Of a DNA stretch of 64,000 nucleotides, positions 1 to 64,000 are shown piece by piece (within the stretch, counting starts at the first letter, position 1; the number at the start of each line of letters is the position of its first letter). Position numbers and translations under genes: made by a program. Origin of the DNA: Rhizophagus irregularis (taxonomy: Eukaryota; Glomeromycota; Glomeromycetes; Glomerales; Glomeraceae). The notes under the pieces were generated by a model. The model was not told the origin of the DNA. It searched no databases and saw nothing but the letters and a program-made list of their open reading frames with translations. Location: the NCBI RefSeq assembly GCF_026210795.1, contig NC_089447.1, forward strand, positions 1,304,501 to 1,368,500, written 5' to 3'.

Positions 1-331
1 TATATTGCATGATAGAGATCTTGATTATAAATATCTTGATTGGAATATTTGTTTTGCAATATCTTTTTTAAGACAGAAATACTCAGATGACATTCTTAAA
101 CATAAAACTATATCTTTTTTATAATAGTATTATCCATAATATAGGTAAAAATTCTTAAAAAGCAAATATATTATATAATATATGATTATATTCATTAATA
201 AATTTGTTAATAAATATTAGATTTAGATGTTTATGATATATTACATTTACTAGAAATCCATAATCAATATAAACTAACTCTTAATTTCGATTATATATAG
301 AATTTATATTTTTCTTAGGTTCATAGTATTT
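1..331. other. AT-rich intergenic DNA, no gene seen
   Basis: No open frame, RNA gene or clear repeat is visible. The stretch ends at the 8-bp target duplication of the hAT element that starts at 340. Confidence 0.6.
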
Positions 332-589
332 ATCTCTATTAGAACTCCGATTGGTTTTGGTAATTACCAAACTGAACTGATCAGTTTCAGTATCAAAACG
401 GTTTCGGTATTCTGATTTACCAAACTGAACCTTTCGGTAAATTTACCGATCGGTTTCAGTAACTTCAGTTTCGGTACCGGTTTTGCGATTTACCAAACTG
501 ATTTACTGAACTGATATTTTCAGTATCAGTTTTGGTAAATTTTACTGATCATTTTAGTAAATTTACCAAACTGATTTGCCGAACGTTTT

Positions 590-826
590 GTAATGTTGAT
601 AAAAAACGTCGTGAAATGTTTTTTTTTAACAATTTAATAAAAACGTTGTAAAACATTTTTATTAGTTAATTTATTTAAAAAAAAACGTTTCGCAACATTT
701 TTTTTGATAATTTAATAAAAACGTTGCAAAATGTTTTTATTTGTTAATTTATTTTAAAAAAATGTTTTGCAACATTTTTTTTCATAACTTAATAGAAAAT
801 GTTGCGAAACGTTTTTTATTAGTTAA
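590..826. repeat. Palindromic AACGTT array, left arm
   Basis: Several imperfect copies of an AT-rich unit in which AACGTTGCGAAACGTTTTT and its reverse complement alternate with A/T spacers. The same unit recurs at 5052-5660 and 23100-24210, and in weaker form at 53321-53530. The unit is itself palindromic, so transcripts would fold into hairpins. Confidence 0.85.
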
Positions 827-3800
827 GGCCGCTCCAACCTAGAGTTATGTTTAACAAATCCCCCCCTCAGAATTTTCATGATTTATATATATATCCGTGA
901 CGTACAAAAAAGCAAAATTTTTATAAGGGTATATGTATCCCTCCTCTGAAAAAAATCTAAATTTAAGTAAAAATATGTGTAACATTTAAAATTCAATGGA
1001 ACGATAAACTAATAAATATCGATCTGCTGTTGTACTACAAATAAAATCATATTACTGGTTCTGCTTTGCAGAATTTTTTTTTTTCGCTTGCATTTTTGGT
1101 ATTTTTTTTTTAAAAAAAAATGCACACCTTCTCCTTTGAGATAAAGCTTATACTAAAATGAAATTATATTTGTTAGTTTCTGTATACCAAAATGGAAAAC
1201 AAATAGTCAAGTCTTCGGCAACTAGTATTGAACCTCCTGGACTATTATCTGATCTTTTGAAGATAACTCTTTCAATCAATGATATACCAAACGTGAATAT
1301 ATCAGTTGATTTTCAAAGAGATAAATCAAATGAATAGCATATAGTATCAAAGGGTATTAATGAAGATTTAGAAATATTAGATTTCTTAAAGGCTATACAT
1401 ATAAGATTTACGTGAAATGATGAAAATGATGATATTAATGATTCTCAAACAAAAAATCCTAAAAATGCGCTTGATATTTTGATGAGCAATGCTACAGGTA
1501 TACATCTTCCATCGGCACAAGGTTTAAATACTTGAAATAACCTACTTTATAATCATATTATTGAAATTTTAAGAACCCGAAAACTTGGGTGGTTTGGAGA
1601 AGTACATACAACTTCTGGGGCAAAGTTTGTATCCCGTTTGAGTAATCTTATCTGGTATATTGATCCACATCACAGCAAATTTACTTCAAGATCGTGTCAT
1701 CTACCAAAATTTGTTGATGATTTGCCAGAATACAAAGCAAAGTCAAGTTATAATCAATACTATATCAATTCACACCATAAAAAAACAGAAATTCAAGCAC
1801 AAACTTTGCAACGCCATGTTGAAGCTATGGAAAATTCATTAGTTCAGCCATGGGCAAGCGATAAAAAATGGGAACAATTCATTAGTGAAGTCATTCAATT
1901 ATGCGAAGTGTCAAGGAAATTTATAGAGTATTTGGATAATGTGAATAAAAGAATGCGCATCATTCATAATAGCAGTGTACCCATACGAAATGGAATTGAT
2001 CATATCAAAGTATTAGATATTGACAAAACTTTGACAACAAATGAAAATTATAATGAGATTATTAAATTAATGCATGAGAAGGAAGAATTTGAGCCAACTT
2101 GCATTGACGATCTCATTCTGTGTAATGTTATTCAACCAGTATTTTTAGAGAATATGGAACTTCCATTTAGCGTTACATTATATTGATATTATAGTGGAAA
2201 TTATATGGGTACTTTAAACTGACTTTGGAAAAGGCCAGATATTATTGAATTTTCTAATAAAACTAAAGAATCACAAGCTTTACTTAAAGTACATGAATTA
2301 TTGCCAAAATATAGTACCCAACAAATAAGAAAAAATGTAGTTAATAAGGTATATTTCAGACTTTTTTTTGTTTGTATTCAAATAAAGTTCGAGACAAAAA
2401 TAAAAATAAATTATATTTAAATTAAAAATACATTTTTATTGTACTAGTAGTATTCGTTATATACACGATTATCACCTGCCATACTATGTACATTATATCA
2501 AGACCTCATTGGAGATGCGTCAAATAGCCCAAATTTAATATCCCAGGAAATGCAAGAATGTATAAGATTGATGTATGAAACTCAAGACCCAAATATTATA
2601 TTTGATTTACAAAAAAATGGAGGATTTAAAGGAACAAAATTTGACGAATTTTGGGATGAAATTGATTATTATTTTAATAAAGTGAGTATATAATTATTTG
2701 AATAAATGCATAAATGCTGCACAAATTTATTAATTAAATTACATATCTATAAGATTATTCCAGCAGTACATGAAAGACGGCACACTACAATGATGTTTAT
2801 GCCAGTTGCAATATCAATTAGAGAATTACACGAAAATATTATAGAACGCTTACAAACTAAGCATGATGAAGAAACTTTTTCCAAGATTTCAATTCCAAGT
2901 GAAGAGTGGATTAGACTTCAATTTTAGCCTAAAACTATCTATGCAAAAACTTCTATGCAATATACTGGGCGATTTGAAATTTCTTACAAAGTACAGAGTA
3001 GACTACTTCGTAAATCTCATCCTGATTCTCATTATTGTGCTGCATTGTTTCGTTATACTCGGCTTTTTGCTATTAAATTTCGCAAATTTGCTTGTTTTAT
3101 TTCAGCGGATGACAAACATAAAGTTCCAGTTGGAGAAATAGTTGAAACATCAACAGGAGTTCGCAATAAAGCAACGCTGGCATCCTTGGGTACAGAATTG
3201 ACATCATGTGATCATGATTTTACCAAACTTTCAGTAACACTATCAATTTCATTATTTTGTGAAATTCCTAAAGATATTAGTGGAAGTTTTTATCAAGAAC
3301 AAGTATTTGTTTCTTATAAAGATTCAGTATTTCAACCTAGTTCAGCACTTAGGCATTCTAGTAAATGGCTGAAATGCTTACATGAAAAGTACGTCACATT
3401 GCCAGAAATGCTAATTATTTATACTGATGGTGGTGCAGATCACCGAACCACATTTGGTTCTGTTCAACTAGCAATGATTTGTTTATTTTTAAAAGGAAAT
3501 TTTGATTTTCTAGCAGCAGTTTGAACAGCACCATATCATTCATGAACTAACCTTGCAAAACGCATGATGTCAATTATAAATCTTGGATTACAAAATGTAG
3601 CATTAAAGAGAAGTGATATGAGTCTTGATTCTGAAATAATATTTAAAAGTTTAGGAACAATAGAAGATATTCGAAATGCATCATCATTTAATCAAACTTT
3701 AAGTGAAGAATTAAAAATGGCTATTAAAAATACCCAAAAAACTTTAGAAACTAGAACTGAACGATTAAAATTGAAAAATCAAAAGTTTAAATGCATTGAA

Positions 3801-5051
3801 CCAGCCGCTTTGGAAGAAATAAATGGTTTATTTGAAGTAAGTACTTGTCATAAACTCTATTTTGCAAAAAAAATTGAGTTTCTTTAGTATATTCACTCAA
3901 ATTTTATAGTCAAATTCTTTATATAGATTTTAGGTGAAAAAATTGATAATACCGTTACTCAAAATGGTACCTCACAAAACAAACTTCGTACTTGTGTTGA
4001 TTTACAAAAATTCATCAAATCACACTGTTTAATCCAAGAATATTCATTTCAGGTATAAATTTTAATTTTATTAATTTATAATATTTAATAATATTAACAA
4101 TATATTATTTTTAAGATTAAAAAATGTGGAGAAAGTGATTGTTTAATTTGTGATCCTGTTCGATTAACACATGAAATTTTTAATCAATTACATTATATAC
4201 CAGATCCACAAATTTCAAGTAGTGAGTATTTTTTTATATTTCTCATTTAAAAATTTTTTCTAATTCGCAAATTATTGATTTAGATCCCGATCATTATCAG
4301 GATTTTGATTCATTGTATGGGCAAAATACCACTGAAAAAGATATTCCAAGTAAAAAAAATCATCATGAATGCAAAGAACTTGCTCCAAGTGGAATTTTGG
4401 TTGCTGCAAGGGTTCGTGATTTTGTTTTTTGCATTTCTTGCTCAAAATTACGCTGTCTGTTTAGCCAATATGTATTAGATGATTCTGATTATGAAGCATT
4501 GCAAACAGCCATGGAAACATTTGCATATACATGTGGTTCACCAATTGTTCCAGAAAATCATTTTTTATATGACAAGGTTTTCGTTAGGATGAATTTAACT
4601 TGTAATTTACCAATTGAGCAGGTGTATTATTCTTGTAAGATTGAACATTCACAGATATGTTATTATTGTGGTGAAGAAGATAATCTTGTTGAACTATTAC
4701 AAGAAATTTTATCTCAATTTCAAACAGTATATCCTTTATGTGAAGTTTGTCAAGAAAGAGGAAAGAATTTTTTTACAAAAGGCAAAATACAAATGTGAAA
4801 AAAGAGACGTATATAATTTCAAGTAAAAATTTTTACAATATATAAATAAATAATCTATCATTACCCCCTCCTATTCCAAAAATTCTGTAATAAACATTAT
4901 AATTAGTACTAATAAATAATAATTCCCCATCATTTTTTGTACTTGATCATTGTCTAAAAAAATTTGTAATTTTTTTTTGACTCCCTACCCTCCCCCCATG
5001 TCTTTTTTCAATAAAAATTTTTGTTAAACATAACTGTAAGTTGGAGCGGCC
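827..5051 (+). mobile_element. Element with GGCCGCTCCAAC ends, TAA duplication
   Basis: Inverted ends of roughly 32 bp begin GGCCGCTCCAAC and continue through GTTATGTTTAACAAA; the right end reads TTTGTTAAACATAAC and then GTTGGAGCGGCC. It is flanked by TAA on both sides (824-826 and 5052-5054). Removing it restores the host hAT array sequence TTAGTTAATTAATT. A 3-bp T(T/A)A duplication is typical of PIF/Harbinger elements, but the encoded protein does not look like a Harbinger transposase to me. It carries one split gene (1158-4797). Confidence 0.75.
1158..4797 (+). pseudogene. Putative DDE-type transposase, unclassified, decayed
   Basis: One reading frame starts at ATG 1158 and runs over about six exons with intact-looking introns, starting near 2350, 2692, 3837, 4052 and 4222. 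The core holds SADDKH (about 3107), YTDGGADH (about 3420) and a TAPYHS..NLAKRMMS segment (about 3525-3570). I read these as the three acidic blocks of a DDE nuclease, with the expected third Glu replaced by Lys (NLAK); this assignment is by analogy with proteins I recall, not by alignment. The C-terminal part (4313-4797) is cysteine-rich (CYYCG, CEVCQ) and may bind zinc. Eight premature stops lie in frame: TAG 1335, TGA 1413, 1533, 2184 and 2220, TAG 2925, TGA 3522 and 3543. Most fall where Trp or Arg would fit, as expected from TGG or CGA decay. The gene is non-functional unless these codons are read through. Confidence 0.7.
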
Positions 5052-5660
5052 TAATTAATTAAAAAAAAAAACGTTTCACAACATTTTTTTTGATAATTTA
5101 ATAAAAACGTTGCGAAACGTTGCAAAACGTTTTTATTTGTTAATTTATTTTAAAAAAAAACATTTTGCAACGTTTTTTTTCAATAACTTAATAGAAAACG
5201 TTGCGAAACATTTTTTATTAGTTAATTAATTAAAAAAAATGTTTCGCAACATTTTTTTTGATGATTTAATAAAAACGTTGCGAAACATTTTTATTTGTTA
5301 ATTTATTTTAAAAAAAACGTTTTACAACATTTTTTTTCAATAACTTAATAGAAAACGTTGCGAAACGTTTTTTATTAGTTAATTAATTAAAAAAAATGTT
5401 TCACAACATTTTTTTTTGATAATTTAATAAAAACATTGCAAAATGTTTTTATTTATTAATTTGATTAAAAAAAAATGTTTTGCAACGTTTTTTTTCAATA
5501 ACTTAATAGAAAACGATGCGAAACGTTTTTTATTAGTTAATTTAATTAAAAAAACGTTTTGCAACGTTTTTTTTCAATAATTTAATAAAAACGTTGCGAA
5601 ACATTTTTATTAGTTAATTTAATTAAAAAAACGTTTTCACACATTTTTTTTAATAAAAAA
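5052..5660. repeat. Palindromic AACGTT array, right arm
   Basis: About five to six tandem, imperfect units of the same AACGTTGCGAAACG-type palindrome seen at 590-826, separated by TTAATTAATT and GATAATTTAATA spacers. It belongs to the hAT element at 340-5849. Confidence 0.85.
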
Positions 5661-5976
5661 TGTTGCAAAAACGTTAAAAACTGAACTGATAATGAATCGG
5701 TAAATCAGTTCAGTTTTCAGTATTTACCGGTCAGTTTTGGTATTGATGAAACTGATCGGTTTCAGTAATTAACAATATTGATACCAATCAATTCAGTTCA
5801 GTTTCAGTTTTAGCAAAAACCGTACCGAACTGAACCGATTAGAGCCCTAATCTCTATAATGATATTTATGTATTTCCTGACCCAGATACCATTTGCTTTT
5901 TCACATATTACTGTTTTTATTTCAAATTCAAATTTATTTCAAGAATTTTAAATGTTATAAATATTTGTCTAGTATA

Positions 5977-6232
5977 TACCGTAAAGTTCCAAATATAAGC
6001 AACCTTTTTTTGTTATAGGGGTGCTTATATTTGGGTAAATTTATATATTTGGTATATTGTAGTATTGGCCAAACTTATCATAGTGTTGGTCAAGGATGCT
6101 TACTTTCAGGTAATATAAAAATCTGGGGTACTTATATTCAGGGGGTGTTGGTCAAGGATGCTTGCTTTCAGGTAATATAAAAATCTGGGGTACTTATATT
6201 CAGAGGGTGCTTATAATCGGGACTTTACAGTA
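5977..6232. mobile_element. Tc1/mariner-type MITE
   Basis: The left end TACCGTAAAGTTCC followed by ATATAAGC is inverted at the right end (TATAA, then GGGACTTTACAGTA). TA borders both sides, as for Tc1/mariner. There is no coding capacity. Inside, a 63-bp unit (GTTGGTCAAGGATGCTT...) is repeated directly at 6084-6146 and 6147-6209 with few differences. Confidence 0.75.
6084..6209. repeat. 63-bp direct tandem repeat, two copies
   Basis: Both units begin GTTGGTCAAGGATGCTT and end in CTTATATTCAG plus a G-rich tail. They lie inside the MITE at 5977-6232 and probably arose by unequal duplication. Confidence 0.85.
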
Positions 6233-6354
6233 TATATCTTTTAATGGACTATCACTATCAGATTTATCATTATTGTTAACTTCATTTGTATCATTTTCAT
6301 TATCATTTTTATTATATATAGTAGTAAAAATCAGGAATAACATCCATTTAGATA

Positions 6355-6500
6355 TACAGTTAACCTTGTTATAACGAATTCTAGAGTCCAGACTTCAACT
6401 TTACTTTAAGACTGTTAATTCGTTATAGCGAAGAAAATTTATTATAGTTGTCTGAAAAATTTATTATATCAAGAATTCGCTATATCAAGGTTTGACTGTA
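6355..6500. mobile_element. Short Tc1/mariner-type MITE
   Basis: The left end TACAGTTAACCTTG followed by TATAACGAATTC is mirrored by GAATTCGCTATATCAAGG then TTTGACTGTA on the right, both bounded by TA. Non-coding. Confidence 0.75.
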
Positions 6501-7195
6501 ATAGATGACTAATTAACATAAAATATAAAAGTTTTATAATAATTTGCCTTTGAAAGTTGGTTAAAATCGCTTGTAAAAAATTTAAAAATCATGAAAAAAT
6601 CTGAAAAAAAATCATTATTTTAATAAAAAAAGTTTAATTTATATACAATCTATAATTATGTAATAGAAAGAAAATCTGATTGCATAATAGGAAAAACATG
6701 TATATCCCCTAGTACTATACTAATATTTACTTTTTAATTAACCAATGTATAAATAATATAATAATTCTTAATTTTTATAATCTATATCTATATCTATATC
6801 TATATCTATACTATATAATAATTGTTTTTGTGTGTAACTGTAATGTTTAGACTACTCTGTATAAATAAATTTGAATTGCGTAATATCGCTTCCATTGGGC
6901 ACTTTATCACGTGACGTTATACTAACTTTCAAAAAAGGAAATTTTGCTTCCCACAAAAATAGGGGAATTTTGGTTTCACAAATACTTCATAAAAGGATAT
7001 TTCTGCTCTGATCACATAATTCCGACCAGAATCAATTGTTACATGCAGGTCACACTTTTTTTATATGTATGTATACCGTTACAAAGTAACGGGTTAACGG
7101 CTAGTTTTATATAATTAAATTTTCAATAAGTGTTATTTAAGAATTATTTTAAAAATAAAAAAAGGAGAATTATCTAAATTTTACTATAATTTTAT
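6501..7195. other. AT-rich intergenic DNA, microsatellite
   Basis: No gene seen. A (TATATC)n microsatellite lies at about 6782-6811. A small GTTACAAAGTAAC-type inverted motif is at 7069-7090, and one CACGTG lies at about 6909. Confidence 0.6.
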
Positions 7196-7410
7196 TACAG
7201 TCAACTTCCTCATCCATTATAATCACATTCTACTATAATTTATCAATAGTCACTATCACACCTATCCTCAAAAATCTTATATTAAAAAAAACCGTTTATA
7301 ATCACAGTTATATAAAGAATATATTAAATAACTTGGCATCTAATAATCGACAAATAAAGATGTACCATAGCTTGTTAAAATTATCTCACTAAGACGAATC
7401 GAATGGTAGT
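7196..7410. mobile_element. Truncated Tc1/mariner-like repeat
   Basis: It begins TACAGTCAACTTCC and runs through TAATCACATTCTAC. The block resembles the reverse complement of 25205-25503 over its whole length. Only one terminal repeat is present, so it is a fragment. Confidence 0.6.
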
Positions 7411-7562
7411 AGTTTTATCCTTTTACTTTACAGTATTTTTATGGCCAGGCCAGTTTTATTCTTTTACTTTGCTAGTGTTTACAGCCAAGCCTCTCTTTAC
7501 CTCTTTTTGAGGCATCCTCGAGCTAATATCCTATCATCTCCATGGACAACCATTATACCGAG
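7411..7562. repeat. Tandem 1-kb unit 1, left fragment
   Basis: Starts AGTTTTATCCTTTTAC and matches the first 150 bp of the units at 17215 and 18204. It stops exactly at ATACCGAG, the 8-bp target duplication of the hAT element at 7563-16085, and resumes at 16086. Confidence 0.85.
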
Positions 7563-10425
7563 TAAAGATGTTAGCCGTAACTGTAATATTAAGACATAGT
7601 GTCGTATGTAATAGGTTGCAACCTATCTACATTAAAAAGCAAAAGTTGTAATGCTATAATTAAGTTGTAATGCCATAATTAGATTGTAATACTGTAATTA
7701 GGTCTTAATGCCATGTAATACTGTAATTCCGAAATTAAATATGTAATTTTGGCCAGAATTATGCACTTAATTTTAGCAGAAATTAACAAATATCCTAAAA
7801 AGGAAAGTGATATTACACAAAATTCCAGTGTCGTTCCCACTAAAATCAATTTTCGTGGAATGGCTATTACCAAAAAAGGAAAGATCTGCATTTCCGTTTT
7901 GGCTGAATTATGATTTTCAGCTGAAATTATATGTTTAAGTGAAATTACGTTAATTTCAGCCAGAATTATATTTCAGATTTCGGATTTCAGATTTTAGGAA
8001 ATATGTGACTGTGTAATTTCAATTTTAAGGGGTAAATTAGAGATCCTGGGCGAAACCGAAATATTTAGTCATTTGACTAAACCGAAATAGTTTAGACATT
8101 TAAAATTAAAAGACGAAATGCCAAAATTCATTCCATAGTATTTTCATGGATTTTTAATTATAATAATTACTTATAAAAAAAAAATAATAAATTTATATTA
8201 AAATATAATACTTTTTAAAGGAATTTATAAAACTGTTTTATGTATAATATAATTTAATATATTTTTATAATAAGGGTGAATTTATTCTTCATCCCGGGTG
8301 AGACTAATTATTCCTCACCCTGTCACGTGATATATATAATTATTATAATATACAAATAAAATTAAATAAAAACATTAATTGTAAAAGCAAATAATTTTAT
8401 TTTATCTTAAAGACGCAGGTTCAATTCCTGCACTGTGCCTTTTAATTTTTTATTTTGTTATTTGTGTCATACGTGCTATTTGCCATTCGTGTTTGCGTTA
8501 TTTTATTTGTATTATGTGATGTTTCATGATGCTTCGCATGATGCTTTGCGTGGTGATGCTAAAATCTTTAATCTAGATATTCGTGTAAGTCATAATGCTA
8601 ACAGTACAGAACATTTATCTTACAAATACAATAATTTCAAGAGTTAAAAATCACTTTATTATTGTACATAAAATAACTACTTTGGGCGGACAAGTGCTAT
8701 GATAACGTCCATTTCCTCCACATAAACCACACTTGCGGCCCCCATCAGTTGCTTCACTTTTACTTTTACTTTTCAATTCAGTGGATGATTTAAAACGTTT
8801 TCCAGGTGATCTTCCCTTTGGTTGATGTTTTAATGGATCTAAAACTTGATTAGATTCAATTAGTACTCCATTTAGCCTACAAATAACTTGATTGTCATTT
8901 TCTGCTAATTGATTTGCTAAAGCTCTTTGTTGCTTAACTGATTCCGCCTAAATGTATTGAGCTTTTTTCCTTTCATTATACTCCTTTATAAGTTTGATTA
9001 ATTCTTCATCATCATCACAAATTGCAAACTGAATGGCTTTTTTTACTTCACCCATTAAAATGCCATATTTCAGTTGTTTTCACGTTATTTGTTTGGAGTA
9101 TTCTTCTGAAAGATCATTTATAGTATACTTTCTGGTAAATTCAAAGGTGCTACTATGATTAAAATTTCCATTGCCTATAACCTTTTCATTAAAATAACCC
9201 TCACTTGAACTAATATATTCATCTTTATACCAACGGCAAGGTATCAATGTTAGATGAAAACGTGCTTTGGATGATTCAACAAATACTTTAAAAAAATGCC
9301 GACACATAATACCATGAGTGATGAGTATAAAACAAGTATATAAATGCTCACCAGTACTAAGAAGAATCACGAATTGGTAGGTCTTTGGATAATTATATCT
9401 AGAAATCTTCCATATCTCAATGATATCATTAATATTAACCATTGCCATTAGCGATTGCAAGTCCAGTTCCCTATCTTCATCTATTTTGGCAAAAGTTTCA
9501 GCAGAGTCTTTTCCATCAAAGATTGGCTCAAATGAATTATCATCCAATGTTGGAGCTTCTGCAATTGATACTTGACGCATGAAATAACACACAGATTGGC
9601 ACATCTGTTTATAATGTGCGTCATGAATAGGCTGAGTAAGATACTTCTTCATAATGCTGTCAATGCCACTAAAAAACGTTTGAATGATAAGTGGCTGTGT
9701 ATATTGTAATGTTGAAGTTTTTCAAATAGAATAACGCGTATTAATAGATTCAAATTCAAGCCAATTCTCAATAGCTTCCTGAACTTGCAAGAGAGAAAAG
9801 CTTGACTATATAGCTTTTTTAATTAATGCATTTTCTGATTCAACACGCTGTGTAGATTGTGTTCCTGCTGTAAACACTGGTCAGAATAGTCCATTTCGTC
9901 CAAATTTCAAATTGACGAATGTTGGACGAAAGTTGGTCTAAATTTGGCCGATCATTACCAAAAAAATCGTCAAAATTATTATGGATGATTTGCACAGTTC
10001 GCCTGCCACTTGGCAATCAAAAATCGGCAAAAATTCGTTACAATTCCATTTCGGCAAAAAATTGATTGGCCGGTTTTAGGCTTAATTTTGGTCTAGAGCT
10101 GGCCGATTTTTAGTTGATGCAGAAATAGTCAATTTTATATTTATTTCTGATTTTTAAGCATAATTTAATTTCAATTTATTAATAAAACTACATAAAGGCA
10201 TAACATACATATATTTATCTATCTATTATTTCTAATCAATTACTATCTACAGTACTATCCGAATGTTATCAAGAAATCTATAAAATTTCCTCATGAACTT
10301 AAAAAAAAAGATGAAATAAAAAATTCGCCAATCAGAACTGGAACCTAATAAAGAGGAAATAAAGTACAATAGTTAGTTAAAAAACGGAATAAAAAATTGT
10401 TTTTGAATTCAATTCAATAACTCAC

Positions 10426-11180
10426 CAGTTCTGGAGTAGCAAAATCGTCGGAAACCTACAAAAGAACAAAATCAAAACATCATTTGCATTTCGTTAAGAA
10501 AAAACAAAATTGAATTTTCAAAGGGGAGTACCTTCAAAGTTCCGTTTAAGTATCATCCATAAACCCAAAAAAATCAATAAAATTTGAACTTTTTAAAAAG
10601 AAAGTTCCGAAGTAATTCTTCGAAACTCACCGATCCAAAGCCCAAGAGCCGGAAGCCGAAACCTACAAAATAGAAAAAAAAAATTTAAAAAAAATAATTT
10701 TTAAAAGTTTCGAAGTTTTTAAAACTCACCCATATATCCAAAGCCCAAGAAAACCTACAAATAGAAAAAAAAATTAAAAATAATTTTAAGGAGTTTAGTC
10801 TCAATTCCTTCGCTCCGAAACTCACCTATATATTATCCAAAGTCTAAGAGCCAGAAGCCGAAACTTACAAAATGGAAAGAAAAATTAAAAAAATAATTTT
10901 TAAAGAGTTTCAAAGTTTTCAAAACTCACCTATTTAACGCCCAATAACCGAAAGCTGAAACCTACAAAAAAGAAGAAAAAAAATTAAAAAAATATTTTTT
11001 TAAAGAGTTTCGATTCTTTCACTTCGAAACTCACCCATATATCCAACGGAAGTCGAAACCTACAAATAGAAGAAAAAAAATTTTAAAAAAATAATTTTTA
11101 ATAAAAAGGTTTCGAAGATTTCACTCCGAAACTTACCCATATATCCAACGCCCAAGATCCGAAGGCCGAAACCTACAAAG
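10426..11180 (-). repeat. Tandem mini-exon-like units with splice sites
   Basis: On the minus strand about seven units, 100 bp apart, each contain a pyrimidine-rich tract ending TTTTGTAG, a 25-45-bp GC-richer core (for example GTTTCGGCTTCCGGCTCTTG) and then GTGAGTTT, which looks like a 5' splice site. GTGAG/GTAAG motifs are near 10430, 10630, 10728, 10824, 10928, 11032 and 11134. TGTAG acceptors are near 10460, 10665, 10755, 10865, 10962, 11070 and 11175. All lie in the same order and strand, so each core is framed like a small exon. Confidence 0.7.
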
Positions 11181-12253
11181 TAAAAGAAAAAAAAACTTTA
11201 ATGTTTTTTAATGAAAAAATTAATCCTCAAGTCTGTTTAAATTTACCATACCTAAAATCCAAGTCTGTCTTAAACCAACCACCTCTTTTAAAAGTCTTAT
11301 CCTGGTGGAAAGCATTCGTTTGCTTTGACTAGTTCGATTCTAGTCTAAGACAAATTTTTGTATTTTTAAGCTAACGGTCTTTCGCGTCTAAAGAAATAAA
11401 GTATAAGTCCGTCGTAGTAAATAAAAAATTCCAACCAATCTGAAGTCGAATCGAAGCATCCTACAAAAAAAAAATTCCCAAAAGTCCAAGATCAAAGTCG
11501 AAATCAAATTCGAGGCAATCTACAAAAAGTGAATCCGAATCTAAAGTCAACCTACAAAAGAGAGAATCCAAATTCAAAGCCGTAATCGAATCTACAAAAA
11601 GAAAATTCTGAATCCAGAGCCGAGGTCGAATCGAATCAAGTACCTAAAATAACTATAAAAATGGAACAACAGTTGAAGTCAGTTAACCGAAGCAACCTAC
11701 AAAAAAGAAAATCCCAGTCGAATCTATAAAGAAAGTCCTAAGTCGAGTTGAATCGAAGTCTAAGCAACCTACAAAAATAGAATCCCATAACCTAAAAAAG
11801 TCAAAGTCAAATAAAAATAATAAAGCCAACATTTTCCAAAGAGACCTTAGAGAAACGCCTAGATGAAGAAAGTAAACGAACCGTTAGAAAACGTTCGTTA
11901 AAACAAAAACAATTAAGGAAAAAAATTTAAATAATTTACCGAAATTTTGCGTCCAAAAAGACCGAAAGAACCACCTAAGAAAAACACCGAACGTTTCATT
12001 AAAATTGATAATTAAGAAACAAAAATCCGAATTCCAAAAATCAAATCGAACTACAAAAAAGGAAATAATGCCGAATTGAAGTGGCCTACAAAGAAAAAAA
12101 TTGTCAAAAAAACCTACAAAAAGAAAATCAAAAGCGAACATCAAAAGTACCTATAAAAAAGAAAATCAATAAATCGGAGTAACCTACAAAGAAAAATCTA
12201 AACTCCAAGTTCAAATCGATAGACCTTCAAAGAGCAAATATGAATCGGTTATT

Positions 12254-12321
12254 GTCCCGAGCAGGAGTCGAACCTGCACCCTACGATTGAATCGTATGTT
12301 CTACCATCGAGCCTTCGGGAC
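12254..12321 (-). tRNA. tRNA-like sequence, probable anticodon UCA
   Basis: A 7-bp acceptor stem GTCCCGA/TCGGGAC, T arm GCAGG-TTCGACT-CCTGC and a D arm are clear. The D stem has one mismatch (GCTC/GAAC). The best anticodon arm is ATACG-ATTCAAT-CGTAG, giving UCA. The total is only 68 nt because position 26 and part of the variable loop are missing. It is possibly a pseudo-tRNA or Pol III promoter module. It lies inside the array of the CACTG element. Confidence 0.55.
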
Positions 12322-12735
12322 GCAATGGTAAAACGCTATCCTCCCAAAACTCCAAAACCCCAAAATCGAAGCGTACCTACAAAAGAAAAACCTCTTTACT
12401 GATAGGAGTTAAACTCAAGTCTGGAAACCGACCTACAAAAAAGAAATTCCAAGTCCGGAAACCGAAACGAAAATAAATTCCAAGCCCAAGTCCGAAAACT
12501 GAAACGAAGAAACCTACAAGATAAAAAAATTCCAAGTCCGGAAACTGAAACGTAAATATCTACAAAAAAGAAATTCCAAGCCAAAGTTCAGAAACCGAAA
12601 TGAACGACCTATAAAAAATAAATTCCAAGTCTGGAAGTCAAAAACGTCCAAGTCCGAGAGTCGAAACGAAGAACCTACAAAATAGAAAATCCTGGTTCGA
12701 GAGCCGAAATGGAACAACCTATAAAGGATATTATT

Positions 12736-12803
12736 GTCCCGAGCAGGAGTCGAACTTGCACCTTACGACTGAATCGTATGCTCTACCGTTGAGCCTTCGG
12801 GAC
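12736..12803 (-). tRNA. Second tRNA-like copy, probable anticodon UCA
   Basis: Same architecture as the copy 480 bp away: acceptor GTCCCGA/TCGGGAC and a perfect D stem GCTC/GAGC. The T stem has one mismatch (GCAAG/CCTGC). The anticodon loop ATTCAGT again places UCA at 34-36. The two copies differ at a handful of mostly transition sites and share 68-nt length, so they are duplicates of one ancestor. Confidence 0.55.
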
Positions 12804-15120
12804 ACAAGTCAAAGAAGAAACCAGACCGAAATAATTTACAAAAAGAAAAAAAAATAAGTCCGGAAGTCGAAACGAACCGAGGCGACCTACAAAAATAAAT
12901 TCCAAGAAACTACAAAAAATGAACTCAAAAAAGAGTCCGAACCTGATTAAAAAGAAACTAATTTAGACTTTTATGGCAAAAGTCTATTTAAATCTTAGGG
13001 GGTCGAATGTAAATCATTACTAATTTAAGTTTTACTTTTTCGACAAGTATTCGGCTATTATTTAGATGGTTCGATATTTTTGATTTTGTTCAAGGTTGTT
13101 AAAAATCGTAAAGTCAATTGTTGCTATTAATAAAAATCGATCAAAAAAAAATATTGGTCGATTTATGGTTTTTTTTTATGTTACAACTCAACCAAAAATC
13201 GACCAAAAATCGACCAGTTGATTTATGCTAATTTTTTTTTCGATTTTTATAATTGGCCAAATATTTAACGAATCACGTGATGACGATGACGAACTTTTGA
13301 CGAAAGGTATTAATGCCAAAAGAAACGATTTCGACCAGTGAAAATGACGTGATGTAAAGCATTTTACCCAGGTATGCTTTTGATTTAATAGTACTGTAGA
13401 TATATATCTTTCTCCTGCAGCATATTTTTCAACTAGATTTTGAGATTTTTGCTCAAATACTTTTTCACAGTAGGAACGTTGAACTGCCCTAAAATCTTTA
13501 AGAAATTCTTGATAAAGTGACGAACCTAAACATGAACGAAAGTTTTTTGGAAGGTTCTGATAAAGATGAAATAGACATTGCATATGATGGGCTTCAGGAA
13601 ATACTGTGGAAACAGCTGCAATCATCGCAGGATCTCCATCAGTAACAAATGTTAATGGAGAAATTTCACACGCTTCAAGACAGCATCGAAGTAGCCATTC
13701 GTACGATTCCTGTCTTTCGTCTTGCAAGAACGCCTGAGCAGCTAATCTACTCTTGTTGTAGTTATCGATTAAAATGAAGACTTAACGGATAATTATACTT
13801 GTTGGTCTTTGTGGTATTATCGTGAATGATGATATCATAAAATATGATCCATCTTTTGCATTGCTCTGGTGACATCCAAAAAATACTGATCAGACGATTA
13901 CTTGTATCATCTAATAATGGCTTTACAAATCACGCAGGATTATTAGCTTGTAGATCAAGAAGCTTCAATAATAAAGAAGCTGCACCGCCCAGACTTATTC
14001 CATTTTTCTGTTTAATCTTTTGGATAGCATTTCCAAGATCTTGAGTAAGGAATACGCAGTCAGGATACTTGGATTGCAAAAGATTTCTAACCATTAACGC
14101 GTCACATCTACCATGTATAACATAAAACTCAATTTGATCCATTATTTCTTCAGGAAAAGTTCTATAAGTAGGAGCAAATTGCAAAGTTTCGGTAGAAATT
14201 TCGTGATTGTGCTCAGAATGAAATTGTGTTACAGTTACTATTGATGAATTTGATGGTCACGTTATATTTATCTGCTATTTACACCCTTGCTTCTTGCTTC
14301 CCTTCATCGTCATTTTATCTGATGTTGGCCTTAAAAGTTTTTGAGTATATCTTCCTCCTAAATCACACTTAAGTACCTTTTTTCTACAAGTACCATCCAA
14401 AAACTTTTCACTTTTATGCTTAAAAATGGCAAAATTATTCTGAAGAGCGAATTGTTCTATATAGTGAACTGCTATTGTCATAGAATAAAAGCTAGTTTCC
14501 ACCTCAAGCTTGATCAGGGTGTTAATTAAAGGTAAACTTCCTACGCAATCTTTAAAATTAGAACCTAAAATATTTTCAGCAAATGGCGTAGTACTTTCGT
14601 TATCTTCATTATTATCATGATTATTATGATTGGAGGATTCAACGGGTGGTATAACCTCAGAAATCATGATTAGAGAGCATAAAAGTAAAAAAAAACACGA
14701 CGTGAATAAAACTTTACTAACCGTGTGAATACAAAGAAAACACATTACACATGTTATATCTGCTGCACTAATGACCTGCGATACATGCAGCATGATGCTA
14801 TAAATAAAAAAAATTAAAGCCTGGTGCAGGAATTAAACCCGCGTTCTCTAGGGTAAAATTTTTATTTATTTATAGTTAGTAAGGAGCGTGTTTTAACCAA
14901 TTAAATTATTTATAATAATTATATTAATATAATATTATCACGTGACTGGGTAAGAAATCACCCGGGTGAGAAATAAATTTTCTCTTATAATAAAATTATA
15001 ATTTTATATAATTAAAATTTAAACTTAAAAAATATTACTATATAGTTTAGTCAATGACAAAACCAAAACTAGTTGGTGACGAAACTGAAATTTTTGGCAA
15101 AAAGAGTTTAGCCAGGTATC

Positions 15121-15562
15121 AGGACCGGGAAAACCTATAATGGAGGTCACTGTAGTACCCGGCACACTAGTAAAATCCATTGAATTTTTTATATATACAA
15201 TTTTTAATGAAGCCAAAATGTGTGGATTAAACTTATCTGTTTAAGTTTAGAGTTAAATGCATGATTTATACACTCAATTTAGATTTTTATATATTCTGTG
15301 TAACACAAAAAGGTGGTTCGCATAATTAGTAAATTTTTTAAAAAGTGGTTCGCGTTATTATAAAATTTTTTTCGGAAAATTTAATGATCTCAGTTAATAT
15401 TGATATTAAAAGAATAATTTATGATTCATTTTATTTTTCAGACATTTCTGTATGATTTGTTAGATTTTTAGTTTAATTACTTAAGAAAAATTTTTATTAA
15501 TTTGGGCAAAACCATCATTTCACTATTGTCCGGTGACCTTTATTATAAGTTTTCCCGGTCCT
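15121..15562. mobile_element. hAT-type MITE
   Basis: Inverted ends AGGACCGGGAAAACCTATAA / TTATAAGTTTTCCCGGTCCT, flanked by perfect 8-bp duplications CAGGTATC (15113-15120, 15563-15570). Non-coding. It is inserted in the large hAT element at 7563-16085. Confidence 0.85.
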
Positions 15563-15899
15563 CAGGTATCACTAGGGTAAATAATATCAAAATAATAATA
15601 ATAATAATTTTTTTTTTTGTAAAAAAGTTTATATGTAAATTATGCATAAAATCATTTAATTATTAAAAATATTATGCTAATTTAATATAAATTTTTTGAA
15701 AAAAACTTAATATTTTCCACCTTCCACTCCCGACCACCCATCCCTAAGGATTTTGGTTCATTATATAATTTTTTTCTTTACACGAATGCGTATACAAAAT
15801 ACAAAAAAAACGTGACACGTCTTATGTACCCCTTAAAAATTAAAATTACACGACATATAAACTATTGTAATTTTACTTTTATAATTCATTACTTTTATT

Positions 15900-16015
15900 T
15901 TAAATTTTTATGCCATTAAAAATTACGACATTACAGTTTAATTATAGCATTGCAACCTAATTACAGCATTACGACCTAATTACAGCATTACGGCCTAATT
16001 ACGGTATTACAAAAA
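15900..16015. repeat. About 20-bp subterminal tandem repeats
   Basis: Four to five copies of AATTACAGCATTACGGCCT-like units precede the right end of the hAT element at 7563-16085. Related degenerate units occur near its left end (7640-7740). Such arrays are typical transposase-binding zones of hAT elements; that role is an inference here. Confidence 0.75.
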
Positions 16016-16085
16016 GTGTCATAACTGTAATGCTATATGCTGTAATATTACGGCATCGGCTAATCAATTACAGCTAACATCTTTA

Positions 16086-17214
16086 ATACCGAGTACTTAA
16101 TTCCTCAGATAACAGCACCACTATTGAAGACATCACCATCAGGTCACTTTTAAGGCTGATCTGAAGCATCCTATACCCATTGTATGATACTGGTACTTAA
16201 TTTATTTTACGACCTTTAGAGAGCACCTACTTTTATGGAGGACTTTCAACAGGTAATATTTAGTACTCTTCCATATTACCATTTTAGGTACTAAGTTTCA
16301 TTCAAAGGCCATTACAGCCTGGAGCCCGTAATTATCCAGCACTGATAGTACAGTTGTTTACCCTAAGTAGTATACTTTGTAGTAACTATTTGGACAGGAA
16401 GTAGCAGACATCTGTCCAGGGTCACCTCTTATAGTGGGTATCAACCATCAGGGATCATTAATCAGGACCCAAGAAGTGGGGAATCGAACCCCATAACCAT
16501 GCTACCTGTTTTGTGCATGAATACCTTAGTTGATGCAAGGAGCAACAGTAGGTCAAACTACACTAAGACATTGCACCTTCAGGCTTTACCATCTAGGATG
16601 ATCATTTAGCCATTACTGATCCCAAGTGGTATTGTGGAGTGACCACCTGGATAGGAAATCCCTTGAGGTATAGTAGTGACTTCGGATAGGGACTGCGCAG
16701 CGTGCCTAGGTGGCGCCATAGGAAACGTTAGAAGGACGTCGTGATAGCTTAGTTAAAATGTGCAGCCTAACCATACACATTAATTCACCATGATGCAGTC
16801 CAACTACACTAATCCCTGTAGTTTCACGCTATTAGTTGTAGCGTCTGCAGTAAAATTTGTTTTATTTCTGTGATCAGCGAAATTAAACTAGCGACCTTTA
16901 AGGTTGCTTGCCGAAACCTAGGGGTTTAGGCAAGATGGCGTTTTGCCGAAAAGTGAAATTCTGCCGAAACTATATTAAAGTTATATTAAAAAACTGGCAA
17001 AACTTTGGAGAAAGGCGAAACTGCTGAAACTTATTATAAATGCTGAAACTGCTGAAACTCTGCCAAAACTATAATAAATATATAGTAAAATTTTGACAAA
17101 ACTAATCGTAGGATTTTAAAGAGGTTTAAACAAGCAACCTTAGCGACCTTACTATACTCAGGCTATATGAGGAAGTGCCGCCTTAACGACTGCACTAGAG
17201 TGATTAGCCCTTTT
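16086..17214. repeat. Tandem 1-kb unit 1, right part
   Basis: Continues unit 1 from 7562 (TACTTAATTCCTCAG onward) to the start of unit 2. It is interrupted by the MITE at 16899-17142. At about 16480, read on the minus strand, it contains TGGGGTTCGATTCCCCA, a tRNA T-arm/B-box-like motif conserved in the other units. No coding frame is conserved between units. Confidence 0.75.
16899..17142. mobile_element. TAAGGTTGC hAT MITE, copy 1
   Basis: A 244-bp element with ends TAAGGTTGCTTG / CAAGCAACCTTA and the perfect 8-bp duplication GCGACCTT (16891-16898, 17143-17150). It shares near-identical interior sequence with copies at 52661, 53089 (inverted) and 61614. Confidence 0.9.
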
Positions 17215-18203
17215 AGTTTTATCCTTTTATTTTGCTAGTGTTTACGGCCAAACTTTTCTCTACCTCTTTTTGAGGTATCCTCAGACTAATATCCTATTAT
17301 TTCCAGAGGTAACCATTATACCGAGTACTTAATTCCTCAGGTAACAGCACCTATATAAAAAACATTTCCTATCAGGCCACTTTTAAGGCTGATCTAAAGC
17401 TAGGAATACGCCGCCTACTCATCCTATATCCATTGCATGATACTGGTACTCAATTTATTTTACGACCTTTTATAGAGCACCTACTTTCATAGAGGACTTT
17501 TGACAGGTAACATCAATCATCTAGTACCCTTCCATACTACCATTTTAGGTACTAAGTCTCATTTAAAGGCCACTACAGCCCGCGATTACTCAGTACTGAT
17601 AGTACAGTTGTTTACTTCAAATGGTATACTTTGTAATAACTACTTAAACAGGAAGTAGCAGGCATCTGTTCAGGATCACTCCTTATGGTGGGTATCAACC
17701 ACCAGGGATCACCAACCAGGACCCAAGAAGTGGGAAATTGAACCCCATAACCATACTACCTGTTCTGTGCATGAACATCTTAGTTGGTTTAAGACCTAAC
17801 AGAAGGTCAAACTACCATTAAGATATTGCACCCTCAACTTTACCATTTAGAATGACCATCTAGCCATTACTGACCTCAAGTGGTATTGTGAAATGACTAT
17901 CTGAACAGGAAGTCCCCCTAAAATACAATATGACCTCAGCGAAGGGACGCGTATATGCTAATAGCTTCATAGGGAATATTAGAAAAACACTATGACTCTT
18001 TGTTGAAATGTGCGGCCTAACTGTACACACTAATTCACCATGATGCAGTCCAACTAAACTAATCCTTGTACTTTCACGCTATTGGTTGTAACGTCCACAG
18101 TAAAATTTGTTTTATTTCTGTGATTGACAGAATTGAACCTGTATACGGGCTATATGAGGGAGTGCCGCGCCTTAACTTGGCCAGCAGTAGGGTGAACAGC
18201 CTT
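17215..18203. repeat. Tandem 1-kb unit 2 (989 bp)
   Basis: Full-length unit from AGTTTTATCCTTTTATTTTG to the next AGTTTTATCC. It aligns by eye with units at 7411/16086, 18204 and 22343. It carries the minus-strand GGTTCGATT-type B-box motif near 17740 and a second GGTTCAATTC-type motif near 18130. Confidence 0.8.
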
Positions 18204-18976
18204 AGTTTTATCCTTTTACTTTGCTAGTGTTTACAGCCAAGTCTCCTCTACCTTTTTTTGAGGCATCCTCAGGCTAGTATCCTATTTATTATATCCATAG
18301 GCAACCATTATACCAAGTACTTAATTCCTCAGGTAACAGCATTACTATTGAAGACATCCTCCATCAGGCCACTTTTAAGGCTGATCTGAAACTAGGAATA
18401 TGCAGCCTACTCATTCTATACTCATTGCATGATACTGGTACTCAATTTATTTTACGACTTTTAAAGAGCACCTACTTTCATGGAGGATGTTCAACAGGTA
18501 ACATCAACCATCTAGTACCGTTCCATACCACCATTTTAGATACTAAGTCTTACTCAAAGGCCATTACAGCCCGTGATTACCTAGCACCAATAGTACAGTT
18601 GTTTACCTCAAGTGGTATATTTTGTAGTGACCACTCAGACAGGAAGTAGCAAACATCTGTATAGGATTACCCCTTATGGTGAGTATTAACCACCAGTGAT
18701 TACCAACTAGAACCTAAGAAGTGGGAAATCGAACCCCATAACCATGCTACCTGTTCTGTGCACAAACACCTTAGTTGGTCTAAAACCTACTAACAGAAGG
18801 TCAAACTACCACTAAAACATTGCACCCTCAGCTTTACTATCCAGGACGACCATCTAGCCATTACTGACTCCAAGCGGTATTGTGAAATGACAATCTGGAC
18901 AGGAAATTCCCCAAGGTATAGTAGTGACCTCAAGGACAGGACTGCGCACATGCCAATGATCTCATACTAGGGAACG
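18204..18976. repeat. Tandem 1-kb unit 3, 3' shortened
   Basis: Same unit, ending early at CTAGGGAACG (18976), where unit 4 begins. The apparent 74-aa frame at 18425-18649 recurs in unit 4 but with changes and no recognisable domain, so I do not call it a gene. Confidence 0.75.
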
Positions 18977-18997
18977 AGTTTTATCTTTTTATTATGC

Positions 18998-21900
18998 AAA
19001 CAGTCTTAAGACTTTATCTTTTATTTATATTTTAATTTCGAAATCAAGGGATTCGAACAATACAAAATAAGAAAATAAACTAATAAAAAATAAAAAGAGT
19101 AGCTTCACAACTCATACAAATAAAGAAATCTAAACTAAAACAAGTTAAAACAAAGAAAACTAAACTATTACAGAATCGCATACCCTAACTTTACCCGAAG
19201 GCCAGTGTGAGTCAACTATCCAACATCCAAAAATCCAGTCCGTTACCAGAAAGTAATCCTAAGAGGTTGAACTGTTAAGCGGCACAGATAATCCAAGTGC
19301 AAGATCCAAGAATTATAGAAGACGATATCTAAGAAATCCAGAAATCCAGAAACTATCGCTAAAGAAGAGTTGTGATGATGAGAAGAAATAATAGAGGAAG
19401 AAGTGGTAGAAGGGCCTCAGATTTTTGAGGATTCACTAGTAGAGCTAGCTGAATTTATCTTTAACTAAAGTTTTATATGTAAATTCTGTCTGACATAAAA
19501 TGTTGTAAAATTTTGTAATTTAATAGGGTAAATTAAATCATTCTTTCAGCGCTGTATGTAAATTTCCGATACAAAATGATAAAATTGATATTTATAAGAT
19601 ACAAAAGAAGAGAATTAAAGAAGCTTTAAAATAAGCATAAAGAAAGGTAATAAGAAAGAAAAACAAGTTAAAGTGATTGATAAGGAACTAGCGCAATTAG
19701 CGCAATAAGAATACAGGATGGATAAAATCAGCGGGTAAAACTCACGATGTCTAAAAATCAGAAGCAGCAGGATAAGTATGTGAGTCAAACCAAGGTGCAC
19801 AAACATCTAATAAAAATAAGATATCACAGGGTTTAATATGGCCAAGTTTGAAGAAGAAGCGTGTATCACTATTCCAAAGATGTGAAAATGTCGAAGAAGA
19901 AGCCGATTTGGTGATAACAGATTGGATAGCATCTCGAAGATATTTTTGCAATACTGAGAAGGTGTAGTGCTTGGAAATGATTAACCAAAGAAAGTTGTGA
20001 GAAGGTACGTAAATGGAAGCACTATTCAAGAGTATTTTTCAGACCATCACAGGTCGAAATGCTAAAAATCGGCAAAAAAAATGGCGCGAAAAGCAGTGGC
20101 TATTCTTGGCTATTCTTGGCTGTTTTTGGCTATTTACGAATTAACCTATACTATTTGTAAATAGTTTATACAAATTTGCGAATAGTTTATGCGATTTGCG
20201 CCATTTTTTTTGCCTATTTTTGATCATTTGACGTGTGGCATATTAATAATGGAATAACTAAAGCCAAGAGTTTTAAAATCTTGATAATTAATAGTAGGAC
20301 AGTTCAGGCTAACAAAAGGACCAGAATTTGGTTTGTCAGTAATAAGGTTACTTGTAACTACAGAGGAGGGATTTAAAACCACTTTTTGAATAGAACCTGT
20401 GAACTTAGAGGATACAAACACAACTGAGAAGTGATGGGAGCGTTCTTTCAAACAAAAGGAAACATCAGGGCGTGAGGATATTAAGTTATATACACTCAGG
20501 ACAATTGAGTAATCAGTAGTAGACATGGTCAAATTGTAAGAAAAAGGTGGAATGACAACGGCATATTCTTTAGTAGCCATCCACATAGAAGAGTCAAGAA
20601 GGTCAGAGTGAACAACATGCTGTGAAAATTTGCTCCAGTCTAAAAAAAGATCATTATGGCATTCTTGACGGGTGAGTTATTTCTTCGTAGGGTGGGAGAT
20701 AGATTTGTGAATAGAGTATGAGATAAGAGTTTGTGCCGTAAGCGGGCCATTATCGTGTTTAAGAATATGATGAAAAGTGTAAGATTTGCGGTAGGAAACT
20801 CCTAGGCGTCGAGAAGTTACATCTTTATAGAAACTATCATCTTATCTTTTAGATACACGCTTACAAGGTAAGGTGAAAAGAAAAGAAGATGGAAAAGGAG
20901 GAGTTTGGATAAGTTTTTTGTCATGAATATGACAAGCATGACGAAACCGAGACATAATAACATAGGCAGTTGGAGTTTTGCAATGTGGGCAACCAAAATA
21001 AAGGGCAAGGTAAAAGCAAGATTAGTGATATCGAAATTGAATAAAAGTACGAGTTCGTCTATTATTTCGATGAGAAAATGACCAACGAGTAAGAGAAGTT
21101 ACACATTACGTAAGTAAGAGTTGACGTAGTCTATTAAAATATTTGCGCTGAGCATGAGAAGGAATACGGTTCTGACGGTAAAAAAGAAAGTTAAAAATTT
21201 TGATAAAATAAATTTCAAATTAGGAGAAGGTCAGTCCGATATAAATTAAAACGGATTAACAGTTGAAAGGAGAGGAGAATTGGTATGAATTGTATAACAA
21301 TTATTCAAATCAGGAGTAGGGTTCAAAAAGAAGTAGCAATTGCCTCGTCAAATAAAATATAAACAATTAGATCCAACATTTCGAGCAGGTTGTATCCATC
21401 CATCTAGGATAGTACGTAACATGAAAGTGTATGATGAATGCTGTGTGTTATCATAAGGGAGGGCTGAAGCAGAAACTGAAGGTAAGAAATCCGCAGGTGT
21501 ACAGTTTAAAGGAGAGACTGAGAGAGGAGCACTAATATCACTATCAGAGGTGTCAGTCGTAATTAAAATATGAGGAGTAGTTGTAGAAGAGTCAGGAAAA
21601 GATTGTTGAAATAGATCTACAGATCGGAGAGGACATGAGAAGGGTAGAACCAATGTACGTAATGTAGAAAAGGACAAAACCAAACGCGTAAAAGATAAAT
21701 TCTTTTTAATTTTTTGTGCATGTTTGAAAGATGCAGGGAAAATCATAGGAAAGACGCATTTACAAAGAAATTTAGAAGTGCGCTGAATACGGCGTATATG
21801 ATTGGTGCGTTGTAAAGAAGGGGTGCATAATTCTAAAATATCATTAGGATCAGCCTCGTGATTAGAGGCCAAATAGTCAATGGAAGGAAAGATGAATCAT

Positions 21901-22342
21901 CATTGAAAGGATCATTACGTGACAGATGATCATAAACAGGAGGAGAAGTGATATCATTTTCCAAATCTGCAGTAGACAAAAAAGAGTCTAAACGTGAGTA
22001 GAGAAGGCATTTTTATTCAGAAAAAGAGTCATCTAATAGGCGGAGAGGGCCAAAAGCCAAGTAGACACGTGATTTAGCAGAAGAGTCATCAAGAAGAGAG
22101 TTGAAACGGACTAATAAAGTTTCTTATTTGAGAACACACTTAGCGCAAAGGTCTTCGACCTTGCAAAGTTTAGAAAGAACTTTATCCTAACTCAAGGTTG
22201 AGAAGTCGTGAGAAGAGGCCATTAGCCTGAAAAAAAGGTGGAGAGGAAAATTTAAAAGAAAAAGTAATAAAAAACTTTTTAAAAAAAATTATTTTATTTT
22301 TCATAAATATTGTCGTGAAGGCAACAGGAGAGAGTAGTTTTT
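18998..22342 (-). mobile_element. LINE-type retroelement copy 1, decayed
   Basis: The copy lies between imperfect 21-bp direct repeats (18977-18997 and 22343-22363, AGTTTTATC.TTTTATT.TGC), as expected for target-primed insertion into the start of tandem unit 4. Its left 400 bp (minus-strand 3' end) closely match 50296-50640, the 3' end of the other LINE. Reading on the minus strand, a frame starts at 22222 (MASSHDFSTLS). Broken frames follow at 21872-21348, 21008-20817, 20586-20224 and 20029-19751 with several stops. I cannot see a reverse-transcriptase YxDD motif, so it is internally deleted or a non-autonomous relative. It is interrupted by the MITE at 20044-20240. Confidence 0.65.
20044..20240. 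mobile_element. Small inverted-repeat element in LINE
   Basis: GAAATGCTAAAAATCGGC then AAAAAAAATGGCGC on the left is mirrored by GCGCCATTTTTTTTGCC then TATTTTTGATCATTTG on the right. TGGCTATTCT is repeated in the middle. No convincing target duplication was found. Confidence 0.6.
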
Positions 22343-22833
22343 AGTTTTATCCTTTTATTTTGCTAGTGTTTACGGCCAAGCCTCCCTCTACCTCTGTTTA
22401 AGGTATCTTTGGGCTAGTATCCTATCATCTCCATGGGCAACCATTATACCGAGTACTTAATTTCTCAGGTAACAGCACCACTATTGAAGATATCCCCCAT
22501 CGGGCCACTTTTAAGGCTGATCTGAAGCTAGGAATACGCCGCCTACTCATCCTATACCCATTGCATGATACTGGTACTCAATTTATTTTACGACCTTTAA
22601 AAAGCACCTACTTTCATGGAGGACTTTCGACAGGTAACATCAACCATCTAGTACCCTTCCATACCACCATTTTAGGTATTAAGTCTCACTCAAAGGCCAC
22701 TACAGCCTGCGATTACCTAGTACTGATAGTACAGTTGTTTACCCCAAGTGGTATACTTTGTAGTGACCACTCAGATAGGAAGTAGCAGACATCTGTCTAG
22801 GATTACCCCTTATGGTGAGTATTAACTACCAGG
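22343..22833. repeat. Tandem 1-kb unit 4, truncated
   Basis: Restarts with AGTTTTATCCTTTTATTTTG after the LINE and follows units 1-3 to about GTATTAACTACC. It is then cut by the palindromic element that begins at 22834. Confidence 0.8.
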
Positions 22834-22899
22834 AGTTTTATCCTTTTATGATTACTGGCTGATGAGTTATTCAACAAAATGTTTAATATCGGTACTATT

Positions 22900-24358
22900 T
22901 AGGGCTTCGATCGGTTTCGGTAATTACCAAACTGAACCTTTCGGTAAATTTACTGATCAGTTTCAGTAACTTTGGTTTCAGTATCAGTTTTGCAATTTAC
23001 CGAATCGATTTACTGAACTGATATTTTCAGTATCAGTTTCGGTAAATTTTACTGATCACTTCGGTAAATTTTACTGATCATTTCGATAAATTTACTGAAC
23101 TGATTTTCCAAACGTTTCGTGACATTGATAAAAAACGTTGCAAAACATTTTTTTTGACAATTTAATAAAAATTGCGAAATGTTTTTATTTGTTAATTTAT
23201 TTTAAAAAAAACATTTTGCAACATTTTTTTTCATAACTTAATAGAAAATGTTGCGAAACATTTTTTATTAGTTAATTAATTAAAAAAAAAACGTTTTGCA
23301 ACATTTTTTTTTGATAATTTAATAAAAACGTTGTGAAACATTTTTATTTGTTAATTTGTTTTAAAAAAAACGTTTCACAACATTTTTTTTTTGATAATTT
23401 AATAAAAACGTTGCGAAACGTTTTTATTTGTTAATTTATTTAAAAAAAAAACATTACACAACATTTTTTTCATAACTTAATAGAAAACGGTGTGAAATAT
23501 TTTTTATTAGTTAATTAATTAAAAAAAAATGTTTCACAACGTTTTTTTTGATAATTTAATAAAAACGTTGCGAAACGTTTTTATTTGTTAATTTATTTTA
23601 AAAAAAAACATTTCACAACATTTTTTTTTTGATAATTTAACAAAAACGTTGCGAAATGTTTTTATTTGTTAATTTATTTAAAAAAAAAAATGTTTCGCAA
23701 CATTTTTTTTCAATAATTTAATAGAAAATGTTGCGAAACATTTTTTGTTAGTTAATTAATTAAAAAAATGTTTCACAACATTTTTTTTTGATGATTTAAT
23801 AAAAATGTTGCGAAATGTTTTTATTTGTTAATTTATTTTAAAAAAAACGTTTTGCAACATTTTTTTTCAATAACTTAATAGAAAACGTTACGAAACATTT
23901 TTTATTAGTTAATTAATTAAAAAAAAACGTTTCATAACATTTTTTTTTTTTGATAATTTAATAAAAACGTTGCGAAACATTTTTATTTATTAATTTGATT
24001 AAAAAAATGTTTTGCAACATTTTTTTTCAATAACTTAATAAAAAACGTTGTGAAACGTTTTTTATTAGTTAATTTAATTAAAAAAAATGGTTCGCAACAT
24101 TTTTTTTCAATAATTTAATAAAAACGTTGCAAAACATTTTTATTAGTTAATTTAATTAAAAAAAAACGTTTTTGCACATTTTTTTAATAAAAAACATTGC
24201 AAAAATGTTAAAAACTGAACCGATAATGAATCGGTAAATCAGTTCAGTTTTTGGTATTTACCGGTCGGTTTCAGTAATTAACAATACTGATACTGATCAA
24301 TTCAGTTCGGTTTTGGTTTTGGCAAAAACCGTACTGAACTGAACTGATCAGAGCCCTA
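22900..24358. mobile_element. hAT element, non-autonomous, AACGTT arrays
   Basis: Ends TAGGGCTTCGATCGG / GAGCCCTA with the perfect 8-bp duplication GTACTATT (22892-22899, 24359-24366). The interior consists only of CGGTTTCGGTAA-type motifs and about ten AACGTTGCGAAACG palindromes. It is the same family as 340-5849 and uninterrupted, so its 1459 bp show the empty form of that element. Confidence 0.9.
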
Positions 24359-24683
24359 GTACTATTATAATATTTCTTGATTTACGTTTACTATGCCATT
24401 TAACATTTTGCTAAATTTCTTGGTATTTAGTGATTGTAAAAAGATGATTAATAGCTCGTTAAAATCACCTCATCAAGACAAATCGAATGGTAGTAAGCTC
24501 ATTTCTCCATGATCAATATTGACAGAGTTACTACTTAAGACAAATCAAATGGCGGTAAAATTATCTTTCTACAATTAATATTGGCAGAATTACAATACAA
24601 TCAAGTTTTAAGTATAATTCTGGCCAAAATTATGTTAATTTTTGGCCAAAATTATGATATACTAATATAAGAAATTTTTTATA

Positions 24684-24756
24684 TACAGTCAACTCTCTTT
24701 ATAGTCACACATTTGGGACAGTCCATATTTGGTAATTATAAAGAGATGTAATTATA
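24684..24756. mobile_element. 70-bp hairpin mini-element
   Basis: TACAGTCAACTCTCTTTATA is followed by TATAAAGAGATGTAATTATA within 70 bp. It sits at the centre of the long palindrome. The same sequence recurs, inverted, at 25503-25571. The end sequence resembles Tc1/mariner MITEs. Confidence 0.6.
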
Positions 24757-25220
24757 TAAAAAATTTCTTATATTAGTATATCATAATTCCGGTCAAAAAT
24801 TAACATAATTTTCGTCAAAATTATACTTAAAACTTTATTGTATTGTAATTCCGCCAATATTAATCGTAGAAAGATGATCTTACCGCCATTCGATTCGTCT
24901 TGATGAGACGGTTCTGATGGTATAAAATACATAGAAATCAGATCACTAGATCAATTTCCGAAATTAAAAAAATATTAAATAGTTTTTAAGTAGTAACTCC
25001 GTCAATATTGATTACAGAGAGATGAGCTTACCACCATTCGATTCGTCTTGATGAGGCGATTCCAACGAGCTATTAATCGTCTTTTTACAATCACTAGGTA
25101 CTGAGAAATTTAGCAAAATGTTAAATGGCGCAGTAAATGTAAATTAAGAAATATTATAATGCCAATGTTAAACATTTTGTTGAATAACTCATCAGCCAGT
25201 GATTGTAAAAGAATAAAACT

Positions 25221-25571
25221 ACCACAATTCGATTCGTCTCAGTGAGATGATTCTAACAAACTATGGTACATCTTTGTACGATTATTAGATGCCAAGTTAT
25301 TTAATATATTCTTTATATAACTGTGATTATAAATGGTTCTTTTTAATATAGGATTTTTGAGGATAGGTGTAATAGTGACTATAGATAGATTGTGACTATA
25401 TAAGATAGATTTTAATAATAAAGTGTTTTGAACATTCAACTGGTATAACTATATAGTAGAATGTGACTATAACGGGAGTGACTATAGAGGGAGTTGACTG
25501 TAGTCACATCTCTTTATAATCACCAAATATAAACTGTCCCAAATGTGTGACTATAAAGAGAGTTGACAGTA
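25221..25571. mobile_element. Mariner-like fragment plus mini-element
   Basis: 25221-25503 is the reverse complement of the block at 7196-7410 and ends GAGGGAGTTGACTGTA. It is immediately followed by an inverted copy of the 70-bp mini-element (25503-25571, ending GAGAGTTGACAGTA). Confidence 0.6.
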
Positions 25572-25572
25572 T

Positions 25573-26332
25573 AATTTTGGAAAAATTTTAGCAGTTTTAG
25601 TATTTATAATAAATTTACTTTTTTTCAGAGGTTTATCATTTTTTAATAAAACTTTCATATAATTTTAACAAAAGTTTTACTATTTTAAAATTTTGCCAAC
25701 TTGCTAAAATCTTCTAGTTTTTTCAGCAATTTTAAAAAGAATTATATTAAATAAACTACCATATATCATGGGCTATAATAACCTGGATATTTTGCAAAAA
25801 TCGGAGTTTGACGCATACGAGAGCCTTGGAAAGCTTAATGAGGAGTTCTGTGGCTTGTGATTCGAGCATAATTAATTTTCAAAAAGGTCACCGCCAAATT
25901 AATTAGTAAAAGTCACGTGTTGGTTCGCAACAATAAGAATTTTTTTGTGAAAATCTTTCCTTTCTTGGCCCTATTACTATATTTGAAATAGAAACATGTG
26001 AGTAAACAGCAAAACAACTAATCATATTATGGTTCGCACTCCTATTTTTTTTTGATTTTTTGGCGGTAACCTTTATATATAGTTTTCCAGGTCCTCCTAT
26101 ACCCTTGAATATTAAACAAAATTTAAAAATTCCATTTTTTGCAAATATCTCACCATTTACCAGTTTAATTTGAGCGATCTTTTTTTATTTTCGAAGAGAA
26201 TGAGAACTAGCAAACAAAAAAATGATTACTCAAAACTGATCACTGGATCATGAGATAATTGTAAAATATCCCCTTAGGTATTATACAATTCTATGAAATT
26301 TTTCAAGAGGGGTATTATGCATAGGAGGGGTA
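25573..26332. other. AT-rich intergenic DNA, no gene seen
   Basis: Stretches at 25880-26095 share motifs (AAAGGTCACCGCC, GGTTCGCA, TTTTCCAGGTCCTCC) with the MITE at 15121-15562, so a decayed relative is likely. No clear ends were found. Confidence 0.5.
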
Positions 26333-26552
26333 GGACCCCAAAAAATACATATGGAGGTCATAAATGATCGGCAAGATTTTGGCCTAAAATAAGCAACTTT
26401 TCAGAGCCAGAATTATGATAATGCTGGTCAGTATCAAAACGGACAATAAAATTTAGGCTGGCATTATCTAAAAAAGGCAAGATTTTCATGAAAATTTAGA
26501 TTCTTTTTAAGCAAACTCAAATGTGACCTTTTTATGTATTTTTTGGGGTCCC
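26333..26552. mobile_element. MITE with 9-bp duplication, MULE-type
   Basis: Inverted ends GGACCCCAAAAAATACAT / ATGTATTTTTTGGGGTCC are flanked by the 9-bp direct repeat GGAGGGGTA (26324-26332, 26553-26561). One extra C lies at the right border. Non-coding. Confidence 0.75.
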
Positions 26553-26561
26553 GGAGGGGTA

Positions 26562-28083
26562 CTATGGCCTGTGATATATGGTATTTGTTTGATCTGATCT
26601 AATTTTATTATTATAAAATTTTTGATGATATTTCAAAAGAAAAATCATCTATATTTATAAATTATGATTAAAATCTAGTTTAATAACTGGCAAAAAATTT
26701 ATAGTAAAATTATTATTAAATAATAATAATAAAAAGTCTGCTAAAGTTTTAGAATACAGCATTTGTTTTATATATATTTCTTTATATTGTTTGAAAAAAA
26801 TTATAAAAACAAAAAAAAATAGTATTTTAAAGCTAAAACTTTATTTATATATTATGTAAATTAAAATAAAATTAACTAAAAGTGAATTTTACCATAAAAT
26901 ATTAGAAAATTTTAAGTAAATCAAAGTAAAATTCATTAAAGTATTACTTTTTTTTTTTTTTTTGTGGAATTAAAGTATTACTGGTAAATTAATTTAAATT
27001 AATTACTAAAGAATATAAAATTAAGGATTAATTTAATATTAACCTCTGATTAATTTAAAAAAAAATTTACTAGTGTAAATTTGAAATTTATCAGTATATT
27101 TTACTTTAATTTTTAAATATATTAGATGATTTTTTCAAATTACACAATTTTTTAAGTTATACTACAACATCATGGTGAAATTCACCAAAGGTGAATTTTT
27201 ACCTCTTAATATAAAAAATTTAACCAACCTTTAATATTTTAACTAGTGTTACTGCCTAAAACTCATTTAATGATAAAATTAAAATCTGAAACTCAAAAAC
27301 TTTATTTTTAATGAAAAAATTGGTAATCTGAAATTGACTTATATAGTAATCTATAAATAAGATTATATGTAAATTTATAAAAAGAAAAGGTTTTATTAAA
27401 TTAAAAAGGTAGTTGTTCAGATAGTTTTTGAGAAAATTACATAATTTTGATTTTTATAGTTAAATTGTATTTTTTATGATAAAAATTTTTTTTAAAACCA
27501 AGAATTGCCAAATTTTTATGTGATTAATATCCAATTATATATATTTTATATATTTCATAAAAATCTTAAGGAAAAGGAAATTATCCTCCTGGTTAAAATT
27601 AGCAATACTCTAAAAAAAAAATCAAAAAAATACTAGTAAGTAAATGGAACTGATAATAAAAAGTTTTAGTAAAGATTTGTTTGATTTTAAAGAAATTAAA
27701 TATATTTATTTAATCCAATAATAGAGATTAAAAATTTTACTTAGTTTTAGGTATTTTGTTTATTTTTCCATTTTCTTTATTTTTGATTATTCTGTTTAAA
27801 TAAGTTTTTCTGTATTATTATAACATGAGAGGATTTTATCAAATTGTAACAGTTACATTATAACTCATTTTTACTTTAATAAAATAAAATCATTTATATT
27901 AAAACAAGCCATATATAAGAGAAAATTAACAATATTTTTTAATTTCTAGATAAGCTAATAAAAGGAAATTAGTTGTATATTTTTAAGTATTTATTTAATA
28001 AATAATTAGTGTAACTAATAACTTATTAAAAATTTGTAAGTTATAATAAATTGTCATAAGTATAAAAGTTGTATAGTTATATT
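26562..28083. other. AT-rich intergenic DNA, no gene seen
   Basis: Extremely AT-rich with homopolymer runs. I see no coding frame, RNA gene or terminal repeats. The final part will hold the 3' UTR of the TMEM14 gene. Confidence 0.5.
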
Positions 28084-28756
28084 TTAAGAGATATATCGAT
28101 ATCCATAGCGAGCAGCTGAAAACAAACTAAATAATGAAACAAAATTTAGCCATTAAACTGTAATTATGTAAGAATGATATTATTTATTTACCTAAGAACA
28201 GTGACAAGACCAGCTGGCATAAATTTTCCACCTTTGTAAAAACGAGATCCCATCACAAATAACAATACAAGAGAAACGGCTACAATAATTAATTTAAAAA
28301 GATTAAAGATAGCTTAGAAAAATTTACGTTAGTTTGCTAAAAATTTACCTAATGCTAAACCGACATTTCTTGGATTTGCGCTTACGCGATATGCTGCGAA
28401 TCCCTATAATTGTAGTAAAAATTGTTAGACGAATAATAATAGAGAAAACCACTTGCAATGAATATTACTTACCGCTAAACTACCAAACGATAAGCCGGCC
28501 ACTAAAGAAGTCGTACTACCTATTTTATGATAAGTTTAATGGTTTTTAATTAATAAATTGGTCAACTAATTCAAATAAGTTAAACTTTTTAATGTATTGA
28601 CCTGCTTTAATGAAGCCAATTAGGCCGCCTAAGGTAACTATCTATTATTTTTTTTAAAAAAAATATATTTATTTCATAAATTTCCTAAATAAAGGACTTA
28701 TATTTAATACTTACAAAAGCATAAGCATATCCAAGATAATCAGTATTATCGGACAT
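28084..28756 (-). CDS. TMEM14 family membrane protein
   Basis: Six exons: 28756-28715, 28641-28602, 28519-28473, 28403-28349, 28279-28192 and 28126-28084. All have GT..AG introns and together give a 104-residue protein with an open frame, the usual size for TMEM14 (UPF0136). The protein reads MSDNTDYLGYAYAF and continues with glycine-rich hydrophobic segments GGLIGFIKAGS, SLVAGLSFGSLAGFAAYR and a VSLVLLFVMGSRFYKGGKFMPAG block near the C-terminus. That last G.RF..SGKFMPAG-type motif is characteristic of the family. Three to four membrane helices are expected. Animal relatives are mitochondrial inner-membrane proteins linked to haem synthesis (TMEM14C); the fungal role is uncertain. It is divergent from the ATG14-like gene across 225 bp. 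Confidence 0.9.
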
Positions 28757-28981
28757 AATTGCAATGTAAATAAAGATGAAAAGAAGCGATTCTCGATATA
28801 ACCTTTTTACAACACGTGATATTAACCAATTTTATACGTCATATCCTCGTTATAACAAGTCAGCCAATTAAATTCTTACCGTTAAGACTGTGCAACGATT
28901 ACGTAATCATAAACGTAACGTTTTTAATCATGATCGTTGAAAAAAACGTTTCTTTGATAAATAAAACACTTTCTCTTTCAA
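28757..28981. promoter_or_regulatory. Divergent promoter, TMEM14 / ATG14-like
   Basis: Only 225 bp separate the two start codons, so both promoters must lie here. An E-box-like ACACGTGA sits at 28812-28819 and an ACGTAATC/ACGTAACG pair near 28900. No TATA box is assigned with confidence. Confidence 0.6.
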
Positions 28982-30630
28982 ATGGAGTGTCAACTTTGTC
29001 ATAACTATCATAGCAAATTTTGGTGTACAATTTGTCTTCGTGAAAAGTATTGTGTTTTTTATTTAATAAAATTTTAATTTTTTCATAATTGTTATTTTTT
29101 ATTTTTTATTTTATTTTATTTTATTTCTTTTGTTCAGATTGAGAACGTATAGTGTGGAGCTAAAGCAGATCAATCAAGTTAAACAGCAAAAAATAGAACG
29201 AGCTAATAAATTTCTTTCGGGATCTACGAGGAAATTTCAAATAAGTTTAGCTGATAAACATGCTAGTCTACAAAAATTAAATAACTTGGAAGTAGAAATA
29301 AATAAAAGAAAAGAAGAAATAATTAGAGGTATGTAGAAGTTTTATTTATTATTATTTTTTTAAAAAAATATTTATTTACATAATTATATTATTAGATCGT
29401 CAAGAAATTGATTTAAGGAAAAAAAATTTACAAGCAAGAAAACAAGTATTATTAGATTCTCGTGCTTATTTCAAAAAGTTTAAATCACATCAAAAAATTG
29501 TAATAACAAAAGACATTGATAATATTAAAGAAAAATGGCGCAATGTGCATCAAGTTTTAATTCAATCAAGAAAAGTTTTAATTAGTGAATTAGTCTCTAT
29601 ATTTGATTTAAAAAAATTAAATGATTATGAAACAAAATATTACCAGAATAATGGAATTTTGAGTGGCGGTAGTATTAGTAAATTAATATCTTCTCCAAAT
29701 GGAAAAGTTGATGATGATTCTGAGTATTCAATTGCTGGAAGAAGTTTACCCAAAAAATCCGATTTTACAAGTAAGTAATTTATTATAAAAAGGAGCGATT
29801 AAAGAATATATTAAACTTTTGTTTTCTTTAATTTAGGATACCCATTTGAAGATATTAATACAGCGGTGGGTCATGTAATACATTTGTTGGGTTTAATAGC
29901 TCATTATCTTGGTGTAAAACTTCCATTTACATTAGTTAACAAAGGATCAAATTCATACGCTGAAGGTTCATTGAATGAAATAGCGGGAAGGTAATTGTTA
30001 AATAATTTTAAAAATTTTTTTTATATAAATTTCTTTTTCTTTATTCAAAAATTTAAAAATATCGTTAATAACGGTCAGGACTTTAACAATAGTAAAAGGC
30101 CACCACTTTTTTTAACAGCTGAAAATTTAGAGAGTTTTACTGTAGGAATGGCTATGCTTAATTACAATGTTGCTTATCTATGTCATACACAAGGTATTGA
30201 AATACCTTATCATAAAGTTCCTCATACTTTACATAACTTATTTCATTGTTGTAATGCTCCTAATCTTGGAAGGTGAGAATAACCTTTGAAGTATTTAGTG
30301 ATAAAGTAATTAATTCATTACTAAACTTCCCTTTTTTTAAACTAATTTGTTAAGGTATGGGCATCTTACGGCACTTAATCGAATACCTGATCAATCGTTT
30401 AACTTGGATTTTCAAGAAGTTGTACGAGTAATGTTGGCACGTAGAAATAGCTCAGATAATAACATTATAGGAACTACTTTAAATGATTATTTTGAAGGAG
30501 GTAGTTATTTCTTTATTTTTAAGAAATAAATTTTTATTGATAATATTAAAAATATTTATATCTTTTAGATAATGAAGAAGATAATGAAAATGAGGATGGT
30601 GAAACATGGGTTCTTTGTGATACTGTATAA
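28982..30630 (+). CDS. Atg14/UVRAG family protein (PI3K complex subunit)
   Basis: Seven exons: 28982-29046, 29138-29328, 29396-29770, 29837-29990, 30093-30272, 30355-30500 and 30569-30630. They encode 390 residues. The N-terminus has two CxxC pairs (C3, C6, C15, C18), as in Atg14. Next is a coiled-coil-rich region (about 23-120, many K/E/Q), then the conserved C-terminal domain with YPFEDINTAVGHVIHLLGL.AHYLGVKLP and LFLTAENLESFTVGMAMLNYNVAYL. The end is acidic and closes ..DGETWVLCDTV. In the family this subunit directs the Vps34 phosphatidylinositol 3-kinase complex to the autophagosome site (Atg14) or endosomes (Vps38/UVRAG). The cysteine pairs favour Atg14. Exon 5 is joined at AATAG/T (30092/30093) because only that acceptor keeps frame. 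It converges on ATG1, which ends about 390 bp downstream. Confidence 0.85.
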
Positions 30631-31023
30631 TAATGAAATCAATAGAAATATTTCATTTGTAAATTACATTTAAGCTTATTTAAATTCAAATATTTTATAG
30701 AGCTCTTAAATAGACTAAAAAAAATAGAATTATGTTTTTTAAGGCAATTTATTCAATTTAATAAATAATTCTAATTTTAACAATATAATTACAGTACGAT
30801 TATTTATTAATTCATGATTTAATTTCTAAAAAGGGGGAATAAGTTGTAACTTTCAATCAAATGGGATACGGCTAATTTAATGGTTTTCAGCCCATTCTTA
30901 AAATGTTTCAAATGTGAAATGTTCAAGTTTACTGCTTAGTGTAAAACCTACCTTATCTCAAATAATATAAATTGTTGGCTTGAAATCATCCATCGATATT
31001 TTTTTATTTAATCCTGTTAATTA

Positions 31024-34000
31024 TTATCCGGGACTTTCATTTTGACCTGTAACGACTGGAATTTCTGGATTAGTCAATTTCTTTCGTAATGAGCTTAATC
31101 GTTTGTTGATTTCCTTAATATCTGTTCGTTTGGTGAAAAAAAATAACTTAGAGTACAGAGTATATAAATTACTTAAATAACAAGATCAACAATATTACAT
31201 ACATCCATTTACAATCTTTCGATCGTCTTCTTCGATCTTTTCGATCTTTTCATAGTCTGTAGGTGTCTCCAGAATGCCATTTAACATATAAATAGCTGAT
31301 TGATATGCTTTTTCACATCCAGGTAAGTCTTCACCAACCAATTCTCTAAGAGCTGCTTGACGACTCTAACATATGTATGAAATAAAACTTTTGTAAGTAA
31401 CAAGGAACGAATGAATGAATAAATTACACCTGTATAATTTACCATTTCAAGTGCTCGGTCATAAAGAAGTCTCTCTACGCTGACACTAGTCGACTTTTCC
31501 TCTATGGGAAACCTAGATTTAGCGATTTCTGCCTTATCAAGGCATACATTAAACTTTTCACGAACCCATTGTACAGCTAATTGGTTTGTTTAAATATAGA
31601 TATGTTATTTTTCAATATCTAATAACATTATTATTATAAAGAAACTTACCAGCAATTAATCTTGGAGAAGCTCTTTTTCCGCCAGGATAATTTGTATTCT
31701 TTTCTCCATTTGTCCAATATTCTTTAGCACTATCCATGGCTGCCTGCAAAAAAGACAATGCCCTTAGGTACAAAACAAACGCCTCTTCCGCTTTTATTGC
31801 AGCTACTTCTTCTGAGACAGGCATATCATCCACCATGTCGTTGCTAGCAGATGGTGGTGGTGGTAGAAGCTGATTAAATTTCGTACTAGCAAACTGGAAA
31901 ATAACATAAGCTTTGTGCGCATGATCTTCTATCGTTTTAACGACTGCTTCCTAAATTATTGAAAGTTTACATGCATATCTGTCTTTAACAAGAATTTTAT
32001 TATTGATACTAAAATATTATATTACCTCTGCGGGATCGCTCAATTCAGAAGAAGGAATTACAATAGCGTTTCCTTTTTGTTTTGAATATTTCTCGCTCCA
32101 AGATGGAGGTGAATTGCCCGTTCCAAACAAACGACCTGACGCAACAGATAAAGCCCTTTCAAGAGCCGATAACGCGCTATTGGCATTACCAGAAGAATTA
32201 GCCCTTTCATGACCTACAGAAATAGGCAAAGCGAAAGGTGGTGTCGTCGAAAAAAAGAAAGATGCTGAAGTATTTGCATTCGGAGGCGTTGTTCGATATT
32301 GAATATCTAATTGATTTGAAGGTCCAGCCAATACAATAGCAGTACCTTTATTTCCATATGTATGTGCTAACCCTTTTGGTGATGCGGCATTGAATTCTAA
32401 TATCATATTCAAGCAACAATATATTAATTATATTTGCAAAGAATTAAATTGCCAACCAGTTAAAAGGTATAATACCATATATAATACCCTTTAATTGGTC
32501 TTTTTAAAAATAAATTTCAAAAAGTTCATACCATCTGCTAATGCATTAACTTCTACCGTTCGTTTCGATCCAACAAGAACATATTCTCTTTCAAATTCAT
32601 AACCAGTTAATTCTTCTCCATTTGATCGACTGGTTAAAGTTTCATTTTCATCAATTCGCTTTTTGTTTGTTACTTCTTCAGTCGAAGGTTTTTGCACTAA
32701 CAAGGAAGGAGATGGTGATGAATTATCATATGGTGGTTGCAAATCTGTATTAACCTGAAGGTTATTATTGTCAACGTTTTTTGTTATTCCTGTTGTTGTT
32801 GTGCCTGAATATTTAGTGCTTCTTTAATATTATTTAAAAATTAAAGATCAACATAAATTCTTCACATAATTTTAAAGCAAAAAAAAATTTTTTTACAATG
32901 ATATAATACCGATTATCCTTAGAAGTTTTTCTTTGTAAAGGATTAATATAATCCACTAAATTCCCTTTCTGTATGTCATAATCTTTACGGGAAAAATTAG
33001 GTTTAGTGTGAATTTGTGGATTTCTCAATTGATTATTAGAAATCTCTTGATATATCACTGGAGCTGGGGATGATTTTGACCTATCCCTAACATGCGCTTT
33101 TAGTTCATTATCCTGGGTGTTTATCATATTAATACCTTTGAGTTTTGAATCATGACCGGATCTTTCTTTTGAATGAAATGTTTTATTAGACGACCTTGGT
33201 TGCAAAGGTTCTAATCTACCTGTTACACAAGGGTGCATAAAGAACTCCTCAAATGAGATACGTTCTACGGGGTTACGTTTCAACAAATGTCTTATTAAAT
33301 CTTTAAGTTCTTCGCTAATAACTGGGTATGTTCCACCATTATGTGAAGATGCTTTATTATTTAAAGATGACTTTGTTGAATCCAATTGAGTATATCCTGT
33401 TTGTATAATTCCGGACGACTCGTTAGGAAATTTAATTTTATCCCCGCGTTTTTCAATTTTTCTTATTAATTCTACGTGATTTTGAGCTATAAATGGAGGT
33501 TTACCAACACCCATTTCATATAAAACAGCACCAACACTCCAAAGATCAGCTTTAGCGTCATATTTTTCATAACGTAATATTTCCGGAGCCATATAAAGTG
33601 GCGAACCACATAATGTCTCTGCCAAACTAGTGGATGGCAATATACGGGCAAAACCAAAATCTGCAATTTTTAAAATTGGAAGATCAGGTGAGCCAACAAT
33701 ATGCCCTTTTTGTTTATCAGTAGGTGGTGGCAGCAGCAATAGATTCTGGCAACATTAAATAAAAATGAGAAAAAAAATTCTTATATAACGCAAATATTCC
33801 TTTCAAATGTATAAACATGGCACCTGAGGTTTGATATCACGATGTATTAGGTTCTGTGATCTTAGAAACTCCAGCGCGTTTGCTGAAAGAAATATATATT
33901 ATAATAAACAATGTATTGTAAATATAAATTTGAATTGACTGATAAAAATGCAATTTGCAACTAAAGCACAAGTGTAAAAATCATGGAAAAAATATGAACA

Positions 34001-34800
34001 TCCCTAATAAACTTGTGCCTTTTGTTCCCAAAAATAAAATGAATATATTTCAGAATACCTAGTTGTAATAGGAAATGACGAACGACATATTCGTTTAGGC
34101 CATTCGTAGTAGGTTTCAATGGGGGTGCACTTGAATCGGTTGTGGCGATACTACTTACATCGCCACGTCTTTTTATATAATTTGACAAATCACCCATAGA
34201 ACAAAATTCCATAATTAAGTGAATATGGGTATCTGATTTCTTTTAAATAATTGGTTTTGTTAATAAAAGGAACGGCAAAGCAATAGTTAAAAAATGCAAT
34301 TAAGAAGATATCATAATAATTTTTCTTCTATTTCAAACAGCTAGCGACTTTATTTCTTAACTATGCCAACCTTACAATCAACTAATTGAACAATATGATC
34401 GTGTCGAATTCCTTTAAGAATTTGTATCTCAGACTCCAAATTTTCAAATAACTTTTTTGTTAATTTAGATTTCAGCACGGATTTAATAGCAACAGTCTCG
34501 TGTGTTTTCTATAAATCATAAGAAAATGGCGGTTAAGTAATTGATAAACGGGTTGATTTTAAGCACACTTATAGAGGTTATGGTGAAGGTAGTAGTAATA
34601 GTTATGCAGGTAAAAAAGCTATCGAGACGATTCTAGAGTTGGACCATTTCTAAATTGTGAAATTAAACAACCTTATTATAACCTTTATAAACGCTTGCAA
34701 AAGACCCCCGACCTATTTCAGCGCCCACAATGTAGTTTCCTACACCTAAAGGCAGCCCTTTAACGTCTCTCTGTTCTGGTGATCTTGTAACTGAAGTCAT
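31024..34800 (-). CDS. ATG1: ATG1/ULK serine/threonine kinase
   Basis: Eleven exons: 34800-34672, 34508-34371, 34239-34059, 33882-33824, 33745-32910, 32821-32532, 32396-32026, 31950-31650, 31576-31443, 31365-31203 and 31121-31024. They give 899 residues. The kinase domain is at the N-terminus: glycine loop [12 protein letters not shown] (29-40), catalytic Lys in VAIK (K52), HRDIKPQN (D165), DFG (D198) and [12 protein letters not shown]. It ends near residue 350. A long Ser/Asn-rich disordered linker follows. The C-terminal roughly 330 residues (from [16 protein letters not shown]) match the tail (EAT/MIT-like) domain that binds Atg13. In yeast and animals this kinase starts autophagosome formation when TOR is inactive. 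ATG at 34800 is the first in-frame ATG before the kinase. A 165-bp hAT MITE lies 190 bp upstream, and CACGTGAT overlaps 34858-34864. Two donors (GTTGTT, GTTGGC) are weak but keep frame. Confidence 0.92.
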
Positions 34801-34989
34801 TTCCGAGTGAATTTGGCCATCAAAGCGTTTAAAGCCTTTAAAACTTATTCGTATGAACACGTGATTTGGATCACGGGTCGTCTAATTTACCCGGATTTTC
34901 CGGTAAATTTCTAATAAAATTTATAATTCCGGAATTTTTTGCAGCAGACTTCCGGAATAAATTCACAGTTCACTTTACATAAATATGAG

Positions 34990-35154
34990 TAGTGCTCCAA
35001 GACCGGTCTTCAAAACCGGTTTCAAACCGAATTGGCCTAAAAGAAATCAAACATGTCAAACCGGTTTAGAATCTTATTACAGAGAATTTTTTCAAACCGG
35101 TCTCTGGTTAAACTGGTCTGAAACCGGAGACCGAAAACCGGTCTTGAAGCACTA
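34990..35154. mobile_element. 165-bp hAT MITE upstream of ATG1
   Basis: Ends TAGTGCTCCAAGACCGGT / ACCGGTCTTGAAGCACTA with the perfect 8-bp duplication AATATGAG (34982-34989, 35155-35162). The interior is rich in AAACCGGTTT motifs. It lies 190 bp 5' of the ATG1 start, in probable promoter DNA. Confidence 0.88.
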
Positions 35155-35441
35155 AATATGAGATCAACGTCGGTCACATGCTCCGGTTAAAAAAAAACTC
35201 ACAAATGCACTCACGTGATTTTGTGCGACCTGAACAGATTCATATAGCCAAATATAAATGATAAATGCCTAGTTCCGAAGGGGTGCATTTATGAAGAATT
35301 GGATGTATATTGGGGGCCTGAAACGTGGAATTTAACCCGGTGCAAATTAGTTGCTATCAAAACTCGGAATTATATACTGCAATGTTTCGTGAAAAAAATT
35401 GTAAAAAAGAACAATCTTGATTGCGCAATAGATATATTAAC

Positions 35442-35539
35442 TACAGTCAACTCTCTATAAATGCGCTCCCCTTGGGACCATATACATAATTTTTGTATAG
35501 TGCATTTATAGATGGGAGGGTAATGGAAAGTTGACTGTA
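35442..35539. mobile_element. 98-bp Tc1/mariner MITE
   Basis: TACAGTCAACTCTCTATAAA at the left end. The right end reads TTTATAGATGGGAGGG and then AGTTGACTGTA, with TA at both borders. It sits about 110 bp beyond the stop codon of the cyclin H gene. Confidence 0.75.
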
Positions 35540-35645
35540 TTGATATAAAATATAATTAATAAATCTTCATTGTATACGTAGCACAATCATTGTTTTTATT
35601 ATAACAGAAGAAATTACATTAATAACACACGAATTTTTCTCAAGA

Positions 35646-37144
35646 CTATTTAAATACTTCTTCTAAAGATTTTTGATATTCGTCTTCAATTCTTTTTTTT
35701 TTATGGTGATCGGCATCTTCAAGGCCTTCTCTTTCGAGCTTTCTCTTCCTTGAACTTAATTTTTTATTTAGTTTATTTTAGTATAAATAGCATAAATATT
35801 AAATGGCTGTTCTCATTTTTAACACTTACATGGCGCTATTTGGATTTTTTTCGGGATTTTTACATTTATGTAATCTAGCATCGATCTCTTTTGCCTTATT
35901 GAGGGGAGTAGGTTCATATTCTTTTATAATTTTTTCAATTTCATCGAGTATCTTGTATAAATTATCTAGTTTTCCTTTAGGTTCAGAGTTAAATTTTATA
36001 CGAAAATAACTAGTAACCCGAAAGAAATTCCATATTAATAATATTTAAAATTATTTACTTATAAAAATTATTCTTACCTATTCAGATCAAAATTTAATTC
36101 TTTGGCAGCAATACGTACCGTTGCTAATGCGATTTGTGATGGTTGATAAAGAAACATTGTATCGGTGAAAAGAGATTTGTGAATGTATTCCTTTGATTTT
36201 TCGTATATAGCTTGTATTTTTTTTGCATCTTTTAAAGCCGTCTTCATTAAATAAAAAGTACGGTGATCAATAGTTAATTATAAAAACTATAAACTTATTT
36301 CAAAATTTAATACATACTTGCATGTCTAGAAATAGTCCATACGCACTGAGATATGGATGATGAACAGTAAATTCATATCTTAAACTTCGTGCAACTATTA
36401 ACTCTAAATCGAAAAAAACTTCCTTGGTCGCTTTGGTAGTTAAGAATTTAATAAAATCTTCGATAGGAACAAACGAAAATTCGGTTTTTGCAGCGAGGAA
36501 AAGACAAGTTATCCTGCAAATTACATTATTTCGTTAAGATTAATTTGATTTTATGCTTTAATAAACAATCCAATCGGACCCACATTATATCCCTGGGGTG
36601 ATAATCCATCATAGTATTTCGTAAATAAAATCTCTTTACATATGTTATTGCACTGGCCTAAACAAAGAAATTAATTTTAATCATCATATTATACGATTAG
36701 AATTTTATTGATCAAGGAATTATAATTAAATTATAATTACTTTTACTTTATCTGTGAATTTATTTTTTTGAATTTCCTCGGGGAATTTACTGTCGACTAA
36801 AGGAATTTGTGTTTGATAATAATTGCACAATGCTAATTCATCTTCCATCTTTAAATATTCGATTTCAGATGGATTTAATCGCGGTGAATTTACTCGTTCA
36901 GGTTGTTCACCACGTGTAGGTGTTGATTTTGCTGAAACTAATTTTTGCAGTTCCTAAGGAAAATAACAATGAATAATTCGAATAAAATATTCAATAAATA
37001 TATTTTACTTACAGCTTCCTCCAACACCCTTTGTTTCACTCGCTCTACAGCTGACACATGATTCTTTTCACGGATTTCTTGCAGTTTCTCCTTTGAATAG
37101 AACCAATTTCGATATTGGGAAGTTTCTGTAAATAATTCTTTCAT
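35646..37144 (-). CDS. Cyclin H (TFIIH/CAK cyclin subunit)
   Basis: Seven exons: 37144-37013, 36953-36741, 36657-36584, 36513-36318, 36241-36078, 36009-35830 and 35754-35646. They encode 355 residues, within the usual size range. The N-terminus MKELFTETSQYRNWFYSKE has the S.QYR.W signature of cyclin H/Ccl1. The first cyclin box includes ALCNYYQTQIP, KASAITYVKRFYLRNTMMDYHPRDIM and TCLFLAAKTEF. The second spans roughly residues 195-260 (LYQPSQIALATVRIAAKEL). The C-terminus is Lys/Arg/Glu-rich. Cyclin H activates Cdk7/Kin28 within TFIIH, which phosphorylates the RNA polymerase II tail. The exon 3 donor GTGGGT is chosen so that DIM joins ITCLFLAAK in frame. It is divergent from RRP8. Confidence 0.9.
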
Positions 37145-37324
37145 TTTTTTAAAAAAAAAGATATAATCATAAAAAAATTTCCTATTTTAGGAATTAATTC
37201 TATTCCTAAAAAAAATTTCCTAATTCAGTAAAATTCCAAATTTTTTTAGATCGTCTGATCACGTGATAATCGATCAGATTATTTAAGATTTTTTTTTTTG
37301 TTTGGTTTTGAAACTTTTGCCAAT
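37145..37324. promoter_or_regulatory. Divergent promoter, cyclin H / RRP8
   Basis: A 180-bp region between the two start codons. The palindrome TCACGTGA (37259-37266) is followed by TAATCGATCAGATTA. Both genes serve basic transcription or ribosome functions, so shared control is plausible. Confidence 0.6.
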
Positions 37325-38735
37325 ATGTTTGAAACCGGTTGGAATTTAGGAAAAGTGAAACCTCAAAAAACAACAACAAATGATAAACGTAATAAAAAAA
37401 GAACGCAAGAACAAGTGGCATATACAGAAAAGAAGAAACGTAAACTGAATAATATTTCAAAAATAAGTAAGAATCAAGAGCCAAACCAGTTAGATAAGAA
37501 TAAGCCGAAAAAATATGCACAATCTATAAAAGATGAAAAATTGAAAGAACATCATCAAATTGGACAAAATAAGCAAATGATTATTTCTAAAAAATCGAAA
37601 TCAAAGGTTGTTTTCGTAATTAAAATGGATTCCTAAATCCTACTTAGAAATTTAACTAAATTATTCTTTAGAATACACATAGTCCTTTCGCAGATGCTGA
37701 TGATTTCGATAACTCTGAAGAAAGCGCTAAAGAAGTATTATTAAACCCCGAAAAATTAAAAAATGGTAAATTAGAAAAAATGAGAAAGAAATTATCTGAG
37801 GGTAAATTTCGTTGGATAAATGAACAATTATACACAATAACTGGATCAAAGGCTTTAGAAATGTTTCAGGAGAACCCACAATTATTTGATGAGGTTAAAT
37901 GTAAATTAATTATTTTTTAATAAGTTTTATAAAATTGTAAACGGACTTATTAACAATTCAACTTCATTGATAGTATCATGATGGATTTAGGTCAGTTGTT
38001 GAATCGTGGCCAGTTAATCCTGTTGATTTAATATTGTTATATTTGAAGCAGAAGTCAGAAGAAATAATTGTTGCAGATTTGGGTTGTGGTGAAGGTAAGA
38101 TAGGATTGGAATCACCAAATAAAGTGCTATCATTCGATTTGGTTGCTAAACACGATAAAGTGATCGTGTGCGATATTGCCAAGGTATGAATTATAATTTA
38201 CCTGATTTATTGGAAAATTTATCTTTTTAATAAATAAATTATTTCATTTTTAGCTACCGATTCCTGACAGTTTCTTTGATATTGTGATATTTTGTTTATC
38301 GCTTATGGGAACCAATTATGTTGAGTTTCTCAAAGAAGCATATCGTGTATTGAAACCAAGGTTAGTCTATTAACTTGTATTTTAAATTTATGGAGTATGT
38401 ACATGTGTTGTATATATTAATTTTTATTTTTTTGTAAATAGTGGTGAATTGAAAATTGCTGAGGTTGTAAGTCGATTCTCTGATATTAATAAATTTATTG
38501 AAGTTCTCGCAGAGATCGGATTTAAATTAATGAAGAAGGTATGAAAATAAATATTATAAATAATTATGATTGTACGTTCGTTTTAAATTTTTAACATTTT
38601 CCTTTATTTAAGGATAATTCAAATAAGATGTTTATTATGTTTGATTTCGCCAAGAAAAAATCTAACAAGACAAAAAAGTTGCAATCACACCATGCTGCAG
38701 AATTATTAAAGCCATGTGTTTATAAGAGACGTTGA
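37325..38735 (+). CDS. RRP8: RRP8-like 25S rRNA adenine methyltransferase
   Basis: Six exons: 37325-37606, 37672-37893, 37974-38183, 38254-38360, 38442-38538 and 38613-38735. They encode 346 residues. The first about 120 residues are Lys-rich and disordered, apt for nucleolar targeting. The catalytic part starts [16 protein letters not shown] (about residue 130), typical of RRP8. It then has [18 protein letters not shown] and the SAM-binding loop [12 protein letters not shown] (D203-G210). [36 protein letters not shown] and a C-terminal KPCVYKRR follow. RRP8 makes the m1A modification in large-subunit rRNA helix 25.1 and helps early rRNA cleavage. ATG at 37325 is the first ATG in frame; the MFETGW start resembles family members. 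It is convergent with the ZGPAT-like gene. Confidence 0.92.
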
Positions 38736-38965
38736 ATACAATATTTTGCCAGTACTAGTCTTAATAATGTATACATACTGTATTTATTGAATATATTTCG
38801 AGATTTTTATGTGATTAAATTAAAACTTTTTAATAAGATTATATAATCAATCACACTATAATACTATATATCTCATATTTCATCAAATTTTATAAATATT
38901 AAATTTTTGCGAAAATAATTAAATTAATTAACTCGCATAATATGCCATTATATCTAAAATAATAT

Positions 38966-40794
38966 CTAAAATACGATCATTTTTTTATTTCCCTTTGCTC
39001 TATCAAGACCACGCTGAATTTCTTGTTCTTTTCTTTTTAATGCCTGATAAGTTGCCTCAATTTGATTTATTTTTTCTCTAAAATGTTTAGCCATAGTGGA
39101 ATCTTTCTTTTCATTTCTCTTTAATGATTCTTTAGCTTTTTGAAGTTCTTGGTATTTTTGATTTAGTTGATTCTGAATATGATAAAGTTGTAACTGGCTA
39201 TTTTCCAATGTCGATTTTTGGAAACGTTCATTACCGCTAGCACCACCACTATTACCATTTGATAATGATCCAGCAGACAATAAAGTTGTTGATACATTAC
39301 AAGCTTCAGTAAAATTACTGTTTTCACGATGTTTGCTTTTATTTAATGAGACGTTCAAAAAATCAAAAACATCTGAATTATTATTATTAGCACTAGAAGA
39401 AGTATATCCAATTCTGTTTTTGATTCTTTTAGATGAATTATGGACAGTTTTTGATCCTTCCGATTTATGACGACGTCGGCGTCGACGATGTGGCCCGGTC
39501 AGGTCAGGTTTTCCTTCCTTATCAATAAAGTCTAATGAAACTCCCTTACTAAAGAGTTTTACTTCAATCGGACTTGTTATACCTTCGCTGTTTTTTCCTA
39601 AACCTTCGCCCTAAGAATAACCGATAAACTTTCGTTTAGATCTGCCAATAATTTACCTTCTTACCTGATTCGGAAAAAATTTAAATGTAAAATGATCATT
39701 CTTATTTAATTTATTTTAATCATTACCATTTTATATCCCATTTTTGCCATAATCCGAGAAGCAACGCCTTTCGTATGTTTTTCCCATTCTGCAAAATGAA
39801 CCTGGGTATCATTGTGATTATAAACATTTAAAATATCACTATCATTACTTTCAGAACCTAGTCCCAATCTCAACGAAGGAGAATCGCTTTCACTTAAACT
39901 GGCACTTTCATCATCATCGGAATATTCGCCGAAAGAACTTTCATCCTCGTTTTCAAGTCCAACAACTGGTATGATTTCATCATGAGAAACTACGAAACCA
40001 TCTGGATGTTCATTCTCATAGCCTTTGTAAATTACTCTGAATCCTTGACCACCTTCTTCAATATTTATAAGTTTGGCCATATACCAAACTTCGTCTTTAT
40101 ACTCCGCCCAAAAATACCGGCCAATTTGATATGTATCCACATGATCAATATTCAAAAGTTCATAAGGCGCTACAAGTTCAAATGATATCTCTTCTCCATG
40201 AGAGTAATTATAAGCACAAGGTACTGTTTTACAATGAGAAGAAATATATTTTTTGCATATACGAGTTGAAGGGGTAATTGGAGTTAAAATCAAAACATTA
40301 CAAGTTTTCTTCTCTGTATTAATACTATGTATTAATCCTGGTAAAAAAAACACTTTTTCATAATCCGGATGAGTCCACGGAATGCAACATTTATCACCAG
40401 GTTGTATAATTTCTGTATCTTCAATATTTGCCAATGATTTGCGTTGTGCTGCTACATCAGTGCTTTCCGTCTCCAAGTTCGAATTTCGGAAACAACAAGA
40501 GAAAGACGAAAGTTAACACATTTTTATCTAACTCAATAAACATATGTTCAAATATTCATTTTCCTTTACCGTTTTATTTTGTTCTTCGAATAAGCCAAAA
40601 TGTGCGAGTAGTTCATTCTTTTTTACTTGTAATAATTGTTCTTGTTGTAATTTTATCAAGTCCTTGAGTTCTCTAGAAAGATTCTTTAATTCAGAATCTT
40701 GTGGACTAAAAAGTAATAGTTCTTCTATTTCTTTTAAAGACTCTTCGTTTTCTTTAATCGAACTCTCTAAATCTGTGGTCAAAGATCCAGACAT
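38966..40794 (-). CDS. ZGPAT-like CCCH zinc finger / G-patch protein
   Basis: Three exons: 40794-40570, 40470-39727 and 39610-38966. They encode 537 residues, close to the size of animal ZGPAT. Order of parts: an N-terminal Glu/Lys/Leu-rich coiled coil (about 1-75); a CCCH finger (C147, C155, C160, H166 in RICKKYISSHC..VPC); a Tudor-like segment (GRYFWAEYKDEVWYMAKLI, VIYKGYENEHPDGFV); an acidic stretch; a G-patch across the exon 2/3 junction (SRIMAKMGYKM, GEGLGKNSEG); an Arg-rich run (PHRRRRRR); and a C-terminal coiled coil. In animals ZGPAT is a nuclear regulator of transcription and splicing; G-patch proteins activate DEAH helicases. The fungal role is not established. It is divergent from the ArfGAP gene over 197 bp. 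Confidence 0.9.
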
Positions 40795-40991
40795 TTTTTT
40801 AAATTTTTTTTAATAAAAAAAAGTTGATATCTTCATTACGTAGATTAGATCCTAAATTGGTTAGTTTATGCTTTAGACACGTTATTACATAATGCAATTC
40901 ATAATATAATACTTATTGTTTACAAACTCACTTCTTGTTGCCATCTAAAAATTCTAATTGGAAACCTGTTTTTACTAAGAACTTAAACAAC
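40795..40991. promoter_or_regulatory. Divergent promoter, ZGPAT-like / ArfGAP
   Basis: A 197-bp gap between start codons. It has a GACACGTTATTACATAATG block but no perfect CACGTG. Both transcripts must start within it or inside the opposite 5' UTR. Confidence 0.5.
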
Positions 40992-43338
40992 ATGGATAGA
41001 GCTAAAAAAGTAGTCAACGAAAAGAATGAGCGCATCTTGCTCGAAATGACAAAACAACCCGGAAACGATACATGCGCTGACTGTGGTGCAAAAGGTCGGT
41101 ATATAAAAACCATTATTCCGCCCTTGTTCTTTTCGTTTTGTATAAGTACATTTTTTTTACTTGAACAAATATTTTTAGGGCCTCGATGGGCTTCTCACAA
41201 CCTTGGCGTATTTCTTTGCATACGTTGTGGTGGCCTACATCGCAAAATGGGTACTCATATTTCTAAAGTTAAATCAATATCTTTAGATTCTTGGACACCG
41301 GAACAAATTGAGGTGATTGATCGAATCAAAGTTTCTATATAAATTAATTGACTTTTTGTCTAATTAATGTCCGCATCGACTTATAGAATATGCGACAGTG
41401 GGGAAATTTGAAAGCTAATGCCAAATGGAACCCTCATTCAGAATTACATCCTGTGCCAGTTAATGCTTCCGATAGGTAAATTATAGCTTTTGTGTATAAA
41501 ATTTTTGTGAAGCTTAATTGTTAATCATATTTTTATAGTGAAATGGAAAGATATATACGAAACAAATACGAAAGGCAAATCTATCGTGATCATCCTGATA
41601 AGGTGTGAGATATATTTTTTACAATATAAAAGCTTATTCCATCAATATATATATTTATTAATCTTTATTGATTAATCAGCCTAAGCAATCAACGTTTAGT
41701 TCATCTGTACCTCCTCCGACACCTCCACGTCGTGCAGCAAATGATTCCATTATAAAATATAATAATAATGAACGTGGTAATCATGATAGCGCGTTACGTC
41801 AACTCAAAGATATGGGATTCACTGATCACGCCCGAAATCGCGAAGTTTTAAATACTACTAACGGTGATCTTAGTGCAGCTATTGAAATTCTCTGTAGACT
41901 TCCAAGTGGATCGGCTCCATCTGCATCATCATCAATTGTTTCAAATATTTCGAGTGATGAAAAGTTAACCCAGTTATGGAATATGGGATTCCAAGACGAA
42001 GCAAAAAACCGCGATGCTCTTCGACGTACTGGTGGTAATGTTGAAGTAGCTGCTGCATTACTGTTAGAAGCTCGTAATGCTGAGAGTTTGAATAACAATA
42101 GTACCAGTAGTCCGAAATCCAATCCTTCGGTTAATCCTCAAACAGAACAACAGCGAATGCAAATTAAATTACCAATTTCACAATCATCCGGCCAATCACT
42201 TATAAATTCTTCGAAACAAATTCCATTTCAAAATACTACTCAAAATTCTTCGCAAACCATTTTGGACGCGTTTGGATCACTTTCTTCAGAAACTGGTTTG
42301 TTAAACTTCTTTTTTTTAAAAAAAAGTTAATAAATAAAAAGTTATTAATAATTTATCTCTTATAATTTTAAAGAAATTCAACAACCACTAACTCAACAGC
42401 AACAAAATAAATTTGATAAAAATGCAATCCTTTCATTATTCAGTGCACCTCAACAATCATTAATAAGCCATAATCCTAATTCATTTAATTCAATAAATAA
42501 CGGAATACCACTAAGATCAGCTAGTTCCGCTGAGCAACAAAATCAATTTAGTCAGACTCAACAAAATTTAGTGAGTAGAGGAGTTGGTTTTAATTCCAAC
42601 CAATCAATCTTATCTAATAGTACTTTTGAAAATGCGAGAACTTCTACACCATCTGGAACTGATTTATTTGGGCTAAATTTTAGCACGAGTAGTTCAACAA
42701 TGTCGTCTAATGAATTTAATGGTTTGAATAGTGGGTTTGGTGGTAGAATGAATTCTTATGAGGCTAGAGCATATGATGGAAGTCTTATTTCTAATACATC
42801 TAATATTCCATTTAGAACCAACAATGCTGATAATAATCTAGTAAGTAAAATCATTTAAATACATTTTTTTCGATTAAAGCTGACTTTTTTTTTGAATAAA
42901 AATAATTTCCAGTTTGGTGTTAGTATGCAGCAAAATTCAATTGTTTCACCTGAAATGATGGCAAATCGTCAAAATTCTTTGCCAAATTTTGGAAATGTAA
43001 CTTCAATATCATCATTTCCATTGATTGAAAACACAAATATGTCATATACTTCTATGAATACTACGTCAGATCATGGAATTGGACAATTACAACAAATAGT
43101 ACCTTCAGGTTTTGGGACACAACAAATTAGTCCATTTTCGAATGGGCGACCAAATCAATCAAATGGACTATTATCTCATCAACAAAAAAATTTAATTAAT
43201 AGTATTACTAATCAAAATCAAAATCAAAATCAAAATCAATCGAACAATAATAATCATTTATTTTCTGCTGTTAATGGTAATGGGTTTATGAGTAGTACTA
43301 CAAGTACAAATTTCGGATGGCCAAATATGAACCATTAA
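40992..43338 (+). CDS. ArfGAP protein with two UBA domains
   Basis: Seven exons: 40992-41094, 41179-41312, 41387-41475, 41539-41602, 41680-42295, 42374-42840 and 42913-43338. They encode 632 residues. The ArfGAP zinc finger is complete: C28, C31, C48, C51 and the Arg (R56) at the expected distance, followed by GLHRKMGTHISKVKSI and the DSWTPEQIENM helix. Two UBA domains follow (about 166-206, LRQLKDMGFTDHARNREVL; about 231-272, LTQLWNMGFQDEAKNRDAL). The rest is Asn/Gln/Ser-rich, low complexity, with an NQNQNQNQNQ run near the end. The layout ArfGAP-UBA-Q-rich resembles yeast Gts1; the doubled UBA is noteworthy. Expected to stimulate GTP hydrolysis on Arf GTPases in vesicle traffic. Confidence 0.9.
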
Positions 43339-43899
43339 GAAATTTTAAGTAATATAATGGTTTGGATTGTATAATATTAGTTTAGTAATTAATTTTTGTC
43401 CCTTTTTTTTTTATTTGCAATAGACATTGAATCTTAATACTTTTATAGATCATTACAATCACATTTATAATATTTATATCTATTTGTATTAAAAATAAAT
43501 AAATTCTGAAACATATATATTAAGTAATCTATAAAATTATTTTGAATTAAATCAATTTTCATTTTTTAATTTGTTATATATTCCTGAATTTACAAATATA
43601 AATATTTTATTATAAAAGTAAGGAGTAATTTTATTTAATCAAAAAAATTTTTTAATTATTAAAGTAAACAAAATAAACTTCCAATAATTAATTGATTTGA
43701 AAAATCAAAACTAAAAAATTTACTTCAAAAAACTGCAAGTAATTTATATATATTTAATTTATAATAATACTGTATATCAACTTATTTTGCAAATTAATAT
43801 TAACATTTAGGTATTTAATTAATAGTAATTAAAAAACTAAATTTTTTTTTTTGTTATCTGCAGTACATTTAACACTTTATTAAGATAAAAATAATTAAC
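43339..43899. other. 3' flank, AT-rich, no gene seen
   Basis: Contains the likely 3' UTR of the ArfGAP gene, then A/T-rich DNA up to the mariner-like end at 43900. Confidence 0.5.
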
Positions 43900-44219
43900 T
43901 ACAGTCACCTCTCTCTACAACGACCTCAATATAGCGAATAACACGATATAACAGATTTTCAGTGTGGTACTAATTTAAATATGAAAAAAACCCTTGATAT
44001 AACGAAGTTACTATTTATTTACTGTATAACATAGTACAAAGTAAAGTGAGTGAATTGCGTCTTTATTTTGTTAATTTATTGCTCATTTCTATAAAAATTT
44101 AAAAGTGTTAGTAAACGTTCTAACAAAAGAAACCACCCACACATATACATGTCACCACATCCTTTAAATACGTACTAAGTAATAAATCTGTTTCAAGTTT
44201 CTTCTTTTGATATTACCCA

Positions 44220-44482
44220 CCCGCTGAAACTTCTAAAAAAAAAAATAAAAACAGTTAGTAAATTTATAAAAAAAACTAAAAAAATAACTAAGATTCATAC
44301 TCGCACTTATGAATCTTCTTTCCATCTTTGAAAATCTACTTGAATTGAAGTCTATAAAATAAAAAAAGGATGGTTAGTAAACTGTTCCACTTTATTAAAA
44401 AAAATAAAAAAAAATTAAGATTCAATCGTACTAGTACTTACGAATCTTAGTTAATTCTTTTTCCGTCAGAATTCCGCTCAAA
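44220..44482 (-). repeat. Mini-exon-like array, downstream part
   Basis: Minus strand. Exon-like cores of about 40 bp are preceded by TTTATTTT..TAG tracts. The one near 44330-44370 is followed by ATAAGT (a decayed donor) and the one near 44440-44482 by GTAAGTAC. Intervening AT-rich spacers are 80-90 bp. The cores are diverged copies of those at 46639-47160. Confidence 0.65.
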
Positions 44483-45189
44483 TAGAGATGCGATCTGGAT
44501 GAAATTTTACAATCCGTGATCCGCCCGGATCAATCCAGATTATCATAAGATTAAATCTGAATCATATGTGCCAATTTTTGGAATTAGTCTAAATTAAGAT
44601 TTTTATAAAAATTTAATATTTTAGTAAGATTAACATTACACAAATCTAAATTAAATATGTGTTACATATTTACGTAACTCAGATTTAATAAAAAATAATA
44701 AAAATTTTTTTAATCAATATTCAAAAATAACGGTAATAATCACTTCTTTTTCCCCATCACTGCCCATCACTTTTCCATCATTTTTCTATTCACTTTTATT
44801 AAATATGACAAAAAAGTTTATAAGCAAATATAGCAGTTATTTTTAAGTGGTAAGTAAAAGAAAAAACTTAATATTTTATATACATAGATAAGACATATTT
44901 TTTCATAATTTTTAGCTTTAATTTATTGTTTTTTCTTTGTAAAAAATACATGCAAATAAAAAATAATTATGATGTAAAATAGTTGTAAAATGAATAATAA
45001 GATATTCTTTTTTTTCAAAATAACTAATTATATATTTGTTTTTTATTTTTTAAAATTATTTTATTAGATTTATTCTACTAAAATCCTTAAATGGCAAATA
45101 AAATCTTTTAAATAAAGTAAAAGAATTTGGGATTCTCTTATGAAAGCATTTTTTGGTAAGAAATAAAATTTTCAGATCGGACTTTATGC

Positions 45190-45840
45190 AGGTGACAAAA
45201 TCGTGCATTATTATTCCTGGAGATATGCTAACGTCATTATTTTACATTCATTTGAAAGCTGAGAATTTGCTCTATCGTAAGAATCAAAGATCAGGAAAAT
45301 TTGATCACTGGATGAGGCGTAATTAACGATCAAAGTCAAATCAAAATTAAAAATTAAAAATAAATATATTAGACGTAATTATTCACAATCCAGTGATTCA
45401 ATTCATTCGATTTTAGGCTTATTAGATAGACTCAATTTTCTCTTTCAAATGAATATAATTTCATTCGTGTAGCTTGCATCTACAGGTATTTAATAAATTT
45501 TTTTATATCAGATTTTATCAAACTTATAAAATTTTATATTAATAATATAATTGATGATTCCTAAACATCTACATATATTAAACGAATTATTTTAAATTTA
45601 TTTTAAAGATAAAAGTTGGCATCACCTTAGGGAGCAAAGATCATTCAAATTGAATCACTACATGTGAAGTAATTAATGATCAAATTTAGATAAAATTCAA
45701 TAAATATACTGAACGTAATTACTGAGCAACTAGTGATTCAATTCACTTGATTTTAGATTCATTAGATAGATCTCGATTTTCTCTTTCAAATGAATGTAAA
45801 TTTATTTGTATAGCTTATTTCTACGAAGAATTATCAATGA
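45190..45840. repeat. Two diverged direct repeats, about 240 bp
   Basis: 45260-45500 and 45625-45840 share GATCA..TTGAATCAC, GTAATTA, CCAGTGATTCAATTCA and TTTTCTCTTTCAAATGAAT blocks in the same order. No coding frame. Confidence 0.65.
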
Positions 45841-46059
45841 TTTTGTCATGAGAGTTATATTTGATCTTTTAAATTTTAATGATATCTTATATTAAAAAAA
45901 AATTAAAAATTATATAATTAATTAGTTTTTTTTGCATTATCTAGTATAAATTTATTATTCTTATATAAATGATAATTTATATTTGCTTTAATGAAATTAT
46001 TTTTGTGTAAAAAAATTAGATTCCAAGGATCGGCCCATATGAATCCAGATTAACTTCAA

Positions 46060-46545
46060 ATTTTTGGGTATCTCGGCACCCAACAATCGTATAGAGATGC
46101 ACTATAGCTCATTCGAATCGTTACAATGAGACGATTCGAATGAGCTATTGTGCATCTCTGTACGATTGTTGGATGCCGAGATATTCGGCAAACCGTCAAA
46201 AATTGGTAGTATCGTAAATAAAAAATGCTAATTTTTGACGTTTTGCCGAATATCTCGGCATCCAATCATTGTACAGGGGTGCACTGTAGCTCATTCGAAT
46301 CGTTGCAATGAGACGATTCGAATGAGATATTGTGCATCTCTGTACGATCACTGGATGCCAAGATATTCGGCAAAACGTAAAATTTTGCATAATCGTAAAA
46401 TGAAAATGCCAATGTTTGACGTTTTGCCGAATATCTCGGCATCCAGTGATCGTACAGAGATGCACAATAGCTCATTCAAATCGTCTCATTATGACTATTC
46501 GAACGAGCTATTGTGCATCTCTGTACGATCATTGGATGCTGTTTC
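46060..46545. repeat. Three tandem near-perfect hairpins
   Basis: Each unit, roughly 120-130 bp (about 46067-46192, 46247-46375 and 46424-46542), is an inverted repeat of CCGAATATCTCGGCATCCA, then TGTACAGAGATGCAC and ATAGCTCATTCGAATCG, around a short ATGAGACGAT centre. The palindrome explains the similar frames on both strands, which are not genes. Related half-sites are at 7340, 24460, 24890, 25250, 50205 and 61093. Confidence 0.85.
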
Positions 46546-46638
46546 AGATTAAAACGGATATCCTTAATCCATCTGGATGCATCCACTATCCATTCAGATC
46601 GGATGGATTGGCAAATGATCCGAATTTTCGCATCTCTA

Positions 46639-47160
46639 CGCTCAAAACCTATAAGAAAAAATAAATAAAAATGGTCCACTTTATTAAAAAAAGCAAAAAA
46701 AAAACTAAAAAAGATTTGATTCATACTTACGATTTTTAGCACTTTTTCTATCAAAATCCACCTGAAACCTAAAAAAAAATAAAAATAAGATCAAATAACG
46801 AACTGTTAATCACTAATAAAAAAAAGAAACAAAAAAAAGCTAAGTTCATAATACTTACGAATTTTAGCTCTTTTTTAATCAAAATCCATTCTAAAACTAT
46901 AAAAAATAAAATAAATAAGAATAACGGTTAGTAAACTGTTCTACTTTATTAAAAAAAAAAAACAAAAAAAAATTAAGTTTGTAATACCTACGAATAGTTT
47001 TTTTTTATTCTCAAAAGTTCACCAAAACTTATAAAAAAATAAATAAATAAAAACAGTTAGTAAAAAAAAATAAAACACTAAAAAAACTGAACTTCCACTT
47101 ACTTCTCATTCCAGGTATCCATTTCGAAGTCCAGAAAGTCCTCTACAATAAAATAAATAA
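46639..47160 (-). repeat. Mini-exon-like array, upstream part
   Basis: Minus strand, spacing about 110-130 bp: cores at about 47112-47151, 46996-47031, 46861-46898, 46736-46773 and 46639-46649 (continued at 44482). Each is 36-43 bp, preceded by a long T-rich tract ending TAG or AAG. The first four are followed by GTAAGT, GTAGGT, GTAAGT and GTAAGT. Two cores align well (GTGGATTTTGATAGAAAAAG and ATGGATTTTGATTAAAAAAG). Confidence 0.7.
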
Positions 47161-47364
47161 AAAGAACCCAATATTAGTAATAAAAAAAATTGAATAATCG
47201 GTTAATCAGATCAATAAGTCACATGATCTGTATGACTGACATATCTACTATACCGAATAATTCATTATACTATACCGAATAATTCGTTATAGTGTTAACG
47301 AAGTTGCTTATAACAAAAACCTAATCAGCCGGAATGTAGAGTTTGTTATATCGAGGGAGAACTG

Positions 47365-48089
47365 TATATTACATATACAGTAAAATTATATAAAATCCTA
47401 ATTTAATAAGCATTAAACTACTTATTTATCTCAAGACTGAAACCTATGTATATACTGTTAAATGAAAACTCTGACTGTAAAACAAATCTTTCTTAGAGAA
47501 GCTACTTTTCTTCCTATTAGAATCCAAAATATACATAAAAAAGTCAGATCCAAGTTTGCGTACAATCAGCCAAAAAAAAACATGAAAATCTTTTCTTTTT
47601 TAGATAATTCCCGGTGAAAAGATATTTCCTTTTTTAGTCACTTACCAAAATTATCATAATTCTGGCCCTGAAAAAATGCATATAGCTATTAGTAAAAATT
47701 TTTTTGGCTACCTCTAACTTTTTTATATATATTTTGGGGTTCTTTCCTATCTATGCCAATAAGTATTCCAAAAAACTCAAGACTGGCAATTTTAAAAAAA
47801 CTTTAATTGATTATTTTTGCAAGTTATCCAGACTTCACTCTAAGGAAAATCTATATAAAATATTTGAACATTGTTGTGATAATATGAGAATATTTTTTTT
47901 TTTTTTTATGTTTTAGGAGTATCCTTATGGCTAAGCACGTATAATAACAACATGGTAAAGGCCTTTAACCACTTAAGTAATCATATAAATATCAAAATGT
48001 AAATCCTAATGACCCACACTTATTAAGTAATGAGCAAGATATCATCCCTCTACCCCCTATATATTACACTAGGCAGGAACCATTTAGCT
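47365..48089. other. Intergenic DNA, no supported gene
   Basis: AT-rich. A 70-aa frame at 47704-47916 shows only hydrophobic and Lys-rich composition and no domain, so it is not called. Short TTCTGGCC-type motifs of a MITE family occur at 47650. Confidence 0.5.
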
Positions 48090-48900
48090 TATACCCTTCT
48101 GAATAGCAAGGTTACTAATAGTGATCTACCTACTAGCGCTATCTATCATCCAAATCCTTTCATGATGGTTAGGTCGCTTCAAGCCAATTCTTTGTTTAAC
48201 ATAACATAGGGATCCCAATCTAGGGGGAGGGGGGGGAACAAAAAATAATACATAAAATAAAATACATGGCCAGAATTACCATTAATTTTGGCCAAAATTT
48301 TGACCAAAAAAGTGAGCAAAAATTTTGGATGATAATTCCAGCTAAAACTTAAAGATTTGTCTAATTCTGGCCTAAATTACATGTATTTTTTTTACATAAA
48401 AAATCCAAAAACAGGGGGAGGGGGGGTTATGTTAAACGAAACATTGAATTGGTGCAATACTAGCGCTACTAGTATAGTCTCACTTAAAGCCCATTACAGG
48501 TCATGATTACCATACCAGCCCACCACAGTTGTAAATCCTCCAGTAGTAATAGCAGTGACTACCAGGATAGTAAGCTGTTAAAGGTACTGAATCCCTCCTT
48601 TTAATTATAAGTGACCTACCCAGCCACCCAGAATTCTCTACCAATATGTCAAATTCACTAAGGAATTGAACCTCACCTTAAAATCTAATATATCTGTAAG
48701 CTTACAAACATCTCAATCAGTCTAAACCTGTTAGAAGGTAAACTACTATTAAGACATTGCACATGAGGTTTTACCGTCTATGCACACCATCTAGCGTAGT
48801 GAAACCCCACAGTAAATTTCACTATACCTCCAATAGTATAGTAGTGACCATCAGGACAAGAATACATCTAAGTGGTATGTAAGCAGCTGACCAGTACATA
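48090..48900. repeat. Diverged relative of the 1-kb tandem unit
   Basis: Blocks such as CTCACTTAAAGCCCATTACAG, GACATTGCAC..GAGGTTTTACC and GTATAGTAGTGACC match the units at 16100-18970 in the same order with many changes. A MITE-like insertion lies at 48190-48450. Confidence 0.6.
48190..48450. mobile_element. MITE-like inverted repeat
   Basis: CCAATTCTTTGTTTAACATAAC on the left mirrors GTTATGTTAAACGAAAC then ATTGAATTGG on the right. Inner G-runs (GGGGGAGGGGGGG) and TGGCCAGAATTA / TTCTGGCCTAAATTA pairs also appear. Confidence 0.55.
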
Positions 48901-48927
48901 CATGTATGATACATTAAGGTTACTATA

Positions 48928-50060
48928 ATGATGCTATTTCTATTACATAAATGCCTTAACAAACACTCTATCAAAGACAATATAATTCAACATATCAAAG
49001 AAAATAACCAATTACAATTAAATTCACAAGCAATGTTGATAATTAAACAATGTTGGGTTAAGTTTGCCATATGTTCAAAAGCAGTGTTTGCAGAATCAAT
49101 ATTTGATAATAATTATGTTAGATTAGATGTGATGTTGCAAAACTTGTCTATTGATCTGCTAAAGGTAAAATTTTCTTTATAATAAGATTTTATTTTAGCA
49201 ATTAACTTCTGATAATTGAAATTGATAGGTATTTCTGGAAGAGTTTTCAAATTTACCAAACCTTCATGTTCTTTGTCATCTTTCTGAACATGCATGATGC
49301 TTTAGCAATCTTATTAATGCATTGGTATCTTTGAAAGAAATGGTTGTACCACATACCAATAAGAAAATTGGATTTTGTCAAATGAGAAAACACATTGCAA
49401 AGTCTTAGCTAATAATTATATTTATCGATCATTAACTACAATTTATAATTTAAGATATTTAATAGATCATGGTTTACATAATCATATACAAATTAATGGA
49501 AAAATTAAAAGTTTGTTTGATGAATGGTATTTAACTTTTAAATGAAGATATTGAAGAAGATATTATAAGTAATTACATTTTTTAGTTTACTTACAGAATA
49601 TTAAATCACTTATTTGAAATCTATATAATAATATGGTTTCAGACATATCATGGACATATGATAATTATTTTAGACAGCAAGCAGCTGTGGCGCATTATAA
49701 TATTAATTTTTATCAGCATCTTTCTTTTACAATTATAGATGATGATACAATAATCAATGAAACATAAAACTTCAAGCAGGTGACACTGTTGAGATAGAAG
49801 GAAAAGAAGATAACAATGATATTGAAAATGAAAAATGGTTTGCATGTATTCAAGCAATTTTTTGTACACTGATTAAATAACAATAACTATCATATTTTCT
49901 TATCATTTGAATGGTTTGATTTAATTAGGTTTGATATTTACTTCAAGGATATAATGAAAATTGGAAGCAAATACATCCAATTTTGATTATAAATTCACAT
50001 CAAAAAATTCATTTTGTGCATGATTGTGGTACTTCCTGTACAGTAGAAAACCATGATATT
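48928..50060 (+). pseudogene. Transposon-type protein fragment, unrecognised
   Basis: An open start (48928-49182, rich in Gln/Asn/Leu) is followed by broken frames after 49230 with recognisable stretches: NLPNLHVLCHLSEHA.CFSNLINA, KEMVVPHTNKK and, near 49700-50060, DNYFRQQAAVAHYNINFYQHLS and IHFVHDCGTSCT. Stops and frameshifts are frequent. The layout recalls C-terminal regions of proteins encoded by large fungal DNA transposons, but I cannot assign a family. Introns may account for part of the breaks (candidates at 49165 and 49560). Confidence 0.4.
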
Positions 50061-50569
50061 AACAATTAAAGTTGCCTGCCGAAACTCTACAGGCTATTGT
50101 TCAAATGTTGAAACTAAAACCTGTTGAAATGCCAAAATGCCAAAATAATTTCGATATGTCGAAATTGTCAAAACCTAAAAATATTATTTTTCATGTATTA
50201 ACTCGGCATCCAATGATCGTAGAAAGATGCACCATAGCTCGTTGGAATCGTCTCATAACGATGAGTTGAATGGTGGTTAGATCGTCTTTCTACTGTGCAA
50301 ACAGTCCTATGACTATATCTTTTATTTATATTTTAAAATTGAAATACAAGAATCGAACAATATTACAAAAATATGAAAATACTAATAAAAAATAAAAAGA
50401 GTAGCTTCACGACTCATACAAGTAAAGAAATCTAAACTAAAATAAAATTAAAGAAAAGAAAAACTAAACTATTACAGAATCGCATACCCCAACTTTACCC
50501 GAAGGCCAGTGTGAGTTAACTATCCAACTTCCCAAAATCCAGTCCGTTACCAGAGAGAAATCCTAAGAG

Positions 50570-53088
50570 GTTGAACTGTTAAGCAGCACAGAAAATCCAA
50601 GTGCGAAATCCAAGATCCACCTCAAATTATTGAAGAGGATATCCAAGAAAACCAGGAATCCTGAGAGACTGTCGCCAAAGAAGAGCCAAAAGTGTTAAGA
50701 GGAGAAAAAGAATGAGAGGAATATTTTCAAGATTGGAATCTTGTGAGGCCAACCATAAGTGAAAGAAGACGTTGCGAGGCATCCAAATGTCCCAATATAA
50801 TTGTTCGAGCAGAAGGGTAAGTTGTTGGAATAACATCTGAAGAAGATTCCAAAATAAGGTTATCATCATTAAGGGCAAGCCAGGCAGAGGATATAGAAAG
50901 AGAGTTCCCAGAAGTTGAGTCAAAAAAGGATCCATCCATGTATAAAGTACAAGTCGAATAAGGGAGGACAGACGGAAATTAATCTATATCATCTAAAGAT
51001 GTGGAGGCAATAACATCACTCGAAGGGAAGTTAAGAGAGACCATAGCTAAAGAAGAAGTATAAGCTAAAGAGGTCGACAATTTAATAGGTCGTCCTGTGG
51101 CGAACACTTTGGCATTCTTGGTAGGATAGGCGACAGTATCATTCAACTGAACTTGGAGGAAACAACGTTCACTAGTACAACGTCGTTTAATAGCAGAGAG
51201 CGCTGCATATTTAGGAACATGATGAGAGCAACCAGAACAAGGGCAAAATGAGGTAGATTCGGGACTAGCGGCAGGAAGCCAATGAGACATTATAGCAAGA
51301 CCTTTTTTTGAGTATGTTATACATACACAGCCAACAAGCAAAGTCTGGGTAATGCGATCCTGAGAAAGGGCCCATAATGGGCGATATTGTCCATCAGGAA
51401 CTGTATTATTTAGTAAAAGAGAAGAAGCTATCGTAAAAGAAGAATTAATAATAAACGAAGAAAAAAAGAAAAAAGAATTAAAAGAAGATAAAATATTATC
51501 AACCAAAAATTTAAACCAAGCAGGGATGCGTCCTTTTCTGCCAACAATTCCCAAATATCGAAGGTCAGGCCATGACAGAAGGAATTTTCCACACGGTGAT
51601 GAGAGTTGTGCTAAGACAAAGAGATTAAGATTCTTCCAAAGTCTCCAACTAGTTTGAAATAAACGTTGTGGAATGATAGATCGGAGAGGCTTGGCTGGAT
51701 GTAGATCTCGCCTCAGAGGTCAGAAGAGAAGAGACCATGTGATATTCAATCGAGAAGAAAAGAATAAGGAATTGAATAAAGAATGGGAATGTAAAGAAAG
51801 AATCTGAGACCATGGCGTCAGGTCAATGGTAGTAGGACAACTTTCAGCACCCATATATCCTTGAAGATAAGAAATGGCATAATTGGCAAATTCTCGAAAA
51901 TCAGGATGAGTAAAAATTTTTTGCCAAGAAGCAATGTGGGAAGACAAAAAGCGACATAAAAGTGCCAAAGGAGTGGTAGAAGCCAAACCAGCTTTTTTCT
52001 TGATGATTGAAAGCATCAGGGAAATAATAGATTGAATGATGGATTCAGAAAATAAAGAAGTCTGTAATTGAAATTCTAATCTCAGAAGAAGAACAGCATT
52101 ATACAAATAAGCAACATGTTGAGCTAATAATTTTTTTGGTGTAAGAAAAGCAGCCATATCTTTGACCATGGAGCGAGCTTGTTTAAGCACAAACTGCAAA
52201 GAAGCAGAGAGCGAAAACCAAACTCCTAAAAATTGAAAGGAAGTATTAAGGGCCAAAGAAGTGAGAGTAAGTGTAATGTCGTTAATTAAAGGGGATGGGG
52301 AAAGTCCAAAGGAAATTACAGAAGATGGGTCAGAAGAACAAAGTAAAACATATTTGGCAGAATTGGCTTGAATGTTGTTAAGAGTATAAAATTCTGCAGT
52401 AATAGACAAACGGTCTTTAATGCCAGATTTCGAGGATGATATTAAAGTAGAGTCATCCATAAATGTAAGGTGTGATAATGGTAAGGAATGTTGTTCAAAC
52501 TCCATAGGCGAATAATCCAGAAAAGCAGACGATTTCAGAAAAAAAGGATCAGACGCCTCTTGGTTTAATACTGTAAGCAAAGGATCTAAATAGATCACCC
52601 ATAAAAGAGGGGAAATGATTTCTCCTTGGTCAATACCAACACGCACTCTATACCTAGGAGTAAGGTTGCTTGCCGAAACCTAGGGTTTAGGCAAGATGGC
52701 ATTTTGCCGAAAAGCAAAATTCTGCCGAAACTATATTAAAGTTATATTAAAAAACTGGCGAAACTTTGGAGAAAGGCGAAACTGCCGAAACTTATTATAA
52801 ATGCCAAAACTGCCAAAACTCTGCCAAAACTATAATAAATCTATAGTAAAATTTTGATGAAACTAATCGTAGGATTTTGAAGAGGTTTAGACAAGCAACC
52901 TTACCTAGGAGTATCACCATGACAAGTAATAATTTTGTTATTTTGTCTAGTAAATAAATTAAGAATAAAGTGCACTAAAAGTGCAGGAAAATGTAATCTT
53001 TCTAAAGCTAGTTTAAACATATTAAGATCCATAGAATCAAAAGCTTTAGAAATATCCTGAGAAACGATCCATAAATCTTGGTCATCAG
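50570..53088 (-). pseudogene. LINE ORF2: reverse transcriptase and RNase H
   Basis: Minus strand, single frame once the MITE at 52661-52902 is removed. Reverse-transcriptase signatures: WIVSQDISKAFDSMD (about 53070), GIDQGEIISPLLWVIYLD (about 52640) and the catalytic FMDDST in place of YxDD (about 52460). Downstream, CPCSGCSHHV and CTSERC form a Cys/His cluster (about 51230). LYMDGSFFDSTSGNS (about 50940) resembles the start of RNase H with its first Asp. In-frame stops: TGA 51720, TAA 50979 and TGA 50727. In each case a sense codon one C:G to T:A change away fits the context. Confidence 0.8.
52661..52902. mobile_element. TAAGGTTGC hAT MITE, copy 2
   Basis: A 242-bp copy with the perfect 8-bp duplication CCTAGGAG (52653-52660, 52903-52910), inserted in the reverse-transcriptase frame between HGDTPR and YRVRVGID. 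Confidence 0.9.
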
Positions 53089-53320
53089 TAAGGTTGCTTG
53101 TCTAAACCTCTTCAAAATCCTACGATTAGTTTCGTCAAAATTTTACTATAGATTTATTATAGTTTCGGCAGAGTTTCGGCAGTTTTGGCATTTGGCAGTT
53201 TCGCCTTTCTCCAAAGTTTCGCCAGTTTTTTAATATAACTTTAATATAGTTTTGACAGAATTTCGCTTTTCAGCGAAACGCCATCTTGCCTAAACCCCTA
53301 GGTTTCGGCAAGCAACCTTA
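53089..53320. mobile_element. TAAGGTTGC hAT MITE, copy 3, inverted
   Basis: Same family in the opposite orientation, 190 bp from copy 2. The left flank would duplicate GTCATCAG, but the right flank is ATAATAAT, so the LINE sequence beyond has been lost or replaced. Confidence 0.85.
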
Positions 53321-53745
53321 ATAATAATATATTAAAAAAAACGTTTTTACAATGTTTTTTTATTAAATTAATCAAAAAAATATTGCGAAAATGTTTTTTC
53401 TATAATAATATTTTAAAAAAAACATTTTCGCAATGTTTTTTTATTAAATTAATTAAAAAAATGTTGCGTAAATATTTTTTTATAATATATAAAAAAATAT
53501 TTCGCAACATTTTTTTTATTTAATAATTACAATCGCAACGGTTTTAATATAAAACTATTACGAAAATGTTTATTCGGTCTGGTCTGGTCCAATCCATAAA
53601 ATTTGGTCCAGATTAGATTTATAATCTGAAATCAGACCAGACTGGACTGAATATTTTGGTCTGAGTTGAAACATCAACTTAGACCTGACCAATCTGAATT
53701 TTCGGTCCAGATTGCCAAATTAGGACCAGACCGATTAGAGCTTTA
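53321..53745. mobile_element. Truncated hAT element, AACGTT family
   Basis: AACGTT-type and ATTGCGAAAATG palindromic units (53330-53570) are followed by GGTCTGGTCC / GGACCAGACC motifs and the end CCGATTAGAGCTTTA (53745), close to the CCGATTAGAGCCCTA end of 340-5849. The opposite end is missing. It abuts coding sequence of the hAT transposase pseudogene. Confidence 0.65.
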
Positions 53746-55092
53746 CTTTCTTGTTCTTCAATTTTTGTTGCTAAATTCTAATAATTTTAATTTTTTTAGT
53801 AATAGAATAATATAATTTTATTAAAAAAATCAAGACTTACTTTTAATGCAGATTTTGATCGCAATAAACTTGCAAAACAATAATATTGGGAATTCCAACG
53901 AGTATCATTGGGTACAATTAATGCATAATATTTATTTTTATACATTGCTGCCTACTCTTCTCATAATTTTCCAATCCACACTTTTGCACGGTTAAAAAAA
54001 CTAGCAATTGCAACAGCTTGCTCACCAACTTTTGTAAGATAATTTGATTCTTTAAATATATTACTAACACATAAATTCATTTGATGAGCAAAACAGGGTA
54101 AAAATAGTTTATCATGATAAAGTAATTGAAGTTGTTTCTATTAATAATATATTTAATAAATTTAATAATTAAATTAGTTAATTAATTAAATATAATTAAA
54201 ATTAAACAATAAAAAACTGAAAATACACACCATGCAGAAGCATTTTCTGATGCTGAATCTGTAACTAGCCTATTAACTTTTATATTTTCTGCAAAAAGTT
54301 GTTGTGTAATTCGAATAATCTCATTGGCAGTACCTCTATTACCGTCGCAATTGATTGCTTTTTAAATAATCATTTCGCCTGTAGATGTAATAAGAACTAT
54401 ACTAAAAATATGTTGTCGTGCCACATTTTTTCACCCATCAAAAGTGAGAGTTACACCAGACAAATCATTTTTAGCATTATCAAGTAATTTTGTTGAAACT
54501 TTATCAGTTACATCTTTTAAAATACGTCCTGATAATACTTTTCGAGAAGGCAATGCAATCATTGGATTTAACCAATAAAATAAACTTTTAACTGCAGGAT
54601 CTTCAATCCATCAGAATGCAAAGCCACATGAAACAGTTACATCCAATAAAAGTTGTTCAAGTTTCTGTTCTTGAATAATTGTTAATGGACGGAATATATA
54701 ATTATCCAGTGTAATCTCATCCAAATTTGATATTTCTTCTTCAAGTATTGGATTATTATTGTCATTATCATCAGATGATCCATCAGATGATGATTCTATA
54801 CAACATCTTTTTTTAAAGGGTTTACTCTTCGCACCATCTTTTGCTGCGTCATCAAGAAGTTTTGCTATTTGTTATGAACTATATTTCTGCGCAAAATTTA
54901 GACAGTTTTTAATATGACGTGCACATTCTTTTTTAGTATTTGTAAACTTTAACTTATATGCTTCATCTTTTCCAATAATACTAATACTGTAATACAAGCT
55001 CGACATACTGCATACTTGTTGCTTTTATTTGCCTTTTTTGCTGTGTGCAAAACTACAACATATGGTATTAAAAAATGTGGTTGACGGCCCAT
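53746..55092 (-). pseudogene. hAT-family transposase (BED finger, DUF659-like)
   Basis: Minus strand from ATG 55092 (MGRQPHFLIPYVV). A BED-type zinc finger is readable across a frameshift near 54970 (AVCRACIT ... KKECARHIKNC). Then come an acidic Ser/Asp region, EQLLLDVTVSCGFAFWWIEDPAVK and the conserved GVTLTFDGWKNVARQHIF.IVLITSTGE with ENIKVNRLVTDSASENASAW (about 54470-54240). Introns occur near 54225-54136 and 53842-53782. The gene is cut at 53745 by another element, before the C-terminal dimerisation domain. Stops appear near 54880 and 53950. Non-functional. Confidence 0.75.
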
Positions 55093-55124
55093 AATATTAT
55101 GATAATTAAAATTAGAAATGAGTA

Positions 55125-57710
55125 TGGTGCGTCTCACCTATAAACCACAAAGTCCGAAATTTCAAAAACGTAGATTTCACGTGACTTAGCGTGATATCAT
55201 GTGACTTCGTCATATGATTACGAATCGAGTTTCAAAACAAATTGCAATCGCGCAGTTTATTCAACTTTATTTAACTCAACTAAAACATAATCTGGAATAC
55301 AACGGTGGGATTTATACTTTTTGGCTGCATATTCAGCCAATTTACCTGTTATTCCATTTCTATATAAATCCATATAACGCCACGCCTTCCTTGCAAATTT
55401 TCTTATCATAATCGTATCGACAGACTCTAAAGCTACAGGAACAACACGTTGCAAGCTTGACCACGAATAGTCACAGTTTTCGCGAGCATATCTTTTCGCT
55501 GCCCCCCAATATCTCTCAATAAAGTTAAGTTCACAATGGAACTTTGGGTAGAAAATGCACAAGTGCCCAGCTTCTAGTATTGCTTCCTCTAACGCACTTT
55601 TTTGTGCCAAAAAATCAGGTTGCAATGAAATAATCCGGCGTGCACAACAATCAATCCGTGTTATATCATCCACCTTATCTTTACACAACTGACAGTCAGC
55701 ATTAAGGCCATTTTTCCATAAGCCACGTTCAATTAAAACTTGTTTCATCCCTTTGGGTTCCCCATTTTCGTTTACCATTGATTGGTACTGATTGTTTAAT
55801 CCAAAAACCGTGTTCCTCATTTTTGGCTGTTTTCCGCCCGGTTTTAAGTTCATTTTACTAGCTACAAGAGCATCATGCCTAAATGCTGCGTGGTTCGAAC
55901 TATTATCAAATGCAAACAATCCAATACAATTAGGAAAAAGAGTTTCGAAAATAGGGATTGCTTTTGTCTTTACTTGATCGATTAGGTGTTCACTTGTCCA
56001 ATATCCTTCTCGATCTTTGCCTGGCTTAAGATAAGTGCGCGCTTCTTGAGGTATGGAAGAGTTTTCTTGATGCTGTTGTGCATTTAATTTAAGACGGCCA
56101 CATTCTTCTGACAAAAATTCGCTAACCATTATCGAACGTCCATTTCCCTTTTTACGCAATGGCAATTCTCCTGTTTTTGTCCATACACCTCGTTTCCCAT
56201 CATTAGAGTAAAATATACACTCATCATGTGTTACAAGGATTATCTCTTTATTATTAGATTTTAACATTGGTGGTATTCGTTCCATAGTTTCACCTTCATA
56301 CTTCGCCATGTACCTTTCATAACTATAAATTTTATCCAGAAATAACTTTCGATATTCAACAACATCAGGACGTTCATGACCATCATAGTATGTACCTTAA
56401 TATAAATAATGTGTGATTGTTTTTTTTGTATAATACTGTATTAACGAATTCTTACCTTGTTTTTGTGATTGAAAGCTATAGCCAAGTACATTTAACCATC
56501 GAGTTGTAGTTGCTTTGGCGATAGTTTTCTTTTTTGTTATTCCAGAATTAATGAGCAATTTTTGCTCAACAAATTCCTTAAACTTCAATGGGGTGGTTGT
56601 TCTGCCTTGAGATCGAATCCATGTGTGACATTTCACTGCTATATCCTCATCATCTATTAATCGTATTGTTTTTTGATGTTTCCCTTGACGACTCATTGGA
56701 AGGTGATTATTCTGAAGCCAAAAATTCGCCCAATATTGAATTGATCTTGCTCTGTTTGGTGCACAATCTATAAAAATCAACTGCGCAGCTTCTTTGCTAG
56801 CTTTCATCTTCCCCTTTCCATTTTCATCTAATCTCTTTAAATACTCATATATTGCGCGTTTTTTATTATATTCAGTTACTGTTAAAATCTTTTGCTGTTC
56901 TCCAAGTTAAGTCTTTAGATTTTTGATTCTTTCATCTATATTGAGTTGATTCTGTTCCTCTTCATCCAAATCATCCAAAACTTCTACAAAATCATCCGGA
57001 ATTGTCTGATTTCTATTCATGAAAGTTGAAATTTTCATGGTTCTTTTTGCAGCTTTTGTAAAGGAACCACTTGGTCCATACTTGTCAAAATATGTTGATT
57101 TTTTTATTTTTCCGGTAAGATATGGTCCACGTTTTTTTTGTTCCAAGTGTGTGTTATCTGACCAAGTCAACTCAAGAGCTTTTTTTTCGTTTAATAAACT
57201 AACTTCATCATCATCCCACCCACTATCATTTTCGTCTCCCCATTCATCCAATTCATCAGATATCCTTGATTTTTTTGTAAACGTTCCATAGTTGTTTCTT
57301 TCTTGCTCTTTAGCTTTGGATTTTTGCTTTGATGGACGAGTCATTGATTAATGTGTGGGAAATTAATTGAAATCGGTAATTTTCATATGAAATTCGCGTA
57401 ACATTAGGTTGGATATATTCTGATCTTGTAACGATATATTCCGATCTATGAAATTCACATGATGATATATCCCCGATCTCAGTCCGAAATTTTCCTTTTT
57501 TCATATAGATCATATAAATTATTCTTGAACTTTCGAACTTAATAGAATTAAATTTTTCTAATAAATCTTAAAAAGTAAACCGTTAGAAATGTTTAGCTTA
57601 TGCTATTATATTATTTTATCGGTTTCAATTTGTATTTTATTACTTAATACCTGACTTATAAAAATTTAAAGTCACATGATATTTTTGTGGTTTATAGGTG
57701 AGACACACCA
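55125..57710 (-). mobile_element. Tc1/mariner-type element, nearly intact
   Basis: Inverted ends TGGTGCGTCTCACCTATAAA / TTTATAGGTGAGACACACCA (about 26 bp with CCACAAA), each bordered by TA (55123-55124, 57711-57712). It carries one two-exon DDE transposase gene. CACGTGA / TCACATGA motifs sit just inside the ends. Confidence 0.8.
55257..57344 (-). pseudogene. DDE transposase with a single nonsense codon
   Basis: Exons 57344-56456 and 56395-55257 with a 60-bp intron (GTAAGA..TTAAG). Together they encode about 675 residues. The N-terminus is acidic and basic (MTRPSKQKSKAK). A helix-turn-helix-like region follows (KTIAKATTTRWLNVLGYSF), then YYDGHERPDVVEYRKLF. The catalytic DDE residues are visible: LVTHDECIFYSNDGK, LFAFDNSSNHAAF and CELNFIERYWGAAKRYAREN. 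The only visible break is TAA at 56907-56909, where CAA (Gln) would fit the context LKT-Q-LGEQQKI. All other codons are open, so this copy is young or recently silenced. Confidence 0.85.
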
Positions 57711-57712
57711 TA

Positions 57713-57892
57713 CCCTTATCTTTTATTTGTTTTATTTTGAAGATAATTGCAAAAAGAGATTAAATAAAAATTTTTTTTTTATATTTTTCAATCGATTGAT
57801 CATCCTTTTAACCAATTATAGTTAATTTACAGCACAAATTTATGTACACGTATGCTAATTAATTTTAGCTGGCATTATAAAATTGGCTAGAA
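57713..57892. other. Junction DNA between elements
   Basis: A short AT-rich stretch with TTAGCTGGCATTATAAAATT, a MITE-like motif, next to the point where the LINE endonuclease frame is cut. No gene. Confidence 0.5.
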
Positions 57893-58323
57893 TTATAAAT
57901 CTACCGATAAAATACGTGAAGAGTAAGATTCATAAAATTGAACATGAGTGGCTAAAGAATTGTGAATGAACAAAGAAACACCACCAGATGAACGGCCATG
58001 TTTGGTTGAGCCGAGATCAGAATGAAAGGAGGAATAATCTTTTAATTCGTTTAGATGGGTGTCAACGACACCACCAAAAGAAATATGTTGTTGAGTGAAA
58101 AATGAAGAAATTTGGTCAATCTTAAAAGAACCTTGGCCAGGAGTTTTAAAACCATTAACATTAAAAGAAGAAATGTTAAATAAGTCAGGGATGGGGGAGG
58201 TTAAAGAGAAAGAATAAAATAATGTATCAGATAAAGGATAATTAAAATTGTCATTATAAACTACGGGGTTAGGGGGATTGCACACAAAGGTATCATATTC
58301 TATATTATTGTTCATCATTAATG
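57893..58323 (-). pseudogene. LINE ORF2 start: endonuclease domain, truncated
   Basis: The frame contains LFNISSFNVNGFKTPGQGSF, FFTQQHISFGGVVDTHLNE and SSGGVSLFIHNSL. This is the N-terminal half of an exonuclease-endonuclease-phosphatase domain (the N.NG start and a D.H variant of the E.H block). It stops at 57893, where flanking DNA changes, so the second half of the nuclease is absent. Confidence 0.75.
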
Positions 58324-58627
58324 CATCATGATAAAAATTACGGGGTGAAAAGGGAGGATAACAAATTAATCAGACGAAGTCTTATTGACTAGGTCCAAGG
58401 AAGAGCCACCAGAAATGGAGCTAATAAATCTTTCAATAGAGCCGGATAAGTGATCAAATTTGTTATTTAAAGATCGTTGAAAGGAATAAATTTCAGCATG
58501 TTCTTTATTAATAGTATCTTCATCAGCAGTTTCGGGAATGGGAGAGGAGGAAATGTTGAAGTGGAAAGCAGAGGCCATTGGAGGAGGGAGAGCCGGGTCA
58601 GAAAAAAACCTAGTTGAAGTGGGCGGG

Positions 58628-60941
58628 TTAGATTGTGTTATATAAGGGGGTGCTTTGGTGATTATCAACTAGCATGTGTGGGGAATCATTAGGATCAGGT
58701 GTGAGAACATCATCTTGCTTATGTCCAAAAACACGAAGTTCCAGCTGAGACATCCTTTGGTCAGCTAATTCAAGAGCATGTATTCTAGCACGTACACTAG
58801 CCATATCTTCTTGAAGGCTTTTAAGCACTGAAAGGATCTCTTGAATTTGGGAGCAATTGACATCGACCAATGGGGGATTGTGGCCAGATGAGTTAGGTGC
58901 GGCGGTAGTATGACGCTGGGAAGTGGAAAAGGAGACTGAACGGTCTTTACCTTTACGCTCATTAGATCGAGAACACTGAGCAGATTGACTAGGATTAGTG
59001 GGATCAGCAGAATTAGGTGAGGAGGGATTGTTGATATTGTTATTTTTCCGTCCAGTATTATTAGCTGAATGGTTATGCTGTCGAGAATTGGAACGATCTT
59101 TGGATTGAGAACGTGAGCATTGTCTACTGCGATTAGCAGAAGAATTATTATTATTAGATTGGCCAATATTGAAGCGTTCTTTTAAGTGTGCAATGGGGTT
59201 ACGAGTACATGAACGACCTCTAGAGTTGTTTAAAGGACATGCAGTGGGGCGCAACTGAGTTTGCCGCATCTATGGCAAAGCTTGTTGGTATTCTCTGGGA
59301 GTTCCCATTGGAGTCTATGACCTTGTAAGGCAACAGACTGTTCCATCGCAGAGTCCATCATTTGTTGTGATTTAAAAGTGATGTAAGCCCATCTTTTAGG
59401 TTTGTAAGAATTGAGGGACAGAGGAATATTAATGGCCATAGCACCAATTGCTCGTACCAAGGGCGCTAAATGCACATCTTTGGTGTTGGGAGGGAGCTGA
59501 GACAAAACAGTGACAAATTCACGACATGATTTCTTTTGATCAAGGGTAAGAGAACATGGCATAATGCGTAAACAAGTGGAATAACAATAAATTGCTCACT
59601 GCTTGTCAAAGAAGTGCTGGATGGAAGAAGCGTCATCGTAAACAATGCGAGCTTGTTGGACTTTTGCATTAGCACGTGTATGAAGATGACAGAATTGTAT
59701 GTTGCCGTATTTTTTGAAAAGAGCAATAACATCTTCTTTCTTGATGAAGAACGGGATATCAGTGACTTGGATAGCACAAAGATCTTCATCAGTTCAGAGT
59801 TGCTGTGGGTCGTGTAGGAAAAATTGGAGATCGGCAAGTAGGGATGGTAAAGTCCTAGGTCCTGGACCTAAAGACTTGGTCTTAGGACCTGGTCTGCAGA
59901 TCTTTAGGTCTAAATTTTGGACCAGAAGCGGACCAGGTCCTAAAAAGTCCTAGCCAATAAGGTTATAAGAGATCCATATGTTTAAATTATATATATAATT
60001 TGCTGTAAATTTGATTTTAAGTAATTATAAATTATAAAAAAGTGCATTGCAATATTGCAATACAATTTTTATATTATTAAAGTCATATAAAAAATGAGTT
60101 GTGATATTGCGATTCACATTTTTATATTAAATCATATAAAAAGGTGAATCGCAATACCGCAACTCACTTTTTTTATATAAAATCAATATAAAAAAGTGAA
60201 TCGCAATACCGCAACTCACTTTTTTTTATATAAAATCAATATAAAAAAGTGAATTCCAATATCGCAACTCTCTTTTTTTATATTTAGTTATTACTAAATT
60301 CATAAAATCTATAAATAACTTAATCAGGACCAGGTCCAGGGACCAGGTCCAAGACTGGTCCTAACAGGACCTGGTCCGCAAGTCCATTCAATAGGACTTA
60401 TAGGTCCCAGGACCAGGACCGGACCAGGACCAACCTAACCATCCCTATCGGCAAGATCATCATGTCAGAGAGAAAAGCAGGCATCACGTTCTTTGGTCGA
60501 ATTAAAGTGGATAACTAATCTTTTAAGGTCACCAGAACCAGAAATGCGGGCACAGCCAGTATATGAATGGTAAGTTTCTAAAAGGAGGTTGTTGACAGCA
60601 TCAATCATAGCGGGAGGAGGAGGAGACGCATCTAGGGGGGAAGTTTCTTTGTCCTTTGGAGCATGCATGGACGTGTCTGTACCAGACATGACAGAATTAG
60701 GCGCAGAAGGCGCAGCAGTATCTTTGGGAAGAGGATATGAAAAATTGTCAGCATTATTTTGTTGAGGAGGAGTAGTATTACTTTCTCCAGCATCTGCCGC
60801 TGAGTCGGTGATGAAGTCTTCTTCCATGGAGTTTTTAGAGAGCATACGGGTACGTTTGGAAGGGTTGTTTTGTTTGTCTTTACGCTTAGCAGGACTCCCT
60901 TTCGGGTTATTGCCAGCTTTATTAGCACTTTTATTAGTCAT
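58628..60941 (-). pseudogene. LINE ORF1, RNA-binding gag-like protein
   Basis: Starts ATG 60941 (MTNKSANKAGNN). It has a basic, Ser/Pro-rich N-terminus. Two RNA-recognition-like segments follow: HSYTGCARISGSGDLKRLVI.FNSTKERDAC and IQVTDIPFFIKKEDVIALFKKYGNI. A cysteine cluster CHRCGKLSCAPLH (about 59255), a Ser/Arg/Asn-rich tail and a coiled coil (IQEILSVLKSLQEDMASVRARIHALE) come after. Breaks: a hAT MITE at 59839-60447, TGA just before it, TGA at 59778-59780 and 59605-59607, and a one-base frameshift at about 59235. The last part (58668-58366) before ORF2 may be its C-terminus or a spacer. Confidence 0.7.
59839..60447. mobile_element. 609-bp hAT MITE in LINE ORF1
   Basis: Ends TAGGGATGGT / ACCATCCCTA-like (right end AACCATCCCTA) with the perfect 8-bp duplication TCGGCAAG (59831-59838, 60448-60455). 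Terminal zones are filled with GGACCTGGTCC motifs. The centre has four diverged copies of a TGAATCGCAATACCGCAACT unit (60050-60290). Confidence 0.9.
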
Positions 60942-61074
60942 GGTAGTAAAATATAAGGTTGTGTTAGTACAAAGAGTAAAAAAATTTCTTCCACGAAATT
61001 TTTGACCAAGGATCTACAAGAAAGAGTTGGCAGATCGGAATCTAAGTCACACTTTCAGCAAATTGGTCCATTTT

Positions 61075-61245
61075 TCAGGGGTTCAAAAAATCGTTTTTTG
61101 TAAATATCTCGGCATCCAGTGGTCCAATTTTGATGAACTATTTTTTAAATTGTAGAGCTAAATGAGGGCTACAAAATAAAAAAAAGTTCATTAAAATTTA
61201 ATCACTGAATGCTGAGATATTTACAAAAAACGATTTTTTGAGTTT
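61075..61245. repeat. Inverted repeat with ATATCTCGGCATCCA core
   Basis: AAAAAATCGTTTTTTGTAAA then TATCTCGGCATCCAGTG on the left is mirrored by CACTGAATGCTGAGATA then TTTACAAAAAACGATTTTTT on the right, around a 60-bp spacer. It shares the ATCTCGGCATCCA half-site with the hairpins at 46060-46545. Confidence 0.8.
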
Positions 61246-61613
61246 CAGCAAAAAGGGTATTTTGGGCCAAAAGTCCATTATGATCTTTATATTAGATATC
61301 CGGGGTCCTATTTTAAGCTGAAAAAAACGCTTTCATTATTGAAACTTTAAGCAAAACAAATATTGTAGAAGGAGTTGGATAAAGAAAGACTGAAAACATT
61401 TTACTGGATAACTGATAAACAATAAAGTGCTAATTTTTTTATTAAAAAATTAATTTTAAAGTGTATTTTTAAAAAAAAATCTAAGAAAATGAAAATGTTC
61501 AGATTTTATAAAGTCGTGTAAAGATGTTATGTTATTTTTATCGTTTGACTTTATTTATTATATGAAAGAAAGTGGGAAAAAAATGTGGCAGAAAAAAAAA
61601 ATGTAGTTACCTT

Positions 61614-61857
61614 TAAGGTTACTTGCCGAAACCTAGGGGTTTAGGCAAGATGGCGTTTTGCCAAAAAGTGAAATTCTGCTGAAACTATATTAAAGTTATA
61701 TTAAAAAACTGGCAAAACTTTGGAAAAAGGCGAAACTGCCAAAACTTATTATAAATGCTGAAACTGCCAAAACTCTGCCGAAACTATAATAAATCTATAG
61801 TAAAATTTTGACGAAACTAATCGTAAAATTTTGAAGAGGTTTAGACAAGCAACCTTA
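61614..61857. mobile_element. TAAGGTTGC hAT MITE, copy 4
   Basis: A 244-bp copy with the perfect 8-bp duplication GTTACCTT (61606-61613, 61858-61865). Confidence 0.9.
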
Positions 61858-61899
61858 GTTACCTTCCAGACCAATTTTGATCGTCACATGATCATTAGT

Positions 61900-62620
61900 G
61901 ATCATGTGGCTCTACCCCGCTTAACAACCCCCCAAAATAGGTATTTTTTGAAAAATTCAAAATGTCAAATTTTCAAATTGAAAATCATAGGATGGTCTTA
62001 CAATTTTGCAATCAGCTGTAAGGAATTGAATAAACAGATTTTTAACTTGATTTTTTACTAGTTTTTGAAAAATTCAAAATATCAAATTTTTAAATTAAAA
62101 AATCATAGGGTGGTCTTACAATTTTGCAATCAGCTATAATTGATAAATTATTTGCAAAAAATATCTATAATGAAGAGAATGTATCTAATATAGATAGTAA
62201 TATGATATAATAGATGATTTGCAAGGTCAATAATATTTATTAAATTTACACAAGTCAAAGAGGCGCAATTATTGCAGAATTTACCATTTTCCATTAAGGA
62301 CAATTGTGACACTATAGCGCGAAATTTTTGAATAATTTTAAGACAATTATAGCTGATTGCAAAATTGTAAGACCACTCTATGATTTTTAATTTGCTGTTT
62401 ATTCAACTCCTTAAATAAAAATAGAAATATATCATGATTCAATATAAATAAATTACTTTATTAATTTTAAGGAGTTAAAGTTATTACCAAAATAGGTATA
62501 ATAAACTTGCTTTTTTACTAATTCTTAAAAAATTCAAAATATCAAATTTTCAAATTGAAAATCATAGGGTGGTCGTACAATTTTGCAATCAGCTGTAAGT
62601 AATAATTTAGTGAAATTTTA
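61900..62620. repeat. Repeats of a 90-bp AT-rich unit
   Basis: AAATTCAAAATGTCAAATTT then GAAAATCATAGG.TGGTC and TACAATTTTGCAATCAGCTG occurs at about 61950-62025, 62065-62140 and 62525-62600, and inverted at about 62345-62395. The units flank non-coding DNA and may be ends of a decayed element. Confidence 0.65.
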
Positions 62621-62879
62621 GGATAATTTTAGACATAACATTTTCAAAGATAATTTAGTAATAATTTAGTGATAACAGTTCAACAATTTTGTACAATTGA
62701 GTGTAAACGTAGCATATTTATGACAATTAAACAACAATTTAGTGATAATGGTTTTGATAATTTTGTACAATTGAATATATTAAAACGGGTTTGATAATTT
62801 TAGACAATTAAGTGTAAACATAGCCTTTAACATTTTATTTATCAAAATGAGTCAAACGACTACAGAAAAATGTATAATT

Positions 62880-63184
62880 TATGACAAGTAGCAGGAAGAA
62901 AAGTAGAGAATTATGAATCTTCTCTTCAAGCTGTATTTAGAGACATATTTTTATTTAATAATCCAGCTTTTAATTGTGATGTATATTTAACTAAAGTATC
63001 TGATTATCAAGAATTACAACGAACAGAACCTGAAAAACAAGGAGCTTGGACAATTACCTCCTTTGAACAATTCCAATTTATGGCAAAATATAATGAACTG
63101 ACTCCAATATTAGTTAATTATTATGACACTATCCTTAACCAATTGATTAAAGAAGAGCCAGCATATCTAAATCAAACCCTATGA
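62880..63184 (+). pseudogene. Coding remnant of unknown type
   Basis: One frame of about 100 codons, without its own ATG, reads QVAGRKVENYESSLQAVFRD, IFLFNNPAFNCDVYLTK, EKQGAWTITSFEQFQFMAKY and ends YLNQTL with TGA at 63182-63184. Codon use and amino-acid mix look coding. A TGA just upstream of QVAG fits a lost Arg or Trp codon. No family is recognised. Confidence 0.4.
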
Positions 63185-63309
63185 AAAGTCTTTATACTTA
63201 AAATATACTTAAAATAAGTATCAATTTTAATTCACGATATACTTATAATATACCTAAAATGTATCTAAAATACTTTTAAAATATACTTTTAATGTACTTG
63301 TTTTTGTCC

Positions 63310-63706
63310 AAGTACTTAAATTATATTTAAAATATACTTAAACTAAAATTTAAGTACAATATAAGTGTATTTTTTGCATGTTTAAAATATTCTTAAAATG
63401 TGCTTAAAATATACTTAAATTTATACATGCTGCCCAAATTATTTTGGGATGCCATAATTATAATTTGGGATGTTGTAATTCATTCAATTTATATATAATT
63501 TACTATGTAAAGTGCCAAGATAATTTGGGATGTCATAATTGAATTTGGGATTTTACTTATAATTACGGCAGCCCAAAATAATTTGGGTGGCATGTATACT
63601 TAAATTGAAATTTAAGCACATTTTAAGAATATTTTAAACATGCAAAAAAAACACTTATATTGTACTTAAATTTTAGTTTAAGTATATTTTAAATATAATT
63701 AAGTAC
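63310..63706. repeat. Inverted-repeat element, about 130-bp arms
   Basis: The left arm (63313-63440: AAGTACTTAAATTATATTTA ... CATGCTGCCCAAATTATTTT) is mirrored by the right arm (63580-63706). In the loop, AATTTGGGATG is repeated. Non-coding; probably a MITE. Confidence 0.75.
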
Positions 63707-64000
63707 AGTCGCCACTGGCTATAACGAACCTTCTGTTCCAAGAGATTTGGTTCGGTATATAATGAATTCGATATGTAATATTTGTGTTATATACCGAACT
63801 GTTCGGTATATAAATTTTATCCAATAAAATTATAGATCATGATATTTTATAATTATTTTAATTTTATAACGTACTACAGTAATACAATTTTATTTAATTT
63901 TGTGCGACAATATTAACTTTAACGTTTATTCAAATAACATTATTGTATCGAAAGTAATGAAGATCAACCTGTTTTAAATTTTTTACAATCAATACCTTCA
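63707..64000. other. Window edge, start of a mariner-like repeat
   Basis: TACAGTCGCCACTGGCTATA then ACGAACC (63704 on) matches Tc1/mariner-type ends seen elsewhere, but the partner end would lie beyond the window. No gene. Confidence 0.45.

Follow-up and report, generated by a model that had tools for sequence, protein, structure and literature searches.

An array of putative mini-exons in a decayed pogo/Tigger-type element of Rhizophagus irregularis and related arrays in its genome

In the window, the whole 64,000-nucleotide stretch of Rhizophagus irregularis DNA that was analysed, short exon-like cores recur on the minus strand inside a transposon remnant, each set between what look like the ends of spliceosomal introns. 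This arrangement raises the question of whether the cores form a genuine exon–intron array and, if so, what such an array would do inside a mobile element.

The mini-exon array of the window

The array lies in a decayed, non-autonomous element at 43902..47364 on the minus strand, with CAGT...ACTG ends and a TA target duplication. The left terminal inverted repeat, beginning CAGTTCTCCCTCGATATAAC, occupies 47337..47364, and the right one, from the reading of the element ends, 43902..43929, both on the minus strand; the left-end and right-end regions were 86% and 89% identical, respectively, to the same ends of a related element, L011. The earlier note had spoken of a mariner-like element. This holds at the level of the Tc1/mariner superfamily with its TA duplication, and terminal inverted repeats starting with CAGT place the element more exactly in the pogo/Tigger type. 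No open reading frame (ORF) of at least 110 aa was found within 43902..47364, and the G+C content of the window was 21–40% in 2-kb steps.

Seven mini-exons were read on the minus strand: mini-exon 1 (40 nt, 47103..47142, donor GTAAGT), mini-exon 2 (36 nt, 46992..47027, acceptor ATAAG, donor GTAGGT), mini-exon 3 (38 nt, 46859..46896, donor GTAAGT, with TTACTAAC upstream at 46934), mini-exon 4 (38 nt, 46731..46768, donor GTAAGT), mini-exon 5 (43 nt in whole, cut by an insertion into 46639..46648 and 44442..44474, donor GTAAGT), mini-exon 6 (41 nt, 44311..44351, donor decayed to ATAAGT), and mini-exon 7 (57 nt, 44176..44232, donor GTACGT). Their lengths modulo three are 1, 0, 2, 2, 1, 2, and 0. 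The other positions of TTACTAAC in the array are 47063, 44380, 44261, and 44114. Much of the first description survived this re-reading of the minus strand. A T-rich tract ending in TAG (AAG once) precedes all seven cores, the donor is exactly GTAAGT in four of seven and a single case each of GTAGGT, ATAAGT, and GTACGT in the rest, and the orientation and order of donor and acceptor are constant throughout. The claimed spacing of 110–130 bp was also recovered, with exon starts 115, 131, 128, and 120 bp apart within 46639-47160; the claimed core size of 36–43 bp failed for the last mini-exon.

The cores resume beyond a later, non-autonomous hAT-like insertion at 44483..46638 (8-bp target duplication TTTGAGCG, ends TAGAGATGCGA), as had been proposed: mini-exon 5 is split across it, and mini-exons 6 and 7 follow. 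No ORF of at least 110 aa was found inside the insertion, which holds a nested 181-bp tandem repeat and long inverted repeats at 46069-46539.

The array was compared with 1000 dinucleotide shuffles at three settings of an intron scanner that combines donor, branch site, T-tract, and acceptor. With the strictest branch site (TACTAAC/T), the array gave four matches, whereas the shuffles averaged 0.02 and never exceeded 2, and the full window gave four matches on the minus strand, all within the array, and none on the plus strand. The looser scan returned four array matches versus 0.27 in the shuffles (five minus and four plus in the full window), and the scan with five of six donor positions returned three versus 0.08 (three minus and one plus). 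Two of the four strict matches are exactly the introns described above (46991-46897 and 44441-44352); the remaining two share a described acceptor but use another, weaker donor. The other described introns were missed because their donors or branch sites had decayed or because they overlap with a match. These results confirmed that the mini-exon array of the window is real and beyond chance.

Related arrays across the genome

A search of the 146.7-Mb assembly (32 contigs) with the window array gave at least 179 matches. Among the best 40 of 290 candidates, which were scored, five were close copies (89–94%) and 28, at 74–79%, covered the left end and the first unit. The end sequence CTCTCGATATAACGAACCCT occurred at 178 genome sites with at most two mismatches, whereas its reversed control occurred at none; the window's own end differs from it at three positions and hence lies outside the 178. 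Among the 100 of these sites that were listed, some were of a visibly different kind (CTCTGG) and 46 were exact. Of the exact sites, 15 were fetched and carried at least one scanned unit each, several of them also recognized by eye; another 19 matched the left end and the first unit in the genome search alone; one (C31:126209) was a 98% end-twin of L011; and at 11 the scanner, the only method applied to them, found no run of introns.

TA flanks were present in the window element and in 14 of 14 other elements for which both ends were found, and family I elements with both ends found measured 899 to 2372 bp. The number of scanned introns per related element ranged from 1 (L021) to 14 (L001), with most units 111–113 bp long, and the L001 array showed 97% matches along its length. 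This variation in number at a nearly fixed unit length bears out the proposal that the exon together with its intron is the duplicating unit. Adjoining this longest array element, at L001:4698-5498, is a 51-bp satellite in about 16 copies that bears no relation to the array.

Full-length relatives were also recovered. At L025 and L026, a 3.5-kb element carries a pogo-type transposase on the strand opposite the array, and in L025 this transposase contains DDE_1 (1.4e-33) and HTH_Tnp_Tc5 (1.4e-17) domains, together with a CENP-B_N match (0.0019) below its cutoff. L039 has the same layout with a 92% identical transposase; on contig C11, a further copy combines a minus-strand array with a 92% plus-strand transposase, the intervening stretch having been read only in part. 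The scanner found no run of introns beside seven transposase matches at 50–75% identity (L040, L041, L042, L044, L045, L046, and the decayed L028, with L040, L041, and L045 also inspected by eye). Because these seven relatives showed no intron run, the array may have been gained within a single branch of the pogo-type family. Upstream of the apparent left end of L043, beside a 60% transposase, three intron-like matches were noted (700-1500, reverse complement), perhaps another decayed run. Elsewhere in the window, the minus strand at 55257-57347 has three long ORFs side by side (379, 169, and 146 aa), which resemble another transposase.

Arrays were found in a second superfamily as well. A hAT element (Dimer_Tnp_hAT, 5e-9) interrupts the C11 copy and carries an array itself, built from a different unit and located downstream of its transposase and on the transposase strand; related arrays gave at least 77 matches (best 40 of 161 candidates scored). 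Further unit types were found at L049, L050, L052, L053, and L054-L058, one of which gave at least 162 genome matches (best 40 of 410 candidates scored). A host-gene origin was tested with two ORFs upstream of the L053 array, and neither had a Pfam match. Related arrays are thus present in dozens of same-ended elements, in a hAT element, and at further loci, and the window element is one fossil within this larger class of intron arrays, a dead pogo/Tigger-type copy with the array in its left arm.

Several neighboring features were observed in passing. At L047:4960-5501 and L050:2500-3000, known arrays are adjoined by additional mini-exon-like runs whose units are of yet other types, and the hAT element in L047 seems to be inserted into such a run. 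Long arrays of another unit type occur at L054, L055, and L056, and L054 and L055 have in common an upstream CT-rich and TATA-like stretch.

Branch-site hairpin and variability within the unit

The array units are mostly about 112 bp long, with exons mostly of 30–43 nt (some of 20–28) and a median intron of about 80 nt. When the best site nearest the acceptor was taken as the branch site, its distance to the acceptor was 30–34 nt in families I, III, V, and Vb and 26–44 nt in family II; a second, acceptor-anchored parse was unreadable for family I and for parts of families II, IV, and VI, and the rows taken from it were those that could be read.

A short inverted repeat encloses the branch site in families I, III, V, and Vb. 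Stems of at least 7 bp were present in 58 of 78 family I introns, 11 of 19 in family III, 13 of 14 in family V, and 18 of 26 in family Vb, compared with 0.6–2.6% for shuffled flanks; among scanned introns they were present in 1 of 32 in the window family (II), 0 of 3 in family IV, and 0 of 3 in family VI. Over L001-L053, stems of at least 7 bp were present in 110 of 183 array introns versus 0 of 72 other intron-like sites (1 of 50 in an earlier, hand-limited background set), and stems of at least 6 bp in 114 of 183 versus 8 of 72; L054-L068 were excluded from these counts, having been chosen via the list for the hairpin pattern. The stem letters differ across families with the pairing kept (AAGAACATT/AATGTTCTT, AAGAAACGT/ACGTTTCTT, and GTAACGTT/AACGTTAC); in the MAFFT alignment, the hairpins of two family groups were moved by one base to line up the branch site. 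Two of the stem forms occurred at 538 and 230 genome sites with at most one mismatch (reversed controls, 0), 100 of each being listed, and 9 of 10 seemingly isolated hairpin sites among those listed had at least two scanned introns within about 1.2 kb. In the type VII introns of L054, L055, and L056, 21 of the 23 donors tested (7/7, 5/7, and 9/9) lie at a second inverted repeat, compared with 15–19% in shuffles.

Relative to shuffles, whole introns showed only mildly more stable folds (z -0.6 to -2.0). The branch-site hairpin was part of the best fold in three of four introns tried, the family V intron being the exception. An Rfam search of 11 loci returned 40 matches at E ≤0.5, all below the gathering scores and none inside array coordinates. 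The structured-RNA product considered in the earlier note is possible, but the structure that is conserved is that of the intron at its branch site.

The variability of the unit was determined in unit matches covering at least 85% of the unit (76, 26, 22, and 17 units of families I, III, V, and Vb, 141 in all), which were gathered by profile similarity independently of the splice motif and from which CpG-affected columns were removed. The hairpin arms (0.015), the splice core (0.020), and the T-tract (0.033) were the least variable parts, followed by the exon (0.057) and the intron between donor and hairpin (0.089). The arms (p=2.7e-5) and the core (p=0.002) were below the donor-to-hairpin intron in the pooled data, and these p-values are indicative only, since the units share descent and pooling overstates their independence. 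In each of the four families, variability was lower in the core than in the remaining intron, and after CpG removal the difference was significant alone only in family III. A candidate reading in which the exons drift fastest was rejected; it was true only with CpG sites included, and without them no significant difference separated the exons from the remainder of the intron.

The window subfamily, in its six copies, showed no extra conservation of the splice sites overall (Fisher p=0.72): variability was 0.112 for donors, 0.083 for AG, 0.057 for the branch site, and 0.082 for other positions, with the AG set defined by a text pattern that includes some AGs other than array acceptors. These six copies look like dead, decaying fossils. 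The genome-wide check proposed at the outset thus had a divided outcome: many further copies exist, and the expectation that GT and AG are more conserved than the spacer agrees with the lower core in families I, III, V, and Vb and fails for the donors and AGs of the window's own six copies. That the splice signals and the hairpin tolerate less change than other parts of the unit hints that splicing, rather than protein coding, is what matters in these arrays.

Possible roles of the arrays and comparison with known systems

The explanation that we regard as somewhat more probable than not is that the array is transcribed, that its introns are spliced out to leave a short, mostly non-coding RNA, and that selection acts on spliceability or on the hairpin introns. 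The major spliceosome would remove each intron, unit-wise duplication would let the array grow and shrink, and selection would preserve the ability to be spliced, or the excised hairpin introns, rather than the message of the exons. Transposon transcripts on which splicing stalls are a source for RNAi in Cryptococcus, and efficient splicing is therefore a plausible benefit to an element. As a guess at its use, engagement of the spliceosome might shield element RNA from the treatment given to aberrant RNA, or might soften the harm of insertion. More tentatively, and with somewhat less confidence than in its opposite, the arrays can be viewed as genome-wide, mobile "splicing satellites," in which a unit of an intron with a hairpin-held branch site and an exon of about 30–40 nt, carried by two or more unrelated superfamilies of DNA transposons and also found elsewhere in the genome, would be selected for splicing into a frame-free RNA.

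The splice signals might instead be idle. A piece of a spliced transcript could have been caught in an element and amplified as a minisatellite, with its inherited signals no longer in use, and the near identity of the L001 array, in which recent copying alone would preserve the signals, is in line with such passive origin, as are the donors and AGs of the window-family copies, which show no extra conservation, and the 11 exact-end sites at which the scanner found no intron run. We nevertheless consider this unlikely, given that the hairpin arms and splice core are 4–6 times less variable than the donor-to-hairpin intron and that unit types with different exons share both the layout and the branch-site hairpin.

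A gene for a repeat protein was also considered, in which the mini-exons encode, or once encoded, a peptide concatemer of 10–14 residues per exon that has since decayed. In micro-exon genes, exons are multiples of three and protein-coding. Exon lengths were counted from gaps of 15–70 nt between scanned introns, and no more than 41 of the 116 exons counted across families were divisible by three, which makes coding unlikely; the counts were 35 of 61 in family I, 0 of 12 in family II, 5 of 11 in family III, 0 of 11 in family V, and 1 of 21 in family Vb. When five arrays were spliced computationally, their longest frames from an ATG measured 22, 28, 41, 61, and 0 codons and did not exceed the 95% level of the shuffles, although that of L047 came near it (61 versus 63 codons). 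The spliced consensus of the window subfamily does contain one frame with a single stop in about 110 codons, which was matched by 0.4% of shuffles and by 1.8% of exon-order permutations with all eight exons, or by 5–10% when subsets of the exons or the window copy were used. Cut by alignment columns, individual copies of the subfamily had 2–5 stops in their best frame (for the window copy, five when cut in this way and one when cut by hand), and the near-open peptide had no Pfam match and only a chance-level match in the PDB. In L001, one frame is free of stops over 136 codons, though 11 of its 13 exons are one 30-nt unit, and the spliced frames of families III, V, and Vb were not outstanding. 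The concatemer of 13-residue repeats suggested in the earlier note is thus weakened by exon lengths that are off frame and by ATG frames within the shuffle range, and is left with one near-open frame in the window subfamily. Protein coding by the arrays is unlikely, past coding in families I and II is possible from these frames, and a decayed repeat-protein gene as the explanation of the arrays appears quite improbable.

Still less probable is that the inverted repeats act at the DNA level, as sites of protein binding or recombination that drive amplification, with the splice-like motifs incidental to them. The repeats are indeed short, near perfect, and regularly spaced, and their two stem forms recur at hundreds of sites with empty reversed controls; such sites would leave unexplained why a donor, a T-tract, and an acceptor lie at similar distances in one orientation, and the stem sequence varies by family with the pairing kept. 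Processing of small RNAs from the excised introns, for which hairpins in short introns and the second inverted repeat at type VII donors could speak, is very improbable, as the stems of only about 9–12 bp are short for small-RNA processing and all Rfam matches in the 11 loci stayed below their gathering scores.

We return to the reading in which the introns are spliced. If the arrays are spliced, they would provide a very large natural set of near-replicate introns in which to study the effects of branch-site hairpins on splicing and the multiplication of exon–intron units, and to ask whether introns help transposons to evade silencing. Unclassified repeats are reported for R. irregularis in the consulted portion of PMC11075540, and the arrays may account for part of them.

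Among titles and abstract openings, a sample with subscription papers mostly outside it, no description of such arrays was found, which does not establish their absence in print. The main text of two papers on R. irregularis transposons (PMC11075540, PMC8647823) contains no word beginning with "intron" or "splic," and that of a paper on fungal introns (PMC9860276) contains no word beginning with "Rhizophagus" or "Glomero." The SP7-like effector genes of arbuscular mycorrhizal fungi, as presented in the excerpts seen of PMC11333574, resemble the arrays in bearing repeats within this fungal group; they are described there with one conserved intron ahead of the first repeat, whereas here an intron occurs in every unit, and a reading of the arrays as SP7-like host effectors was set aside on that account. 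Intron gain by tandem genomic duplication also involves a tandem duplication, but the excerpts of PMC4974935 concern one potato gene, whereas the arrays described here lie in mobile elements and contain as many as 14 scanned introns.

The TA duplication, the CAGT-type ends, and the transposase with HTH_Tnp_Tc5 and DDE_1 domains in a full-length relative are those of pogo/Tigger-type elements; what sets the elements described here apart is that an exon–intron array fills the left arm, opposite the transposase. On the excerpts available, the closest described systems are the symmetrical stwintrons and introner-like elements of fungi (PMC8469720, PMC4457414, PMC9860276), in which, as in the arrays, spliceosomal introns recur in near-identical form. 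The inverted repeats or internal symmetry described for the fungal ones in the part of PMC8469720 consulted have a counterpart here in the stems of the array introns, those of the window family mostly excepted. As far as the same excerpts go, introner-like elements place introns into unrelated genes, whereas here the intron is amplified in tandem together with its exon and carried in DNA transposons.
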